DNA from: Gammaproteobacteria bacterium
GTDB taxonomy: Bacteria; Pseudomonadota; Gammaproteobacteria; Natronospirales; REEB76
Length of the DNA stretch: 64,000 bases
NCBI GenBank assembly: GCA_028870845.1
Contig: JAGWOR010000002.1
Coordinates: forward strand, 1-64,000
Direction: 5' to 3'
Shown: positions 1-64,000 of the stretch, one piece after another
Position numbering within the stretch: the stretch's first letter is position 1
Layout: each line of letters opens with the position of its first letter
The notes under the pieces: generated by a model
Database searches by the model: none
Told to the model about the DNA's origin: nothing
What the model saw: the letters and a program-made list of their open reading frames with translations, nothing else
Translations under genes and position numbers: made by a program

Positions 1-974
1 AATACCGTAGGCCTGGGTTCTCTGGGTTGCAAAAATGCGGTCAGGTAACTTTGAATAACCTGTTCCAGGGGCAGGCCGTTGCTGGATAGGCGGATTTCGG
101 GGAAATTCCTGGATATCACTGCAATGGTCTGCTGGGTTAATGCCTGATAGTCGGCATAACCATCATGGCTCTGCGCGTATGCAGATGCGATCGAACGCCA
201 ATTATGGGTAAAGTCCGCGAGCAGCAACTCAAGCTCTCCAATCCTGGGATGCGTGCTGTTGGCTTTTCGCAGGTCGGGAATCAGTTCCTGAATAACGCCG
301 CGCACGGTGTCTGGATGGGCGATGGCATCCAGATTATGCTGTTCAATGGCCAGCTCGGCCTTTTTGGCCGGCTCATGCGCGATCAATCTTGGTTTCAGAT
401 TATGATCACCGCCGGGCGCCCGCGCAGGCATGAATAATCCGCTCGATACCAGGCGCCAGAATGCGGCGGTACCGACCGTGTCGATCACCAGGTGTATTCG
501 GGTAGTTTGGGTATGATTCAGGACGTAGTGCGGCCGCCAGTTGTCGAATATCCAGGCTTCGCCCGCGGCCATGTGTACTTCCGTGCCATCGCATACAAAC
601 CTGACGCCGGGGTTCGTGATGATCGGGACATGAATTCGAATGTGGTCATGCCAGTAGTAGGCAATATCCGAATGCGGCTTGACTTCGGCGCCGGGGGCAA
701 GCCGCATGAGCCGCGAGCGTCCGACGATGGTGCCGAAACTGGCAAACACCTGCATAAGATAGGGGCAGTGTTGCAGTCTTGGTGTTGCCGCCATGGGACC
801 GTATGAATCGTCATTGTCAGTGCCGCCATGCGAGACCAGTATCAATGCGGAATTGCCTGGGTAATCCTGAGGATGGACCCGCCACTCAGTCTCAGGAAAC
901 TGCAGGGCTTCTGCCTGCAGAATCCCGGCATCGAATACAATAGGCAGCTTTGCAAATGGGCTGGGGAGTCGCAT
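1..974 (-). CDS. Aspartyl/asparaginyl beta-hydroxylase-like Fe(II)/2OG oxygenase (3' end beyond window)
   Basis: The reverse strand is open from an ATG at 974 to the window edge, so about 324 residues are visible and the C-terminus is missing. Residues about 65-165 form a double-stranded beta-helix typical of the Asp/Asn beta-hydroxylase family (PF05118). Visible signatures are KPHSD (H101, D103), RIHVPI (R113, H115), RPHYVLNH (H149, H154) and RIHLVID (R159, H161), that is, an iron-binding HxD, a distal His and a likely 2OG-binding Arg. Residues 170-324 follow with no domain I recognise. The gene is divergent from a second oxygenase of the same type at 1084, separated by 109 bases. Family members hydroxylate Asp/Asn or other peptide side chains; the substrate here is unknown. 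Confidence 0.85.
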   Translation of the reverse strand, partial: MRLPSPFAKLPIVFDAGILQAEALQFPETEWRVHPQDYPGNSALILVSHGGTDNDDSYGPMAATPRLQHCPYLMQVFASFGTIVGRSRLMRLAPGAEVKPHSDIAYYWHDHIRIHVPIITNPGVRFVCDGTEVHMAAGEAWIFDNWRPHYVLNHTQTTRIHLVIDTVGTAAFWRLVSSGLFMPARAPGGDHNLKPRLIAHEPAKKAELAIEQHNLDAIAHPDTVRGVIQELIPDLRKANSTHPRIGELELLLADFTHNWRSIASAYAQSHDGYADYQALTQQTIAVISRNFPEIRLSSNGLPLEQVIQSYLTAFLQPREPRPTV

Positions 975-1083
975 GGTTCAGGTGATGTAGTCGCTCAGGT
1001 ATTGCAGTATATTCAACATGTTACGTTAACACCATGATTATTTACAGTACCGGGCATATCCACCGGCTGCCGGATAGAAGCAT

Positions 1084-1707
1084 ATGAGCGTCCAGTTTGA
1101 TAAACGCAACCACATCGTTGCTTGCCGGCGATTGCCGCGTCAGATCGACATTGCCGCGTTACAGCATGAGGTTGCTGCAATCCCTGCCGTTGCCTGGACT
1201 GGCCAGCGTGCCCCTGTGCACCGCGAAACGGTGTCGGTTTTTCTCAAGGGTTATCCGCCGATGCAGCATGTTGAAGGCGATCCGGAACGTCCGCCACTGA
1301 GCACATGCCCGTATATACGCCGGCTGATTTATGGCTTATTGAGAGGAAATCCCGGGAAATGTCTGCTGGCTTCGCTGCAACCGCGGGGCATTGTTTATCC
1401 CCATACGGACGCCGCCAATGGTTATTTTATCGGTTCCTATCGCATTCATATCCCGGTTTTTACCAATCCCGAAGCCCTGGTGTTCTGCAATGGAAGGTTT
1501 TTCCATATGCGGGCAGGGGAAATCTGGTTAATCAATAATCTGGCTCCGCATGCGGTGATCAATGATCATCCGACCGAAAGCCGGATACACCTGATTTATG
1601 ACGTGTTTCCTGATGAAGAAACCGTGGGACTGATAGACAGTTTACCGGAGGAAGCCGGGATAACGAATCCCAGCCTGTTGGCCAGGCTGAAGGCCAGCGT
1701 CGGTTGA
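1084..1707 (+). CDS. Aspartyl/asparaginyl beta-hydroxylase-like Fe(II)/2OG oxygenase
   Basis: This 207-residue protein is a compact single-domain member of the PF05118 fold. The iron-binding HxD is PHTD (H107, D109), followed by YRIHIPV (R120, H122), the distal His in APHAVIN (H156) and a 2OG-side RIHLIYD (R167, H169). Its motif order matches the divergently transcribed gene ending the window's left edge, so the two look like diverged paralogues. There is no signal peptide, so it probably acts in the cytoplasm. The start is ATG at 1084, preceded by a weak purine stretch. It converges on a sulfotransferase gene 24 bases downstream. The substrate cannot be told from sequence. Confidence 0.85.
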   Translation: MSVQFDKRNHIVACRRLPRQIDIAALQHEVAAIPAVAWTGQRAPVHRETVSVFLKGYPPMQHVEGDPERPPLSTCPYIRRLIYGLLRGNPGKCLLASLQPRGIVYPHTDAANGYFIGSYRIHIPVFTNPEALVFCNGRFFHMRAGEIWLINNLAPHAVINDHPTESRIHLIYDVFPDEETVGLIDSLPEEAGITNPSLLARLKASVG

Positions 1708-1731
1708 TTCAGGATCAACATACCATGGAAC

Positions 1732-2436
1732 CTAGAATGTATACCCGAATTGCTCGATATAATCGCGCTCCCGGTCCGCGATCAGTTGCATGAGCGGTTG
1801 GGAATAATAATTCCGGTATTCCGCATGTACGGAAGCATTCACGGCCGCGCCGGTGTTGATTTCATGACGCATCGCGGGAGACACCAATAGTCCGTGCTGG
1901 GTGAGCAGGCCCGCGAGTTCCTGGCGCAGGGATTCGTAGCGCCCAAACGTCACCCCATGGATTTTGCCTTCGACCTGAAACATATACCGCCAGATCCAGC
2001 TGAGGTAGCCTCGATTGGGTTCCTGCATGCTTGCCATAATGCTGCTGGTGATGCCGCTGCCCAGGTTGTTATCACGGTTTTTGGGAAGTTGATTTGCGAT
2101 CTCCATGCGCAGGGGCTGATGATCCTCGTCTGCCAGCATCACGAGGTTCGCAATCGTTTTCGTGAAATCAAGGGATCCATGTGCGGATACGGCCCGGTAA
2201 ATGGGGTTGCGCTCGGGTGCTGCGTGATTAAAAGCATACCAGGATACGTACCAGTCCCAGGGGTTACGTACATGTCCGAGCACGGGTAAGGTGCGCAGCG
2301 CGAGTGGCGCCTCGGAGAGGGGCAAGTGGTATCCGATGCGCGTTGCTCCCGGTATAAATCGCAGCAGCAACCGGTTCACAAACTGTCCGCCTGTCTTGTG
2401 CAGGTGAACAAACAGCATCGAGGGAGTTTTGATCAT
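1732..2436 (-). CDS. PAPS-dependent sulfotransferase family protein
   Basis: This 234-residue protein has the sulfotransferase fold signatures. HLHKTGGQF near residues 11-19 is the 5'-phosphosulfate-binding loop, and HVRNPWDWYVSWY near 55-67 is the 3'-phosphate-binding motif, with R57 and S65 as the likely phosphate contacts. Such enzymes move sulfate from PAPS to a hydroxyl or amine. It is the last gene of a reverse-strand trio with the TPR-AspH oxygenase upstream (17-base gap) and another sulfotransferase before that, so cotranscription is likely. That pairing suggests sulfation of a hydroxylated product, which is inference. There is no signal peptide. The carbohydrate sulfotransferase-like or Sulfotransfer_2 family is the most likely assignment. 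Confidence 0.8.
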   Translation of the reverse strand: MIKTPSMLFVHLHKTGGQFVNRLLLRFIPGATRIGYHLPLSEAPLALRTLPVLGHVRNPWDWYVSWYAFNHAAPERNPIYRAVSAHGSLDFTKTIANLVMLADEDHQPLRMEIANQLPKNRDNNLGSGITSSIMASMQEPNRGYLSWIWRYMFQVEGKIHGVTFGRYESLRQELAGLLTQHGLLVSPAMRHEINTGAAVNASVHAEYRNYYSQPLMQLIADRERDYIEQFGYTF

Positions 2437-2453
2437 TATTTAAGAATGGATAA

Positions 2454-3773
2454 TCAGACTTCGAATTTTCGGTTGAATTCTCCTACTGCCTGCACCAATG
2501 TGGTCAGGCCGCTGCGTTCCGCGGGGCTCAGTAATGGGTTCCAGATCTCAAAGATCAGCACCGCCCGCAACTGGTCGCTTTTATTCCAGGCTTCATGCTG
2601 GAAGCTATCGTCAAATACCAGGCATTTTCCTTCCGTCCAGGTGCGGGTTTCGTAGCCAACCCGGATTGCGCACTGATCAGGAACCGCCAGCGGTAGGTGC
2701 ACTGCCAGTTTGTAATTGGCCACGCCATGGTGAGGTGGAATGTGCGTCCCGGGGCGTAGTATCGAAAAGAACGCTTCAGCTGCATGACCGGGGATTTTGA
2801 TCAGCGGCAGTCCGCTTAATATATCTGCGGTGACCGGGCAGCGTTTGCAATTTTCGGTGATTGGCTCTCCGCCGCGGTATAGATGATACGAGCTCCAGTC
2901 TTTGGAATGATTTAATTCGCTCCATTGGCGCGTATCTTCGCCTTCAATGTTAACGTAGGCTTCAAGATCTTCAGGATGAGCCAGCAGGGAATCTAATTCA
3001 CGCCGTATTTCCGTGTGCCGGATTTCCAGTTCATGCATCCACTTGAAATCCCGAGTATCAAAAAACGGCCTGGGCTCAACATCGGGCATGTACAACCAAT
3101 CCGGGTGTTGCAGGGCATGCAGGTATTCGGGCGTCGTGAGTCCCGATTTGATCCTGGCGGCTTTCAGCACCCGTCTCATGGGCTGTTCGCCATGTTCGTC
3201 CATATTTTTGGCAAGCGCTGCAGTGAAATAATCATATTTGAGTCCGTACAGCGCGGCAGCCGCGTTTCTGACCAGTTCGCGTTTGCTAGCGGGGATTCGA
3301 CTGTCAGCAAGCGTAGCGTTTACTGATGGCAGTAATTTCAATGCGCGGGCATATGCGGTGATGGCTTCGTCCTTTCTGCCGGCCTGCAGGTGGATGTTGC
3401 CCTGGTAGATCCAGGAGTAGATAAAATCTTCGCGTATGCTTGTGGCATTCTGGAAACAGCGCAACGCGCTTTCCGGATCTTTCTCCGTCAGAAGCAGGAT
3501 GCCGATATTTTGATGAATAATCGGCCGCTTGGAATCCACTTCCAGAGCGCGCTCATACAGCGCCAGCGCACGCGCACTATCGCCTCTCTCCATCGCGCGT
3601 GTGGCCAGAAAATTCAGGGATCGGATGTGATAGGGCGCAGCATCCAGTATCTGTTCATATATTTTTTCAGCATCCGCGTAGTTGCCGTTCTTGGCAAGCT
3701 GACGCGCGCTTTCTGTCAGGGTGTGGATGTGCCATCCCGGTGTACCGGGTTCTGGTATAGCTTTGCGATTCAT
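2454..3773 (-). CDS. TPR-repeat protein fused to AspH-type aspartyl/asparaginyl beta-hydroxylase
   Basis: The protein has 439 residues. The first ~165 form tetratricopeptide repeats (for example YADAEKIYEQIL and ARALALYERALEVD), and residues ~265-415 form an AspH-type hydroxylase domain. The C-terminal domain aligns by eye with animal ASPH: PHHGVANYKLAVHLPL (H348, H359), VFDDSFQHEAW (H393) and RAVLIFEIWNP (R403). As in animal ASPH, the usual acidic iron ligand after the first His is absent (H-x-G). The TPR-plus-catalytic layout also mirrors ASPH, where the TPR part helps bind the peptide substrate. It lies between two sulfotransferase genes on the same strand, with gaps of 42 and 17 bases. 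The start is ATG at 3773. Confidence 0.88.
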   Translation of the reverse strand: MNRKAIPEPGTPGWHIHTLTESARQLAKNGNYADAEKIYEQILDAAPYHIRSLNFLATRAMERGDSARALALYERALEVDSKRPIIHQNIGILLLTEKDPESALRCFQNATSIREDFIYSWIYQGNIHLQAGRKDEAITAYARALKLLPSVNATLADSRIPASKRELVRNAAAALYGLKYDYFTAALAKNMDEHGEQPMRRVLKAARIKSGLTTPEYLHALQHPDWLYMPDVEPRPFFDTRDFKWMHELEIRHTEIRRELDSLLAHPEDLEAYVNIEGEDTRQWSELNHSKDWSSYHLYRGGEPITENCKRCPVTADILSGLPLIKIPGHAAEAFFSILRPGTHIPPHHGVANYKLAVHLPLAVPDQCAIRVGYETRTWTEGKCLVFDDSFQHEAWNKSDQLRAVLIFEIWNPLLSPAERSGLTTLVQAVGEFNRKFEV

Positions 3774-3815
3774 AGGCGTGGGTATCTGTTGAGCATGCGT
3801 CAGGAATGCAGGGTG

Positions 3816-4871
3816 TTAAAGTTGTGTTGTTTGTTGTTCGATGCCGCTGACTGGTTTGGCTTTCAGTAAATCTGCCGCCCATGCCATGGTTTCTTCAATT
3901 TGCGTGCCGAATTCATCAATGATAACGCGATTTTCCCGTTCCCGGAATTCCAAGCCGTATTCATATCTGGGATCCTTGGCGTTTGTATTCCAAATGTCAC
4001 CGTTGATCACTTGCACGAAATGCTCATAGTCCAGGCCAAGCTGCAGCCAGTTTGAGGCGCATTCCAGCTTGACGGCGGGCTCTTTCAGCAGCTTCCGTGC
4101 ATCGAGTACGCGCAGGCGCTGTGGCCAGCTAGCCAGTAATTGCAGGAAATGCAACATCTGCGCATGCCAGAAAACCGCCGCCGCACGCAGGTGAGGAAGC
4201 TGAGCGGGGATGATATCCGGAAAATCATTCTTATAGTTGACGAGTGTGGCGGCTTCGGATGCAAGCCATGGTATTTTCTGTTTGGTATCGTCGGTTTTCT
4301 TCAGGTTTGATATGAGGAAATCCCTCAAATCCGTATAAAGAAGAATACCGCGGGATGCAGGAAGGGCATTCATTACATCGTCAATTAAATTATTCGCAAG
4401 GTTTGTGGGTTTTATTAGTATGCTTTCGCCGTCTGCGTAAGTCTTGTTCAACAATGTCAGCATCAGGTCGGTAAGCGACTGTCCCTTTTGATTCCATTCC
4501 CCAGACGCCTGCATGCGTGATTTCACCGAGCTCATCTGAAAAAAAATCCAGGGTTCGCGGATTACCAGAGTTTTGCCCGGTGATTGCAATGCCCTTGCCA
4601 GCAAGGTTGAACAGCAGAATGAAATATGAAATATGAATTGAATGGGGGCCTGTGACGCCTGTATGTGGCCATAAGCTCTTATAACCTCGTCGACTGGCAA
4701 AGCCACGAGCCGTTCCCTGGTGTGCTGGATTCTATTGTCCAGGTATGTTGATTTAAGGAAGGTATCCTTGGTCACCTGGAGAAAATGGAGTTCTGCGCGA
4801 TCCACGTCCATCCTGTAAAGCATGAAATCAGGATTTTGCACGACGTCTCTGGCGTCCAATTGGTCGTTCAT
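3816..4871 (-). CDS. Sulfotransferase-like P-loop protein
   Basis: This 351-residue protein has a P-loop-like phosphosulfate-binding segment, FHISFCCSTLLARAL (residues ~81-95), followed by LVIREPW, and a later YTDLRDFLISNLK that fits the 3'-phosphate-binding motif. These match the wider sulfotransferase superfamily, although it is more diverged than its neighbour at 1732. It is the first gene of the reverse-strand trio and is divergent from the Sel1-P4H gene, with 76 bases between start codons. No signal peptide or membrane segment is seen. The target is unknown. An alternative is a nucleotide-binding protein of the same fold with another function. Confidence 0.68.
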   Translation of the reverse strand: MNDQLDARDVVQNPDFMLYRMDVDRAELHFLQVTKDTFLKSTYLDNRIQHTRERLVALPVDEVIRAYGHIQASQAPIQFIFHISFCCSTLLARALQSPGKTLVIREPWIFFQMSSVKSRMQASGEWNQKGQSLTDLMLTLLNKTYADGESILIKPTNLANNLIDDVMNALPASRGILLYTDLRDFLISNLKKTDDTKQKIPWLASEAATLVNYKNDFPDIIPAQLPHLRAAAVFWHAQMLHFLQLLASWPQRLRVLDARKLLKEPAVKLECASNWLQLGLDYEHFVQVINGDIWNTNAKDPRYEYGLEFRERENRVIIDEFGTQIEETMAWAADLLKAKPVSGIEQQTTQL

Positions 4872-4947
4872 TTACAGGTTCCTGTTTCCATCGCATACTG
4901 TAAAACTACCGTTGCATATTAGCGTTCACTGTCCATGGAATCCATAT

Positions 4948-6240
4948 ATGCATGACGAAGCCGACACAAAAACAATCACGCTCAGGGCCAGTGCGGGTGA
5001 CAATGCCGCACAGGCGCAATTAGGGTTACGCCTGTTCCAGGCGGGCCAAATTCAAGAAGCTTTGCCGTGGATTGAAAAAGCCGCTGCTGCCGAACAGGTA
5101 TTGGCTCTGAACCTTCTGGGGGTGATGCACCTGAATGGCGTTGCCGTGCCATTGGATATGCGCCGTGCCGCAACCTTGCTTAGCCGCGCATCGGAACTCG
5201 GTTTAAGGGAGGCAAACTACACCCTTGCCGGAATGCATGCCGCCGGATTCGGTGTGACAGCCGATCCGCGGCATGCCTGGCAGTTTTTGATACGTGCATG
5301 CCGGAGCGGCCATCCCCCGGCACTCAGGGCCGCTGGCGTCTTATATTTGATTGCCAGGCCCGGAGATATGAATGGGGTCCGCTTGCTGCGAATTGCTGCT
5401 GAGCGTGCCGATGGCCTGGCTCAGGCAATGCTGGCCGTGTGGCTGGCACAAAATGGATCCGCTCAGGAACTGGCTGAAGCCAGGTACTGGCTGGATCAGT
5501 CAGGCGCACACGGCCGGATCGCCGGACATTTGAATCCGGATTTACCGCCCGCCGGCGTGGCGCCGGACAGACCGATGGGTGAACCGGATTGGGAACGGCT
5601 GGAGCCCGTGATTCCTCCGACTGAGCCTGCGGGAAAATCGCAAACGCTGATTAAGAATGTGGTATATGAAATTCATGATGCACTGCCGTATTTGGCTTGT
5701 GAGTACCTGATTACCCTGTCGGCTCCACGCCTGAAGCCTTCGATGGTGGTGGATCCGCAGACCGGCAGGCAGGCGGTGAACCCTGTCAGGAGCAGTCATT
5801 CAATGTATTTGCCGCCAAATATGTGCGACTGTGTCGTCAGTTATGTAAGCAGCCTGATGGCGGGACTGGCGGAGCTGCCGGCATCCCATTCCGAACCCAT
5901 ATCCATCCTGCATTATTCTCCCGGCCAGGAATACAAACCCCACCAGGATTATTTTGTCGGCACAGCCGCTGGTGATACCCGCATTGAACAGCAGGGCGGA
6001 CAACGCAAAGTGACGGTATTCACCTATTTAAGCGAGGTGCAGGAAGGCGGAGAAACGGATTTTCCCGAACTTCACCTGCGGATTCGGCCAGCGCGGGGGA
6101 AAGCGGTTAAATTCATGAATCTAGACGCTGATGATATGCCCAATCCTATGACCCTGCATGCCGGCCGCCCGGTCATACAAGGTGAAAAGTGGCTGGCTAC
6201 GTTCTGGTTTCGCCAGCGCCCATTCGTATGGGAAATTTAG
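4948..6240 (+). CDS. Sel1-repeat protein fused to prolyl 4-hydroxylase-type oxygenase
   Basis: The protein has 430 residues when started at ATG 4948; the frame opens further upstream, but that stretch overlaps the divergent gene and has no signature. Residues ~20-190 are Sel1-like helical repeats (for example ALNLLGVMHLNGVAVPLD and ANYTLAGMHAAGFGV). Residues ~235-425 form a P4H-type Fe(II)/2OG domain with HYSPGQEYKPHQDYF (iron ligands H332 and D334), the GGETDFPEL loop, distal TLHAGRPV (H404) and K414 for 2OG. This domain hydroxylates prolyl residues in family members. The repeat half probably binds a partner or substrate, parallel to the TPR half of the neighbouring AspH fusion. It converges on the next oxygenase with a 3-base gap. 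Confidence 0.88.
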   Translation: MHDEADTKTITLRASAGDNAAQAQLGLRLFQAGQIQEALPWIEKAAAAEQVLALNLLGVMHLNGVAVPLDMRRAATLLSRASELGLREANYTLAGMHAAGFGVTADPRHAWQFLIRACRSGHPPALRAAGVLYLIARPGDMNGVRLLRIAAERADGLAQAMLAVWLAQNGSAQELAEARYWLDQSGAHGRIAGHLNPDLPPAGVAPDRPMGEPDWERLEPVIPPTEPAGKSQTLIKNVVYEIHDALPYLACEYLITLSAPRLKPSMVVDPQTGRQAVNPVRSSHSMYLPPNMCDCVVSYVSSLMAGLAELPASHSEPISILHYSPGQEYKPHQDYFVGTAAGDTRIEQQGGQRKVTVFTYLSEVQEGGETDFPELHLRIRPARGKAVKFMNLDADDMPNPMTLHAGRPVIQGEKWLATFWFRQRPFVWEI

Positions 6241-6243
6241 CCT

Positions 6244-6948
6244 TCAGCAGGACAGAAACCAGCCCGTGATGCTGTAGCGGATGCCGGTGGCGAACGGCGC
6301 CACGAAAGAAACACAATGTGGCGCCGGAACCCGAAACAGGCTGAGTGCGTTGAAGCGTGGCACATAGCTGTCGATGACTTTGCCTTCGCTGTCCATGAAT
6401 TGCAGCAACCCGCCCCAATGGGCCTGCCAGTTTTTTGTCAGGCTGACGACATAGGCCAGTTCACGGCCACGCTCCACGTAATCATCAGTATGCTGCTTTA
6501 GAAAATGGCCGGGCATGTAGCGTGTTGCCTGGGCATTGGCTCGAATGATATTTTCCACTCCGCTGACCTTGCGTATGAATTCCAGGCATGGCTTGCTGTT
6601 CAGGAATTCCGTCGCCCGATGCAGATATAAGCCTGGATCACGCTGTTCCCGGTATGCGGTCACCATCATGTAGGTGTTAAACGCGAACTGATATCCCTCG
6701 CGTGCGGTGCTTTGGATATTTTGCATGAACGCCATGCGTTCAGCCTGGCTCATGGACTCAAATACGGCCTTTGGCAGGGTGGCGCCGCTATTGCCCTTCT
6801 GATACGCCAGGTCCCAGCGCACCTGCCTGGCCAGGCATTCGTGCAGTGCTTCCGCCTGATCCGGCACCAGGAAATCGGAAATCTGCAGCCGTTGTGCAAG
6901 GGCAAAATCAGCATGCAGCCTTTCACTGTCTAAATTCGTATTAAGCAT
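6244..6948 (-). CDS. Fe(II)/2OG oxygenase, proline-hydroxylase-like (COG3751 type)
   Basis: The protein has about 234 residues from ATG at 6948; a GTG at 7011 in the same frame would add 21 residues but has no ribosome binding site either. The C-terminal half carries FLKQHTDDYVERG (HxD iron ligands), the WGGLLQF loop, FNALSLFRVPAPHCV (distal His) and GIRYSITGWF (Arg for 2OG), matching soluble prolyl-hydroxylase-like enzymes. The N-terminal half (residues ~20-150) is helical and includes FQFAFNTYMMV-like text near 6690. It ends 3 bases from the convergent Sel1-P4H gene and is divergent from sucA. The substrate is unknown. Confidence 0.8.
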   Translation of the reverse strand: MLNTNLDSERLHADFALAQRLQISDFLVPDQAEALHECLARQVRWDLAYQKGNSGATLPKAVFESMSQAERMAFMQNIQSTAREGYQFAFNTYMMVTAYREQRDPGLYLHRATEFLNSKPCLEFIRKVSGVENIIRANAQATRYMPGHFLKQHTDDYVERGRELAYVVSLTKNWQAHWGGLLQFMDSEGKVIDSYVPRFNALSLFRVPAPHCVSFVAPFATGIRYSITGWFLSC

Positions 6949-7005
6949 GGTTTTAGGAATGTGGCCGGGAGATTGCGACCGCATTATAGGCAGCCAGGCG
7001 GCGAC

Positions 7006-7033
7006 TTTCACAGGTGGCGGACGATGCTATAAA
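7006..7033 (+). promoter_or_regulatory. Candidate sigma-70 promoter of sucA
   Basis: TTTCAC at 7006-7011 and TATAAA at 7028-7033 are separated by 16 bases and lie about 120 bases upstream of the sucA start. The fit to the consensus is good at -10 and fair at -35. It is a sequence match only. Confidence 0.35.
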
Positions 7034-7149
7034 ATAGTGTTTTACAGCATCTTCCCCCATGGCAGACGCAGGCCCACTCACGGCATTACCCGGCAAACCA
7101 CACTAGACACGGCCAGCCAGCTGGGCGTGGGATTCAACATTAAATCGCA

Positions 7150-10044
7150 ATGAACAACTCTTACCAACAGCGGTATGTGACAACGCCGTTCTCCGGCAGC
7201 AATGCTGCATACGTTGAATTCCTGTACGAACAGTATATGGAAAATCCAGAATCGGTCCCCAAGGAGTGGGCGGATTATTTCCGCGAGTTGCAGGCAAGCA
7301 CGCCCGGACCAAAGGATACCCCCCGCAGCCCGGTGGAATTGGAGCTGGCAATCCGGGCCCATACCGGCCGTCTCAATCAGCGAGCATCTGCAATGCCGCT
7401 GCATCCCCTGGCCGCTGAGAAGCAGGCTGCCGTCATTAATTTGATCGAGGCGTATCGGGAGCGCGGACACTTGCGCGCCAGACTGGACCCGCTTGAGCTG
7501 TACGTGCCGCTGCCGGTTCCGGATCTGGACCTGGAGTTTCATGGACTGGGCAAGCCGGATATGGACACGGTATTCAGCACCGTGTCACTCAGCGGGCCGG
7601 ACCGGATGCCGCTGCGGGACATCTGGGCGATCTTGCAGGACAGCTACTGCCGGACACTGGGTTTCGAATTCATGCATATGAGCAACAGTGAAGAACGCCT
7701 GTGGATCATTCAGCGGATCGAATCGGCGCGCGCCAATGCCCGGCTTACACCCGACGAGAAACGCATGATCCTGGATTCGCTGATTGCCGCCGAAGGTATG
7801 GAGAAATACCTGCATACGCGCTATGTGGGACAAAAGCGCTTCTCCATTGAGGGCGGCGATGCGCTGATTGCCATGCTGCACGACCTCATCAAGTACGCCG
7901 CTGGCTTGCACGTGCAGGAAACCGTGATTGGCATGGCTCATCGTGGCAGGCTGAACGTGCTCATCAATATGCTGGGCAAGTCACCGCGTGAGATCTTTTC
8001 GGAATTCGAAGGCAGCTATGATCCGCAGCACGAAACCGGTTCCGGAGATGTGAAATACCATCTTGGGTTTGCCTCGGATTTAAAGACGGTCAATGGCAAT
8101 ATGCATGTGGCATTGGCGTTCAACCCGTCGCATCTGGAGATTGTGAATCCGGTGGTTGTGGGTTCAGTGCGGGCCCGCCAGGACCGGCGCGGGGATGCCA
8201 GCGGGGAAATCGTACTGCCGGTGCTGATTCACGGTGATGCGGCCTTGTCAGGGCAGGGCGTGGGCATGGAAACGCTGCAGCTTTCACAAACCCGGGGTTT
8301 CCACACCGGCGGCACCGTTCACATCGTGCTCAACAACCAGATCGGCTTTACCATCAGCAACCCGCACGATGCCAGATCCACGCCGTATTGCACGGATATC
8401 GCCAAGATGCTGGAAGCGCCGGTAATCCACGTGAACGGCGATGACCCGGAAGCCGCGATTTTTGCCACGCGCCTGGCTCTCGATTACCGCCAGAAATTTC
8501 ACAAGGATGTATTCATCGACCTGGTTTGCTACCGGCGTCACGGTCATAACGAAGCGGATGAACCTGCGGCTACTCAGCCGATCATGTACCGGAAAATCCG
8601 TGCACATCCCACTACCTTGGAATTGTATGTGCAAAATCTCCAGCAACAGAATCTGGCGGATAAGGCCGCGGTAGACGCCAAACTGATCCAGTATCGCGAT
8701 CAGCTGGATGCCGGCAAACCGGTTGCCCCGAGCATCGTGACCCACGTGCCGAACCAGTACACGGTTAACTGGTCGAGGTATCAACAGCGGCATTGGCACG
8801 AAGAGGTAAATACCCAGCTTGCGGATAATCAATGCCAGGAGCTGGCCGAGGCGATAAACCATGTGCCGGATAATGTTATCCTGCATCCCACCGTTGCTCG
8901 CATATATGATGCGCGTCGCAAGATGGCGGCAGGCACGTTGCCAATGGACTGGGGGTTCGCCGAGTTGCTGGCATATGCCAGCCTGGTGACCAGTGGCTAT
9001 CCGGTGCGCCTGACCGGGCAAGATACGGGCCGCGGTACTTTTTTCCACCGCCAGGCCGTACTGCATAATCAGAAAGATGGCAGCACCTACATCCCGCTTG
9101 AGCACATTGCCAAGGACCAAAAACCGTTCATGGTGGTGGATTCGCTGCTTTCCGAAGAAGGCGTCATGGGCTTCGAATATGGCTACAGCACCGCAGAGCC
9201 CGATGCGCTGGTGATCTGGGAGGCCCAGTATGGCGATTTCGCCAACGGCGCGCAGGTGGTTATTGATCAGTTCATTTCTGCAGGCGAGGCCAAATGGGGT
9301 CGTCTGTGCGGGCTCGTGCTGTTTCTCCCGCATGGTTACGAAGGCGCAGGTCCCGAGCATTCTTCCGCGCGGTTGGAGCGTTACTTGCAGTTGTGCGCAG
9401 AGCACAACATGCAGGTCTGCATACCATCCACCCCCGCGCAATTTTTCCATATGCTGCGTCGCCAAGTCATGCGACCATACCGCAAACCCCTGATTGTCAT
9501 GACACCCAAGAGTTTGTTGCGGCACAAACTCTCTGTATCGCAGTTGCGGGACCTTACACATGGACGTTTCCATGTGGTTATTCCTGAGATTGACGATCTC
9601 CAGACCGGGCGCATACGGCGTGTAGTGTTCTGCTCCGGCAAGGTCTATTACGATCTGCTGGAAGCCAGGCGTGCGGACAAAAGCATAGATGACATAGCGC
9701 TGGTGCGGCTTGAGCAGCTTTATCCATTTCCCCATGAGGAATATGCAGATATCATCCAGCGCTATTCACAGGCCCGCGATATCGTTTGGTGCCAGGAGGA
9801 ACCGCAGAATCAGGGCGCCTGGTATGAAATCCGGCATCGTTTACAGGACCCGCTCACGGCATTGCACACGCTGCGCTACGTTGGCCGTCCGGCATCCGCA
9901 TCTCCAGCGGCGGGTTACGCGCAGCTGCACAAGCAACAGCAGGCTGCGTTGATCAGTGCAGCGCTAAGCAAAGGCGCAGTGCCGATGCCGGCAGACGCGC
10001 CTAAAATGAAAGCCAAAGCCAAAGCCAGAGCTGAATCGGAGTAG
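7150..10044 (+). CDS. sucA: 2-oxoglutarate dehydrogenase E1 component
   Basis: This 964-residue protein is the thiamine-diphosphate-dependent decarboxylase of the 2-oxoglutarate dehydrogenase complex, which converts 2-oxoglutarate to succinyl-CoA in the TCA cycle. Its length is close to the usual ~930-940 residues. Seen features are the N-terminal FLYEQYMENPESVP segment, the thiamine-binding core with IGMAHRGRLNVL and HGDAALSGQGV, the NNQIGFT loop, and the C-terminal transketolase-like half with GQDTGRGTFFHRQAV. The C-terminal tail is rich in Lys and Ala. The start is ATG at 7150. sucB follows after 2 bases, so the two are translationally linked. 2OG is also the cosubstrate of the oxygenases next door, though this adjacency may be chance. 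Confidence 0.98.
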   Translation: MNNSYQQRYVTTPFSGSNAAYVEFLYEQYMENPESVPKEWADYFRELQASTPGPKDTPRSPVELELAIRAHTGRLNQRASAMPLHPLAAEKQAAVINLIEAYRERGHLRARLDPLELYVPLPVPDLDLEFHGLGKPDMDTVFSTVSLSGPDRMPLRDIWAILQDSYCRTLGFEFMHMSNSEERLWIIQRIESARANARLTPDEKRMILDSLIAAEGMEKYLHTRYVGQKRFSIEGGDALIAMLHDLIKYAAGLHVQETVIGMAHRGRLNVLINMLGKSPREIFSEFEGSYDPQHETGSGDVKYHLGFASDLKTVNGNMHVALAFNPSHLEIVNPVVVGSVRARQDRRGDASGEIVLPVLIHGDAALSGQGVGMETLQLSQTRGFHTGGTVHIVLNNQIGFTISNPHDARSTPYCTDIAKMLEAPVIHVNGDDPEAAIFATRLALDYRQKFHKDVFIDLVCYRRHGHNEADEPAATQPIMYRKIRAHPTTLELYVQNLQQQNLADKAAVDAKLIQYRDQLDAGKPVAPSIVTHVPNQYTVNWSRYQQRHWHEEVNTQLADNQCQELAEAINHVPDNVILHPTVARIYDARRKMAAGTLPMDWGFAELLAYASLVTSGYPVRLTGQDTGRGTFFHRQAVLHNQKDGSTYIPLEHIAKDQKPFMVVDSLLSEEGVMGFEYGYSTAEPDALVIWEAQYGDFANGAQVVIDQFISAGEAKWGRLCGLVLFLPHGYEGAGPEHSSARLERYLQLCAEHNMQVCIPSTPAQFFHMLRRQVMRPYRKPLIVMTPKSLLRHKLSVSQLRDLTHGRFHVVIPEIDDLQTGRIRRVVFCSGKVYYDLLEARRADKSIDDIALVRLEQLYPFPHEEYADIIQRYSQARDIVWCQEEPQNQGAWYEIRHRLQDPLTALHTLRYVGRPASASPAAGYAQLHKQQQAALISAALSKGAVPMPADAPKMKAKAKARAESE

Positions 10045-10046
10045 GC

Positions 10047-11306
10047 ATGAGCATAGAAATCAAGGTACCCCAGTTGCCTGAATCCATCCAGGACGCCACG
10101 CTGGTCGGCTGGCACAAGCAAGCGGGCGATGCGGTTAAGCGGGATGAAAACCTGGTGGATATCGAAACCGACAAAGTCGTGCTGGAATGTCCCGCGCCTG
10201 CCGACGGCGTGCTCAAGGAGATCCGGATTCAGGGTGGTGCGACAGTCACCGCCGGGCAGGTGATCGCCATTCTGGATACGGATGTAGCGGGCTCCGGCGC
10301 CAAGCCGGCCACTATGCCCGAGGCCCGGTCCGAGCAACTGCCGGGTCAGGAAAAGGCAAGCGCTGCTGCCAGGCCGATGCGCGATGAACTGCCGCTCAGT
10401 CCTTCAGTGCGCCGGCTCGTAGAGGAGCACAAGCTGGATCCCGAAATGATCAAAGGCAGTGGTCCGGACGGCCGCCTCACCAAAGGTGATGTGCTGGCCT
10501 ACGTCGAGCACGCCGGTACGAACGCTGGCACTGCCGGCGATACTCCGCATGCCCCGCAGGGCGGCGAACCGGCTGCCATACCAAAAATGCAGTCGCCTGC
10601 AGGCCAGCGCGAAGACCGCCGGGTGCCCATGACGCGCATGCGTGCGCGTATTGCCCAGCGTCTCAGTGAGTCACAGGCAAATACCGTGATGCTCACGTCC
10701 TTTAACGAAGTGGACATGAGTGAAGTGATGAACCTGCGGGCGCGTTTCAAGGAAAAATTCGAGAAACAGCAGGGCATCAAGCTCGGATTCATGTCCTTCT
10801 TTGTCAAGGCAGTGGTTCAGGCACTGAAAAATTATCCGGTTTTGAACGCTGCATGCGAAGCTAACGACATCATTTACCATGATTATTGGGACATCTGTGT
10901 GGCGGTTTCCACTCCCCGTGGCCTGGTAACGCCCGTATTGCGCGACGCGGACCAGATGGGTTTTGCCGAAATTGAAAAAACACTGGCTGATCTCGCGGTG
11001 CGAGCACGCGATGGCAAAATATCGCTGGAAGAACTGACTGGCGGCACCTTCACCATCACCAATGGCGGGGTATTCGGCTCGCTGTTTTCCACGCCAATCC
11101 TCAATCCACCCCAGAGCGGAATTCTTGGCATGCATGCCATCAAGGACCGCGCTGTAGTAGTAGACGGCAAAGTCGAGGCCCGTCCCATGATGTATATCGC
11201 AATTACCTACGATCATCGCATCGTCGATGGCCGTGAAGCTGTGTTGTTTCTGGTATCAATAAAGGAGCAACTTGAGGATCCAGCACGAATGCTGTTGCAA
11301 ATCTGA
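10047..11306 (+). CDS. sucB: Dihydrolipoyl succinyltransferase (E2 of 2-oxoglutarate dehydrogenase)
   Basis: This 419-residue E2 core transfers the succinyl group from lipoate to CoA. Residues 1-76 form the lipoyl domain, with the lipoylated Lys in DIETDKVVLE. A linker rich in Ala, Pro and Gln follows, then the peripheral subunit-binding domain (LSPSVRRLVEEHKLDPEMI, then GRLTKGDV). The catalytic domain from ~190 ends with YDHRIVDGREAV, holding the acyltransferase His and Asp. Length and domain order are standard. It lies 2 bases after sucA, and lpdA follows after 115 bases, so all three are probably one transcript. Confidence 0.98.
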   Translation: MSIEIKVPQLPESIQDATLVGWHKQAGDAVKRDENLVDIETDKVVLECPAPADGVLKEIRIQGGATVTAGQVIAILDTDVAGSGAKPATMPEARSEQLPGQEKASAAARPMRDELPLSPSVRRLVEEHKLDPEMIKGSGPDGRLTKGDVLAYVEHAGTNAGTAGDTPHAPQGGEPAAIPKMQSPAGQREDRRVPMTRMRARIAQRLSESQANTVMLTSFNEVDMSEVMNLRARFKEKFEKQQGIKLGFMSFFVKAVVQALKNYPVLNAACEANDIIYHDYWDICVAVSTPRGLVTPVLRDADQMGFAEIEKTLADLAVRARDGKISLEELTGGTFTITNGGVFGSLFSTPILNPPQSGILGMHAIKDRAVVVDGKVEARPMMYIAITYDHRIVDGREAVLFLVSIKEQLEDPARMLLQI

Positions 11307-11421
11307 TTGCCTGTGACTGCCCTGTGGCGTGAAGCTCCCGGAATCGCATCAAAACTGCTGACAGTTTCCTATGCCAGCCCTGCCGGAGGCGGCACCTGGA
11401 AATTAACCAAGGGAATCGAAC

Positions 11422-12855
11422 ATGAACGAATCATATGATGTTGTGGTTATCGGTGCCGGGCCTGCCGGCTATGTGTGTGCGATCCGTGCTGCGCAGAATG
11501 GCTTGAAAACCGCCTGCGTGGACAACTGGAAAAATCCGGATGGCAAACATGCCCTTGGTGGTACCTGTCTCAACGCCGGCTGCATACCTTCGAAAGCGCT
11601 GCTGGAATCCTCGGAAATGTTTCACAAGGCCAAGCATGAATTTGCTTCCCACGGAATCAAACTCGGTACTCCGCAGGTTGATGTGCAGGTAATGCAGGCC
11701 CGCAAATCCAGGATTGTCAGCAGCCTCACCGGAGGTATCGCAGCGCTGTTCAAATCCAATAATGTAACCGGCATCCAGGGGACTGCACGCTTGCTCAAGA
11801 ACGGCAGCGTCGAAGTATCCGACTCCGGTGACCCTAAAAAGAAGGACATCATCCAGGCCAGGCACATAGTGCTGGCTTCGGGGTCGGAACCTGTGGAGTT
11901 GAAGGTTGCGCCATTCGATGGCAAGGACATAGTGGATTCCTGGGGTGCCCTGGAATTCACGTCTGTGCCCAAGCGATTGGGAATCATCGGTGGTGGAGTG
12001 ATTGGCCTGGAACTCGGCAGTGTCTGGCATAGGCTCGGATCGGAAGTGGCCATCATCGAAGCCATGGAAAACTTCCTGTTCATGGCCGATCAGCAGATTG
12101 CGCAGGCCGCAGCCAGGGAATTCAAAAAGCAGGGACTGAACGTGCGCCTGGGGTCAAAAGTCACCGCTGCGATAAAGGGCAAGGACGGTGTGCGCGTACA
12201 ATATGAAGACAAGGATGGCAGGCATGACCTGACGGTGGACAAGTTGATCGTCTGCGTGGGACGCAAGCCCGCAACCGCCAATTTGCTGGAGGACGGATGC
12301 GGCGTAAAAACCGACTCCCGGGGCTTCATTCAGGTGGACGATGAATGCCGGACAGGTGTCAGGAATATCTGGGCAATCGGCGATTGTGTGCGCGGGCCCA
12401 TGCTGGCCCACAAGGGCTCGGAAGAAGGCGTGATGGTGGCAGACCTGATGGCTGGCAAAGTCGCGGAAATGAACTACGATGTTATTCCATCGATCATATA
12501 CACATGGCCTGAAATCGCTTGGGTAGGCAAGACCGAGGAGGAACTCAAAAAGCAGGCGATACGCTACAAGGCAGGCAGTTTTCCGTTTGCCGCCAATGGC
12601 CGTGCCAAAGCAATGGAAGCGCCCGCCGGCATGGTGAAGATACTGGCGCGTGCCGATACTGATGAAATACTCGGCGTGCACATCCTGGGGCCGATGGCCT
12701 CCGAGCTGATCGCCGAGGCGGTTGTCGCCATGGAATTCCGCGCCAGTGCCGAGGACATTCAGCGTACCATCCATGCACATCCGACCCTCTCGGAAGCCAT
12801 GCATGAGGCGTCGCTGGCGGCAGACAAACGCGCTATCCACGCCATAAACAGATGA
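11422..12855 (+). CDS. lpdA: Dihydrolipoyl dehydrogenase (E3)
   Basis: This 477-residue flavoprotein reoxidises the dihydrolipoyl arm of E2 and reduces NAD+. Seen are the FAD-binding GAGPAG (11-16), the redox-active disulfide in GGTCLNAGCIPSK (C49 and C54), the NAD-binding GGGVIGLELGSVW, the second FAD motif NIWAIGDCVRGPMLAHKGSEE and the C-terminal active-site base in IHAHPTLSEAMHEA. There is a ribosome binding site (AAGGGAA) before the ATG at 11422. It follows sucB and is closed by a hairpin terminator at 12885. Confidence 0.97.
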   Translation: MNESYDVVVIGAGPAGYVCAIRAAQNGLKTACVDNWKNPDGKHALGGTCLNAGCIPSKALLESSEMFHKAKHEFASHGIKLGTPQVDVQVMQARKSRIVSSLTGGIAALFKSNNVTGIQGTARLLKNGSVEVSDSGDPKKKDIIQARHIVLASGSEPVELKVAPFDGKDIVDSWGALEFTSVPKRLGIIGGGVIGLELGSVWHRLGSEVAIIEAMENFLFMADQQIAQAAAREFKKQGLNVRLGSKVTAAIKGKDGVRVQYEDKDGRHDLTVDKLIVCVGRKPATANLLEDGCGVKTDSRGFIQVDDECRTGVRNIWAIGDCVRGPMLAHKGSEEGVMVADLMAGKVAEMNYDVIPSIIYTWPEIAWVGKTEEELKKQAIRYKAGSFPFAANGRAKAMEAPAGMVKILARADTDEILGVHILGPMASELIAEAVVAMEFRASAEDIQRTIHAHPTLSEAMHEASLAADKRAIHAINR

Positions 12856-12884
12856 GCATAGATAGCGTATATTCCTTAATCCAT

Positions 12885-12912
12885 GGAGGGCGCTGAATGC
12901 GCCTTCTTTTTT
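12885..12912 (+). terminator. Rho-independent terminator after lpdA
   Basis: A 9-base-pair stem (12885-12893 with 12899-12907, including two G-T pairs) with a 5-base loop runs into a run of T at 12907-12912. It lies 29 bases after the lpdA stop and ends the sucAB-lpdA transcript. Confidence 0.8.
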
Positions 12913-12951
12913 ATACGCCAGGCATTCCGTGCAGCAAGAGGAGTGTGCATC

Positions 12952-14019
12952 ATGCATAAATATTACAGCGGCCTACTGTGCGCATTGCTGCTTTTGCCGG
13001 CAGCGGGCAGGTGTGCAGTGCCTCCGCATGCGGTGGTATTCATCTATCATCGCTTTGGAGACGACCGCTACCCTTCAACCAACATCAGACTGGACCAGTT
13101 TGAAGCGCAGCTGAACTGGCTTGCACAGAATCACTATCAAGTATGGCCATTGCCTAAAATCGTTAGATACCTGCAGGAAAACAAGCCCATGCCGGACCAC
13201 GTAGTGGCCATCACCATCGATGATGCGTTTCAATCTGCCTACGTGAATGCATATCCGCGGCTTAAGGCGCGTGGCTGGCCTTTCACCGTGTTTGTCAGCA
13301 CCTCCGCGGTGGATGAACACCTGCCCGATTTCATGAGTTGGGATGAACTCCGCGAGATGGCCAAGCACGGCGCCAACTTCGGGGATCACACGGTGGATCA
13401 CGCGCACCTGCCGTTCAGGTATAAGGGCGAGACCGATATGATATGGGCTGACCGGGTGCGCAAGGATATCCTCCAGGCCCAGGCGCGCATCCAGGCTGAA
13501 CTCGGCCCGGACACCAATGAATCCCCCAAGTTGTTTGCCTACCCGTATGGTGAGTACGACAAGGATCTTGCTGAATTGGTCAACGGGCTGGGTTTCGTTG
13601 CCTTCGGGCAGGAAGCGGGCGCACTGGATGAACCGCTGGATCCGCGGGCTTTACCGCGCTATCCCATCGAAGAACATTATGGCGACCTGCCGAGTTTTAT
13701 CTTGAAGGCGCAAAGCCTGCCGATGCCCATCATAAGCCTCAAACCATGGAATCCATTGGTCACTATGAATAATCCGCCAAGCCTTGCCGTGACCCTGAAA
13801 CCGGGCGTGATCCCGGCGGATGCCCTGCATTGTTACCTGAATGGCCCGCCCATGACGGTGCATTGGCTGAATACATCCAAAACACAGTTCAGTCTGCAGG
13901 CTGGCCAGCCTGTGGGAGTAGGGCGCAGCCGTTACAATTGCACCGCACTCGTAGGCGGGCGCTATTACTGGTATAGCCATATGTGGCTGCTGCCGCCCGC
14001 GCCGCCAGCAAAGTCATGA
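12952..14019 (+). CDS. Exported polysaccharide deacetylase (NodB domain)
   Basis: The protein has 355 residues from ATG 12952, chosen for the AAGAGGAG ribosome binding site and because it begins directly with a signal peptide (hydrophobic LLCALLLLPAAG, residues ~8-19). The mature part is a NodB-type carbohydrate esterase 4 domain: AITIDDAF holds the catalytic and metal-binding D90 and D91, and FGDHTVDHAHL provides metal ligands H146 and H150. LFAYPYGEYD follows. Such enzymes remove acetyl groups from peptidoglycan or other polysaccharides in the periplasm. Residues ~265-355 form a beta-rich C-terminal part without a clear family. The gene follows the lpdA terminator. Confidence 0.88.
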   Translation: MHKYYSGLLCALLLLPAAGRCAVPPHAVVFIYHRFGDDRYPSTNIRLDQFEAQLNWLAQNHYQVWPLPKIVRYLQENKPMPDHVVAITIDDAFQSAYVNAYPRLKARGWPFTVFVSTSAVDEHLPDFMSWDELREMAKHGANFGDHTVDHAHLPFRYKGETDMIWADRVRKDILQAQARIQAELGPDTNESPKLFAYPYGEYDKDLAELVNGLGFVAFGQEAGALDEPLDPRALPRYPIEEHYGDLPSFILKAQSLPMPIISLKPWNPLVTMNNPPSLAVTLKPGVIPADALHCYLNGPPMTVHWLNTSKTQFSLQAGQPVGVGRSRYNCTALVGGRYYWYSHMWLLPPAPPAKS

Positions 14020-14103
14020 ACCACTGATCAATTTTCGGGTACTGACCGCTACGCGGTATTCTGGACGTCTAATTACCGGATGGCTGTTTATTAATAAAGC
14101 GGT

Positions 14104-15012
14104 TTAATCACCGGTGTTGGAAAGCGACAAGTTTGCCAGTTTGCTCAACTCGTTGCTGCGGATCATGGCGCGGATATTCTCGATGTATGCATCGCCGGTG
14201 ATCGAATAGCGGTTAAGGGCGCCGGCAAGCTTGAGGGCATCCAGAGGTTTACCACTGGCGCGCATCTGCGCCCGCAGATTGCGGAAATCCACGTAGGCGA
14301 AGCCGACATTGATATTGTTCAGATAGGCACGCACCGAAGTTTGGATATCCGGATAGACGCGCACCAGGTGATTGGCGTCGTCCCCGCGGTTTACCGGCAC
14401 GCTGCCCTGGTCGGTATCCCAGGTCCAGATGCCGAACAGATTGTTGCCTTCGAGGGCAAAGCGTGATGTGCCCCAGCCGCTTTCCTGGGCGGCCTGCGCC
14501 AGCACCAGGGCCACCGGCACCGTATCCACGCGATTAAGCAGGGTTTCACGCACTTTCGGGTCGTTTAAGTCGCCATCCACATGGTATTGGGCGGCGATGG
14601 CCAGGATTTCCTGGCCGGCATCAGATTGGGAATCGATGGCGCCGCGGCCGAATTGCTGCAATATGAATTCGCGCTGACGCCAGATGCGTAAATTCTCGGC
14701 AAGGACGATGGGCAGAAGCGCGCGAAAAAACACGGTCTTCTTCTGCTGCTTATCCAGGGTGTCGAGGCCGTAGGGTAGCGAGGTGATGGCGTATGGCGGC
14801 ACGCTATCCTGGGGAGGCCAGGAATAGTCCTGGCTTAAAAAAATATTTTCCAAGGCCGTGGCGGATGGCGGCTTTATGGGTATCAGGTCAACCTTATCGA
14901 TGAGGACAACCGGATCCCCGGGCGCGTGCCGCTGATGCCATACGATGAGGCCCGCCACCAGGAAGGGCACGGTGGAGAGCAGCATATACACCACAAACCG
15001 TGCGATGCGCAC
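14104..15012 (-). CDS. Bax-like glucosaminidase, membrane-anchored
   Basis: This 302-residue protein starts at GTG 15012; the frame has no ATG further upstream before a stop. One N-terminal membrane anchor (FVVYMLLSTVPFLVAGLIVW, residues ~6-25) is followed by a periplasmic part. Residues ~160-290 match the glucosaminidase fold of the E. coli Bax family: ALVLAQAAQESGWGTSRF holds the catalytic Glu, followed by GNNLFGIWTW and a C-terminal LKLAGALNRYSITGDAYI. It probably cleaves peptidoglycan glycan strands. It converges on the polysaccharide deacetylase gene, which may share that substrate (inference). Confidence 0.85.
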   Translation of the reverse strand: MRIARFVVYMLLSTVPFLVAGLIVWHQRHAPGDPVVLIDKVDLIPIKPPSATALENIFLSQDYSWPPQDSVPPYAITSLPYGLDTLDKQQKKTVFFRALLPIVLAENLRIWRQREFILQQFGRGAIDSQSDAGQEILAIAAQYHVDGDLNDPKVRETLLNRVDTVPVALVLAQAAQESGWGTSRFALEGNNLFGIWTWDTDQGSVPVNRGDDANHLVRVYPDIQTSVRAYLNNINVGFAYVDFRNLRAQMRASGKPLDALKLAGALNRYSITGDAYIENIRAMIRSNELSKLANLSLSNTGD

Positions 15013-15423
15013 GGCCAGCTTGGACTGGGATGGATTGGCGCGCTGCGCTCGGATATGCGGTTCCTCGTGTAATTAAGCGTCACTGAACTAGTATAGGTTA
15101 CACAGCCGCCGGTTCCCTACCGCCCATGCCTGCTGGTGTCGGCCGCGGGCCATAGGCTGGCTTGAAAGATCAAAGTACGCGGCACAATGCACGCTATGGC
15201 GGCATAGTATCCAGACCAAAGTGAGCATCAGCCGGTGAATTTCTGGCCTGTGCTCCGGCTTTCCTGAGTATTCGAACTAAGGTTTGTAAATGACTTGCTA
15301 GGTGAATTCTTGTGAGGGCGGGTACCGGCTCTACAGTGCATGAAAATACTGCAGTATTCGTGTTTTTAACGCTATCATATACGGCAGTTCTACCAGTTTA
15401 TGCACCATTCCAGGAGCTCTTCC
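15013..15423. other. Intergenic region between divergent bax-like and yfaZ-like genes, with a perfect 14-bp palindrome
   Basis: This 411-base stretch has no supportable gene. It contains the perfect palindrome AATACTGCAGTATT at 15345-15358, 66 bases before the yfaZ-like start, followed by an AT-rich part with a possible -10 (TATCAT near 15372). The palindrome could be an operator for a dimeric regulator. A ribosome binding site (AGGAG) lies at about 15409-15413. Confidence 0.45.
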
Positions 15424-15987
15424 ATGATTATACGCAGCGCAGGCCTGTTCCTAGCTTTGGCCGCCACGGCATTTGCCGTACAGGCGAATAACCTGGATAT
15501 TAACCTCGGCAGTAACGCCGCAGCCGTTAATTTTTCCACCAATCTGACCAGCACCGGTTTGGAGGCTGATGCAGGTTATCTGCATCATACCAGTCAGGTG
15601 GATATCGGTAATGTCGGCTTGCAAGTGGTGGGTGATTCGAATCCCGCGGGCTCGCCGTTCATTTTCGCGGTCGGGGGCAAGGTTTTTTTCATAAGCCCCA
15701 AGCAGAACTATGGCAATGGTACAGTGCTTGGACTTGGCGGCCACTTTAATTACACCTGGCCAACTTACAACCGCTTCATAATCGGCGGCGAGCTTTATTA
15801 CGCGCCTAGTATTGTGTCATTCAATAATGCCGACCGTTATCTGGAATTTGGTGTGAATGCCGGATATGAAATTCTCCACAACGCGGAACTGTACGTGGGC
15901 TACCGGCATATTTCAGCGGCGTTCACCCATACCGGAACCTTGACTCTGGACAGCACATTCATGGTCGGATTCAACCTATCATTCTGA
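15424..15987 (+). CDS. YfaZ-family outer membrane protein
   Basis: The protein has 187 residues from ATG 15424, chosen for the AGGAG box upstream and because the signal peptide then starts at once ([14 protein letters not shown], cleavage after QAN-like site near residue 22). The mature part alternates polar and hydrophobic residues and ends with Phe (FMVGFNLSF), typical of a small outer membrane beta-barrel. [12 protein letters not shown] followed by [13 protein letters not shown] matches the YfaZ family (PF07437), whose function is not settled. It sits alone upstream of yebC with 22 bases between them. Confidence 0.78.
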
Positions 15988-16009
15988 TTTATTTGGTACG
16001 GGTGTATGC

Positions 16010-16750
16010 ATGGCGGGTCACAGCAAGTGGGCGAACATACAGCATCGCAAAAACAGCCAGGATGCCAAGCGCGGCAAACTGTTCACGCGACTGATTCGTG
16101 AAATTACCAGCACAGCCCGCCAGGGCGACGCTGATCCGAATACCAATCCACGTTTACGGCTGGCGGTGGACAGGGCCCTGGCCGCCAACATGACCCGCGA
16201 TACCATCGAACGTGCCATCAAGCGCGGTTCTGGCGAATTACAGGGCGCAGCCCTGGAAGAAATTCGCTATGAGGGGTATGGGCCCGGCGGCGTTGCCATC
16301 ATCGTCGATTGTCTGTCAGATAACCGTACCCGCACCGTTGGGGAAGTACGCCACGCCTTTACAAAACATCATGGCAATCTGGGGGCGGACGGCTCGGTCA
16401 GTTATCTTTTCAACGAATGCGGAGTCCTGGTTTTCAGTCCGGATACAGGCGAAGACAAGGTCATGGAAGCAGCGCTGAATGCCGGCGCGGAAGATGTGAT
16501 AGACGGCGATCAGGGAATTGAGGTTTTGACCGACCCGGCGGCATTTCATGCCGTCAAGGAAGCCATGGAAAATGCAGGATTGAAACCACTTTCCTCTGAG
16601 ATCACCATGCGTGCGGCGATATCCGTGCCGCTGGAACCGGCCCAAGCCCAGAATGTACTGGAGCTGCTGGAGGCACTGGAAAACCTGGATGATGTCCAGA
16701 CGGTGTATTCGAACGCCGAATTCCCGGATGAAATGCTGCAGGCTTCATGA
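16010..16750 (+). CDS. yebC: YebC/PmpR family protein (TACO1 family)
   Basis: This 246-residue protein opens with the family hallmark [14 protein letters not shown], followed by [15 protein letters not shown]. The length is typical (~245). Family members are cytoplasmic and have been described as DNA-binding regulators and as factors that help translation through hard-to-translate sequences. The central [18 protein letters not shown]-like stretch is conserved. It is followed by ruvC after 13 bases, the classical yebC-ruvCAB arrangement, so it is likely cotranscribed with the Holliday junction genes. Confidence 0.96.
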
Positions 16751-16763
16751 CCTCAGGTACTGA

Positions 16764-17279
16764 GTGATCCACAACATCAGAATTCTAGGCATAGACCCGG
16801 GCTCCCTGTATACGGGCTACGGGATCATTGACAGCCAGGGCGACAACCTGAAACATGTGGCCAGCGGGTGCATACGTACAAACGGCGGTGAGTTCACCAG
16901 ACGGCTACAAGAGATATTTTACGGGGTTGGAGCATTATTGGATGAATTCCGGCCCCAGGAGCTGGTGGTGGAAAAAGCCTTTGTACACAAAAATGCCGAT
17001 AGCGCCCTCAAGCTCGGCCAGGCACGCGCCGCTGCCATTTGCGCAAGCTTGCCCCAAGCGCTGCCGGTGCATGAGTACACGCCGCGTGAAATCAAGCAGG
17101 CGCTTACCGGCCGGGGTGGCGCCAGCAAAATCCAGGTCCAGCATATGGTGAAGAGCCTGCTCAGGCTGCAGGGCGTCATGCAAGCGGACAGCGCGGATGC
17201 TTTGGCGGCCGCCATTTGCCATGCCCATAGCCGCGGTATGCGCCTGCGGCTGGCGGCCGGCCAGGGCGGTCAGCAATGA
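16764..17279 (+). CDS. ruvC: Holliday junction resolvase RuvC
   Basis: This 171-residue endonuclease cuts four-way DNA junctions in recombination. The catalytic acidic residues are visible in ILGIDPGS (first Asp), LVVEKAFV (Glu) and QADSADALAAAICH (the two C-terminal Asp). The start is GTG at 16764; there is no ATG close by. It overlaps ruvA by 4 bases (ATGA), so the two are translationally coupled. Confidence 0.96.
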   Translation: MIHNIRILGIDPGSLYTGYGIIDSQGDNLKHVASGCIRTNGGEFTRRLQEIFYGVGALLDEFRPQELVVEKAFVHKNADSALKLGQARAAAICASLPQALPVHEYTPREIKQALTGRGGASKIQVQHMVKSLLRLQGVMQADSADALAAAICHAHSRGMRLRLAAGQGGQQ

Positions 17280-17863
17280 TCGGTCTGCTGCGAGGCGTGA
17301 TACTGCACCGGCACCCGCCCCATCTGCTGATCGATGTGCATGGAGTCGGATATGAAATTGAGTCACCCATGTCCACTTTCTACGACCTGCCGGACACCGG
17401 TGCCGAGGTGTTGCTGTATACCCACCTGGTGGTGCGTGAGGACGCGCATATTCTTTTCGGTTTCGCCACGGAAACCGAACGCCGCCTTTTCCGTGCCCTG
17501 ATCCGCGTGAATGGCGTGGGACCGCGACTGGCGCTCACCATACTTTCTGGCGTCAATGTCGAAACCTTCGCGCGCAGCGTTCTGGATAACGATACTGCCG
17601 CGCTTACGCGATTGCCGGGTATCGGCAAAAAGACCGCCGAACGCCTGATCGTGGAAATGCGTGACCGGCTGGAAGAGGCAATCAGTATCGACGCTGCCAT
17701 CACCGGAAAACCGAATCCGCGTGATGAAGCGTTGTCCGCGCTGGTAAGTCTGGGCTACAAGCCGCAGGAAGCCGCCCGCATGTTGCGCGGCGTGCCGGAT
17801 TCCGGTATCAGCAGCGAGGAAATTATCCGCCGGGCGTTGCAGAACGCCGCACGCGGGCAGTGA
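17276..17863 (+). CDS. ruvA: Holliday junction branch migration protein RuvA
   Basis: This 195-residue protein binds the four-way junction as a tetramer and guides the RuvB motor. The N-terminal OB fold starts MIGLLRGVI. Helix-hairpin-helix motifs are visible in NGVGPRLALTILSG and LPGIGKKTAERLIVEM. The C-terminal domain III (ALSALVSLGYKPQEA) contacts RuvB. Its start overlaps the ruvC stop, and ruvB follows after 6 bases. Confidence 0.97.
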   Translation: MIGLLRGVILHRHPPHLLIDVHGVGYEIESPMSTFYDLPDTGAEVLLYTHLVVREDAHILFGFATETERRLFRALIRVNGVGPRLALTILSGVNVETFARSVLDNDTAALTRLPGIGKKTAERLIVEMRDRLEEAISIDAAITGKPNPRDEALSALVSLGYKPQEAARMLRGVPDSGISSEEIIRRALQNAARGQ

Positions 17864-17869
17864 GCAGTT

Positions 17870-18910
17870 ATGCCGGTTGAACGATTGATCACTTCAAAAA
17901 ACACTCCGGAGGACGATGCCCTGGACCGTGCGATCCGTCCGCGTACTTTGGCTGAATACATCGGCCAGCAGGCGGTGCGCGACCAAATGGATATATTCAT
18001 CCAGGCTGCCAAAAAACGTGGTGAAGCGCTGGACCATGTATTGATCTTCGGCCCGCCGGGACTAGGCAAAACCACGCTGGCACACATCATCGCCCATGAA
18101 CTGGGCGCCAACCTCCGCCAGACATCCGGACCGGTGCTTGAGCGCCCAGGCGATCTGGCGGCGCTGCTCACGAACCTTGAGCCGCGCGACGTGCTGTTCG
18201 TGGATGAAATCCACCGTCTCAGTGCGGTGGTGGAAGAGGTGTTGTATCCGGCGCTCGAGGATTACAAGCTCGACATCATGATCGGGGAAGGTCCGGCGGC
18301 GCGTTCCCTCAAACTCGATGTGCCGCCGTTTACACTGGTGGGTGCCACCACCCGCGCAGGGTTACTGACTTCGCCCTTGCGTGACCGCTTCGGGATCGTA
18401 CAGCGGCTGGATTTCTACAGTCACGAGGAGCTTACCCGAATCATTACGCGTTCGGCCCGCATCCTTAATCTTGTCATCGATCAGGAAGGCGCCCACGAAA
18501 TTGCCACGCGTTCACGCGGCACTCCCCGCATCGCCAACCGCCTGTTGCGCCGGGTGCGTGACTACAGTGAAGTCAAGGCGGATGGTTCAATTCATGCCGA
18601 GACGGCACGCCTGGCCATGGACCTGCTGGACGTGGACGTGCATGGTTTCGATATGCTGGATCGTAAGCTGTTGCTCACGGTCATAGAGAAGTTTTCCGGC
18701 GGTCCGGTGGGGGTCGACAGCCTGGCGGCGGCCATCGGCGAGGAGCGCGGCACCATCGAGGACGTGCTGGAACCGTTCCTGATCCAACAGGGTTTCCTGA
18801 TGCGCACAGCCCGCGGGCGCATGGCCACCCGGACCGCCTATGAGCATTTCGGCCTGAAACCGCCGCAGCGGGATGCATCTGCGGACCTTTTTGATGGCGC
18901 ACGGGATTAA
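17870..18910 (+). CDS. ruvB: Holliday junction helicase RuvB
   Basis: This 346-residue AAA+ ATPase drives branch migration. Walker A is [12 protein letters not shown], Walker B is [10 protein letters not shown], sensor 1 is LVGATTRAG and the arginine-finger region is [10 protein letters not shown]. The C-terminal winged helix ([17 protein letters not shown]) is complete. The length is normal. The gene is last of the ruvCAB group but runs straight into ybgC and the Tol-Pal genes with only 5 bases, so read-through is likely. Confidence 0.98.
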
Positions 18911-18915
18911 ACCTC

Positions 18916-19389
18916 GTGGAAAGGGGAACCAGCAACCCGGCCCAGGGTCACATGCCAGGACATGGCGGTAGCGCAGCGGAGGTTTCCGGGACATTCACCT
19001 GGCCGGTGCGCGTTTATTACGAAGACACTGATTTTGGCGGCGTGGTTTATCACGCCAATTACCTCAAATTCCTGGAACGCGGCCGTAGCGAATGGCTGCG
19101 GCACCTGGGTTTCGAGCAGGACAAATTGCGGGAGCAACTGGGTATCCAGTTCGTGGTGGTCGGCATGCAACTGGAATTTCACCAGCCAGCGCTCTTCAAC
19201 CATGAGCTGGAGGTCAGTGTGCTGGTTACCGGCATGCGGCCAGCCAGTATGATATTCGACCAGTCAATTACGGATTTGACGGCTGGTCGCGCGCTGGTCT
19301 GTAGCGCCCAGGTTCGGGCCGCGTGCGTGGACAGTGTGACCCATAAACCCAAACCCTTGCCGCGGGAAATCGTGGCGGAGCTTGCTTAA
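18916..19389 (+). CDS. ybgC: Tol-Pal-associated acyl-CoA thioesterase
   Basis: This 157-residue hotdog-fold thioesterase has the catalytic signature VYYEDTDFGGVVYHANYLKF, with the active-site Asp in DTDFGG. It hydrolyses acyl-CoA or acyl-ACP thioesters and is regularly the first gene of the tol-pal cluster. The GTG at 18916 is used; about 25 extra N-terminal residues (GTSNPAQGHMPGHGG) precede the conserved domain, so a later start, such as ATG at 18952, is possible. tolQ follows at once. Confidence 0.93.
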   Translation: MERGTSNPAQGHMPGHGGSAAEVSGTFTWPVRVYYEDTDFGGVVYHANYLKFLERGRSEWLRHLGFEQDKLREQLGIQFVVVGMQLEFHQPALFNHELEVSVLVTGMRPASMIFDQSITDLTAGRALVCSAQVRAACVDSVTHKPKPLPREIVAELA

Positions 19390-19390
19390 T

Positions 19391-20077
19391 ATGAATGGCC
19401 AAGAATCCTTCGTTGAAATCGCCCTGCATGCCAGCCTGGTGGTAAAAATCGTGCTGCTCATCCTGCTGGCGGCGTCGCTGGCATCCTGGGCGGTGATATT
19501 CCGAAAACACCGCATGCTCAAGGAGGCGCGCAATGCCACCGACCAGTTCGAGAAGCGCTTCTGGTCAGGCGGGGAGATCGCTGCCATCTATAAGGAAATC
19601 AGCGGTACAGGGGCGGAAAACGGCATGGAAAGCATCTTCGAGGCCGGATTTGGCGAATTCGCCCGTCTGCGCAAGCAGGGGGACGCCCAGGGCATGATTA
19701 TCGAGGGTACACGCCGTGCCATGCGGGTGGCACAGATACGCGAAGTGGACCGGCTGGAGGAAAACCTCGCGTTCCTGGCCACCGTGGGTTCCACCAGTCC
19801 GTATGTAGGACTGTTCGGCACGGTGTGGGGCATTATGAATGCGTTCCACGGCCTAGGGAATGTGCAACAGGCCACCATTTCCATGGTGGCACCGGGAATT
19901 TCCGAGGCTTTGATCGCCACCGCCATGGGCTTGTTCGCCGCCATACCGGCGGTGATCGCCTATAACCGCTTCGCCAATCAGGTGGAACGCCTGGAAACAC
20001 GCTTCGACAGTTTCCTGGATGAATTTTCCACCATCCTGCAACGCCATGTGGGCGGGCGCTCCGCAGTGCAAGGGTAG
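19391..20077 (+). CDS. tolQ: Tol-Pal system inner membrane proton-channel protein TolQ
   Basis: The protein has 228 residues from ATG 19391, preceded by GGAG at about 19377. TolQ belongs to the MotA/ExbB family. Three membrane helices are visible: residues ~14-34 (VVKIVLLILLAASLASWAVI), the segment around STSPYVGLFGTVWGIM and the one around ALIATAMGLFAAIPAVIAYN. With TolR it converts the proton gradient into movement of TolA during cell constriction and outer membrane upkeep. tolR follows after 6 bases. Confidence 0.97.
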   Translation: MNGQESFVEIALHASLVVKIVLLILLAASLASWAVIFRKHRMLKEARNATDQFEKRFWSGGEIAAIYKEISGTGAENGMESIFEAGFGEFARLRKQGDAQGMIIEGTRRAMRVAQIREVDRLEENLAFLATVGSTSPYVGLFGTVWGIMNAFHGLGNVQQATISMVAPGISEALIATAMGLFAAIPAVIAYNRFANQVERLETRFDSFLDEFSTILQRHVGGRSAVQG

Positions 20078-20083
20078 ACGGGT

Positions 20084-20539
20084 ATGGCCGGCGGACGCAG
20101 CAAACGGCGCATGATGAGCGAGATCAACGTGGTGCCCTACATCGACGTGATGCTGGTGCTGTTGATCATTTTTATGGTTACAGCCCCCCTGCTGACCCAG
20201 GGCGTGAAGGTGAACCTGCCCAACGCCAGCGCCAGGCCATTGGACCTGAAACCCAATGAAACCCCGGTGGTGCTGACGGTGACCGCGGATGGCAAGTATT
20301 ACCTGAACATCGGCGCCCATCCGAACCAGCCCATCGATGCAAAATTGGTGGTGGCGACAGTGGCGGCGGTACTGAAACTGCGGCCCGGAACCCATGTGGT
20401 GGTACGTGGCGATCGCGATGCCCGCTACGAACAGATTATGTATGCCATGGTGCTCTTACAAAGGGCAGGCGCGCCCAGTGTCGGCATGGAAACCAACCCC
20501 AATAACCCGCCTCAGGTAAAAATTACCGGCAAAAGCTGA
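20084..20539 (+). CDS. tolR: Tol-Pal system protein TolR
   Basis: This 151-residue ExbD-family protein starts with a short cytoplasmic tail, MAGGRSKRRMMSEINVVPYI. The channel-forming Asp (D21) follows, within the single membrane helix DVMLVLLIIFMVTAPLL. The rest is a periplasmic domain ending in ITGKS. It partners with TolQ to use the proton gradient. It lies between tolQ and tolA with 6- and 11-base gaps. Confidence 0.97.
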   Translation: MAGGRSKRRMMSEINVVPYIDVMLVLLIIFMVTAPLLTQGVKVNLPNASARPLDLKPNETPVVLTVTADGKYYLNIGAHPNQPIDAKLVVATVAAVLKLRPGTHVVVRGDRDARYEQIMYAMVLLQRAGAPSVGMETNPNNPPQVKITGKS

Positions 20540-20550
20540 CGGATAGCTAT

Positions 20551-21354
20551 TTGGAAACACGCGCACAAGTCCTGATGCCCTGGCTGTATTCGCTGCTGCT
20601 GCACGCGGGGTTCGTGGTTTTACTGGTGCTCAGCATCCACTGGTCCAATTCCACGTTGCCGTCCCTGGGCGGCCACGGCGATGTCGCCCAGCCGGTGCAG
20701 GCCACAGTGGTGGACCAGAAACTGATCCAGCAGCAGATGGATCTGCTGCAAGCCCAACAGAAACAGAAACAGGAAGCGGCCCAGCGGTTGCAGCAACAGG
20801 CGGCGGCCGCCAAGACCGAGCGCCAGCAGGAGGAACAGAAGGTCGCCCAGCTCAAGCAGCAGCAGGCGGCCGCTCAGCAGGCCCTGGATCAGAAACTTGC
20901 CGATCTGCAAAAGCAGGCCCAGGCTGAGCAGGACCGGCTCGCCAAGCTCAAGGCCCAGGCAGCAGCCCAGGCCAAGCAGCGCAAAACCGCTGAAAATGCC
21001 CGCCGCCAGGCGGAATTGAAGCGCGAAATCGCCGCAGAGCAACGTGCCCTGGACGCAAAAAAAGCCTCGTATAAGCAGCAGTGGGCGGCGCTGATTACCC
21101 AGAAGATCGAGAACAACTGGGCGAAGCCACCATCGGCGCCGGATGATCTAAAATGCATCGTTAATGTGCAGCAGGTTCCCGGCGGTACTGTTACGGACGC
21201 TGCCGTCGGTACATGCAATGGCGATGAGGCAGTACGCCAATCGATCGTAAATGCCGTATATCAGTCATCGCCCTTGCCACCGCCACCGGATCCGTCCATT
21301 TTCGACAGAAATCTGACCATAACCTTTTGCCCGGGATGCAACCCAGGAAACTAA
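20551..21354 (+). CDS. tolA: Tol-Pal system protein TolA
   Basis: The protein has 267 residues from TTG 20551; an ATG at 20575 in frame would remove 8 residues and cannot be excluded. One N-terminal membrane anchor (WLYSLLLHAGFVVLLVLSI), with the Ser and His that contact TolQR, is followed by a long Gln/Ala/Lys-rich alpha-helical rod at residues ~50-185. The small C-terminal globular domain has a conserved Cys pair (LKCIVNVQQVPGG, then VGTCNGDEAVRQSI). It spans the periplasm and binds Pal and TolB. It is shorter than the 421-residue E. coli protein, mainly in the rod. Confidence 0.95.
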   Translation: METRAQVLMPWLYSLLLHAGFVVLLVLSIHWSNSTLPSLGGHGDVAQPVQATVVDQKLIQQQMDLLQAQQKQKQEAAQRLQQQAAAAKTERQQEEQKVAQLKQQQAAAQQALDQKLADLQKQAQAEQDRLAKLKAQAAAQAKQRKTAENARRQAELKREIAAEQRALDAKKASYKQQWAALITQKIENNWAKPPSAPDDLKCIVNVQQVPGGTVTDAAVGTCNGDEAVRQSIVNAVYQSSPLPPPPDPSIFDRNLTITFCPGCNPGN

Positions 21355-21356
21355 AT

Positions 21357-22664
21357 ATGTGGCGAAGAGTATTGCTGGTTTTCGGATTGTGTATGTTGCC
21401 AATTGTGGCTTCACACGCGACGCTGGAAATTACCGTAACCCGCGGCGTGAACACTGCCGTACCCGTAGCAATCGTGCCTTTCGGTTGGGAGGTGCAGGGA
21501 CCGGCGCCAAGTACGGATGTGGCGGCAGTGATCGGAGCGGACCTCACCCGCAGCGGGCGTTTTAAGGCAATCCCCGATAAATCCATGCTGGAAAAGCCCA
21601 CCCAGGCCAGCGCCATCAACTTCACCAACTGGCGCATTCTGGCGGTCAATGACCTGGTCATTGGACGCATCAAACCCGCCGGCAGCAACTATCAGGTGGA
21701 GTTTCAGCTGTTCAACGTCTATACCGGACAGCAGCTGCTGGGATTAAGCATACTCACCACACCCCAGGGACTGCGCTGGACTGCCCATAAGATCAGTGAC
21801 CTGATTTACCAGAAACTCACCGGCCAACAGGGTGCATTTGCCACCCGCATCGCTTATGTGGAAATCTCCGGCAAGGGCGGCAAAGACAGCCATTACGCGC
21901 TGGTGGTGGCGGATTCCGATGGTGCTAATCCGCAGACGGTGTTCGAATCCAGTCAGCCCATCATGTCGCCGGACTGGTCGCCAGACGGCAAATACATTGC
22001 ATATGTTTCCTTTGAAAGCGGACTGCCCGCCATTTACATGCAGGATATTTACACCGGCAAACGCGAACTTTTGTCGGAAAGGCGGGGTCTCAACAGTGCG
22101 CCGGCATTCTCGCCGGACGGCAAGTCGCTGGCGATGGTTCTATCATCGTCACCCGGCAATCCAGATATCTATGTGATGGACCTTGCGACACACAAGCTGC
22201 GGCGGATCACTCATTCGGAAGCCATCGACACGGAACCCACATGGTCTCCGGATGGGCGGAGCCTGTATTTCACCTCTGACCGGGGCGGCAGCCCGCAGAT
22301 ATATAAAGTGAGTTTGAGTGGAGGAGCACCGCAACGCATCACGTTTGACGGCAACTATAATGCGCGTTCGCGAATCTCGCCGGACGGCAAGACCCTGGCC
22401 ATGGTACACCGTGAAAACGGGCAATTGCGGATCGCAGTCATGAACCTGAATACCGGCGCACTGCTGACGCTCACAGATGGAAGCCTGGACAAGTCGCCCA
22501 GTTTTGCTCCCAACGGCGGCATGATTATTTACGAGGCCGACTACCATGATCGGGGCGTGCTGGCGGAAGTTTCTGTGGACGGTCAGGTAAGCGAGCGGCT
22601 TTCGGAAAGCCAAAGGGGCGTCAGCGTGTATGCTCCCGTTTGGGGGCCATTCCTGTCACAATAG
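21357..22664 (+). CDS. tolB: Tol-Pal system beta-propeller protein TolB
   Basis: The protein has 435 residues from ATG 21357, chosen because AGGAA lies ~10 bases upstream and the signal peptide follows directly (VLLVFGLCMLPIVASHA). The mature protein has an N-terminal domain starting LEITVTRG and a six-bladed propeller with repeated WSPDGKYIAYVS- and FSPDGKSLAMV-like motifs. It works in the periplasm, where it binds Pal and is released from it by TolA. Other in-frame starts at 21327 and 21336 overlap tolA. Confidence 0.96.
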   Translation: MWRRVLLVFGLCMLPIVASHATLEITVTRGVNTAVPVAIVPFGWEVQGPAPSTDVAAVIGADLTRSGRFKAIPDKSMLEKPTQASAINFTNWRILAVNDLVIGRIKPAGSNYQVEFQLFNVYTGQQLLGLSILTTPQGLRWTAHKISDLIYQKLTGQQGAFATRIAYVEISGKGGKDSHYALVVADSDGANPQTVFESSQPIMSPDWSPDGKYIAYVSFESGLPAIYMQDIYTGKRELLSERRGLNSAPAFSPDGKSLAMVLSSSPGNPDIYVMDLATHKLRRITHSEAIDTEPTWSPDGRSLYFTSDRGGSPQIYKVSLSGGAPQRITFDGNYNARSRISPDGKTLAMVHRENGQLRIAVMNLNTGALLTLTDGSLDKSPSFAPNGGMIIYEADYHDRGVLAEVSVDGQVSERLSESQRGVSVYAPVWGPFLSQ

Positions 22665-22713
22665 TATGCATATGTATTTTGGTGCGATCGGTTACCCTGA
22701 TAAGGAGACAGTC

Positions 22714-23244
22714 ATGAAGTTTCTGCGCTATGGTTTTATGGCATTCGTGGTGGTGCTGTTTGCCGCCGGCTGCGCCAAGACTGTGAAGCCGGTAACGCCG
22801 CCTCCGGCGACGGCGCCGTCGACGTCCGCAACCACGCCGCCCGCAACTTCCACGGCAGCTCCTCCATCCGTCACCCAGCTGAGTCCGCTGGACGATCCCA
22901 ACAACATTCTTTACAAGAAAGTTGTGTATTTTGATTTTGACAAAAGCAACATCAAACCCGAATTCCTGGATATGCTTACGGCGCACGCCAAATACCTGAT
23001 CGCCCATCCCAGCCAGAAGATCCGCATCGAAGGCTACACCGATGAACGCGGCACCTGGGAGTACAACATCGCACTGGGCGACCGCCGGGCGCAATCCGTA
23101 CGCCGCTTCCTGCTGTTTCAGGGTGTAAATCCGGACCAGATCAGCACCGTAAGCTACGGTGAAGCGCATTCGGTTTGCAGCCAGCACAATGAGGCCTGCT
23201 GGTCGCAGAATCGCCGTGCGGTACTGGTGTATCTGTCCCCATGA
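22714..23244 (+). CDS. pal: Peptidoglycan-associated lipoprotein Pal
   Basis: The protein has 176 residues from ATG 22714, with a strong AAGGAG box upstream. The lipobox is LFAAGC, with the lipidated Cys at residue 20. A Pro/Thr/Ala-rich linker leads to an OmpA-like peptidoglycan-binding domain: VVYFDFDKSNIKPEF, then IEGYTDERGTWEYNIALGD and the Arg-rich RRAQSV. It anchors the outer membrane to the cell wall. Its stop overlaps the cpoB start by 4 bases. Confidence 0.97.
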   Translation: MKFLRYGFMAFVVVLFAAGCAKTVKPVTPPPATAPSTSATTPPATSTAAPPSVTQLSPLDDPNNILYKKVVYFDFDKSNIKPEFLDMLTAHAKYLIAHPSQKIRIEGYTDERGTWEYNIALGDRRAQSVRRFLLFQGVNPDQISTVSYGEAHSVCSQHNEACWSQNRRAVLVYLSP

Positions 23245-24026
23245 AAACCCGGCTTTGGATAGGTATCGCTGCGTGCCTGGCGGGCTTGCTGGGCGGCTGC
23301 AGTACCACGGTCAAGCCCGACGATCCGGTCTATATCCGTCAGCAGCAACTGGAAGCGCGGGTTGACCGTCTCGACCAGATCTTCAACAACCAGAGCCTGG
23401 CGAACCTTTCGCAGAATATCGACAACCTGCAGCAGCAGATCAACGACCTGCGCGGTGACATACAGGTGCTGCAACATGATCAGCAGCTCACCAACAAACA
23501 ACAGCGGGATCTGTATTCGGATCTGGACAAACGGCTGCAGAAACTGGAAATGAGCCTGACCAGCAACGCTTCCACGCCGGCTGCCGGCGCCACCACGCAG
23601 ATATCAGCGGCCGGCACGACTTCGAACGCGGCAACATCCGGCGGCGATCAGACCGCGTACCAGCGAAACTTTAATTTGCTGAAACAGGGGCGCTATGAAG
23701 ACGCCATCAACGGCTTTACCAATTTCATCCAGCAGTATCCGCAAAGTCCACTGGTGCCGAATGCGGAATTCTGGATGGGGGAATGCCACTATCAAATGAG
23801 CGATTTTCAGGGCGCACTGGTCAATTATCAGGCGGTGCTCAAAGGTTATCCGAATTCCAATAAAGCGCCTGATGCCCTGCTTAAAGTAGGTTATTCACAG
23901 TATGAAATGCAACGCTATGCAGATGCACGCAAGACCCTGGATAGCGTGATCAAGCGATATCCAGGAACCAATGTGGCCAATCTGGCAAGGCAGCGCCTGC
24001 AGCGCATGCGAAAAGAAGGGCACTGA
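23241..24026 (+). CDS. cpoB: Cell division coordinator CpoB (YbgF), lipoprotein form
   Basis: This 261-residue protein begins with a signal ending in LLGGC (Cys at residue 20), so it appears lipidated, whereas the E. coli protein is soluble in the periplasm. Residues ~35-100 form a trimerising coiled coil rich in Gln (LDQIFNNQSLANLSQNIDN). A Thr/Ala linker follows, then C-terminal TPR repeats (QRNFNLLKQGRYEDAI, NAEFWMGECHYQMSD and so on). It links Tol movement with septal peptidoglycan synthesis. The ATG overlaps pal. Confidence 0.94.
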   Translation: MKTRLWIGIAACLAGLLGGCSTTVKPDDPVYIRQQQLEARVDRLDQIFNNQSLANLSQNIDNLQQQINDLRGDIQVLQHDQQLTNKQQRDLYSDLDKRLQKLEMSLTSNASTPAAGATTQISAAGTTSNAATSGGDQTAYQRNFNLLKQGRYEDAINGFTNFIQQYPQSPLVPNAEFWMGECHYQMSDFQGALVNYQAVLKGYPNSNKAPDALLKVGYSQYEMQRYADARKTLDSVIKRYPGTNVANLARQRLQRMRKEGH

Positions 24027-24053
24027 CCGGTAACCCCATTGAATGCTGATGCG

Positions 24054-24731
24054 ATGCAGGTAAAGCCACAACGCGATGCGTTGCCGGCGGATCAGCGGCT
24101 GAAAATCACCGAGATTTTTTATTCCATTCAGGGTGAAGCGGAAAGCGTCGGCTGGCCGACGGTATTTATCCGGCTCACTGGATGCCCATTAAGATGCCGT
24201 TATTGCGACACGGCTTATGCGTTCCACGGCGGCAAATGGACGAGTCTCGATGAAATCCTGCAGCGCGTGGCAGAGTACTCGCCCCGGTATGTAACTGTCA
24301 CCGGCGGGGAACCTCTGGTACAGACAAACTGTACTGTGCTGCTCCGGCTGTTATGCGACACTGGTTATCATGTGTCCATCGAAACCGGCGGCTCCTTGCC
24401 AATCGAGAATCTCGATGAACGTGTAATACGAGTAATGGATCTGAAAACACCGGACTCCGGTGAGAATCATCGCAATCTGTATTCCAATATTCAGTTCCTG
24501 CGCGGCAAAGATCAGGTGAAATTCGTGATCTGCAGCAGGCGGGATTACCAATGGGCTTGCGATGTACTGCTGGAATACAAGCTTCCCAGCCGGTGTCAGG
24601 TGCTGTTTTCGCCCAGCCATGAGCAGTTGAATGCAACTGAACTGGCCGAGTGGATGCTTGCCGACCGCTTGCCGGTGCGTCTGCAGCTGCAAATACACAA
24701 GTATCTCTGGGGCAACGTGCCAGGCCGCTAA
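24054..24731 (+). CDS. queE: 7-carboxy-7-deazaguanine synthase
   Basis: The protein has 225 residues from ATG 24054; a TTG at 24039 is an alternative. This radical SAM enzyme makes 7-carboxy-7-deazaguanine in queuosine synthesis. The CX3CX2C cluster is CPLRCRYC (C44, C48, C51), preceded by [32 protein letters not shown] is the SAM-contacting GGEP motif. It follows cpoB by 27 bases and precedes queC by 20, a conserved arrangement in many Gammaproteobacteria. Confidence 0.95.
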
Positions 24732-24751
24732 ATTTGACAGAATCAGCCAGC

Positions 24752-25429
24752 ATGAAAAAAGCCGTTGTGTTGCTGTCCGGCGGCCTGGATTCAGCCACCA
24801 CTCTGGCCATAGCAAGCCGCGAGGGTTATAGCTGCTTTGCCTTGAGCCTCGCCTACGGACAGCGGCACAGCGCCGAACTGGCCGCCGCTGCGCGCATCGC
24901 CCAAAGATTCGAGGTCTTTGAACATAAGACACTTTCAGCGGATCTTGCCTCCCTAGGCGGATCAGCCCTGACTGACACGGGCATCCCGGTGCCCAACCGG
25001 CCGTCCACCGGTATACCGGTGACTTATGTACCGGCGAGAAACACCCTGTTGCTGGCCTTGGCTCTCGGCTGGGCGGAAACCCTCTCGGCATGGGATATTT
25101 TCATAGGCGTCAATGCCGTGGACTATTCCGGCTATCCTGACTGCCGCCCGGAGTTCATCGGTGCATTTGAAACACTGGCGAATCTCGCCACCAAGGCTGG
25201 CGTCGAGGGCAGGCGGTTTCACATCCATGCGCCGCTGCTGCAGCTCAGCAAATCGGAAATAATCCGTCAGGGCATTGCCTTGGGGGTTGATTATTCTTCC
25301 ACGGTCTCGTGCTATAAAGCAGATTCAGCTGGCCGGGCTTGCGGGCGTTGCGACAGCTGCCGTTTAAGAAAGCAGGGCTTCATGGAAGCGGGTATTGCGG
25401 ATCCCACGCGATACGCCGACGGGTTGTAA
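24752..25429 (+). CDS. queC: 7-cyano-7-deazaguanine synthase
   Basis: The protein has 225 residues from ATG 24752; the frame opens further upstream inside queE. This ATP-dependent enzyme converts 7-carboxy-7-deazaguanine and ammonia to preQ0. The PP-loop is [14 protein letters not shown] (residues ~6-19). The C-terminal zinc site is seen as [19 protein letters not shown], with four Cys. It acts directly after QueE, whose gene is next to it. A tRNA-Lys gene follows after 112 bases. Confidence 0.97.
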
Positions 25430-25541
25430 TCGCAAGCATATGCGCTATTATGCGCGGCTTCGCATAATCTTCGCGCGCAACCGGGTCCAGGTATGATCCG
25501 TGAACCAACGGTAGCCTGAGACTTTGGGGCAAGACAAAACC

Positions 25542-25617
25542 GGGCCGTTAGCTCAGTCGGTAGAGCAGCTGGCTTTTAACCAGTTGGTCGGGCGTTCGAA
25601 TCGCCCACGGCCCACCA
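25542..25617 (+). tRNA. tRNA-Lys (anticodon UUU)
   Basis: The cloverleaf is complete. Acceptor GGGCCGT (25542-25548) pairs with ACGGCCC (25607-25613), and the CCA end is encoded (25615-25617). The D-loop reads AGCTCAGTCGGTAGAGC. The anticodon loop CTTTTAA (25573-25579) carries TTT at 25575-25577. The T-loop is GTTCGAATC. The position after queC is common in related bacteria. Confidence 0.97.
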
Positions 25618-25946
25618 GTTTTGCAGCTTACACAACAGTCCCGGGGCAATTTTCCCAAGGCTATGGTTCAGTGTCCGCATGTTCCGTGTGATGCTTATTA
25701 CAAAAAATTAATTCCATCCGCACACTGGCTTCTAAGTACTCCACGTGGCTGAACTGGCAATTCATTTCTGCTAAGAACTCCAACCTTTGCAGTTCGAATA
25801 TGCATTTAAACGATACGTCATACCGACGTTACAGCATTGTCTCGATAAGTGGAACTTATTAATTGCGAATCCTGTCCACACTCAGCAACCGGGTTAACGA
25901 AATTTGTTCACCCAGGAACAATTGCAGAACGATCGGAGGCACCACT
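25618..25946. other. Intergenic region upstream of a small membrane protein gene
   Basis: This 329-base AT-rich stretch has no supportable gene. GGAACTT at about 25851-25857 recalls a sigma-E -35 element, but the matching -10 is poor. A strong ribosome binding site, CGGAGG, sits at about 25935-25940 ahead of the ATG at 25947. Confidence 0.4.
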
Positions 25947-26219
25947 ATGTTGGCTAGAATGCGCACGTTGTCAGTCGCGGCTATTGCGGGATTGGGTGTT
26001 ACTGCAGGCGTGTTGTTCTTTAATCACATAAACAATACACGTCATGCAGCCATACGAACTGCGGATACATCTTGTGTCCAAAAAGCTTCAGATAAGTCAT
26101 CCTGTATGGATACCGACCCGGTCATCAACCTTGGGCGAGTGGTCGTGACCCCGACAGCCAGGGAACTGCGCTTGGCAGAAGCCAGGGTCAAGACGGGGCA
26201 GGTGTCGAACACCGGCTGA
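25947..26219 (+). CDS. Small N-terminally anchored hypothetical protein
   Basis: This 90-residue protein starts at ATG 25947, directly after a strong GGAGG box. A basic start and one hydrophobic helix (LSVAAIAGLGVTAGVLFF, residues ~8-25) suggest a membrane anchor or uncleaved signal. The exported part has two Cys about 12 residues apart (TSCVQKASDKSSC) and a conserved-looking DPVINLGRVVVTPTAREL. I do not recognise a family. The gene stands alone between tRNA-Lys and the aldolase gene. The good ribosome binding site makes it likely real. Confidence 0.65.
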   Translation: MLARMRTLSVAAIAGLGVTAGVLFFNHINNTRHAAIRTADTSCVQKASDKSSCMDTDPVINLGRVVVTPTARELRLAEARVKTGQVSNTG

Positions 26220-26387
26220 CCAAGCATAGCCAATCCATTCAGAGTCAACGTCAAATTCCGTGCCGGTTGACCGCGTAGCCAGCCAGGCATCATATGCTGG
26301 TAGAATCATGTGTTGATACCTGAAGCGGATTTCGGTCACAAACCCAGGTATGACCACGTGCGATTTTAATATGGAGGTGCTATAGCT

Positions 26388-27407
26388 ATGCGATTGCAGG
26401 AATTGGAGGTAATTGCCCAGAAGATGGTGGCCGGAAACCGCGGGTTACTGGCGGCCGACGAGAGCACTGGAACAATCGAAAAGCGCTTCAAGGCTATTGG
26501 AGTTGCTTCCACGGAAGAATCCAGGCGTGCCTATCGCAACATGCTGTTTACTGCTCCGGGACTGGAGAAATTCATCAGCGGCGTCATCCTGTATGACGAA
26601 ACCATCCGGCAGAAAACCCTCAGCAATGTCCCGTTTGCCGATTACCTGACAGGCTTGGGTATCGTTCCGGGCATCAAAGTCGACAAGGGAGCCAAGCCGC
26701 TGGCCAACAGCCCGGACGAGAAAATCACCGAAGGACTTGACGGCTTGAGGGAGCGCCTGCAGGAGTACTACAAATTGGGCGCGCGCTTTGCCAAATGGCG
26801 TGCAGTGATCGATATCAGTGAAAATATCCCCACCGGATATTGCATTCGGGCAAATGCCCAGGCATTGGCGCGCTACGCGGCATTATGCCAAGAAGCCCAA
26901 ATTGTCCCGATTGTTGAACCCGAGGTATTGATGGATGGTGCACACGGCATTGAACGCTGCGCGGCAGTAACTGTTTCCACGCTCAAGGCGGTTTTTGACG
27001 AGCTCTATACCCATGGCGTGGCTCTTGAGGGCATGATCCTCAAGCCCAACATGGTCATCAGCGGCATGTTGTGCCCCCATCAGGCTTCAGTGGAGCAGGT
27101 AGCCCGTGAAACACTGCGTGTGCTCAAAGAGAGGGTGCCTGCAGCCGTGCCTGGAATTATGTTCCTGTCCGGGGGCCAAAGTGCTGAACTGGCAACCGCA
27201 CACCTGAATGCCATGAATGTATTGAGCAATCATCCATGGAAATTGAGTTTTTCCTATGGTCGGGCGCTGCAGGCCCAGTCACTGGAAGCCTGGAAGGGTC
27301 AGGCAGACCGGCAGATGGCGGGTCAGAAGGCATTGATTCATCGGGCCGCCTGCAACAGCTCTGCATGTGCCGGAACTTATACGGCGCAGATGGAAAAGGC
27401 TGCCTGA
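26388..27407 (+). CDS. Class I fructose-bisphosphate aldolase
   Basis: This 339-residue aldolase is of the eukaryote-like class I type, which cleaves fructose 1,6-bisphosphate through a Schiff base and needs no metal. Conserved segments are GLLAADESTGTIEKRF, KWRAVIDI and IVPIVEPEVLMDG. LEGMILKPNM holds the Schiff-base Lys (K219), and MFLSGGQSAELA is the phosphate-binding loop. It would serve glycolysis and gluconeogenesis together with PpsA encoded later in the window. The start is ATG 26388, preceded by a GGAGG-like sequence. It stands alone. Confidence 0.96.
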   Translation: MRLQELEVIAQKMVAGNRGLLAADESTGTIEKRFKAIGVASTEESRRAYRNMLFTAPGLEKFISGVILYDETIRQKTLSNVPFADYLTGLGIVPGIKVDKGAKPLANSPDEKITEGLDGLRERLQEYYKLGARFAKWRAVIDISENIPTGYCIRANAQALARYAALCQEAQIVPIVEPEVLMDGAHGIERCAAVTVSTLKAVFDELYTHGVALEGMILKPNMVISGMLCPHQASVEQVARETLRVLKERVPAAVPGIMFLSGGQSAELATAHLNAMNVLSNHPWKLSFSYGRALQAQSLEAWKGQADRQMAGQKALIHRAACNSSACAGTYTAQMEKAA

Positions 27408-27563
27408 AGCACCCTTATAATGCGTTTAATGCGATTTTAAGCACGGATGCCGGCATATCCAGCATTCCCCTCATAAACCCTCAGGTATGCGAGTATGCCA
27501 GCCGGTTCCTACCTGCTCACAAGCCACCTGGATGGCCTGGGAAATGGTGTATGCAGCGGCCCG

Positions 27564-27607
27564 TTGACGGGATGTACGGGTAAAACTAGACTAGACCGTC
27601 CAGTCTA
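27564..27607 (+). promoter_or_regulatory. Promoter with overlapping palindromic operator-like site upstream of mlaF
   Basis: TTGACG (27564-27569) and TAGACT (27587-27592), 17 bases apart, make a good sigma-70 promoter. The -10 lies inside a 21-base near-perfect inverted repeat at 27587-27607 (half-site TAGACTAGAC, centre C, GTCCAGTCTA), with 9 of 10 base pairs matching or one mismatch step away. Its size and half-site form resemble operators of TetR-family regulators. A regulator bound there would block the -10. No TetR-type gene is in the window. Confidence 0.5.
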
Positions 27608-27662
27608 ATCAGACCGATGCTCCGTACAGGGCAAAATGTACGGCAATCAGGAATCAAGCCAC

Positions 27663-28481
27663 ATGACACAAACGAACAATGAAAACGTGGTGGAGATCTC
27701 CGGCCTCAAATACCGGGTTGGCGACAAAGTCATTTTTGACCGCCTCAACATCAACATACCCCGGGGCAAGATTACCGCCATCATGGGCCCCAGCGGCACT
27801 GGCAAAACCACGTTGCTGCGCATCATGACCGGGCAGGTGCTGCCGGACAGGGGCAGGGTATTCGTGGATGGCAAGAACGTCAGGCGCCTGGATACGGATG
27901 AACTGTATGATTTGCGCAAGGAAATGGGCTTCCTGTTCCAGAATGGTGCGCTGTTTACAGACAGCAGCGTCTATGAAAATGTTGCTTTCCCCCTGCGCGA
28001 ACACACCCGGCTTCCTGAAACCCTGATCAGCCATGTTGTACTCATGAAACTGCAGGCCGTAGGTTTGCGTGGCGCTGCCGGCATGATGCCTGCGGAATTG
28101 TCCGGTGGTATGGCCAGGCGGGTGGCGCTGGCGCGCGCCATCGTCATGGATCCCAAGATCATTTTCTATGACGAGCCCTTCGTCGGCCTGGATCCTATAT
28201 CCATGGGCGTGATCGTACGACTCATCCGTGAACTGAACGACAGTCTTGGTTTAACCAGTATTATCGTTTCCCACGATGTGGATGAAGTAAACAGTGTTTC
28301 CGACCAGAGTTACCTGATATCAAACGGCAAGGTTGTCGCCTACGGCACGCCGGAGCAGTTGGAACACAATAAATCTGCATGGGTGCGTCAATTCATGAAG
28401 GGTCTGGCGGATGGCCCGGTGCCGTTTCATTATCCCGCACCTGACTATGCCGAGCAGCTGTTCGGCGGCGAGAGGTTTTGA
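27663..28481 (+). CDS. mlaF: Phospholipid transport ABC ATPase MlaF
   Basis: The protein has 272 residues from ATG 27663, with AGGAA upstream; a start at 27636 in frame is less likely. It is the ATPase of the MlaFEDB complex that moves phospholipids between the membranes to keep outer membrane asymmetry. Walker A is [12 protein letters not shown], the signature is [15 protein letters not shown], Walker B is [12 protein letters not shown], and the switch His is in [10 protein letters not shown]. It is the first of five overlapping or closely packed mla genes. Confidence 0.97.
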
Positions 28482-28483
28482 AC

Positions 28484-29263
28484 ATGCGCCTACTGCGTGA
28501 AATGTATTACATCCTGCTGGATTTTCTGCAGAGCATGGGCGCCTGTTGGTTGTTCCTGCTGCGGATTTTGCGCTGTATCCCGGGAGCCTTATTGCGCTGG
28601 CGCATCATCTGGCAGCAGATCTATTCCGTAGGCGCCATGTCCCTGGTTCTGATCATGATGTCGGGACTTTTTGTCGGCATGGTTCTGGGACTCCAGGGGT
28701 TCAACACGTTGTCCAAATTTGCCGCCACCACGGCATTGGGCACTCTGGTGGCATTGTCCCTGCTGCGTGAACTGGGCCCGGTAGTTACAGCTTTGCTGTT
28801 TTCCGGGCGTGCCGGTACGGCACTGACATCGGAGATCGGACTGATGCGCGCTACCGAGCAAATCGCTGGCATGGAGATGATGGCGGTGGATCCGATTCGC
28901 AGAATCGTGGTCCCGCGGTTTCTCGCCGGTGCGATTTCCGTGCCGCTGCTGACGATGATATTCAGCGCCGTCGGTCTTCTTGGCGGGTACCTCGTGGGCG
29001 TTTCGCTCATGGGCGTTGACCCAGGGGCATTCTGGTCGCAAATGCGCACCAATGTGGATTTATGGGACGATGTAATCAACGGACTGATAAAAAGCGTGGT
29101 ATTCGGCGGCGCCTGCAGCCTGCTGGCGGTCTACGAAGGCTATTATTCACACCCAACGGCTGAAGGCGTGAGCCGCGCAACCACGCGCACCGTGGTGAAT
29201 AGCGCGTTGGCGGTGTTGGTGCTCGACTACCTACTCACAGCTCTAATGTTTCACGGAGTATGA
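28484..29263 (+). CDS. mlaE: Phospholipid transport permease MlaE
   Basis: The protein has 259 residues from ATG 28484, with GAGAGG upstream; a TTG at 28478 overlaps mlaF. It is a multi-pass inner membrane protein of the MlaE/YrbE family with visible helices, including [20 protein letters not shown] and [20 protein letters not shown]. The family motif [18 protein letters not shown] is followed by [17 protein letters not shown]. It forms the membrane core on which MlaF and MlaD assemble. Confidence 0.97.
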
Positions 29264-29266
29264 CTT

Positions 29267-29737
29267 ATGCGTCAGACACGAACCATAGAGATCAGTACCG
29301 GTTTCTTTATCATTCTGGGATTTGCCGCATTGTTTTTCCTGGCCACGGAAACCACGAACATTGGTGCCTACGGTGACTCCGGCGGTTACGTGGTGACGGC
29401 CAGCTTTACCAACGTGGGCGGCCTTAAAGTGCGTGCTCCCGTTACCATGGCGGGAGTAGATGTTGGCCGGGTCACGGCCATACGCCTGAATCCCCAGACC
29501 TTCAATGCGGTGGTCAGCATGCGCATCAGCAATACTTATAACGAGATTCCGGATGATTCCACTGCCAGCATTCTTACTTCCGGACTGCTGGGCGAACAAT
29601 ATATCGGCCTTTCGGCCGGCGGATCCGAAAAGTTCCTCAAGAATGACAGCAAGATTCAGTACACCCAGTCGGCGCTCATCTTGGAGAACCTCATTGGGCA
29701 ATTCCTGTCCAGTAAAGCATCTTCCGGGAGTAAGTGA
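29267..29737 (+). CDS. mlaD: Phospholipid transport MCE-domain protein MlaD
   Basis: This 156-residue protein has one N-terminal membrane helix (GFFIILGFAALFFLA) and one MCE domain (VTASFTNVGGLKVRAPVTMAG, then DVGRVTAI and SILTSGLLGEQYIGLSAGG). It forms a hexameric ring in the periplasm for lipid passage. Its length matches family members. The stop TGA at 29735-29737 shares a base with the mlaC ATG. Confidence 0.97.
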   Translation: MRQTRTIEISTGFFIILGFAALFFLATETTNIGAYGDSGGYVVTASFTNVGGLKVRAPVTMAGVDVGRVTAIRLNPQTFNAVVSMRISNTYNEIPDDSTASILTSGLLGEQYIGLSAGGSEKFLKNDSKIQYTQSALILENLIGQFLSSKASSGSK

Positions 29738-30399
29738 TGTACCTCAAAAAAATCAGTATTGCAGCCATAGCCGCGGCTTTTTGCTGCCTTTCAGCAATGG
29801 CCGCCACGAGTCCATCAGCCACGACACTGGCGCCGGACCAGGTGGTCAAGCAAACCGCCACGCAAATGCTGGCAGCCGTGAACAACCAACGCGAGGATTT
29901 GAAAAAACACCCGCAGAACCTCTATGACCTGATCGGAAAAATCCTGCTGCCGCGTTTTGACCTGAACTACGCAACCCGCCTGGTGCTGGGACCGTATTGG
30001 CGCACCGCGACACCGCAGCAGCGTCAGGAGTTCCAGGATGCGTTCTACAAATACCTGGTGCACAGTTACGCCAATAAATTGCTGGAGGGTAACTATACCG
30101 ACCGTAACATTCAGGTTGAGCCGTGGCGTGGCGATGCAGAGGATGGCCGCACCATGGTGCGCAGCAAGGTCATGAGAGCCGGAAATGCCCAGCCCGTGCA
30201 GGTCGACTATGCCATGGTACGGACCAAGGATGGCTGGAAGGCCTTTGACGTAACCATCGAAGGGATCTCCTACGTGATGAATTACCGCAATCAGTTTGGC
30301 CCGGAAATCCAGCAGAAGGGCATTGATGAGCTGATCCAGCGCCTGAATGCGGAATCGGAGAAGGCGCCCCCGGCACAAGCTAAAAACGCCGGTTTATGA
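29737..30399 (+). CDS. mlaC: Phospholipid-binding periplasmic protein MlaC
   Basis: The protein has 220 residues from ATG 29737 (a GTG at 29734 is the other option). The signal peptide IAAIAAAFCCLSAMAA is followed by the MlaC/Ttg2D fold: LILPRFDLNYATRLVLG-like text, YWRTATPQQRQEFQDAF, and the C-terminal WKAFDVTIEGISYVMNYRNQF. It ferries phospholipids between MlaA-OmpC and the MlaFEDB complex. It overlaps mlaB by 4 bases. Confidence 0.96.
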   Translation: MYLKKISIAAIAAAFCCLSAMAATSPSATTLAPDQVVKQTATQMLAAVNNQREDLKKHPQNLYDLIGKILLPRFDLNYATRLVLGPYWRTATPQQRQEFQDAFYKYLVHSYANKLLEGNYTDRNIQVEPWRGDAEDGRTMVRSKVMRAGNAQPVQVDYAMVRTKDGWKAFDVTIEGISYVMNYRNQFGPEIQQKGIDELIQRLNAESEKAPPAQAKNAGL

Positions 30400-30710
30400 A
30401 GGACCCCAATAATAAAGTGAAGTTCGAGGACCTGGGAGGCGGCAGGTTTCGTGTTGACGGGCGCCTGGATTTCAACAGCGTTATCCAGGCACTGGAAACC
30501 AGCAAGCATCTGTTCGCGGAGCTGCACGCCGTTCAACTGGATCTTTCCGGGGTCAGCGCCATCGACAGCGCCGGACTGGCGCTGTTTGTCGAATGGATCA
30601 GCCGCGCCAGACGCGGCAATTGCAACTTGGTTTTCAGCAATGTGCCTGCCCAGGCCATGGCCATCGCCCGAATCAGTGATGTGGAAAAGTTGCTGCCGGT
30701 GGCTACCTGA
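30396..30710 (+). CDS. mlaB: STAS-domain protein MlaB
   Basis: This 104-residue STAS-fold protein binds MlaF in the cytoplasm and stabilises the transporter. LDLSGVSAIDSAGLALFVEW holds the conserved Asp-Ser-Ala-Gly region. It is the last gene of the mla operon, and its ATG overlaps the mlaC stop. It converges on mlaA with 5 bases between the stops. Confidence 0.93.
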   Translation: MKDPNNKVKFEDLGGGRFRVDGRLDFNSVIQALETSKHLFAELHAVQLDLSGVSAIDSAGLALFVEWISRARRGNCNLVFSNVPAQAMAIARISDVEKLLPVAT

Positions 30711-30715
30711 TTTAA

Positions 30716-31630
30716 TTACGACTGACGATCACCGGCGTTAATCAGGGTTTTTTCCTTGCTGCCCGCAACCGCCGGTGGTTGCTTTGGTTTCACCGGGGCA
30801 GGCGAGACCTGGGTGCCCGCGGCCGCAGATTTGGTGTGGCTGACGGCACTGGGAGCGCTATTACTGTCGGAATCGTCCGGCGGAAGGTCTGGATAATCGG
30901 GATATTGCATCGGCGGGTTACCGCGATACAGCTGGAAGCGGCGGTGCTGTATCCACGCGTCACGCACGAATGTATATGGATCAAAGGCGCTGTCAATGGC
31001 GCTGTCCAGATCCAGCAACCCGGCGCGGGTGTCCACCGCATTGGTCAAAGTTGCCGCGTTTCTATAGCGGGGCTGCATACTGCTTTGTATCGGGTCCGCA
31101 TACTCGTAATCCACATACAGGGATCCGGTGTCACGTACGCTGCTGGGGCCCAGGAAGGGCAGGACCAGGTATGGACCTGAAGAAACCCCGTAGTCGGCGA
31201 GGGTCTCACCAAAGTCGGCACTGTGATGCGGCAGATCCATGTGCTGGGCCACATCGAACCAGCCCAGCAGGCCGATGGTGCTGTTGACGATGAAGCGGCC
31301 GGTATCCTTGAACATGTACTTGAATTGCCCCTGTAACAGGTCATTGATGATGCTGATCGGAGCCCCCAGATTGTGCAGGACGTTATGGATGCCGTCCCGG
31401 GCCTGGCGTGGAACGGCACGTACATAGGTCTTGGCCACCGGCCGTCCTATGATCTTGTCGAATTTCTGATTGAAGGCAAAGGTTGCACGGTTCATTTTTT
31501 CCCACGGATCCCTGGTTTGGGTGGCGTAATCCGGGGGTGTGGATGCGCAACCTGCCATCAGCAGTATCAGCAGCGCAAAGCACAAAAACCACGCTGACCG
31601 CCGTCGCAGGCGGGTTGAATGAATTGGCAT
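30716..31630 (-). CDS. mlaA: Outer membrane lipoprotein MlaA (VacJ)
   Basis: This 304-residue lipoprotein has lipobox LLMAGC (Cys at residue 28). It extracts phospholipids from the outer leaflet of the outer membrane. The family pattern is clear: DPWEKMNRATFAFNQKFDK, then GAPISIINDLLQGQF, GRFIVNSTIGLLGWFDVA, DFGETLADYGV and GPYLVLPFLGPSSVRDTG. A Pro/Ala-rich tail of about 55 residues is longer than in E. coli. It converges on mlaFEDCB, completing the pathway in one place, as in many non-enteric Gammaproteobacteria. Confidence 0.96.
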   Translation of the reverse strand: MPIHSTRLRRRSAWFLCFALLILLMAGCASTPPDYATQTRDPWEKMNRATFAFNQKFDKIIGRPVAKTYVRAVPRQARDGIHNVLHNLGAPISIINDLLQGQFKYMFKDTGRFIVNSTIGLLGWFDVAQHMDLPHHSADFGETLADYGVSSGPYLVLPFLGPSSVRDTGSLYVDYEYADPIQSSMQPRYRNAATLTNAVDTRAGLLDLDSAIDSAFDPYTFVRDAWIQHRRFQLYRGNPPMQYPDYPDLPPDDSDSNSAPSAVSHTKSAAAGTQVSPAPVKPKQPPAVAGSKEKTLINAGDRQS

Positions 31631-31692
31631 CGGCTTTCCAGTGGAACAGGGCTGCCTATCCTAGCAGCTCAAGGAACAAAGTGAAGTCACGA

Positions 31693-33285
31693 TCAGGGAT
31701 TGTTCTGGGTTACCAGGGACTGGCGGTTGGCACGACCCCATGCTTCCAGGCGTTGCAGTCGGGCCTGGTATCGCTGCCTCTGCATGCCGTCAATTCCTGG
31801 CGTAGCCAAGGCGATGCGCAACTGGTCGGCTGCCGCCGCCGGCAGTCCGGTGCTGTAGTAGTACTCGGACATGTAATAGTGTGAATCTCCCTCATCGCCG
31901 GCCCGTTCATAAGCTTTGGCCAGCATGCGGATGATTTCCGGGTCATTGTCCACATGCAGAGTTTGCGGGATCAGCAATGAGATTGCTTCCTGCGGCAAAT
32001 CCGCCTCGATGAGGTCGTTGGCGTAACTCAGAATCAGCGGCTTGCTGTCGGGGAACAACTGCAGCGCTTGTGCGTAGGTAACCCTGGCTGTTTTGATATC
32101 ACCGGATGTCATCTGCGCATTCGCGAGCCCAATACGGAATGCAACGATGTCGCTGTATTTGTCGGCAAGAACACGCATGATTTCCACGGCTTCTTTATCC
32201 CGCCCAACGAGGATGTCACTGAGAGCCAGACCATAACGCATGGCTTCCTGATTCCATCCACTGGTGGTGGCGACGCCATTCCTGAAATATTCCAGTGTCT
32301 TGTTGGGATTGTCACTGACCAGCACACGCACCCTTGCCTTCATGATTGCATAGCTGCGACTGTCCGGACGCGGCGGTACACGCATGCTGAGTGCGCGCTC
32401 TTCCAGATAGGCCATGCGAGTTGAGTCTTGGGGGTGATCCAGCAGAAATTCCGGTATATGGTTGTAGCCATTCAACACGGAGTCTTGCTCCATCTTTTTA
32501 AAGAATTCGATCATGCCTTGCGGAGGAAAGCCGGCCCGTGCCAGTGTTTGTATGCCAACGCGGTCCGCTTCCTCTTCCTGAGATCGGGTAAAGGTGATCT
32601 GATGCTGGATGATGGAGCCCTGTGCGGTAGCAAGCGCACCGATGGCGACATTGGGGTCGCCGGAACTGGCGGCGACCAGGATGGATCCCAGGATTGTGGC
32701 GAGATCCAGCAAACTGTGGTTTTTCTGGTCCTCAGCGCTGCGCGCGATATGCCGCTGGGTGACGTGCGCGGTTTCGTGGGCCATGACGCCGGCCAGTTCA
32801 TCTTCACTGTCGGTTTCCAGGATCAGACCGGTGAAAACCCCGACAAAGCCGCCAGGCAGGGTAATGGCATTGATTTCCGGATCATTGACGACGAAATATT
32901 CGAAGTGCAGTGTCGGATCGTCGCTGTGGGAAGACAGTTCATGTCCCAGGTTGTCTATATATTCGTGTATCAGCGGATCGTTCACAATCACGCCCGCCTG
33001 GCGTGCCTGGTTCATGATCTGCACGCCGATCTGGTATTCCTGCTGTGGTGAAAGCACATTGGCGCCAGCCATGCCGATCTGTGGCAGGTTGAAGTCGCTG
33101 CGTGATTCATTGCCAGGCATGGCATAGTAACCGGCTGGTAATGAACTATTGCTTGCAGCAGCGTGTTGTTCGCCAGCTTTACTGGAGCTGGCGGTAGGAG
33201 ATGCCGCTCCCGCATAACCACCGGCGATGGTAAGAAGACCTGCGAACAGCAGGTAACAGGCAGACTGTATGCGCTTGATTCGCAT
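31693..33285 (-). CDS. bepA: Periplasmic M48 metalloprotease BepA-like, with TPR domain
   Basis: The protein has 530 residues from ATG 33285; a TTG nine codons upstream is less likely. The signal peptide YLLFAGLLTIAGGYAGAA is followed by an M48 protease domain with zinc motif MAHETAHVTQRH (H170, E171, H174) and downstream EEEADRVGIQTL supplying the third ligand. The C-terminal ~200 residues are TPR helices (ITVAQALQLFPDS- and LAKAYERAGDEGDSHYYMSEYY-like text). BepA checks LptD and outer membrane protein assembly and degrades failed intermediates. It follows mlaA on the same strand with a 62-base gap. Confidence 0.92.
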   Translation of the reverse strand: MRIKRIQSACYLLFAGLLTIAGGYAGAASPTASSSKAGEQHAAASNSSLPAGYYAMPGNESRSDFNLPQIGMAGANVLSPQQEYQIGVQIMNQARQAGVIVNDPLIHEYIDNLGHELSSHSDDPTLHFEYFVVNDPEINAITLPGGFVGVFTGLILETDSEDELAGVMAHETAHVTQRHIARSAEDQKNHSLLDLATILGSILVAASSGDPNVAIGALATAQGSIIQHQITFTRSQEEEADRVGIQTLARAGFPPQGMIEFFKKMEQDSVLNGYNHIPEFLLDHPQDSTRMAYLEERALSMRVPPRPDSRSYAIMKARVRVLVSDNPNKTLEYFRNGVATTSGWNQEAMRYGLALSDILVGRDKEAVEIMRVLADKYSDIVAFRIGLANAQMTSGDIKTARVTYAQALQLFPDSKPLILSYANDLIEADLPQEAISLLIPQTLHVDNDPEIIRMLAKAYERAGDEGDSHYYMSEYYYSTGLPAAAADQLRIALATPGIDGMQRQRYQARLQRLEAWGRANRQSLVTQNNP

Positions 33286-33423
33286 GCTTGGGTCAGTGCG
33301 AGAAACGTTCAATATTGATAACGATACCTGACCTAAACTCTATTATGGCACGTTGGTTGACCGCCGGTAGGGCTTTCATACCGGGGTAGACAGTTCAGCC
33401 GGGGAGATTACGCCACGATCAGG

Positions 33424-33450
33424 AAAAAAAAGCCCCCGGGAACGGGGGCT
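33424..33450 (-). terminator. Rho-independent terminator after the FadL-type gene
   Basis: The perfect 8-bp stem AGCCCCCG/CGGGGGCT (33431-33438 with 33443-33450) has a GGAA loop and a run of A on the plus strand (33424-33431), which reads as T in the reverse direction. It lies 30 bases after the stop of the reverse-strand gene. Confidence 0.9.
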
Positions 33451-33480
33451 TGATGTCATACGTAGATTGATGGCTGCAGG

Positions 33481-34863
33481 TCAGAATTTATAGATGTATT
33501 GGACGCCCAGGATATCTGCGTCTGCATTGAACTGCCCAGCGATGTAGTCGCCGCTAACGCCATCCAGCTGGCTGTAGGGGATATGGCTGTTAATGAACAG
33601 GTGGGCATAACCGATATCCCATTGGCTGTGACCGGACACATGCCAGCTGGCGCCGAAGGCCAGCCATCTCCGGTTTGCATCCGGCAGGCGCGCGGTACGG
33701 CTGGCATCAATGCTGTTGGGCGTGGTGGCAGAGGCGGCCGTGGGGTTTGGAACCGGACTTTTGTCCAGTGCGATTCCGGTACGGAATGTCCAGGCATCGT
33801 TGTACTTATAGTTCAATCCGATGCTGTAACGGTTCGAATTAGACAAGCCTTCCTGCACAACCACTGGCGGCATATTCGGGTTCTGAAAATTAATGGTCAG
33901 GTTCTGGAAGCTGCTCCATCCCGTATAGCTCCAATCAGCCATCAGTGACCACTGGTTGTTGAGTTGCTGGAACAAACTCAAAGAAACGATTTGCGGTGTG
34001 GTGAACTGGGCGCTGATTCCCTGGTCCTGGAACAGGCCCTGACTGGCAAAAATGGACGGCACATTGGTGAATGAGGCGCTGCCGCTCAGATTGTGTTTGA
34101 CGCGCGAGCGGTAAGAAAAGCCGACGCGTGTGGTGTCATAGTCCCATAACACCCCAAAGTTGAAACCGGTGGCGGTATTGTCCGCGGTAGCCGAGAAGAA
34201 TCCATCGTGACCCTGGGGCACGAGACCAAAGCTCTGGCTGCAGGTTGCGGGGTTAACTTCCGCAAAGCAGATGGCGCCGAAATCTACGTCATTGGTGAGC
34301 TTGACGTTCATGCGTTGCACGTCAATGCCAAAGCCGACAGAAAAATGATTGGTAAGCTTGTATGCCAGTGTGGGGTTCAGGTTGATTACGCTGACGGATG
34401 TGTAGATCGCCTGATACCGGAAGATGGAACTGGCGTTGTAACTTGTGGCCAGTCCGAAAGGCACACCGAGTCCGACGCCGAAGTCCAGCTTGTCGGTAAG
34501 CGGTGTCGAGTAGTAGATGTATGGTACTGCCCCAAGTTTTCCTGGATTCCCACCGTTATTTCCGGTAAGGGGCTGTCCGGAACCATCTACCGCGGTGGTA
34601 GGCGTAAAACTGGCGCCAAAACGGATCAGGCTAAGCCCCGCATCCAGTTCCGGATCAGACAGGCGCGTCAGACCCGCAGGGTTATACCAGATGGTGGATG
34701 CGTCGTCTGCAAAAGCAGCGCCTGCCGCATGTGCGCTGCCCAGGCTGGTAACGCTTTGCTCCGTGAGCTGGAAGTTGGATGCCACAGCCAGGCTGGGCAG
34801 CACGCCTAAGGCTGAACCGCTCAGTAGTGCAAGCAGACATTGGAAAATCCGTTGTTTCTTCAT
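33481..34863 (-). CDS. FadL/TodX-family outer membrane transport protein
   Basis: The protein has 460 residues from ATG 34863, chosen for the TGAGGATC box and the signal peptide (FQCLLALLSGSALGVLPSLAVA). The family start SNFQLTEQSVTSLGSAHAAGAA, with WYNPAGLTRL, is the FadL plug region. The remaining beta-barrel strands end in the C-terminal YIYKF. It is likely a channel for long-chain fatty acids or other hydrophobic compounds. It stands between two reverse-strand genes and has its own terminator. Confidence 0.92.
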   Translation of the reverse strand: MKKQRIFQCLLALLSGSALGVLPSLAVASNFQLTEQSVTSLGSAHAAGAAFADDASTIWYNPAGLTRLSDPELDAGLSLIRFGASFTPTTAVDGSGQPLTGNNGGNPGKLGAVPYIYYSTPLTDKLDFGVGLGVPFGLATSYNASSIFRYQAIYTSVSVINLNPTLAYKLTNHFSVGFGIDVQRMNVKLTNDVDFGAICFAEVNPATCSQSFGLVPQGHDGFFSATADNTATGFNFGVLWDYDTTRVGFSYRSRVKHNLSGSASFTNVPSIFASQGLFQDQGISAQFTTPQIVSLSLFQQLNNQWSLMADWSYTGWSSFQNLTINFQNPNMPPVVVQEGLSNSNRYSIGLNYKYNDAWTFRTGIALDKSPVPNPTAASATTPNSIDASRTARLPDANRRWLAFGASWHVSGHSQWDIGYAHLFINSHIPYSQLDGVSGDYIAGQFNADADILGVQYIYKF

Positions 34864-34972
34864 CGTTATGATCCTCAAGGATATGAGGGAGTTTGGTCCG
34901 AATGATTTAAGCATAGGTAGGGCCTGGTTGTCAGTACCCGCCCCACCCATGCATGGCTTTTTCCATTGCTGT

Positions 34973-36382
34973 TTAAAGGGCATCTGATGCGAAATCAGCC
35001 AGTCGCGATCGCTCGCCGCGCATCAATGTTATGTGGCCGGAGTGTGGCCAGTTTTTGAACCGGTCTACCACGAAGGTCAAGCCTGAGGTGGTTTCGGTCA
35101 GGTAAGGGGTGTCGATCTGGGATATGTTGCCAATGCAAATCATTTTGGTTCCCGGGCCGGCCCGGGTTATCAGGGCTTTGAGCTGTTTTGGCGTCAGATT
35201 CTGTGCCTCATCTATTATGATGTAGCGGTTCAGGAAAGTGCGGCCGCGCATGAAATTCAATGAGCGAATTTTGATCCGGTTGCGAAGCAGATCATTGGTT
35301 GCGGCGCGCCCCCATTCGCTGCCTTCGCCCGACTGGGTGAGCACTTCCAGGTTATCCATAAGCGCGCCCATCCAGGGCGTCATTTTTTCTTCCTCAGTGC
35401 CCGGAAGGAATCCAATATCTTCACCCAGTGGCACGGTCACCCGTGTCATGATGATTTCCCGGTAGTGGTTCTGTTCCAGGGTCTGCGCCAGACCTGCGGC
35501 TAGAGCCAGCAGGGTTTTGCCGGTGCCGGCTGCGCCTAGCAGTGTGATGAAATCAACATTCAGGTTCATCAGCAGGTTCAAGGCGAAGTTTTGTTCGCGG
35601 TTGCGGGCTTTGATGCCCCAAACGTTGTGGCGTGCTCCACGATAATCGCGCGTGAGTTCCAGCAAAGCGCCACGCTCATCAATATTGCTGACCATGGCTT
35701 CGAAATTGTCGGTATTGCTGAATACGAATTCATTCGGGAACCAGGTTTCAACTCGCGGACCTTGAATTCGGTAATAGGTGTGACCATCCTGCTGCCAGGA
35801 TTCCATATCCCGGCTATGGTGCTCCCAGAAGTCATTGGACAAGTCGTCTACGCCAGTGAACAGAAGCTCCAGGTCATCCAGAGCCTTGTCGTTAAAGTAA
35901 TCTTCCGCATGGATGCCGAGCACCGCGGCCTTGATGCGCAGGTTGATGTCCTTGGACACCAGGATCAGCCGGCGATCCGGGTATTTTTGCTGCAGCGCCA
36001 AGGTGGCACAGAGGATGTTGTTGTCCGGTTTGTTGCCCGGCAGAGAGTCCGGCAGTATCGCGGGCAGTGGTTCAGTCTGGAAAAAAAGCCTACCGGTCGT
36101 TGATCCGCTAACGCCTTGGACTTGCTGGAGAGTGGAGATTGTCAGACCAGCGTCGATCTCCGCCTTGCTGACATGGCGCATCATCTCGTCCAGGAAACGG
36201 CTCACTTGACGCACATTCCGGGCTAATTCAGAAATACCCTTTTTGCTGGTATCCAGTTCTTCCAGAACTACCATGGGCAGATAGATATCATGCTCTTTAA
36301 ACCTGAAAATGGCGGTCGGATCATGCATCAGCACATTGGTGTCTAATACATATAATCGTCGCGGCTCACGGGATTTTTTCAC
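34973..36382 (-). CDS. PIN-domain PhoH-family ATPase (YlaK type)
   Basis: This 469-residue protein joins an N-terminal PIN ribonuclease domain (LYVLDTNVLMHDPTAI, VVLEELDTSKKG; residues ~8-140) to a C-terminal PhoH P-loop domain (GAAGTGKTLLALAAGLA; later YIIIDEAQNLTPKQL and TRAGPGTKMICIGN). Such fusions are proposed RNA helicase and nuclease enzymes. The acidic residues of the PIN site are visible (DTN, EELD). It lies 16 bases upstream of nothing else on its strand except the FadL gene. bcp precedes it with a 16-base gap, so bcp and phoH may be cotranscribed. Confidence 0.93.
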   Translation of the reverse strand: MKKSREPRRLYVLDTNVLMHDPTAIFRFKEHDIYLPMVVLEELDTSKKGISELARNVRQVSRFLDEMMRHVSKAEIDAGLTISTLQQVQGVSGSTTGRLFFQTEPLPAILPDSLPGNKPDNNILCATLALQQKYPDRRLILVSKDINLRIKAAVLGIHAEDYFNDKALDDLELLFTGVDDLSNDFWEHHSRDMESWQQDGHTYYRIQGPRVETWFPNEFVFSNTDNFEAMVSNIDERGALLELTRDYRGARHNVWGIKARNREQNFALNLLMNLNVDFITLLGAAGTGKTLLALAAGLAQTLEQNHYREIIMTRVTVPLGEDIGFLPGTEEEKMTPWMGALMDNLEVLTQSGEGSEWGRAATNDLLRNRIKIRSLNFMRGRTFLNRYIIIDEAQNLTPKQLKALITRAGPGTKMICIGNISQIDTPYLTETTSGLTFVVDRFKNWPHSGHITLMRGERSRLADFASDAL

Positions 36383-36398
36383 GAACGGGACTCCGGCT

Positions 36399-36869
36399 TC
36401 AAAGCGTGGTCTTTAAAACTTTGAGTATTTCATTAACGTGGCCGCTCACCGAAACCTTGCGCCATTCGTGACGAAGTACACCTTTGGCGTCTATCAGAAA
36501 AGTGCTGCGTTCAATACCCCGGTATTTGCGTCCGTACATGCTTTTAAGTTTGATAACACCAAATGCCCTGCAGAGCCTGGCTTTTTCATCGGATAACAGA
36601 TCGAATTTCAGGCCTAGTTTTCTGCGAAAGCCCTCATGGGATTTTAGCGAGTCGCGGGAGACTCCCATAACAATGGTATTCAGTCGCTTGAATTTTGCGC
36701 GGTTAGCATTGAAGGCCTGGGCTTCCAGCGTACACCCGGTAGTATTGTCTTTAGGGTAAAAATATATCACCAGGTTACTGCCCTTCAATTCCGACAACTT
36801 GATGGTTTTACCTCCGGTGGAAGGCAATTCAAAATCAGGCACTGGCTTGTTTATCACCGGTTTCAGCAT
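36399..36869 (-). CDS. bcp: Thioredoxin-dependent peroxiredoxin Bcp (PrxQ type)
   Basis: The protein has 156 residues from ATG 36869, with a perfect AGGAGG upstream. It reduces hydroperoxides. The peroxidatic Cys is C46 in PKDNTTGCTLEAQ. In the E. coli enzyme the resolving Cys is five residues later, but here that position is Gln. C100 in EKARLCRAF may serve instead, or the enzyme may be of 1-Cys type. It lies beside gcvR and dapA, the same trio as in E. coli. Confidence 0.94.
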   Translation of the reverse strand: MLKPVINKPVPDFELPSTGGKTIKLSELKGSNLVIYFYPKDNTTGCTLEAQAFNANRAKFKRLNTIVMGVSRDSLKSHEGFRRKLGLKFDLLSDEKARLCRAFGVIKLKSMYGRKYRGIERSTFLIDAKGVLRHEWRKVSVSGHVNEILKVLKTTL

Positions 36870-36929
36870 GTGTAGCCTCCTGAGCATATCGGCAGCGATA
36901 TATTTTAGGTGTCACCTGCAGATCAATGT

Positions 36930-37460
36930 TTAATTCTTTATCGGCTCCATGACTGCATCCAGGTTGAGCTGCTCACAGAAATCCATGAATTCCTCGCGTA
37001 ATCCCCCGATGTGAAGGTCAGCAGGAAAACTAACCGACAATTGCACGGAAAGCATGGGCGCATCCGTATATGCCGCAAGATATCCGCGGGATGTCAGCTC
37101 TGAGATGCTGATGTTGCGCGCAACGAAAAAACTGGTAATTTTGAAAAGAACATCGGGCCGGTCCAGTGAAACTGCGTCAATGGCATATGGAACCAGGTCA
37201 TGCCGCGGCGTGCGTTCTGTGGTCCGATGTGCTGACAAGGTCAATGCATGTGTTTTCCCCAGTTTTGGCAGCAGACCCTCCAGTTTGGCAAGCGCATTCC
37301 AATTGCCGGAAACCAGAACCAGCATGCTCAAATGTTTGCCGAGAACGATCATGCGGCTCTCGGCAATGTTGCAGCCGCTGTCTCTAACAGCAGCGGTTAA
37401 ATCTTGCAATATGCCCGGCCGGTCCTGGGACAGAACTGACATTACCAAATACTGTTTCAT
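36930..37460 (-). CDS. gcvR: ACT-domain regulator GcvR
   Basis: The protein has 176 residues from ATG 37460; the frame reaches 37475. It holds two ACT domains: residues ~1-75 (YLVMSVLSQDRPGILQDLTA) and ~90-170 (YAIDAVSLDRPDVLFKITSF). In E. coli, GcvR represses glycine cleavage genes through GcvA and senses glycine. The position divergent from dapA and upstream of bcp supports the name. The target in this organism is unverified. Confidence 0.9.
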   Translation of the reverse strand: MKQYLVMSVLSQDRPGILQDLTAAVRDSGCNIAESRMIVLGKHLSMLVLVSGNWNALAKLEGLLPKLGKTHALTLSAHRTTERTPRHDLVPYAIDAVSLDRPDVLFKITSFFVARNISISELTSRGYLAAYTDAPMLSVQLSVSFPADLHIGGLREEFMDFCEQLNLDAVMEPIKN

Positions 37461-37611
37461 GCAGACTCGCGGCACCCAGATCCGGATGTGCAGAATTCAC
37501 CAGCAGTTTACCGCCTTTCATCCATGAAGCAATCACGCCATGGAGTGTTTATCTTGAGCCTTAGGCACATTGACCGGTAACATATGGTGTTTTTCACGGG
37601 GCTGAATATAT

Positions 37612-38487
37612 ATGTTTCAGGGCAGTATCGTGGCGCTAGTCACGCCCATGGCGGAGGACGGCCGGGTGGATTACGCGGCGCTTGAGGAACTCGTGCAATG
37701 GCATGTCGCCGAAGGCACCGATGGGATTGTTGCGGTTGGTACGACCGGCGAGTCGGCGACTCTTGAATCCCACGAGCATATGCGGGTGCTTGATAGTTGC
37801 CTGCGGGCTTCCGCTGGACGTATACCGGTCATCGCCGGTAGCGGCTCGAATTCCACTTCCCATGCTATAGCTTTGACCCGACTCGCACAGTCTCGAGGTG
37901 CAGCCGCTGCCCTGGTTGTGACCCCGTACTACAACAAGCCCACTCAAGAAGGGCTGTATCAGCACTTCCGAGCCATTGCCGAGGCGGTATCGCTGCCGCT
38001 GATTCTATATAACGTTCCGAGCCGCTGCGCGGTCGATATGCTGCCAGGCACCATTGCGAGGCTGGCTGAAATTAAAAATATCATCGGTATCAAGGAGGCT
38101 ACTGGCAAGCTGGACCGCGTAAAGGAAATCCGGGATGATTGCGGAGGTAATTTTCTGCTCTTAAGCGGAGACGACGCGACCGCCAAGGAATTCATGCTGG
38201 CAGGCGGACAAGGCGTGATCTCGGTGACCGCCAATGTCGCGCCAAAATTAATGCATGCGATGAGCGTGGCTGCTTGCGCGGGAAATCGCAGCCAGGCTGA
38301 TATACTCAACCAACGGCTTGCCGAATTGCATAAGAATCTGTTTTTGGAGAGCAACCCAATCCCGGTAAAATGGGCGCTCACAGAAATGGGCCGGATACCA
38401 CCCGGAATACGCTTGCCGCTTACCAGGCTTGCACCCAGCCATCACGACTTGCTTCGAAATACTCTCCGATCCATGGCGATCCTTTAG
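37612..38487 (+). CDS. dapA: 4-hydroxy-tetrahydrodipicolinate synthase
   Basis: This 291-residue enzyme condenses pyruvate with aspartate semialdehyde in lysine and diaminopimelate synthesis. The Schiff-base Lys is K161 in IIGIKEATG. The active-site Thr pair is in VGTTGESATL, and the Tyr is in TPYYNKPTQEG. The length is standard. Its 151-base gap to gcvR holds divergent promoters. A lipoprotein gene follows after 30 bases. Confidence 0.97.
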   Translation: MFQGSIVALVTPMAEDGRVDYAALEELVQWHVAEGTDGIVAVGTTGESATLESHEHMRVLDSCLRASAGRIPVIAGSGSNSTSHAIALTRLAQSRGAAAALVVTPYYNKPTQEGLYQHFRAIAEAVSLPLILYNVPSRCAVDMLPGTIARLAEIKNIIGIKEATGKLDRVKEIRDDCGGNFLLLSGDDATAKEFMLAGGQGVISVTANVAPKLMHAMSVAACAGNRSQADILNQRLAELHKNLFLESNPIPVKWALTEMGRIPPGIRLPLTRLAPSHHDLLRNTLRSMAIL

Positions 38488-38517
38488 TTATCGTCAGTTG
38501 CAACTGGAAAAACACGC

Positions 38518-38928
38518 ATGACAAAAAATCTCTATTTGGCGTTCATCCTACTGGCCGCGAGCTTATCTGGCTGCAGCACGGTGTACTGCGGTGATGCACA
38601 TGCCTATGCCGGCAGCGCAGTAAGCCCTGCATTACACGCCCCGCCTGGCATGAGTGTTCCACCAACAGATCCAAATTATTCAATCCAGGGCGTCGATACG
38701 GCCCCCGGCAAAGCTTCCAAGCAAGACGCGGTTGCCGCGTGTTTGATAAAACCTCCTGAGTTGGTCGACACACAGCCGGCGGCCAAAGTTAAAACAGCCG
38801 AACAGCCGACGCCGGGACAGGAAAAGGCCGCTCCGGGTGGCAACAAGGCGACGCTAAAACAGCAAGTAAAACCCTCATTACCAGCACCGGTGGCTGGAAC
38901 ATCAGAGTTTCCAGCCGCCGCGATTTGA
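38518..38928 (+). CDS. Short BamC-like outer membrane lipoprotein
   Basis: This 136-residue lipoprotein has lipobox ASLSGC (Cys at residue 19). Residues 39-57 (LHAPPGMSVPPTDPNYSIQ) closely resemble the BamD-binding N-terminal segment of E. coli BamC (LHAP-x-GM and a following Y-[AS]-I), and LIKPPEL at 76-82 matches its RPPA-like segment. Past residue ~85 there is only a Pro/Lys/Ala-rich low-complexity tail, and both helix-grip domains of BamC are absent. The position directly after dapA is that of bamC in E. coli. I therefore read it as a reduced BamC reduced to the BamD-contacting tail. It could also be an unrelated lipoprotein. Confidence 0.72.
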   Translation: MTKNLYLAFILLAASLSGCSTVYCGDAHAYAGSAVSPALHAPPGMSVPPTDPNYSIQGVDTAPGKASKQDAVAACLIKPPELVDTQPAAKVKTAEQPTPGQEKAAPGGNKATLKQQVKPSLPAPVAGTSEFPAAAI

Positions 38929-39103
38929 TATCCGGCGCAGCGGCTTTCAATTAGCCGGGTTGCCGGATGGATTTCCAGAGGTTGCGGAAATGTCTGGATA
39001 CAGGCCTGCATTTATATGAAAATGGAAATCCCAATGCCGATTGTCCGGTAGCACCAAACGCCAGCGACCATGATATGAGGCAGGAAGGCCAAGAGTTCAG
39101 TGT

Positions 39104-39194
39104 GGAGAGGTGTCCGAGCGGTCTAAGGAGCACGCCTGGAAAGCGTGTATACGGCAACCCCGTATCGCGGGTTCGAATCCCGCCCTCTCCGCCA
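39104..39194 (+). tRNA. tRNA-Ser (anticodon GGA)
   Basis: This is a class II tRNA of 91 bases with a long variable arm. Acceptor GGAGAGG (39104-39110) pairs with CCTCTCC (39184-39190), and CCA is encoded. The anticodon stem CACGC/GCGTG encloses the loop CTGGAAA, with GGA at 39138-39140. The T-loop is GTTCGAATC. Confidence 0.97.
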
Positions 39195-39272
39195 GATTTA
39201 TAGTTGACGCAGTGTGGATAACGCGCGTATCCGGTACTGTGGAGTGAATCCGCGGTTCGCGATCAGTTCAAT

Positions 39273-39388
39273 GGCAGCCTGCGCCGGCTTTTCCGCGACG
39301 ACCAGCTGTGAATCCCGTCAGGCCCGGAAGGGAGCAGCGGCAGCAGTAGCCTCGTGTGCCGGAGTGCAGCTGGCGCAGGCTGTCACCC
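39273..39388 (+). ncRNA. ffs: Signal recognition particle RNA (4.5S type)
   Basis: The conserved SRP domain IV core is present: GTCAGGCCCGGAAGGGAGCA at about 39317-39336, followed by GCAGC and the return strand GTGTGCCGGAGTGCAGCTGG, as in E. coli 4.5S RNA. The closing helix forms between GCAGCCTGCGCC (from 39274) and GGCGCAGGCTG (ending at 39382). It binds Ffh for membrane protein targeting. The location just upstream of dnaX is common. The ends are approximate. Confidence 0.93.
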
Positions 39389-39480
39389 AATGTGTCACCA
39401 TCAAAGCAGGGTTGTTGACGCGTCTGGTAAAGTAATCTAAACCAAGCTGTTTTGTTGTAAATCCGGGAACTGGAAATCCA

Positions 39481-41079
39481 ATGTCGTATCAGGTATTAGC
39501 GCGAAAATGGCGACCACGGAATTTTGCGGAAATCGTGGGCCAGGAGCATGTACTTAAGGCCCTGATTAATGCCCTGGACAACGACCGTCTACATCATGCA
39601 TTTTTGTTCACCGGCACACGTGGAGTGGGCAAGACGACCATAGCGCGGATTCTCGCCAAATCGCTTAATTGTGAAAACGGCGTCAGTTCCAAACCATGTG
39701 GTAACTGCAGCGCCTGCCTGGAAATTGACGCTGGTCGGTTTGTGGACCTGATTGAAGTGGATGCGGCCTCACGCACCAAAGTAGACGACACACGCGACCT
39801 CCTTGAGAACGTGCAGTATGCACCCAGCAGGGGTCGTTACAAGGTTTACTTGATCGATGAAGTGCACATGCTGTCTAACCACTCCTTTAATGCGTTATTG
39901 AAGACCCTGGAAGAGCCGCCGCCACATGTGAAATTTCTGTTGGCAACTACCGATCCACAAAAATTGCCGGTGACGGTGCTGTCACGCTGCCTGCAATTCA
40001 ACCTTAAACGTCTGCCGGTCAGCCTCATTGAGGCACATGTTGGCCACATCCTTGACTCCGAAAATGTTCGGCATGAAAGCCCGGCGGTTGGCCTAATTGC
40101 AGCGGCCGCCGATGGCAGTATGCGCGATGCATTGAGCATTCTGGATCAGGCGATCGCTTATTGCGGAGGCAACTTGCAGGAAGCCGAAGTACGCACGATG
40201 CTCGGTACGATCGAATCTTCCTATGTGAGCTCGTTGCTGGAAGCGGTAGTGAACAAGAACGGTAAATTATTGATGGAAACTCTCGCCAGATTGGATGAAC
40301 TGGCGCCGGATTATGAACTCGTCCTGTCGGATATCGCTTCTTGCCTGCAGCGTCTTGCCATCGTTAAAGCAGTGCCGGGAATGCTGCCGGAATTCACTGA
40401 CTTGCAGGATTTGCATGCACTCAGCGAGCTACTCGAAGCTGAGGATGTTCAGCTATTCTATCAAATTGCGATTTTGGGCAAGCGCGACTTGCAGCTGTCG
40501 CCATCGCCACGCGCCGGTTTTGGAATGACGCTTCTGAGAATGATGGCATTTACGCCGCCATCACCGGAATCGAAGTCATGGCAGGTTTCGCTGCCTGCGG
40601 AGCGCGGCGATAAAACCGGCGGCAGCAACAGTTTTCCTGATGCAAGTCGCGGCACGGTCCCGGCTAACCCACCGTCTGGAAACAAGACTGCCGAATGGCG
40701 TGAACCGGACTGGATTGGTCTGGTGGAATCTCTTGAAATTCGCGGCGCAGCCCAGCAACTGGCACTTAACTGCGTTTACCGCAGCAGGGAAGGCAACATA
40801 CTGTGTTTGGAGCTGGACTCCGTGCATGAGCATATGGCAACCGAGCAGCTGATCAAGCGCCTGGAAGACGCGATTTCACGCTACTTTGGTGAAACGCTTA
40901 AACTCCGCATCCAGCCTGCCGACGGAGAGTTGGCAACACCGGCAAAACAGGATGCGCAACGCCAGGAAGAGCGCCTGAAGGCTGCACAGGCGGCAATAAT
41001 CTCGGACCCCAAAGTCCGTGAATTGTGCGAAACTTTCGGCACACAGGTGAACCCGCAGTTGATAAAACCGCTGGATTGA
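39481..41079 (+). CDS. dnaX: DNA polymerase III subunits tau/gamma
   Basis: This 532-residue clamp-loader ATPase starts MSYQVLARKWRPRNFAEIVG. Walker A is TGTRGVGKTTIAR, the zinc-binding Cys set is in CENGVSSKPCGNCSAC, Walker B with VYLIDEVHML is clear, and sensor 1 is LLATTDPQKLPVT. Residues ~370-440 form a variable linker, and the C-terminal part resembles the tau domain that binds polymerase. I see no slippery A-rich heptamer of the E. coli frameshift type, so gamma may not be made. ybaB follows after 21 bases. Confidence 0.96.
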   Translation: MSYQVLARKWRPRNFAEIVGQEHVLKALINALDNDRLHHAFLFTGTRGVGKTTIARILAKSLNCENGVSSKPCGNCSACLEIDAGRFVDLIEVDAASRTKVDDTRDLLENVQYAPSRGRYKVYLIDEVHMLSNHSFNALLKTLEEPPPHVKFLLATTDPQKLPVTVLSRCLQFNLKRLPVSLIEAHVGHILDSENVRHESPAVGLIAAAADGSMRDALSILDQAIAYCGGNLQEAEVRTMLGTIESSYVSSLLEAVVNKNGKLLMETLARLDELAPDYELVLSDIASCLQRLAIVKAVPGMLPEFTDLQDLHALSELLEAEDVQLFYQIAILGKRDLQLSPSPRAGFGMTLLRMMAFTPPSPESKSWQVSLPAERGDKTGGSNSFPDASRGTVPANPPSGNKTAEWREPDWIGLVESLEIRGAAQQLALNCVYRSREGNILCLELDSVHEHMATEQLIKRLEDAISRYFGETLKLRIQPADGELATPAKQDAQRQEERLKAAQAAIISDPKVRELCETFGTQVNPQLIKPLD

Positions 41080-41100
41080 ATCCCTGGAGGATATACAGCA

Positions 41101-41424
41101 ATGAAAAACGGAATAGGCGGTCTCTTGAAACAGGCCCAGCAGTTAAAAGCCAACATGGAAAAAGCCCAGGAAGAACTGGCACGGCTTGAAGTTACTGGCA
41201 CCGCGGGTGGCGGCATGGTAAGCGTGGTGATGACAGGACGCCATGATGTGCGGCGTGTCAGCATCGACCCCAAAATAGCCGCTGATGACAGGGAAATGCT
41301 GGAAGATCTTATCGCCGCGGCCATCAACGACGCTGTCAACAAAATCGATACCGTGACCCGGGAACGGTTTGCCGGTTTTGCCACGGGTATGCCGTTGCCG
41401 GATGGATTAAAACTGCCATTCTAA
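41101..41424 (+). CDS. ybaB: Nucleoid-associated protein YbaB/EbfC
   Basis: This 107-residue protein starts [20 protein letters not shown], with a typical coiled N-terminus and the conserved [12 protein letters not shown]-like turn (here [11 protein letters not shown]). It binds DNA as a dimer. A GGAGG box lies ahead of the ATG. It sits in the conserved dnaX-ybaB-recR order. Confidence 0.96.
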
Positions 41425-41429
41425 TTCGC

Positions 41430-42029
41430 ATGGCATACGTACCTCTGTTGCAGCAATTGATGGATGCATTGCGATGCCTGCCGGGAGTCGGTCCGAAATC
41501 TTCGCAACGCATGGCTTTTCACCTGATGGAGAGAAATCGTGACGGTGCGAAGGCGCTTGCCCGTGCCTTGGCGGCTGCCGCAGACGGCATCAAGCATTGT
41601 GAACGTTGCCGGATGCTGACTGACAAGCCCTTATGTGATATCTGCGCCTCCTTGAAACGCGATCCGGGAGTTATGTGCGTTGTGGAATCGCCGGCTGATG
41701 TGTTTGCGATTGAAGATGCCACGGACTTCCGCGGACGATATTTTGTGCTCATGGGTCATTTGTCCCCCCTGGACGGTATTGGCCCTGAGCAGCTGGGATT
41801 GCAAATCCTCGAGGGACAACTTGCGGAAGGCCGCATAAATGAATTGATCTTGGCAACCAACCCCACGGTGGAAGGTGAGGCAACGGCCCACTATGTCGCC
41901 GAGATCGCAAGATCCAGGGGCGTGCGTGCGACCCGCATTGCGCACGGTGTGCCCTTGGGCGGGGAACTGGAATTCGTGGATGGGGGTACCTTGCTGCATG
42001 CCTTCAGTGGAAGACAGGATATACGCTGA
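41430..42029 (+). CDS. recR: Recombination protein RecR
   Basis: This 199-residue protein of the RecFOR gap-repair pathway has a helix-hairpin-helix start ([20 protein letters not shown]), a four-Cys zinc site ([16 protein letters not shown]), and a TOPRIM domain ([12 protein letters not shown]). The C-terminal Walker-like [16 protein letters not shown] is conserved. The length is standard. The start is ATG 41430, 5 bases after ybaB. Confidence 0.97.
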
Positions 42030-42143
42030 GTTATTCACTAGCGGCGGGTATGTGATGCCAGTCAAGCGCTTTTTGCGTTTCAGGTTCAATAGATACGGCG
42101 GATCCGCCAGCCAGGGCCGGCGGAGGTTAAACGGGGGAAGGCC

Positions 42144-42956
42144 GTGAAATTAAAAGAAGTGTTGTTTGGTCTGGGTATCAGGCCCGAAATCAGGGAGTTT
42201 GCATTCGATATCCGGCATTTCAGGCTCGAGAAGGATGGCGAGCTGGATTTTGCCGTGTGGCGGCACCCGTCTGAAAAGCCAAAATTTTTTTCACAGGCCG
42301 GCGTGGATGCAATCCGCGGATTTTTGTATCCCGGGGATTTTGCCATCGATATCGGCGCACACACCGGAGACTCGGCACTGCCGATTGCTCTGGCTACCGG
42401 TCCAACCGGTGGTGTGCTGGCAATTGAACCGAATCCTTACGTATTCAAAGTCCTTCAAGCAAACGCCGGGCTGAACAAGGCCAAGACCAATATCCTGCCG
42501 CTGATGTTTGCCGCAACCGCAATGAACGGGGAATATGAGTTTGAATATTCCGATTCGGGATTCTGTAATGGTGGATTACATATAGGTGTGAGCCATTGGA
42601 AACACGCGCATTTCTTCAAACTGAAGGTGACTGGCCGGAATTTGGTAACTTATATTAAAAGCAGCTGTCCTGAAATCTGGCCTAAAATACGCTATATAAA
42701 AATTGATACGGAGGGATATGATCCGGATGTGGTGGCCTCAATCCAGGAATTGCTGGCCAGCGCCCGGCCATACATAAAGACCGAAATTTATAAGCATCTT
42801 TCTGCGGAGCGCCGCATCGCCTATTTTCGCCAACTTTCTGACCTTGGCTATATTATTCACCGTTGGGAAAGCGATGAGAATTATTATGGACAGGTGCTTA
42901 CGGATGGCGACATGACACGATGGCTGCATTTTGACGTGTTCGCTGTTCCCAAGTAA
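42144..42956 (+). CDS. FkbM-family methyltransferase
   Basis: This 270-residue protein starts at GTG 42144, with a GGGGGAAGG sequence nearby. The SAM-binding motif I is AIDIGAHTGDSALPIALA (residues ~67-84), followed by AIEPNPYVF and the FkbM-type motif IRYIKIDTEGYDPDVV. The family O-methylates sugars or other small groups, so this may modify a glycan or secondary product. It sits as an extra gene between recR and hinT and breaks an otherwise housekeeping run. The target is unknown. Confidence 0.85.
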   Translation: MKLKEVLFGLGIRPEIREFAFDIRHFRLEKDGELDFAVWRHPSEKPKFFSQAGVDAIRGFLYPGDFAIDIGAHTGDSALPIALATGPTGGVLAIEPNPYVFKVLQANAGLNKAKTNILPLMFAATAMNGEYEFEYSDSGFCNGGLHIGVSHWKHAHFFKLKVTGRNLVTYIKSSCPEIWPKIRYIKIDTEGYDPDVVASIQELLASARPYIKTEIYKHLSAERRIAYFRQLSDLGYIIHRWESDENYYGQVLTDGDMTRWLHFDVFAVPK

Positions 42957-42975
42957 CAAATTGCACGGGTGAAAA

Positions 42976-43320
42976 ATGAAAGATTGCCTGTTCTGCAAGA
43001 TGGTGGCGGGAGAAATCAAGCCGGATATGGTCATGCAAAATGATCAGTTGATCGCTTTCCGGGATATCAACCCGCAGGCCGCCACTCACATACTTGTGGT
43101 TCCGCGCAGACATATCAGCACCCTCAATGATCTTGCTCAGGAAGATGCTGGCATCATTGAAAGCATGGTTTCAGCGGCGCGTACGATTGCACATCAGCAG
43201 GGGATTGCCGCGTCCGGGTACCGGTTAGTGATGAATTGCAACCAGGCTGGGGGGCAGACGGTTTACCACATCCACTTGCATCTGTTAGGCGGTAGACCGA
43301 TGGGCTGGCCCCCGGGTTAA
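42976..43320 (+). CDS. hinT: Histidine triad nucleotide hydrolase HinT
   Basis: This 114-residue HIT-domain protein starts MKDCLFCKMVAGEIKPDM. The histidine triad VYHIHLHLLGG near the C-terminus is intact, and HILVVPRRHISTLND is the conserved middle segment. It hydrolyses purine nucleotide phosphoramidates. It converges on the M48 protease gene with a 26-base gap. Confidence 0.96.
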   Translation: MKDCLFCKMVAGEIKPDMVMQNDQLIAFRDINPQAATHILVVPRRHISTLNDLAQEDAGIIESMVSAARTIAHQQGIAASGYRLVMNCNQAGGQTVYHIHLHLLGGRPMGWPPG

Positions 43321-43346
43321 CAGCCGTCCTGCTGGGTTTTCCCCGA

Positions 43347-44603
43347 TCAATGGCCCGTGGTACGGGCCAGTTGCCGCAGGTGTGCGATGCGGGTAACTGC
43401 CGGCGGATGGGAATCATGGTACGCCGAATGCAATGGGTCGGGTGTCAGCGTGGTGGCATTGTCGCGATAGAGTTTCACCAGTGCATGAACCAGGTCGGTC
43501 GCATTTGCGTAGCGGCTCGCATACGCATCTGCCTGGAATTCATGGCGGCGCGACCAGGCTGAACTGAGCGGTTCAATGAGAGATAGAAAAGGCGGCGCCA
43601 ACAAACTGAACAAAAGCAGGGCCATGTAGCTGGACGCTTGTGGCACACCTAGACCCTGATAAAACCAGCTATGCGCCGACAGCCACGCAAGTATCCCCAA
43701 TCCCGCCAGGCTGAGGATCGCGGCAACCACCAGCCTCTGTATGACATGCTTCATGCGGAAGTGACCTAATTCGTGCGCCAGCACCGCCTCGATTTCTTCC
43801 GGAATCAGTTTGTCCATGAGTGTGTCGAAAAACACGATACGTTTGTTATTGCCAAAACCGGTGAAATAGGCGTTGCCATGTGCCGACCTTGTGGATCCAT
43901 CCATCACGAAAACCCCGCGGCTGCTGAAACCGCAGCGTTGCAACAATGATTCAATGCGCTGCTTCAGGGCCGGATCCGCCAACGGCGTGAATTTGTTGAA
44001 CCAGGGGGCGATCAGCACCGGATATGCCCAGGTAAGCAGCAAACTGAACCCCAGCCACAATAACCAGACATACAGCCACCACAGATGCTTGGAATACCCC
44101 ATGAGCCATAGTGCGGCGTACAGCAGCGGAATGCCAAGGATCGCGGCCAGCAGCAGGAGTTTTGCCATATCCAGCAGATAGGTCTTGACGCGGATGCGGT
44201 TAAACCCAAAGCTCGATTCAATGCCGAAGGTTGAATAAATATTCAGTGGTAATGCGATCAGAGCATTGATCAGCGCATAGCAGCAGATCACAATTACGCC
44301 GGTATTCATCTGATTCGCGCCTGCTGCGCGCCAGGTGCTGTCAAGCAGTTTCAATCCGCCACCGATCGTCCAGAGCAGTGCCAGGGTTAAATCCAGTATC
44401 AAGCCAGCCAGGTTCAAACGGCTTTTGGCAACCGTATAATCTGCGGCTTTGCGGTGTGCTTCGGATCCAATGGAATCAAGAAATGCTTCAGGTACGGAAT
44501 TTTTGTGCTCGCTGACGTAACGTATGTGACGCCCGATAAGCCAGGAGCGAACTGCTGAGGATAGCGCAAGCATGCCTATGAAAACGACGGTAAGGTAGTT
44601 CAT
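43347..44603 (-). CDS. M48A-family membrane metalloprotease (Ste24/CAAX protease-like)
   Basis: This 418-residue integral membrane protein has about six or seven hydrophobic segments. The zinc motif is LAHELGHFRMKH (H277, E278, H281), and RRHEFQADAYASRYA supplies the third ligand, a Glu. NAYFTGFGNNKRIVFFDTL is typical of Ste24-like peptidases. Bacterial members act in membrane protein quality control. Being divergent from orn is common in related genomes. Confidence 0.92.
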   Translation of the reverse strand: MNYLTVVFIGMLALSSAVRSWLIGRHIRYVSEHKNSVPEAFLDSIGSEAHRKAADYTVAKSRLNLAGLILDLTLALLWTIGGGLKLLDSTWRAAGANQMNTGVIVICCYALINALIALPLNIYSTFGIESSFGFNRIRVKTYLLDMAKLLLLAAILGIPLLYAALWLMGYSKHLWWLYVWLLWLGFSLLLTWAYPVLIAPWFNKFTPLADPALKQRIESLLQRCGFSSRGVFVMDGSTRSAHGNAYFTGFGNNKRIVFFDTLMDKLIPEEIEAVLAHELGHFRMKHVIQRLVVAAILSLAGLGILAWLSAHSWFYQGLGVPQASSYMALLLFSLLAPPFLSLIEPLSSAWSRRHEFQADAYASRYANATDLVHALVKLYRDNATTLTPDPLHSAYHDSHPPAVTRIAHLRQLARTTGH

Positions 44604-44708
44604 GTTCAGGTCGGGCCAAAATGAAGAGCCAATTGTAAGCGATGTGCTCTAGTATGGGCAGGTTGTTTTGCTGGCGTTAAACTAGCCGCAGGTCAATAGG
44701 GCGTGACT

Positions 44709-45260
44709 ATGGCAATCAATGCGGAAAATTTGGTATGGCTGGATCTGGAAATGACCGGCTTGGATCCGGATTCGGACCGGATACTTGAGATCGCGACGCT
44801 GGTGACGGATAAACATCTTAACCTCCTCGCCGAAGGCCCGGTCATGGCGGTTCACCAAAGTACTGAAATTTTATCGGCCATGGGTGAGTGGTGTACGCAC
44901 CAGCACCAACAATCCGGACTTACCCAGCGTGTTGCTGGCAGCCAGACCAGTGAAGCCGCTGCGCAGCGCATCACCCTGGATTTCCTTCGCCAATATCTTC
45001 CGCCCAAAACTTCCCCCATGTGCGGCAACAGTATCTGCCAGGACCGGCGTTTTCTCGCCCATTACATGCCGGAACTCGAACAATTCTTCCATTACCGCAA
45101 CCTGGATGTCAGCACCCTGAAGGAACTTGCCAAACGCTGGGCGCCCGAAGTCATAAACGGCTTTACCAAGCAATCAAGCCACCTGGCACTGGATGATATC
45201 CGTGATTCGGTGGCGGAACTCAAGTACTACCGCGAACATCTTTTCAAGGCATCCATTTGA
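44709..45260 (+). CDS. orn: Oligoribonuclease
   Basis: The protein has 183 residues from ATG 44709; a GTG two codons earlier is the other option. This 3'-5' exonuclease degrades very short RNAs, including the pGpG product of c-di-GMP breakdown. DEDDh motifs: [11 protein letters not shown] (D12, E14), [12 protein letters not shown] (Asp) and [12 protein letters not shown] (His and Asp). The stop overlaps the start of the next gene. Confidence 0.97.
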
Positions 45261-46234
45261 ACTCCGAAGCGCAACAAGAGCATCCGCAGGATAACTGTTT
45301 AAGGTTTTCTGACATACGCGCCGCCGCCGCGAATATAGCCGCGCACATCCGGCTTACTCCGGTACTTCGATGCCCGCAATTGGATGACAGGCTGGACGCG
45401 GAAATATTTTTTAAATGCGAGAATTTCCAGGAAATGGGTGCATTCAAGTTGCGCGGCGCAACGAATGCTGTTTTCACGTTGCCTGAGACAGCCGCTGCGA
45501 AGGGGGTAGCAACGCATTCATCCGGTAATCATGGTGCGGCGGTAGCGCTGGCGGCGCGCCGTCGTGGGATCACCGCATGCGTGGTAATGCCCGAGAACGC
45601 CAGCAGTTTCAAAAAGCGTGCAGTCACGGAGTACGGGGCCAAAGTCATCTTTTGTGAATCCAGCATGCGTGGGCGAGAAACCGCCCTGGCGGAATATGTG
45701 TCGGCTACCGGCGCTGCCGTAGTGCACCCCTATAACGACATCAAGGTCATGGCCGGACAGGGTACCGCAGCCTTGGAGCTGCATGCACAGGTAGAGCAGC
45801 TGGATTTGATCCTGGCCCCGGTGGGCGGCGGCGGACTGCTATCCGGCACGGCCGTAGCGACCCGTGCACTGCGACCCGGCTGCAGCATCATCGGGGTGGA
45901 ACCCGCGGGCGCGGACGATGCCCGGCGTTCACTTGAGCTTGGACGGATCACTGCCTTGGCACAACCGGAAACCATTGCGGACGGCCTGCGCGCCACGGTT
46001 GGGCCGTTACCGTTCGCGGTTTTGCGTTCCCAGGTGGATGATATTGTTTGCGTATCCGATGAGTCGATTATCCGGGCTATGCGTTATATCTGGGAACGCA
46101 TGAAGATAATCATTGAACCTTCTTCAGCAGTTGTGGCGGCGGCCATGCTGGACCTGCTGGTGGACGTGAAAGGCAAACGGGTCGGTGTTATTCTCAGCGG
46201 CGGTAATGTAGACCTGGATCAGCTACCCTGGTAA
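45257..46234 (+). CDS. PLP-dependent threonine/serine dehydratase or serine racemase
   Basis: This 325-residue fold type II enzyme has its PLP-binding Lys in MGAFKLRGA (K64). The Asn loop is [10 protein letters not shown], and the phosphate-binding glycine loop is VGGGGLLSG. There is no C-terminal ACT domain, so it is of the short, catabolic or racemase-like type and not biosynthetic IlvA. The only sensible start is TTG 45257, overlapping the orn stop by 4 bases. Both a dehydratase and a racemase activity are possible. Confidence 0.88.
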
Positions 46235-46247
46235 GAGGTTAACAATC

Positions 46248-46823
46248 ATGCAGAGGTGGACAAGAAAGCTGGCAGTTTTGGCTGGGTTGCTGTGCGTCAC
46301 TGCGGTGCTCGCGGGGGCGGTTTCCCAACCGGTGGATATTCGCGACCTGATGACCGTGACCCAGTTCGACAACACGGGACTCAACAAGCTTTCAGCCGGC
46401 GAAATCAAGGCCCTGAATGCCTGGTTGAATCAGTACCTGAAATCCCGAAGCACTGCCGGCAATCCGGGAACTCCGACGGTTGTTGTTCCAAATACTGCGC
46501 TGACACCCACAACCCCGGCAAAGCCGCCGCATTCATCGCCGGCAGCCGGCATTGCAAACTTCGGTGCCGATACCATGACGCCGAAGGAACCATTGCAGGA
46601 ACCCTCGAGAATCGAATCTCATATTGCCGGCCACTTTACCGGATGGACCGGTAATACAGTATTCAAACTTGAAAACGGTCAGATTTGGAAACAGGCGGCC
46701 ACCGGCTACTTCACCAATATTGATCTGGACAATCCAGAAGTGGTAATCAAGAAACTGACTTTCGGCTACCTGTTGACGCTGCCTGGCCATGGCGAGACGG
46801 TTTTTGTCAGGCGTGTGAAATAA
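46248..46823 (+). CDS. Exported hypothetical protein
   Basis: This 191-residue protein has a signal peptide (KLAVLAGLLCVTAVLAGAVS) and then a short conserved-looking helix, IRDLMTVTQFDNTGLNKLSA, with EIKALNAWL after it. The middle is Pro/Thr-rich and looks unstructured. Residues ~125-190 form a small beta-rich domain (GHFTGWTGNTVFKLENGQIW). Similar short periplasmic proteins occur in Xanthomonadales, but I know no function. The start is ATG 46248, after AAGAGG. A DUF2147-like gene follows 2 bases later. Confidence 0.8.
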   Translation: MQRWTRKLAVLAGLLCVTAVLAGAVSQPVDIRDLMTVTQFDNTGLNKLSAGEIKALNAWLNQYLKSRSTAGNPGTPTVVVPNTALTPTTPAKPPHSSPAAGIANFGADTMTPKEPLQEPSRIESHIAGHFTGWTGNTVFKLENGQIWKQAATGYFTNIDLDNPEVVIKKLTFGYLLTLPGHGETVFVRRVK

Positions 46824-46825
46824 AC

Positions 46826-47374
46826 GTGCGGAAGCACACCTTGCCTATGATGCGGTGGCACGCGCCCTTCGGTTTGCGAATCCTGCTGGTGAGCATGCTG
46901 TTTTCGATCATCAACCTGGCGCATGCCGCAAACCAGGCTGCTGCAATCGAGGGTGTGTGGTCCACACAGGACGGCAAGGCGCGCGTGCAGATCGTGGAGC
47001 AAGACAACAGGTTTAAGGGTCGGATTGTCTGGTTGAAACAACCGTTATTTCCCGCCAACGACCCGCAGGGCATGGCTGGCAAGCCCAAGGTCGACCGCAA
47101 AAATCCGGATAATAAACTGCGCACCCGCCCGATTATGGGCTTGCCATTGCTGGATGGATTTCATTATGCCGGCGATGCTGTGTGGCGCGGCGGCACGATC
47201 TATGACCCCGAGAGCGGCAAGACGTACAGCTGCAATATTACCCTCATGCAGGATGGATCACTGCGGATCCGCGGCTATGTGGGAATACCGCTTTTCGGAC
47301 GCACGGAAATCTGGAAGCGGTACCATCCCGATACAGCAACAAACGCGGCCTCGGCTGTCACACATAACCCTTAA
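46826..47374 (+). CDS. DUF2147-domain exported protein
   Basis: The protein has 182 residues from GTG 46826; ATG starts at 46847 or 46850 are equally possible. A signal peptide (ILLVSMLFSIINLAHAA) precedes the DUF2147 domain: GVWSTQDGKARVQIVE, then FKGRIVWLKQP, DNKLRTRPIMGLPLL and IYDPESGKTYSCNI, ending in LFGRTEIWKR. This family (PF09917) has a lipocalin-like fold and no settled function. It lies 2 bases after the preceding exported protein, suggesting one transcript. Confidence 0.82.
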   Translation: MRKHTLPMMRWHAPFGLRILLVSMLFSIINLAHAANQAAAIEGVWSTQDGKARVQIVEQDNRFKGRIVWLKQPLFPANDPQGMAGKPKVDRKNPDNKLRTRPIMGLPLLDGFHYAGDAVWRGGTIYDPESGKTYSCNITLMQDGSLRIRGYVGIPLFGRTEIWKRYHPDTATNAASAVTHNP

Positions 47375-47380
47375 ATACCA

Positions 47381-47644
47381 TCACGGTGGTGAATGGCTGG
47401 CGGCAGAGGGCGCACTGCCAGCTGACTGTGCCTGTATTTGCCGGTCCAGTGACTGCTGTTGCGCATTCACAGTATTTTGAACGTTTTTGGCCTTGTTAAG
47501 ATCCCGGATGTAGGGTGCGAATACCGTGTGACTCACCGGGGGCGGAGCGCTGTGCGCTTGCTTTGCCTGGTCTTCCCTGGAGGAACCGCACGCCGCTATC
47601 ATGGCCAGGATGGTGCAGAGTGTGAATAAATTCAGGACTTTCAT
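47381..47644 (-). CDS. Small lipoprotein
   Basis: This 87-residue protein starts at ATG 47644, 9 bases after AGGAG; an ATG two codons earlier is too close to the box. The lipobox is MIAACG (lipidated Cys at about residue 19). The mature part is short and Gln/Ala/Pro-rich with no fold I recognise. It ends 6 bases from the convergent DUF2147 gene. The good ribosome binding site and lipobox support it as real. Confidence 0.75.
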   Translation of the reverse strand: MKVLNLFTLCTILAMIAACGSSREDQAKQAHSAPPPVSHTVFAPYIRDLNKAKNVQNTVNAQQQSLDRQIQAQSAGSAPSAASHSPP

Positions 47645-47681
47645 TGTCATTTGCTCCTCGCCAATTCAGATATTCCGGGAA

Positions 47682-48239
47682 TCAATTGCAGAATGACTCG
47701 GTATGGTAGCGGAAAAATTTCAGATTCGAAGACCAGTAATCCCTGCCTAAACCGGCTTTTCGCATGAGGGCGGCGTAAAATTCATCGGGCTCAGGCAGCG
47801 ACTCCCATACCGAAGGTAGGAAAGTTGCACGCCGTCTGCCGTCCTGCACTGTCAAGCCATCCACGTGCGGATTAAGCATCAGCAGCAAATCCGCGCGGCT
47901 GCGTACATTGACGGATTCTGCCGTAGTCAATACGGAAATTTCAATCTGCAGGTTTTCCAGTTCCGGCGCCGCTAGCGGCGGGAAACGCGGATCCTCGAAA
48001 GCCGCGGCTCTGGCATTGGCTACCACATCGTGCAGAAGCGCGCGCCTGGGGTCCAATGTGCCGATGCAGCCCCGTAACGCGCCGTGCCGCTTCAAGGTTA
48101 CAAAGCTGGCAAGTAATTCACGCAACACAGGGTTTTGATTGGATCCATCAGGTAGGAATGCGCTGCCGCGAAGCTGCTCCTCAATGCTGTGGAGCGCGGC
48201 CATTAACAGCAGCGAACGTGTGACGCCATCAAACTTCAT
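47682..48239 (-). CDS. amrA: AmmeMemoRadiSam system protein A (AMMECR1 domain)
   Basis: The protein has 185 residues from ATG 48239, which overlaps the end of the Memo-like gene by 11 bases; the frame continues upstream inside that gene. Family motifs are FVTLKRHGALRGCIGTLDP, with the LRGCIG core, then DPRFPPLAAPELENLQIEISVL. The biochemical role of the AMMECR1 domain in bacteria is not established. It lies next to Memo and the radical SAM gene, giving the complete three-part set. Confidence 0.93.
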   Translation of the reverse strand: MKFDGVTRSLLLMAALHSIEEQLRGSAFLPDGSNQNPVLRELLASFVTLKRHGALRGCIGTLDPRRALLHDVVANARAAAFEDPRFPPLAAPELENLQIEISVLTTAESVNVRSRADLLLMLNPHVDGLTVQDGRRRATFLPSVWESLPEPDEFYAALMRKAGLGRDYWSSNLKFFRYHTESFCN

Positions 48240-49026
48240 AAAAAGCCCATGCGCCGTAGCCAACGACCCGTTCAGGAGTGCCCGCTGTGTCGCCTGAATT
48301 GCGGAGATCGAGCCGTTGCACATGCAGCTTCAGCCTGCGCGCCATCTGCAGCAGGCCATTGACCGGATGTGCGCCGCACGCCTGATGTTCACTGATGGGG
48401 CTATCCAGGTTTTCAATGTGGTTTGCGGTGGCAGCATCCAGCTGACGGGCCCGATCCGATGGATGGTAATGGCTGAGATCGGAACTGATGACCACCAGCG
48501 TTTCCTTGCCGTCCCAAAGTTTTTCCAGAACTTCAGCCACTTCCGCTGCCTGCGCCTGCCCCACCACCAATGGCACCAGCGTGAAATTAACCAGCATTGC
48601 CTGCAGAAATGGCAGCTGTACCTCCAGGCTGTGTTCCAGGGCGTGCGCTTGGTCTGACACCATGATCTGGGGAAGGGCCTCGAGTTGCGCGGCTGCCTGC
48701 CGGTCCAGACGGATATCCCCCAAGGGGGTCTGGAAGGCCTCCACGGACGGCAGGGCCAGACCGTGCAGCGCGACCCTGTGCGCGGGCCCCAGCAGGACCA
48801 CACGACGGATCGTCCCCCTCAGGCCAGCAAGCGCGTTATAAGCGCGTGCGGCGATAGGCCCCGAGTACACATAGCCGGCATGGGGAACGATCAGGGCCTT
48901 GGGCGGGGGGGTGTGAACGGTATTCTCGGCCAGCAGCTTTTGCACCTGGGAGAGGAGTCCGGCGCTCTCCTGGGGGTAGAAATAGCCGGCTACGGCCGCA
49001 GGACGAATCATGCCATGCTTGGTCAT
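48229..49026 (-). CDS. amrB: AmmeMemoRadiSam system protein B (Memo-like)
   Basis: This 265-residue Memo-family protein starts at ATG 49026; a second ATG at 49011 is possible. Conserved parts are RPAAVAGYFYP, IVPHAGYVYSGPIAARAY, HALEHSLEVQLPFLQ and SSDLSHYHPSDRA, with several His that in animal MEMO1 form a metal site. It is related to extradiol dioxygenases. It starts only 32 bases from the divergent radical SAM gene. Confidence 0.94.
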   Translation of the reverse strand: MTKHGMIRPAAVAGYFYPQESAGLLSQVQKLLAENTVHTPPPKALIVPHAGYVYSGPIAARAYNALAGLRGTIRRVVLLGPAHRVALHGLALPSVEAFQTPLGDIRLDRQAAAQLEALPQIMVSDQAHALEHSLEVQLPFLQAMLVNFTLVPLVVGQAQAAEVAEVLEKLWDGKETLVVISSDLSHYHPSDRARQLDAATANHIENLDSPISEHQACGAHPVNGLLQMARRLKLHVQRLDLRNSGDTAGTPERVVGYGAWAFYEV

Positions 49027-49058
49027 ATACTTAAGCTTAGTACGATACCAGGCTACAG

Positions 49059-50162
49059 ATGCAAGACGCTGCAGAAACGATTGTAACCACCCGCTACTGG
49101 CATGCCTTGGGGGACGGACGGGTCCAATGCGATGTCTGTCCGCGCTACTGCAAACTGCATGAGGGCCAGCGCGGACTGTGTTTCGTGCGTGGCTGCGAAG
49201 ACGGCCGGATAAAACTCTTCAGCTATGGCCGTTCTAGCGGGTTTTGCGTCGATCCCGTGGAAAAAAAGCCGCTCAACCATTTCCTGCCGGGCACATCGGT
49301 GCTTTCATTCGGCACCGCAGGATGTAACCTGGCATGCAAGTTTTGCCAGAACTGGGACATGTCAAAATCGCGGGAGATGGACAAGCTCATGGATGCAGCA
49401 ACGCCAGAAACCCTGGCGCATGCCGCGAAGGCATTGGGCTGTGCCAGCATGGCGTATACCTACAATGATCCGGTGATTTTCATGGAATACGCCATGGACG
49501 CGGCGGATGCCGGCCATGCGATCGGCATTAGCTCGGTTGCCGTGACCGCCGGCTACATGTGCGCCGAGCCGCGCATGGATTTCTACCGGCATATGGACGC
49601 AGTCAACGTGGATTTGAAGGCCTTCACCGAAAATTTCTATTGGAAGACCTGCGGCGGACATCTGCAAGCGGTGCTGGATACGCTCATGTATCTCAAGCAT
49701 GAAACCCAGGTGTGGCTGGAAATCACCAGCCTGCTGATTCCAGGGGAAAATGACTCACAACAGGAAATTGAAAGCCTGGTCCAATGGGTGGCAGGCAAGC
49801 TGGGACCGGATGTGCCCCTGCACTTTACGGCTTTCCATCCGGATTGGAAAATGCAGAATACCCCGGCAACGCCCGCACACACATTGCTGAGGGCGCGCGA
49901 GCTCGGCATCCAGAATGGGTTGCGTTATTGCTATACCGGGAATGTGCACGATGCCATCGGTGGCAGCACCTATTGCCATCACTGCGGCGCGTTATTGATC
50001 GAACGCAATTGGTACGAGCTTGGGCAATGGCGGCTTGATACCGATGGACACTGCCTGCAGTGCGGCGCGCTATTGCCCGGAGTATTCAGGGGGCAGCCAG
50101 GGCATTGGGGCCGGCGGCGTATGCCGGTGAGGATCAACCAAGCTGCAAATGGTTTGGGTTGA
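49059..50162 (+). CDS. amrS: AmmeMemoRadiSam system radical SAM enzyme
   Basis: This 367-residue radical SAM protein has the cluster motif TAGCNLACKFCQNWDMSKS (C89, C93, C96). Four more Cys precede it (C24, C27, C31, C41), and two CxxC pairs lie near the C-terminus (TYCHHCGA and HCLQCGALLPG), suggesting an added zinc or auxiliary site. It belongs to the third family of the AmmeMemoRadiSam set. The reaction is not known. Confidence 0.94.
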   Translation: MQDAAETIVTTRYWHALGDGRVQCDVCPRYCKLHEGQRGLCFVRGCEDGRIKLFSYGRSSGFCVDPVEKKPLNHFLPGTSVLSFGTAGCNLACKFCQNWDMSKSREMDKLMDAATPETLAHAAKALGCASMAYTYNDPVIFMEYAMDAADAGHAIGISSVAVTAGYMCAEPRMDFYRHMDAVNVDLKAFTENFYWKTCGGHLQAVLDTLMYLKHETQVWLEITSLLIPGENDSQQEIESLVQWVAGKLGPDVPLHFTAFHPDWKMQNTPATPAHTLLRARELGIQNGLRYCYTGNVHDAIGGSTYCHHCGALLIERNWYELGQWRLDTDGHCLQCGALLPGVFRGQPGHWGRRRMPVRINQAANGLG

Positions 50163-50305
50163 GCCTGCGATATTGGCCGCTCTCACATGATTACGGTTAT
50201 ATATACGCGAGTGTGACACGGAGGCGATTCCTGCATGATGCACGGGAAAGCCGGCCGTTTGCATAATAGAATGTGTTTTCCACTAGACCGGGCAGTTAAA
50301 AAAAC

Positions 50306-50947
50306 ATGCACATAGAAAGCGAAAAGTACTACCACATACACAAACACAATTCACCTAAATGGGTTGAAGGCGCCACTTTCATGTTCGGCGACGAACCCAA
50401 TAATTCATGGCGTGCTTTCGAAGTGGCGCGGCGCGGCATTACCAATCCGGAGACCAACGAGGTATACACCGTCGACATGGTGGCCTTCCGCGCCCTGCAT
50501 GTTTATCGCAAGCAGGGGAAAAAAGATCCACACCTGGGTTTCTATCACTACAATCCGGTCATGACGCTGGCGGAGACCCTGGACAGCTTGTTTTTGTCCA
50601 CGCGCATGGTGAGAGAGCTGGTACTGGAAGAGGTGCGAAAACAGATGTACCCGGATCTGCCATCCCGCGCCAACTGCATCTGGCTGATCCCCGAAGACGA
50701 ACGCGCGGTGCGTTTCTGGCTGGAGAATATGCGCGGCGATCACAAGCGGGTTTTCCGTGTGCGTGCCACTGGCGAGATGCATCGCGCACCCCAGCAGGTT
50801 GTCATGGGAGACACGATCTCATTGCTGGAATGGCGCAAACGCGCACTGGATTACTGGAATGGCGTGGATATGGAATCATATGACGATGAAATCACCTGTA
50901 ATGGTGAAATCGAAGTGCTGGAAGAACTGCCCGCCAGCAATTTCTGA
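50306..50947 (+). CDS. Conserved hypothetical protein (possibly DUF2441)
   Basis: This 213-residue soluble protein starts MHIESEKYYHIHKHNSPKW. The start is ATG 50306. It is acidic at the C-terminus and has no signal peptide or membrane segment. The pattern YHIHKHNSPKW...GATFMFGDEPNNSW recalls DUF2441-type proteins, but I am not sure. TRMVRELVLEEVRKQMYPDLP and CIWLIPEDERAVRFW are other notable parts. It follows the AmrS gene by 143 bases and converges with aldehyde dehydrogenase with no gap. Confidence 0.7.
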   Translation: MHIESEKYYHIHKHNSPKWVEGATFMFGDEPNNSWRAFEVARRGITNPETNEVYTVDMVAFRALHVYRKQGKKDPHLGFYHYNPVMTLAETLDSLFLSTRMVRELVLEEVRKQMYPDLPSRANCIWLIPEDERAVRFWLENMRGDHKRVFRVRATGEMHRAPQQVVMGDTISLLEWRKRALDYWNGVDMESYDDEITCNGEIEVLEELPASNF

Positions 50948-52537
50948 TCAGGGTTTCCCGAACATCCTCGGCAGCAAGGACAGCGCCCGCCGAAATCCCG
51001 TCAACCGGGTTGCAATACCCCGGCCATACAGGGCCTTAAGCGCTCCTTTCAGGCCCTCGTAGGCTTTGATGTCATAAGGCATCCAGAAAGGCTGGCGGCG
51101 CAGGTGCTTGAACCAATCAGTGATAATGACCCTGGGTGCGGTAACCGCCTCGAATGCATAGTGCCCGTGACCGCGGCTGTACCCGGAATCCTTGAATCCG
51201 CCCCAGGGCGTCTCAGTCATGCCGTAGGAAGTCACATGGTCGTTGATCATGATCGCGCCGGCATGAATTTGCTTCGCCAGGGATGCGGCCTTGCCTTGGT
51301 CTCGCGACCAGACCGAGGCACTCAAGCCGTAGCGTGAGTCATTGGCAAGGCGCACGGCCTCGGCATCGCTGGTGTACGGCATGACAGCCAGTATCGGGCC
51401 GAAGGTTTCATCCCGCATGATGGCCATTTCATGGTCGACGCCGGTGAGCACCATGGGGGAAATAAAGTTTGGGTTGGGCGCTGGCGCAGGTCCCGCCTTG
51501 GCGGCCACGCTGGCGCCGCGCTGAAACGCCTCTTCCAGCTGCCGTTGCACCGTATCCACCTGGCGCTGGGTGCAAAGTGGTCCCACGTCCACGTTGAATT
51601 CCGTGCCCGGGCCGACGCGCAAGGCGGAGACTTTTTGCGTGAGCTTGCCCACAAACTCGGCATAGACGTCTTGCTGGATATAAATGCGTTCCACAGCCGC
51701 ACAGGTTTGACCGGCATTGGACAAGCCAGCCCAGACAGCGCCATTAGCGGCCCTTTCCAAGTCGGCATCCGCGCAGACGATCATGGCATCTTTACCGCCA
51801 AGTTCAACTGATATCGGGGTCAGCGTGCGGGCGGCTTTCTCCAGCAACAGCTTGCCAACCGGCACGGAACCCGTGAAGAACAGTTTGTCCACGCCGCTGC
51901 CCGGTTGCAGCAGCAAGTCGCCTGCCGGCGGTCCGTCAATATGGATATGAGAGAACACGCCGGCTGGAATTCCACTCTCGCGGAACATGCGCTGCAGAAA
52001 CACGCCGACAGCGACCGTTTCCGGCGCGGTTTTGAACACCACCGTATTGCCGGCCAGCAGCGCCGGTACGATTTCATGCATTGGAATTCCGAGCGGATAG
52101 TTCCATGGCGAGATGATGCCGATCACGCCCCAGGGAACGCGAATCACGCTGCTGCTTTTGCCGAAGAACAGCCATGACCCGTTTTTTAGACGCTTTGGTT
52201 TGAGGTATTTCCATGCGTGCTTTTCATACCAGCGGCACCCGGCAACAGTCGGCAGGACTTCAGTCGCGAGTGCGTCGAGCCGGGTTTTGCCCACACAGTT
52301 GGAGATTAACGTGGAGAACTCATCCATGTGCGCCAATATCCAGCGGCGCAATTCACGCACAATCTCCCGGCGTTGCGATAGCGGCAACGCGGCCCACTCA
52401 GGCTGGGCATCGCGGGCCAGGCGCAGCGTGGCACGCACTTCTTCGGCGGTTTGCCATGGGAAACGGCCGATAAGTTCCCCAGTGGCCGGATTGCGCAGGG
52501 TGACCCCGGGTGCATCTGAAGCTGTGGTCTCACTCAT
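50948..52537 (-). CDS. NAD(P)-dependent aldehyde dehydrogenase
   Basis: This 529-residue protein oxidises an aldehyde to the acid. The catalytic Cys is in NAGQTCAAVERIYI. The catalytic Glu loop is VELGGKDAMIV, the nucleotide-binding FTGSVPVGKLL precedes it, and the C-terminal MTETPWGGFKDSGYSRGHG is standard. The extra C-terminal ~60 residues are longer than in many family members. The true substrate is unknown; succinate semialdehyde or fatty aldehyde types are possible. It lies 22 bases after a 2OG oxygenase gene on the same strand. Confidence 0.93.
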   Translation of the reverse strand: MSETTASDAPGVTLRNPATGELIGRFPWQTAEEVRATLRLARDAQPEWAALPLSQRREIVRELRRWILAHMDEFSTLISNCVGKTRLDALATEVLPTVAGCRWYEKHAWKYLKPKRLKNGSWLFFGKSSSVIRVPWGVIGIISPWNYPLGIPMHEIVPALLAGNTVVFKTAPETVAVGVFLQRMFRESGIPAGVFSHIHIDGPPAGDLLLQPGSGVDKLFFTGSVPVGKLLLEKAARTLTPISVELGGKDAMIVCADADLERAANGAVWAGLSNAGQTCAAVERIYIQQDVYAEFVGKLTQKVSALRVGPGTEFNVDVGPLCTQRQVDTVQRQLEEAFQRGASVAAKAGPAPAPNPNFISPMVLTGVDHEMAIMRDETFGPILAVMPYTSDAEAVRLANDSRYGLSASVWSRDQGKAASLAKQIHAGAIMINDHVTSYGMTETPWGGFKDSGYSRGHGHYAFEAVTAPRVIITDWFKHLRRQPFWMPYDIKAYEGLKGALKALYGRGIATRLTGFRRALSLLPRMFGKP

Positions 52538-52559
52538 AAGCCTGCAGCACCCAATGGTT

Positions 52560-53210
52560 TCAGAAGATGAATTGTGTATTTTGCAGGATTACATCAAAAG
52601 CGATGATTGCACGGTCACCGCTACCTTTAAAAGGATACACGTAGTGTATGTAGTAAGGCGGAAACAAGATCAGGTCACCGGCGCGAGGATTAAGCCGGCG
52701 TGTCAGGCTTACACCATGGTGGTGGGCGACCGGATGTGGATTGAGAAATTCTATGCAGCCTTCTGGCTCCGGCTTTTCCGGCATGTTCAGGTAATACACT
52801 CCGCTGGCCAGATTGCCGGCGCTGGGATGCATGTGGGGCGCCTGCCAATCGCCAGCAGACAGTATATTTGCCCATGAGGTTATCCGGGTACGCCCGGATT
52901 CCACCTGTTTGTCATAGGCATACTCGAGATAGTCGGTGATGCCAGGCAGGATTATTGCATCGCGCAGATCGCGAATGCCTGGTTCCGTGCGGTCCAGGAA
53001 CATCATCTTTTTAGAGGTCTGATAGCCGCCATAGGTTGTAATAGTGCCGGACAGGGCTTCATTCTCGACGCTGTCCTTGACATGCAGGTCCCGCAGCTTG
53101 GCAAGGATTCCGAGTACATCACGGTTGATTGGTTCTGCTCCCGCATGATGTCTCACCATAACGCGGATCGGGAAATGGTCTTCGAAGCGGGTATCGCGCT
53201 GAATATTCAT
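52560..53210 (-). CDS. Fe(II)/2OG oxygenase of the TIGR02466 type
   Basis: This 216-residue protein has the metal site QAPHMHPSAGNLASGVYY (H126, H128), followed by RAGDLILFPPYYIHYVYPF (distal His 189) and DRAIIAFDV (Arg 200 for 2OG). The family motif is H-x-H-P with S-G-x-Y-Y. Substrates in this family are largely unknown. It is the sixth 2OG oxygenase in the window. It begins 7 bases after the ppsA stop and leads into aldehyde dehydrogenase, so the three are probably one transcript. Confidence 0.85.
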   Translation of the reverse strand: MNIQRDTRFEDHFPIRVMVRHHAGAEPINRDVLGILAKLRDLHVKDSVENEALSGTITTYGGYQTSKKMMFLDRTEPGIRDLRDAIILPGITDYLEYAYDKQVESGRTRITSWANILSAGDWQAPHMHPSAGNLASGVYYLNMPEKPEPEGCIEFLNPHPVAHHHGVSLTRRLNPRAGDLILFPPYYIHYVYPFKGSGDRAIIAFDVILQNTQFIF

Positions 53211-53217
53211 TGGGTTC

Positions 53218-55590
53218 TTATTTTACTGCGCCGGAAAGATACAGCCAGGTTTCCACTACGGTATCCGGATTAAGCGAAATGCTTTCGATGCCCTGATCCA
53301 GCAGCCAGCGCGCCAGATCCGGATGATCCGATGGGCCCTGGCCGCAGATGCCGATGTATTTTTTGTGCTTGCGACATGCCTGGATCGCCATGGACAGCAT
53401 GGATTTGACCGCATCGTTGCGTTCGTCGAACAGATGCGCGATCACGCCTGAATCACGGTCCAAACCAAGCGTAAGCTGCGTCATGTCATTGGAACCGATT
53501 GAAAAGCCGTCGAAATACTCAAGAAATTTCTCCGCCAACACGGCATTTGACGGCAGTTCGCACATCATGATGAGTTTGAGGCCGTGCAGACCGCGTTTCA
53601 GGCCGTTGGCCGCCAGCAGCTCGGTGACCTGGCGGGCTTCCTCTACAGTGCGCACAAACGGGATCATCACCTGGACATTGTCCAGACCCATATCCTCGCG
53701 TACCCGGCGTAGCGCGCGGCATTCCAGTTCAAAACAGTCACGGAACTGCTGTGCGATGTAGCGGGATGCGCCACGGAAACCCAGCATGGGGTTTTCCTCG
53801 TGAGGTTCGTACTGGCGGCCGCCAATCAGGTTGGCATATTCGTTGGATTTAAAGTCGGAGGTGCGCACGATCACCGGTTCCGGTGCGAAGGCTGCAGCAA
53901 TGGTGGCGATACCTTCGGCCAGTCTTTCTGTGTAAAAGCTGACTGCATCTTTGTAGCCTGCAATCTGGTCACTGATCTGGCGTTTGATATCCGTAGGCTG
54001 TGAATCCAAGTTGAGCAGTGCCTTGGGATGTATGCCAATCATGCGGTTAATGATGAATTCCAGCCTGGCCAGGCCCACGCCCTTGTTGGGTAACATGGCG
54101 AAGCCAAAAGCCCGCTCAGGATTGCCCACATTCATCATGATTTTGAGCGGCGCTTCGGGCATGTTATTCAGGCTGATATGGCGGTGCTCGAAAGCAAGTT
54201 TACCGGCGTATATGTAGCCGGTATCGCCTTCTGCGCAGGACACGGTGACCGGCTCGCCGTCACTGATTCTGGCGGTGGCGTCACCGCAGCCGACCACAGC
54301 GGGTATGCCGAGTTCCCGGGCAATGATCGCCGCATGGCAGGTCCGGCCACCGCGGTTGGTGACGATCGCCGCAGCGCGCTTCATAATCGGTTCCCAATCG
54401 GGGTCGGTCATGTCCGTGACCAGCACGTCGCCCTCCAGGATATGGTTCATTTCCTTGATGTTGTTGATTATCTTGGCGGTGCCAGCGCCGATTTTTTGGC
54501 CGATACTGCGGCCCTCGGCCAACACCGCGCCTCGTGATTTCAGAGCGTAACGTTCAATGCTGTGTGTTTGCCGGCTTTTAACCGTCTCCGGGCGGGCCTG
54601 CAGGATGTACATCCTGCCGTCATTGCCGTCCTTGGCCCATTCAATATCCATGGGCCTGGCGTAATGCTTTTCGATGATTAGCGCCTGATTTGCCAGTGCC
54701 GTCACTTCGTCGTCATTCAGGCAGAAGCGCGCACGCGCCTCCGCATGCACCTCGATGGTCTTGACGGTCTGGCCGATGCTCTTGCCGTCGCCATAGATCA
54801 TCATGTTGGCCTTGCTGCCGAGACTGCGTCGTACAATGGGAAATTTTCCGGCGGCCAACGCCGGTTTATACACATAGAACTCATCCGGATTCACCGCTCC
54901 TTGCACCACGGTTTCACCAAGTCCATAGGAAGCGGTAATGAAAATCACCTTGTCGAAACCGGATTCGGTATCCAAGGTGAACATCACGCCCGAGGCGCCC
55001 AGATCGCTGCGTACCATGCGCTGAATGCCCGCTGAAAGCGCTACATTTGCGTGCTCGAAACCATGATGCACCCGGTATGCGATGGCCCGGTCATTGAACA
55101 ACGAGGCAAAAACCTGCTTGACAGACTGCAATACTGCGTCGATGCCGCGTACATTCAGTACGGTCTCCTGCTGTCCGGCGAAGGAGGCATCCGGTAGGTC
55201 CTCCGCGGTGGCCGAGGAGCGCACTGCGACGGAGATTTCCTTGCCTGCCTGCCGAATCAATGCTGCATATGCGCTTCGGATTGCCTGTTCCAGACCGGCG
55301 GGAAAGGCAAGGGCGGAGACCCATTCGCGGATTCGGGCGCCGGTCTCGGCCAGCTTTACCACATCATCCACGTTGAGCTTGGACAGTTCCGATTTAATCC
55401 TTGCGTCCATGCCGTCATGCGCCAGAAATTCACGATAGGCGTCCGCAGTGGTGGCAAAGCCGCCTGGCACCGACACACCCAGTCTGGTTAAATGACTGAT
55501 CATTTCGCCCAGGGATGCGTTCTTCCCGCCTACCTTGTCGACGTCCCGCATGCCGAGGTTTTCAAATCCGATCACAAAGCGCTGGTCCAT
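53218..55590 (-). CDS. ppsA: Phosphoenolpyruvate synthase
   Basis: The protein has 790 residues from ATG 55590, with AAGGA upstream; a TTG at 55617 is less likely. It makes phosphoenolpyruvate from pyruvate and ATP in gluconeogenesis. Seen are the ATP-grasp start [11 protein letters not shown] and [20 protein letters not shown]. The phospho-His site is [21 protein letters not shown], and the C-terminal PEP-binding domain has [17 protein letters not shown] and [14 protein letters not shown]. ppsR lies divergently upstream. Confidence 0.97.
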
Positions 55591-55697
55591 CGTTGTGTCC
55601 TTAATGGCCTGTGACAAGGTTACTGGCTGTATACTGAAGCACCGGATGACTCCCGGTATCGGCGCAACTCAAACCAGTTCCGTCCCTACGGTAAAGT

Positions 55698-56519
55698 ATG
55701 GAAAAGAAACGAACGGTATTCTTTGTGTCGGATCGCACCGGCATCACAGCGGAAGCCCTGGGGCGCAGTCTCATGAGTCAGTTCAATGGTGACGGTTTCA
55801 GGCAAATCACTTTGCCATTTATCGCCAATCTTGACAAGGCGAATCAAGCAGTCGAACGGATTAATTCCGCGGGCAAAGACCAGGGTTTGCGGCCAATCGT
55901 ATTCAGCACCATCGTAGATGACGAGGTACGGACGGTCATTGAGCGCAGCGATGCCCTGTATCTGGACTTTTTCAAGACCTTCATCGGACCGCTGGAAAGT
56001 GAACTGGGGATGCGCTCGTCGCATACGGTTGGCCGGGCGCATGCTTCAGCGGACAACGCCGCCTATATCCAGCGAATCGAGGCGGTCAATTTCGCCCTGG
56101 CAAACGATGACGGCATCAGCACCAAACGCTATCCCGAGGCCGATGTGATACTGGTGGGGGTGTCACGTTCGGGAAAGACCCCGACCTGCCTGTACCTCGC
56201 GCTGCAATTCGGGATCTATGCGGGCAACTATCCCTTAATCGAGGACGACCTCAAACGTGGCAAGCTGCCTGATGTGCTGGTGCCATTCTTGCCCAAGCTT
56301 TATGGCCTTACCATCGAGCCGACACGCCTGCAGCAGATCCGTTACCATCGCCGGCCAGACAGCCGCTATGCTTCAGCCGATCAGGTGCACTATGAAGTGG
56401 AGAAGGCGGAGGACATATTCAAGGCGGTAGGTGTGCCGTATATGAATACCACGCACCCATCCATAGAGGAAATTGCCACTACCGTTCTGCATCAAACCGG
56501 CATCCAGCGCCGTTTCTGA
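55698..56519 (+). CDS. ppsR: PEP synthase regulatory protein
   Basis: This 273-residue bifunctional kinase and phosphorylase (DUF299) inactivates and reactivates PpsA. It starts MEKKRTVFFVSDRTGITAEA; the P-loop is LVGVSRSGKTPTCLYLA. HTVGRAHASAD and YPLIEDDL are conserved. It is divergent from ppsA with a 107-base gap, its usual context. It converges on pgm with 4 bases between the stops. Confidence 0.97.
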   Translation: MEKKRTVFFVSDRTGITAEALGRSLMSQFNGDGFRQITLPFIANLDKANQAVERINSAGKDQGLRPIVFSTIVDDEVRTVIERSDALYLDFFKTFIGPLESELGMRSSHTVGRAHASADNAAYIQRIEAVNFALANDDGISTKRYPEADVILVGVSRSGKTPTCLYLALQFGIYAGNYPLIEDDLKRGKLPDVLVPFLPKLYGLTIEPTRLQQIRYHRRPDSRYASADQVHYEVEKAEDIFKAVGVPYMNTTHPSIEEIATTVLHQTGIQRRF

Positions 56520-56523
56520 GGGG

Positions 56524-58158
56524 TCAGATCACTGCGGATGGGGATTGGATGCCCTGGGTATCAAGCCGTGCCAGTGATTGCGCCATGCGCGAAAGCGGAG
56601 CCAGCACAGCGCTGCGGGTTTGTGAATGTTGCGCCGCGTCCGGCAGGTACTGTTCCAGGTAGATTCGCAATGTCGCTCCACGCGTGCCGGTACCGGAAAG
56701 ACGGTATACGATGCGTCCGCCACCAGCCGTAGTCACCCATATGCCCTGATTGTGGCTGATGCTGCCGTCCACTGGATCATGGTATGTAAAGTTTTCTGCG
56801 TTGCGTACCGTGACTCCTGCCACGGTTTCATCCGGCAAGCCGCCGACACGCGAACTCAAAAGCCGCATGAGTGCCTGAGCCTGGGCCGCATCACTGATGT
56901 AATAGTCTTCGCGTTGGAAAAAATCGCGGCCATATTCCTGCCAATGCCGGGTAAGGATCATGCCGACGTTTTCCGAGCGCACCGCGATGAGGTTGAGCCA
57001 AAACAAGATCGCCCATAACCCGTCTTTCTCCCGGGCATGGTTGCTGCCGGTACCGAAGCTCTCCTCTCCGCACAAACTCACCTTTCCGGCATCCAGCAGG
57101 TTGCAAAAAAAACGCCAGCCAGTGGGTGTCTCATAGCACGGGATGCCGAGCTTCTCTGCAACACGGTCCACGGCATGGCTGGTGGGCATGGAACGTGCCA
57201 CGCCGATCAGGCCTGATGCATACCCGGGCACCAGATGTGCGTTTGCTGTCAGAACCGCAAGACTGTCACCGGGGGACACCAGCATTTTGCGGCCGATGAT
57301 CATGTTGCGGTCGCCGTCGCCATCCGAAGCAGCGCCGAAATCGGGGCTGTCTTCTGCACTGAATAATTTGATGAGACCGGGCATCTCCAGAGGGTTGGGG
57401 TCGGGGTGAACCCCGGCAAAATCCTCCATGGGTGTGCCATGGATGACCGTGCCTGGCCGGGCGCCCAGGCGTTTTTCAAAAATTTCCACTGCGTATGGGC
57501 CGGTAACTGCATGCATGGCGTCAAAATGCATTTGGAAAGTAGCGGATCTGAGTAGCGCACGGATAATCTCAAAATCAAAAAGATTTTCCATTACACCGGC
57601 ATAGTGGGCGATGGGGTCAATGATTTCGATGGACATGCTGCCCAGTTGCTGGCTGCCGATGCGGTTCAAGTCGATCGCGGAAGTTACATCAAGCATCCGG
57701 TAATGGGTTATTGCCCGGCTGCGCTGGTAAATGGAGTTGCAGTTAGCTTCAGTTGCCTGGCCGCCGTTGGCCAGGTTAAGTTTGATGCCGAAATCGCCTT
57801 GTTGGCCTCCCGGGTTATGGCTGGCGGTAAAAATAAACCCGCCAGCGGCCCGCAGATGCGTTATCAGCATGGAAGCAGCAGGAGTCGATAATAGACCACC
57901 GCGGCCGATGATTGATTTCTTTACGCCATTGGCAGCCGCCATCTTGAGCAGGGTGCCGATGGCTTCACGGTTGAAATATCTGCCGTCGCCCCCGATGACC
58001 AGTGTTCCGGATATCAGCGATGGTATTGCATCGAAACACGCTTGAATGTAATTCTCCAGGTAGTGGGGTTGCTGGAATGCGCGCACCGATTTGCGCAGAC
58101 CGGCGGTACCGGGATTCTGGTCGATGAAGGGACGCGTGGAAACGGTGGCAATTTTCAT
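56524..58158 (-). CDS. pgm: Phosphoglucomutase (alpha-D-glucose type)
   Basis: This 544-residue enzyme interconverts glucose 1-phosphate and glucose 6-phosphate. The phosphoserine loop is TASHNPGGQQGDFGIK, the metal-binding loop is SDGDGDRNMIIG, and GLLSTPAASML and CGEESFGTGSNHAREKDG follow. The N-terminal KIATVSTRPFIDQNPGTAGLRK is typical of PGM1-like enzymes. It supplies sugar phosphates for glycogen, cell surface glycans or sugar nucleotides. Confidence 0.95.
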   Translation of the reverse strand: MKIATVSTRPFIDQNPGTAGLRKSVRAFQQPHYLENYIQACFDAIPSLISGTLVIGGDGRYFNREAIGTLLKMAAANGVKKSIIGRGGLLSTPAASMLITHLRAAGGFIFTASHNPGGQQGDFGIKLNLANGGQATEANCNSIYQRSRAITHYRMLDVTSAIDLNRIGSQQLGSMSIEIIDPIAHYAGVMENLFDFEIIRALLRSATFQMHFDAMHAVTGPYAVEIFEKRLGARPGTVIHGTPMEDFAGVHPDPNPLEMPGLIKLFSAEDSPDFGAASDGDGDRNMIIGRKMLVSPGDSLAVLTANAHLVPGYASGLIGVARSMPTSHAVDRVAEKLGIPCYETPTGWRFFCNLLDAGKVSLCGEESFGTGSNHAREKDGLWAILFWLNLIAVRSENVGMILTRHWQEYGRDFFQREDYYISDAAQAQALMRLLSSRVGGLPDETVAGVTVRNAENFTYHDPVDGSISHNQGIWVTTAGGGRIVYRLSGTGTRGATLRIYLEQYLPDAAQHSQTRSAVLAPLSRMAQSLARLDTQGIQSPSAVI

Positions 58159-58218
58159 CAGCAGCTGCTGTTTCGAAACGAGTACATGCCGGGTATTTGG
58201 CCTATGCTATAGTGAATC

Positions 58219-58665
58219 ATGCTCATTGAAACAGTAGAACAACGCATCCGATTGGTAAAGCCCCGCAGTTTTGCCGGGTTGATGACGCTGTATGAAGGCA
58301 ACCATGCAAAAATGAGGCAACTGCTTGGTAACCTGCGGTATCTGCCCTCACAGCTCATGTCTAAAAGCGCCACCGATCTGAGTATTCACCTGTCATTGCA
58401 TGGACGCAGCAAGTACACCTCGACTTTATGCATGACCTACTGGTTTGATGATGATGTGAAATCAAGCGATCCGGAACTGGTGGTGCGCATCTATCACGAT
58501 GCGCGTCTGGCGGAGGCGGTGAGTTGCCGCGAACATCCGCGGCATCCGGTATTCAACGGCGGCTGTTCCCCGGGAGCCAAGCCTATGGAAAAGCGCTGGT
58601 TGCTGAATATGCTGCTGTGTAAATGGCTGGAGTACTGCATCGATCATCGCCATGTGTTTGTCTAG
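58219..58665 (+). CDS. DUF1249 family protein (YqiB type)
   Basis: This 148-residue soluble protein has the DUF1249 pattern: FAGLMTLYEGNHAKMRQLL, then LVVRIYHDARLAEAVSC and EKRWLLNMLLCKWLEYCIDH. It is widespread in Gammaproteobacteria with no known function. It is divergent from pgm with a 60-base gap. The start is ATG 58219. Confidence 0.9.
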   Translation: MLIETVEQRIRLVKPRSFAGLMTLYEGNHAKMRQLLGNLRYLPSQLMSKSATDLSIHLSLHGRSKYTSTLCMTYWFDDDVKSSDPELVVRIYHDARLAEAVSCREHPRHPVFNGGCSPGAKPMEKRWLLNMLLCKWLEYCIDHRHVFV

Positions 58666-58893
58666 TCGAGCGTCTGTCAGTCATCATATTCTGTCCAAGA
58701 AACAGGTTTGATACCTTTGATTCAGTTGAGCCTGCAAATCATGCATCCTGCATATTGACTAGCCATGTGCAAAAGTCCAAATTATCGGTTCCAATTGCGG
58801 ATATCCCAGGCTGGCTCGATGAATTTTCACCTCGGGCAGCTTGTTTATTTTCGAGATCCATCACAGAATTTGTAGAACCTGGAGGCAAATAAC

Positions 58894-59775
58894 ATGCTGA
58901 ATTCAACTATCCACCGGACCGGGCTCTGTATTTTGGGAATGGCCGCCATCATGCTTGGGCTTTTTGGCTGCTCCAGTTCGCCAAAGGGATATACGCTGCT
59001 GGCCCAACTGCCGCCTAATTCCAAAGATCAACTTATCATGCAGGCGGCAATTGATGTTGAGGGCCAGGCGTGCAATGTCACGGTGCTTACATGGAGCACT
59101 GAGAGTCCCTGGAATCCGACCTGTACAGTCAACCAGGATCAGCCGACACACAAAAATTTCACAATTGACGGACAACAAGTGGATCTGGTCGGAGACGATG
59201 CGAATGGATTCAAGGTATCCAATCAACTGTCTTTGAAAGTGCCGCTGCCCGCGACTGCCGCGCCGACGTCCAAAACCGCGGTTGCCGCCGCTATCGCTAA
59301 AGCAGTAAACAGTCCGAACCCGAAACCCAATGAAGTTAAAACGCCGACTGCAGCTCCAACGCCCGCAACTTCAGCAACGGCGGCTTCGGCAGCGCCCGGC
59401 CAGGCATTTCCAACACAATGGAAACTTGCCTTATTCCCCGGCCATAGGCAGCTGGTGGCGCAAAACCTGGGTTATCTGGTGAAAAGCGCCGGCATTGACA
59501 TCAACGGCAGTGCCTGCAAGTTACAGGTGGTGTTCAAGGTGCGCTACCCGCCATATAACCTTGACTGTGTGGTTACCACCAACAAGCGCGGAGATCTGAC
59601 CCTGTTGTTCAGCCCTTTCATTGTTGCAAACTCTGCTAAGAGCGCTACCAACAGCATCCTGTTGGTCTCTGAAGGCGAAAGTATCTCGGGCATCATTTGG
59701 GATTCGCATGGATTTGATTCCTGGACTCCGAGTGTGCCTCCTTCCTGGAGAGTCAAACCCAAATCCGGCAGCTAA
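58894..59775 (+). CDS. Lipoprotein with two copies of a two-Cys domain
   Basis: This 293-residue protein starts after GGAGG. The lipobox LGLFGC puts the lipid on C26. Two similar segments align without gaps: residues 53-79 (IDVEGQAC, then NPTCTV) and 201-227 (IDINGSAC, then NLDCVV). In both, the Cys are 17 residues apart (C60/C77 and C208/C225), so each copy probably forms one disulfide. A Pro/Ala/Thr-rich linker (residues ~120-170) joins them. I do not recognise the domain. It ends at a terminator, so it is probably its own transcript. Confidence 0.78.
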   Translation: MLNSTIHRTGLCILGMAAIMLGLFGCSSSPKGYTLLAQLPPNSKDQLIMQAAIDVEGQACNVTVLTWSTESPWNPTCTVNQDQPTHKNFTIDGQQVDLVGDDANGFKVSNQLSLKVPLPATAAPTSKTAVAAAIAKAVNSPNPKPNEVKTPTAAPTPATSATAASAAPGQAFPTQWKLALFPGHRQLVAQNLGYLVKSAGIDINGSACKLQVVFKVRYPPYNLDCVVTTNKRGDLTLLFSPFIVANSAKSATNSILLVSEGESISGIIWDSHGFDSWTPSVPPSWRVKPKSGS

Positions 59776-59863
59776 GACTGGCCAGGCAGCAGAAATCCAA
59801 ATAATGGATTGATGTCGGTGCTGCTTGACTAACTCGTAGAGTATCGACGTAAAAAACTCGAGC

Positions 59864-59900
59864 GCACGCGTATTCCTTCAGGGGTACGCGTGCTTTTTTT
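59864..59900 (+). terminator. Rho-independent terminator after the duplicated-domain lipoprotein
   Basis: A perfect 9-bp stem, GCACGCGTA/TACGCGTGC (59864-59872 with 59885-59893), with a 12-base loop is followed by seven T (59894-59900). It lies about 90 bases after the stop. Confidence 0.88.
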
Positions 59901-60221
59901 CGAGCGTAAATCTCCGGCGAACTTGGCTGCCTCTGCATGGTTTGTACGGCCGTGCCGGCACATTAAATTGCTGCGCCAACCGCACGGCAGTTGCGCACCA
60001 GGGCCGCAGGTACGGGTTGATTGCTGCTGTTTGTGCTGGTCAATTGAATATATAAACTACCTAAGCAGCGGATAACACGGTACTTTTTATGTGCTTCCAT
60101 GCCGTATTCAAATTTATGTTAAGTTAAAGGCAAGCACGGTGCGCGGATTCTAGAGCCGGTTAGCGGCTCATGATGGAAACGGGCAGATCCACTAGCATTG
60201 ACACTTTATCAGGTGCGGCAA
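59901..60221. other. Intergenic region upstream of the coiled-coil gene
   Basis: This 321-base stretch has no supportable gene. The AT-rich part near 60040-60120 (for example ATATATAAAC) could hold a promoter for the coiled-coil protein gene. No hairpin or repeat stands out. Confidence 0.4.
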
Positions 60222-61349
60222 ATGTCTCCGAAATACAAAAAACTCATCACCCGGAAAGACGACCCAGTTGATGCGTCAACCGCCGGCGCATCTCCCGCAC
60301 ACAACTCCAAACTCGTCGAATTATTTGAAAACCGTAATTTGATCAAACGTGAGCTTGACCAGATAACTGCTGAGCGGGACTCGCTGAAAAACGAAGCAAA
60401 AGACCTGCGTGCCAGTAACGAGGAACTGCTTCGCCAGCTCAATAATCTTGAACAGATGCTGGCGGATGCAGAACGTGGCCAAAGTGCGATTGTTTATTAC
60501 CGCTTGCGTGCCGTCTGGAACACCTGTCGCCAGCAGCTTCTGGCTTTAGCGGAAGACCTGGGGGGGCGTTTCGAGAAGGCTGAACGCGGGGGCTTCGAGG
60601 AAAAAGTTGATAAGGATCGCGGCCGGCGTCTCGATGTGCTGACAGAGCAGTTCGACAAGCTGGAGCGAGAGCGTCGTAATTTGCGCAATAACCTCGGAGA
60701 TCTGCAAAAGCAACTGCCGAACCTGCAGAAATTCTGGCATAAAAACAAGCGTGCTGAGATTCAGATTCAAATCGAAAAACTGACCAAACAGTTTAAACCC
60801 ATTGAATCTAAAAAATTAGAACTGCTGGCTGCCATGGAGGAAATGCGCCGTGAAAAACAGCAGGCATGGCCGGGCATCAAGACCGCCTCGAAACGCACCG
60901 TAAATCTTTGGTTGCTGGGGCTCGCGCAGTATCTGTACCTGCATTTCAGGGAATACAATATCGCTGAAATGGCGCGTAGCGCGGGCACCAAGCCGGTATC
61001 CGACGTGAATTTCGGCTTGCTGAACGACTGTTTGATCATCGGCAATCACATCTACGAGGTCGTAGTTAAGTTGCGCGGCGACAAAACCCGGCCTGAAAAA
61101 CTGCGCTTCCGGGTCGAGCATTTGCGTCGCGGAGCGACTTACGCGAGTGATTCCGATACTGTACCTGATGAAGCCTGTCTTGATTATATTTCCCTGGCTT
61201 CACAGACTGCCCCCACAATCGACGCCGAAGCCCAGCCGGTAGGGGTCAACATCCTGAGGATGAACTACTGGGATATCCAAGGAATTTTGCTGATGCCGCC
61301 GGCGCCAGCAAAATCCCAAGGTTCGCAGGATCAGCAAGCGGCTGATTGA
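60222..61349 (+). CDS. Coiled-coil hypothetical protein with unrecognised C-terminal domain
   Basis: This 375-residue protein starts at ATG 60222; a TTG eight codons upstream is the other option. Residues ~30-85 and ~125-205 are long charged helices (LKNEAKDLRASNEELLRQL; LEQMLADAERG; LGDLQKQLPNLQKFW) that look like coiled coils. From ~215 a separate part begins with KRTVNLWLLGLAQYLYLHF and runs through FGLLNDCLIIGNHIYEVVV and LRFRVEHLRRGATY. I do not recognise it. There is no signal peptide. It ends 4 bases from the convergent prc gene. Confidence 0.75.
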   Translation: MSPKYKKLITRKDDPVDASTAGASPAHNSKLVELFENRNLIKRELDQITAERDSLKNEAKDLRASNEELLRQLNNLEQMLADAERGQSAIVYYRLRAVWNTCRQQLLALAEDLGGRFEKAERGGFEEKVDKDRGRRLDVLTEQFDKLERERRNLRNNLGDLQKQLPNLQKFWHKNKRAEIQIQIEKLTKQFKPIESKKLELLAAMEEMRREKQQAWPGIKTASKRTVNLWLLGLAQYLYLHFREYNIAEMARSAGTKPVSDVNFGLLNDCLIIGNHIYEVVVKLRGDKTRPEKLRFRVEHLRRGATYASDSDTVPDEACLDYISLASQTAPTIDAEAQPVGVNILRMNYWDIQGILLMPPAPAKSQGSQDQQAAD

Positions 61350-61353
61350 CCTG

Positions 61354-63510
61354 CTAGTTCCGCTTGGCAGCCGCCTGCGGGATGGACGGCATGCTGCCGA
61401 TACCCATCTTCTCCATGTCAATGGTGATCTGCGCACTTTCCTGCAACAGCATGTCGGGTACCAGTAGATTTGAAGCGTTGGCGCCATCGGCAGCAGTGCC
61501 TGAGGCGGGCAGCTTATAGGCCTCGTCAAGGCTTTTTGCGGCGGGCAGCTTGCGTAATTTCCGCCAGTCATTGGCCAAGGTCAACTTGGCATCGTCAAGT
61601 TTGCGCTGCTGCAGTTTCCGTTCGCTGAGCAATAATGATACCGATTTGGTGTCACGTTCGGACTGCAACTGACGCAGCCCATCAAGGTATAGGGCCCACT
61701 CGGGAATTTTGAGGGTGCGCTGCGCATGCAGCTTGTTGAGTTCGGGAATTGATTTGTCGATGCCCAGGCTCAGCGGAGTGTATTTCGCAGGTGCGATCTG
61801 ATCCCAGGGCAATGCATCCTCTTCGGTTTCTTCGCCAAATTCCTTGGAGCTGACTGGAGAAGGTAAAACGATATCTGGGGTTACGCCCTTTATCTGGGTG
61901 CTGGAGCCATTGACACGATAAAATTTGTCTACCGTCAGTTTGAGTTCGCCCACGCTCTCGCTCCCCGGCAAGTACCTGCTGAGATCAATCAATCGCTGCA
62001 CGGTGCCTTTCCCATATGTGGTGGATCCCACCACAAGTCCACGATGGTAATCCTGTATCGCGGCCGTGAAGATTTCCGAAGCCGACGCGGTTAGCCGGTT
62101 TACCAGCACCACCAGTGGGCCGGTATACACGACTGAGCTGTCATCGTCGTCATCCACTTCAACGTCGCCGCCGGTATCACGGATCTGCACCACAGGGCCG
62201 TGCGGGATAAACAGGCCGGTAAGCTTGGTGGCTTCATCCAATGCCCCGCCGCCGTTGTTGCGAAGGTCGATTACTACGCCACTCACGTGTTCAGCTTCGA
62301 GCTCCAGCAGCAGTTTACGGACATCCCGAGTAGTACTTGTGTAGTTCTTTTCGCCTTCGGCGCGACCTTCAAAGTCGCTGTAGAAAATTGGTATGTTTAC
62401 CACGCCAATCTTGTATGTCTGGCCGCCACGGTTAATGGTAACAATGCTCTTGTGTGCGGCTTGTGCTTCCAACTTCACGGTATCTCGTACCAGGCGGATG
62501 GTTTTTTCAGGTGATCCCGGGGCGGCGCCAGCCGGCAGTATTTGCAGCCTGACAATCGTGCCTTTGGGTCCGCGAATAAGCTGCACAACGTCGTCCAGGC
62601 GCCAGCCCACTACATCCACCATTTCTCCATGGTCACCCTGGGCAACGCCGGTAATACGGTCGTCGGGATGCAGTTCCTTGTCCCTTGCGGCGGGCCCACC
62701 CGGAATGATCTGCACGACCTTGGTATATTCGCCTTCGGAAACCAGTGATGCGCCAATTCCCTGGAATTTGAGGCTCATTTGAATCTGAAACTGTTGCGAT
62801 TCGCTGGGCGAAAAATAATTACTGTGTGGATCCAGCGTAAGCGTGTATGAGTTCATGAACAGGTTGAATACATCTTCGGGTGCAACCTGGTGGGCACGAT
62901 AATCGAAATTCTCATAGCGTTTATGCAATATTGTGGCCGCCTGTTTCCACGATTTACCCGCCAGTAACAGGCCTATGACATCGTTTTTGACGCGCTTGCG
63001 CCAGATTTCATCCAGTTCAGCCACGCTGCTTGCCCAAGGCAGCTTGCTGCGGTCATACACGTAGTCTTCGTTGACATTGAAATCCGGTTCATGATTCAGC
63101 AGGCGCAGCGCGTATTGGATGCGCTGTTGCACGCGCTGCTGATAGACGTTGTAAATGGCAAACGCCGGTTTCAGGTTGCCGGCTTGGATCGCGCCAACAA
63201 GATCTTTTTCATAATGCGCAAAACCGTCGATGTCAGACTGCAGAAAATAGCTGCGGTTTGGATCAAGATTTTCCAGGTAGTGTGTAAATACCTGTTTGGA
63301 CAGTTCGTTTGCCGGCGGCTGGTTGCCGTAGTGATAGCGGGTCAGAATGCCGGCTATCGCTTCATCCACCAGTGCCTGGCGTGGTTGCGGTTTTAAAACC
63401 GGTAATTGCGCAAGCGCAGTGCCTGCGGCAGGGGCCGGACTGAATGCATGGACATTCGCTGCGGCGAACATGCAGAGTGCAATCAACAGATTGAAATGCT
63501 TATTGCGCAT
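61354..63510 (-). CDS. prc: Tail-specific periplasmic protease Prc
   Basis: The protein has 718 residues from ATG 63510, with CAGGAA upstream and a signal peptide (LLIALCMFAAANVHA); the longer frame to 63588 lacks these. The PDZ domain sits near residues 240-330 (GIGASLVSEGEYTKVVQIIPGG). The catalytic Ser is in LTASASEIFTAAI and the Lys in TTYGKGTVQRL, as in C-terminal processing peptidases (S41). The C-terminal DUF3340-like tail (ERKLQQRKLDDAKLTLAND) is present. It trims and degrades periplasmic proteins, including cell wall enzymes. Confidence 0.95.
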   Translation of the reverse strand: MRNKHFNLLIALCMFAAANVHAFSPAPAAGTALAQLPVLKPQPRQALVDEAIAGILTRYHYGNQPPANELSKQVFTHYLENLDPNRSYFLQSDIDGFAHYEKDLVGAIQAGNLKPAFAIYNVYQQRVQQRIQYALRLLNHEPDFNVNEDYVYDRSKLPWASSVAELDEIWRKRVKNDVIGLLLAGKSWKQAATILHKRYENFDYRAHQVAPEDVFNLFMNSYTLTLDPHSNYFSPSESQQFQIQMSLKFQGIGASLVSEGEYTKVVQIIPGGPAARDKELHPDDRITGVAQGDHGEMVDVVGWRLDDVVQLIRGPKGTIVRLQILPAGAAPGSPEKTIRLVRDTVKLEAQAAHKSIVTINRGGQTYKIGVVNIPIFYSDFEGRAEGEKNYTSTTRDVRKLLLELEAEHVSGVVIDLRNNGGGALDEATKLTGLFIPHGPVVQIRDTGGDVEVDDDDDSSVVYTGPLVVLVNRLTASASEIFTAAIQDYHRGLVVGSTTYGKGTVQRLIDLSRYLPGSESVGELKLTVDKFYRVNGSSTQIKGVTPDIVLPSPVSSKEFGEETEEDALPWDQIAPAKYTPLSLGIDKSIPELNKLHAQRTLKIPEWALYLDGLRQLQSERDTKSVSLLLSERKLQQRKLDDAKLTLANDWRKLRKLPAAKSLDEAYKLPASGTAADGANASNLLVPDMLLQESAQITIDMEKMGIGSMPSIPQAAAKRN

Positions 63511-64000
63511 TCTGAAAAATTTCCTGTGTAATTTTAAGACTATGCTGCCGTTCAGGCGGGCGGGTAAATGATCATGCACTGACCGCATGAAAATATACTA
63601 TGGGATGCATGGTGTGCAGGCGCGTACAGCCGCATATAACCAGCAAATAGTACCAGTTTATCCTGTCTTACAGGCTCCGCCCGGCATGATTTTGGCTGTC
63701 CGGCCTGACTGACCCTGTCCCCGGCGGGCCCATGGCCTGCAACTTGTCAGTCTTGGAACCGCTGGCTGCGGGAGCCGTTGTGGGCTTTGCGCCATAGGGT
63801 GTTTTCACGAGTGCATGCGGATATCGCTATGGCCAACGGCAGCTGCCGGTGCGTCAGGAAATGGCGTGGACTGTATAAATCTTACACACGCTGTCCTGTG
63901 AATGGGCACAAGACTGCATGCCCTGCCCAAGCCGGACTGCAAATTCCAGGCGGCCTCGGGGTTAAGCGATATCGCTGGCTTGAGGCCGGGCGGGGTGTGG
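63511..64000. other. Region without a supportable gene
   Basis: This 490-base stretch holds no gene I can defend. A short open frame begins at ATG 63902 on the plus strand and runs off the window edge (33 codons), but it has no ribosome binding site and no recognisable sequence. An AT-rich TATAAA at about 63877 might be a promoter element. It could equally be the 5' leader of a gene beyond the window. Confidence 0.4.

Follow-up and report, generated by a model that had tools for sequence, protein, structure and literature searches.

A TonB-dependent receptor gene island with AspH-type oxygenases and predicted sulfotransferases in a gammaproteobacterium

The window is the whole stretch of gammaproteobacterial DNA that was analysed (64,000 nucleotides), and it begins at a contig end. 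A first-pass annotation had described three codirectional reverse-strand genes in the interval 1732-4871, two for sulfotransferases and, between them, one for a TPR-AspH protein, with gaps of 17 and 42 bases. We recovered this arrangement: 17 bases separate the open reading frames at 1732-2436 and 2454-3773, and 42 bases separate those at 2454-3773 and 3816-4871. The three genes are part of an island that runs beyond both ends of the interval. Gene calls made with simple scripts gave the following features:

3-974, minus strand: AspH-sulfotransferase fusion, N-terminal 324 residues, truncated by the contig end (PF05118, 68 bits)
1084-1707, plus strand: small AspH-family 2OG oxygenase of the HxD type (PF05118, 45.2 bits)
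1732-2436, minus strand: STx18, Sulfotransfer_2-like sulfotransferase, 234 aa (weak profile matches and a distant homologue)
2454-3773, minus strand: TPR-AspH, 439 aa (PF05118, 168.4 bits; TPR_2, 71.3 bits)
3816-4871, minus strand: STx10, protein with a sulfotransferase fold from a family that no Pfam model matches, 351 aa (predicted fold)
4948-6240, plus strand: Sel1-repeat and prolyl-4-hydroxylase-like 2OG-Fe(II) oxygenase, Sel1-P4H (PF13640, 56.7 bits; Sel1, 43.4 bits)
6244-6951, minus strand: OG19, 2OG-Fe(II) oxygenase (PF13661, 74.0 bits; PF13640, 58.2 bits)
7150-10044, plus strand: sucA, 2-oxoglutarate dehydrogenase E1 (four E1 families in Pfam)

Judging from alignments, the C-terminal half of the fusion protein is probably encoded on another contig of the same genome (G000:C43, L051:1-690). 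The product of 3-974 aligns with residues 1-318, and the L051 part with residues 382-608, of a 614-residue homologue (L064), and the HxD...H and R motif is present in the fusion. Homologues of the small AspH gene occur in three loci (L056, L058, and L060). The open reading frame of Sel1-P4H opens at 4822, and 4948 was picked as its start. This gene keeps its position beside sucA in relatives; in families f1 and f121, sucA itself marks a conserved edge of the island, and it is not thought to belong to the island proper. A scan of 900-7200 for promoters and terminators was uninformative (5 and 7 sites versus 5.9 and 6.8 in shuffled sequences). A 9-pair terminator-like stem lies on the minus strand at 1691-1669 and is within the chance level of the shuffles.

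The identification of the middle gene as TPR-AspH was borne out, with PF05118 scoring far above its cut-off of 22.6 bits. The TPRs fall within residues 18-150 and PF05118 covers residues 253-413. Among solved structures, human ASPH chains are nearest to the catalytic domain (E about 1e-30). Residues H348, H393, and R403 are invariant in eight homologues and line up with ASPH; from the roles of these residues in that enzyme, we take the two histidines to be iron ligands and R403 to be the C-terminal 2OG-binding Arg. A second 2OG-contacting Arg, presumably R688 in human ASPH numbering, was not found in alignments with ASPH and the homologues, where TPR-AspH has Ala at that position.

Neither STx10 nor STx18 matched any Pfam family at E 0.001, and no sulfotransferase family was matched even at E 10. 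Therefore, the sulfotransferase labels given to these genes were checked by other means. The AlphaFold model of STx10 had a pLDDT of 90.4 and its best fold matches were tyrosylprotein sulfotransferases, with TPST chains at Z 16.1-15.4 over 227-243 residues (top match 5wrj_C, Z 16.1, rmsd 3.7, 235 residues aligned). With Foldseek the best match was tick TPST (E 4.2e-6), and 20 of the 21 matches with E ≤0.001 were titled sulfotransferase; the remaining one was Teg14, which we take to be a sulfotransferase as well. A profile comparison of STx10 with TPR-sulfotransferases gave a probability of 70%, and a sequence profile search of the PDB found nothing. The R-x7-S motif of sulfotransferases binds the 3'-phosphate. 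In our alignments the STx10 segment YTDLRDFLIS faces RDPxDVxLS of TPR-sulfotransferases, with the Ser kept and the first, usually 3'-phosphate-binding, Arg absent; one alignment used for this carries, as its first row, a fragment of its second row. The modelled TPST-like fold supports the label for STx10, whose family would then be one of sulfotransferases missed by Pfam.

For STx18 the label is suggested by weak profile matches and by a homologue that reaches Sulfotransfer_2. The STx18 profile matched SULT4A1 (E 0.0018), and a distant homologue from another family (L077:13370-13999) matches PF03567 Sulfotransfer_2 at 45.7 bits (cut-off 22); STx18 itself has no PF03567 match. The structural model was poor (pLDDT 65.5), and the first 19 rows of its weak fold list were sulfotransferases; the best Z was 5.5, to a heparan 2-O-sulfotransferase fusion (rmsd 4.8, 148 residues aligned). 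Comparison of its profile with those of TPR-sulfotransferases was weak (probability 9%). A plasmid collection contained no match for STx10 or STx18.

As a unit of their own, the three genes are just partly conserved. An STx18 homologue lies 3' of TPR-AspH on the same strand in all six loci that have STx18. An STx10 homologue adjoins TPR-AspH in 6/6 loci and is on the same strand in two and divergent in four, so that the full codirectional run occurs in only 2/9 family loci. By contrast, the neighbourhood of TPR-AspH with sulfotransferases is kept far beyond chance, in support of the functional linkage that the first-pass annotation had supposed. Among 369 genomes of the class, full-length TPR-AspH occurs in 6/10 genomes with STx10 versus 6/359 others (Fisher p 5e-8), and the two genes are neighbours in all six genomes where they co-occur. 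STx10 is present at loci L140, L142, and L146. Of the 14 loci with full-length TPR-AspH, four lack a neighbouring sulfotransferase. The real unit is the island, which surrounds a TonB-dependent receptor with some seven oxygenase domains and about as many sulfotransferase domains. It is intact in a relative (G008) and apparently spread over three contigs (C42, C43, and C12) in the genome studied here.

Association with the receptor was quantified in six genomes. Of 43 long PF13469 sulfotransferase genes, 33 have a TonB plug no more than 12 kb away, against 3.3 expected, and the receptors near these 33 are all of the ~1000-residue class. Seven of the other ten are on contigs that bear a receptor or overlap by 130-132 bases with a contig that does. 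A long-sulfotransferase neighbour was found for 12/25 large receptors versus 0/25 small receptors. The distance count took 58 of 67 rows; because the nine omitted were second gene pieces (two) or frames of less than 500 residues (seven), the set of 43 is unaffected. A chance neighbourhood is made unlikely by this count and by the co-occurrence of STx10 with TPR-AspH.

The assembly studied here (87.6% complete) lacks CysD, ATP sulfurylase, and a convincing APS kinase. One or more of the three was clear in 6/12 related genomes, and in 4/6 of those that are at least 90% complete, in a survey where G011 was left out of one of the searches; G001 (94% complete) and G004 (91%) lack all three of these PAPS-synthesis genes. 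In 25 receptors chosen from 50, composition (Y, D, N, P, S, T, C, and acidic-flanked Y) did not differ between the 17 sulfotransferase-linked and the 8 other receptors (all p >0.05). In open-licence PubMed Central text, we found no paper on a TonB-linked hydroxylase-sulfotransferase island.

We think it quite possible, if short of probable, that the island is a post-translational modification set for the ~1000-residue TonB-dependent outer-membrane receptor. Cytosolic 2-oxoglutarate/Fe(II) oxygenases (TPR-AspH, the small AspH, the AspH-sulfotransferase fusion, Sel1-P4H, and three others) would put hydroxyls on side chains. Cytosolic sulfotransferases would then attach sulfate, probably in part onto the new hydroxyls, and TPR and Sel1 repeats would grip the unfolded polypeptide. 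Once modified, this precursor (most probably the receptor itself) would be exported with its altered loops outward. A cytosolic site is suggested by the lack of signal peptides on inspection by eye. A protein or peptide substrate, as had been proposed from the three genes, is our best guess from the TPST-like fold of STx10 and the ASPH-like TPR-AspH, and the receptor before export is our best guess for the target. Coupling of hydroxylation with sulfation is plausible. The receptor reading is favoured by the island order in G008 and in the genome studied here, by the receptor and STx10 counts, by the fused AspH-sulfotransferase, and by the lack of a credible small precursor ORF. Counting against it are the absent PAPS-synthesis genes, the uniform receptor composition, the missing 3'-phosphate Arg of STx10, the TPR-AspH loci that lack a sulfotransferase, and the occurrence of AspH relatives in NRPS clusters. 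The fullest version, in which ASPH- and prolyl-hydroxylase-like oxygenases hydroxylate the receptor before export and TPST-like sulfotransferases, partly of a family unmatched in Pfam, cap the new hydroxyls with sulfate as a two-step code on surface receptors, seems to us doubtful as a whole.

Other substrates were also considered. The enzymes might instead act on a ligand taken up or released by the receptor, such as a siderophore-like small molecule or a peptide (RiPP), and we consider this rather unlikely. An AspH relative does occur in an NRPS cluster of an Alteromonas plasmid, and the small AspH weakly matches an NCBIfam putative nonproteinogenic amino-acid hydroxylase (34.2 bits, cut-off 300). 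In a published table (PMC10040529), a lasso-type listing includes lasso-peptide B2, two sulfotransferases, an aspartyl beta-hydroxylase, PqqD, and an asparagine synthase-related protein under near-consecutive numbers. However, the island genes examined included none that we recognised as an NRPS, lasso, or precursor gene, and 222 small intergenic ORFs from 14 loci formed only pairs or triples with no credible conserved precursor, RiPP or other. Moreover, some seven oxygenases and seven sulfotransferases with TPR or Sel1 repeats are many for one small molecule. Action on membrane lipids, by OlsC- or LpxO-like 2-hydroxylation of acyl chains and subsequent sulfation, is improbable. TPR-AspH matches the NCBIfam models for OlsC (125.1 bits) and LpxO (60.1 bits), but these scores are far under the curated cut-offs of 450 and 500 and such an identity was dropped; the nearness of its catalytic domain to ASPH and of the STx10 fold to peptide sulfotransferases also argues against lipids.

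It is unlikely, too, that hydroxylation and sulfation merely share a receptor-centred neighbourhood and hit different targets or residues. Consistent with such uncoupled action, two more receptor loci (C8 of the same genome and G001:C10; L049 and L079) have TPR-sulfotransferases without AspH genes, and TPR-AspH occurs without sulfotransferases, for example in a paralogous locus whose neighbours are DNA polymerase III delta prime, yceG, and fatty-acid genes. Against this, AspH and PF13469 domains are fused in one polypeptide, and AspH and sulfotransferase genes remain adjacent across families. Modification of the receptor itself, our preferred reading, hints at an undescribed way to decorate a surface protein. 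The receptor-centred island narrows the substrates worth testing to a few and could help to show how surface receptors are tuned or disguised in bacteria.

Several known systems resemble parts of the island. In the annotations of the Pontixanthobacter/Allopontixanthobacter lasso-type set (table of PMC10040529), an aspartyl beta-hydroxylase likewise stands between two sulfotransferases, with adjacency inferred from the numbering; the lasso maturation genes listed there were not recognised here. The lipid hydroxylases OlsC and LpxO share the PF05118 superfamily with TPR-AspH, which differs in its TPRs, its sulfotransferase and receptor context, and its low scores. TPST1 and TPST2 give the best fold match of the STx10 model, at 12-13% identity; unlike them, STx10 has no Pfam match and the canonical 3'-phosphate Arg is not seen. 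Bacterial RaxST reportedly sulfates a ribosomal product, RaxX, and we know of very few such cases for ribosomal proteins in bacteria; unlike there, no RaxX-like peptide was recognised beside STx10. To our knowledge, no job has been proposed so far for bacterial ASPH-like TPR-hydroxylases. Human ASPH shares with TPR-AspH the TPR repeats and AspH catalytic domain, the His iron ligands, and the position of the C-terminal 2OG Arg, whereas the protein described here is bacterial, lacks ER targeting, has Ala in place of the R688-position Arg, and has sulfotransferases and a TonB receptor as its genomic partners.

Three reverse-strand ORFs lie in the window, with intergenic gaps of 17 and 42 bases. 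Pfam searches placed more enzymes on both sides of them, with sucA after these:

1732-2436, reverse strand: STx18, a putative sulfotransferase
2454-3773, reverse strand: TPR-AspH, TPR plus PF05118 (168.4 bits)
3816-4871, reverse strand: STx10, a predicted sulfotransferase
Flank: AspH-sulfotransferase fusion, truncated by the contig end, which is the window start
Flank: small AspH
Flank: Sel1-prolyl-4-hydroxylase-like oxygenase (Sel1-P4H)
Flank: further 2OG oxygenase, then sucA

The first-pass annotation was right about the three ORFs, which are the visible portion of a larger conserved unit. Their GC and third-position GC are close to those of neighbouring genes. The island is most fully seen in a 99% complete relative (G008), where it covers two extracted loci (L155 and L067), some gene families there being assigned by similarity to a Pfam-scanned member. 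The order is three TPR-sulfotransferases, a TonB-dependent receptor, a PF13759 oxygenase, a PF13640 oxygenase, a TPR-sulfotransferase, the AspH-sulfotransferase fusion, STx18, TPR-AspH, STx10, a PF13661-type oxygenase, Sel1-P4H and sucA. In the window's own genome (G000) the same genes are distributed across three contigs: C42 carries three TPR-sulfotransferases and the receptor; C43 carries two oxygenases, a TPR-sulfotransferase and the fusion's C-terminal half; C12 holds the window. The ends of C42 and C43 overlap exactly over 132 bases. Part of the fusion gene lies on C43 and part on C12, about 63 residues being absent, and we infer that the island contigs join C12. With that join, the three contigs hold seven oxygenase and seven sulfotransferase domains. 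The sucA border is retained in two families, f1 and f121 (in the latter G135 and G250), which argues that the island is old. Between the receptor and the island PF13759-type oxygenase of G001 lies a group II intron reverse transcriptase (L068:9710-11071). In distant relatives, the same neighbourhood holds TPR fusions with a methyltransferase and with a PF13759 oxygenase (L138:2875-4377, L137:16621-18468).

Among solved structures, human ASPH chains came nearest to the TPR-AspH catalytic domain, at E about 1e-30. In the homologue alignment the His iron ligands and the C-terminal Arg of ASPH are retained, whereas one 2OG-contacting Arg is not the same. By most features tested the protein matches the ASPH type, and its sequence suggests that it acts like one. 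Scores for OlsC and LpxO fell below the models' cut-offs.

The claim of two flanking sulfotransferases holds with different confidence for each gene, and neither had a Pfam sulfotransferase match at E up to 10. For STx10, we aligned 19 homologues, predicted the structure (pLDDT 90.4) and searched the model against solved structures. Tyrosylprotein sulfotransferases (TPSTs) were the top matches (Z 16.1 to 15.4), with carbohydrate and small-molecule sulfotransferases below them (Z 13.5 and lower); the best Foldseek E was 4.2e-6. The predicted fold firmly places STx10 in the sulfotransferase superfamily. It has the TPST fold but lacks the TPST sequence signature. The usual 3'-phosphate Arg is absent from the alignment, which counts against a sulfotransferase, so PAPS binding and catalysis by STx10 are putative. 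STx18 gave a poor structural model, yet sulfotransferases head its match list. Its profile matches SULT4A1 (E 0.0018), and L077, from another family, includes a distant homologue with Sulfotransfer_2 at 45.7 bits. We assign STx18 to the superfamily with moderate confidence.

The linkage of these genes exceeds chance. Across six genomes, counting only frames of at least 500 residues, 33 of 43 PF13469 sulfotransferase genes had a TonB plug domain no more than 12 kb away, versus 3.3 expected under even placement. All 33 adjoin receptors of the approximately 1000-residue class; 12 of 25 large receptors and 0 of 25 small ones have such a neighbour. Seven of the other ten genes (G000:C43, one; G007:C11, three; G007:C32, one; G011:C17, two) are on contigs with a receptor fragment or overlapping a receptor-bearing contig. 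A different receptor type with three TPR-sulfotransferases occurs without AspH genes in L049 (G000:C8) and L079 (G001:C10), beside Xaa-Pro dipeptidase and aldo/keto reductase genes (Pfam checked in L049).

Among 369 genomes of the class, 10 had STx10 (E up to 1e-28) and 12 had TPR-AspH with a match covering 345 or more of the 445 model positions. Both occurred in six (Fisher p 5e-8), adjacent at a single locus in every case. The 12 TPR-AspH genomes hold 14 loci. Of these, 10 have a sulfotransferase-family gene within 10 kb, and at seven a TonB receptor lies on the same contig no more than 11 kb away. Neither was found in the stretch examined at G000:C45, G013, G276:C140 and G363. At C45 and homologous loci, a TPR-AspH paralogue (L052:10041-10940) has as neighbours yceG and the genes for DNA polymerase III delta prime and fatty-acid synthesis; no sulfotransferase was found at these loci. 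A second STx10 copy stands alone at L141:9610 (G000:C16) and L143:7742 (G008:C14), without island partners in the 18-20 kb examined.

Cotranscription of all three ORFs had been suggested. Among nine family loci, STx18 occurs in six, always after TPR-AspH and on its strand, and this conserved order makes cotranscription of that pair well supported. STx10 neighbours TPR-AspH in all six loci that have it, on the same strand in two (the window and L062) and divergently in four, and cotranscription of all three is thus supported for some members only. A promoter and terminator scan gave results at chance level.

A coupled hydroxylation-then-sulfation of a protein side chain, as first suggested, is a reasonable idea. 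By eye, the island enzymes have no obvious signal peptide, and PAPS and 2-oxoglutarate are cytosolic, so the chemistry would most likely take place in the cytosol. The TPR and Sel1 repeats may bind an extended polypeptide. On gene neighbourhood alone, we propose the receptor precursor as the substrate because the receptor is the recurring non-enzyme at the island centre. Both the substrate and the coupling are what we infer. Comparison of receptors with and without sulfotransferase neighbours revealed no compositional signature. A candidate second target or partner is a subtilase-like PKD protein of 768-796 residues that adjoins the TPR-sulfotransferases in L155 (G008:C31) and L156 (G003:C26), both Pfam checked. 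A 772-residue gene in L050 (G000:C42) holds the corresponding place and is a putative further case.

Donor supply is the weak point of this mechanism. Six of 12 related genomes clearly carry one or more of three donor-synthesis genes: CysD, ATP sulfurylase and a full APS kinase. All three were absent from G001 and G004, both more than 90% complete. In the G000 assembly, CysD and ATP sulfurylase were missing and the APS-kinase match was unconvincing (21 bits covering one third of the model), despite 11 PF13469 matches.

A RiPP product as the substrate of the island enzymes is a live alternative. It is sustained by a table in PMC10040529, the nearest printed hint we found, which places an aspartyl beta-hydroxylase between two sulfotransferases amid a run of lasso-peptide genes and so makes a peptide substrate for such a pair credible. 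Two named relatives come from outside this group. An Alteromonas plasmid carries an AspH gene inside an NRPS cluster. An AspH gene on a Polymorphobacter megasporae plasmid shows a faint TPR match and adjoins a TonB-dependent receptor.
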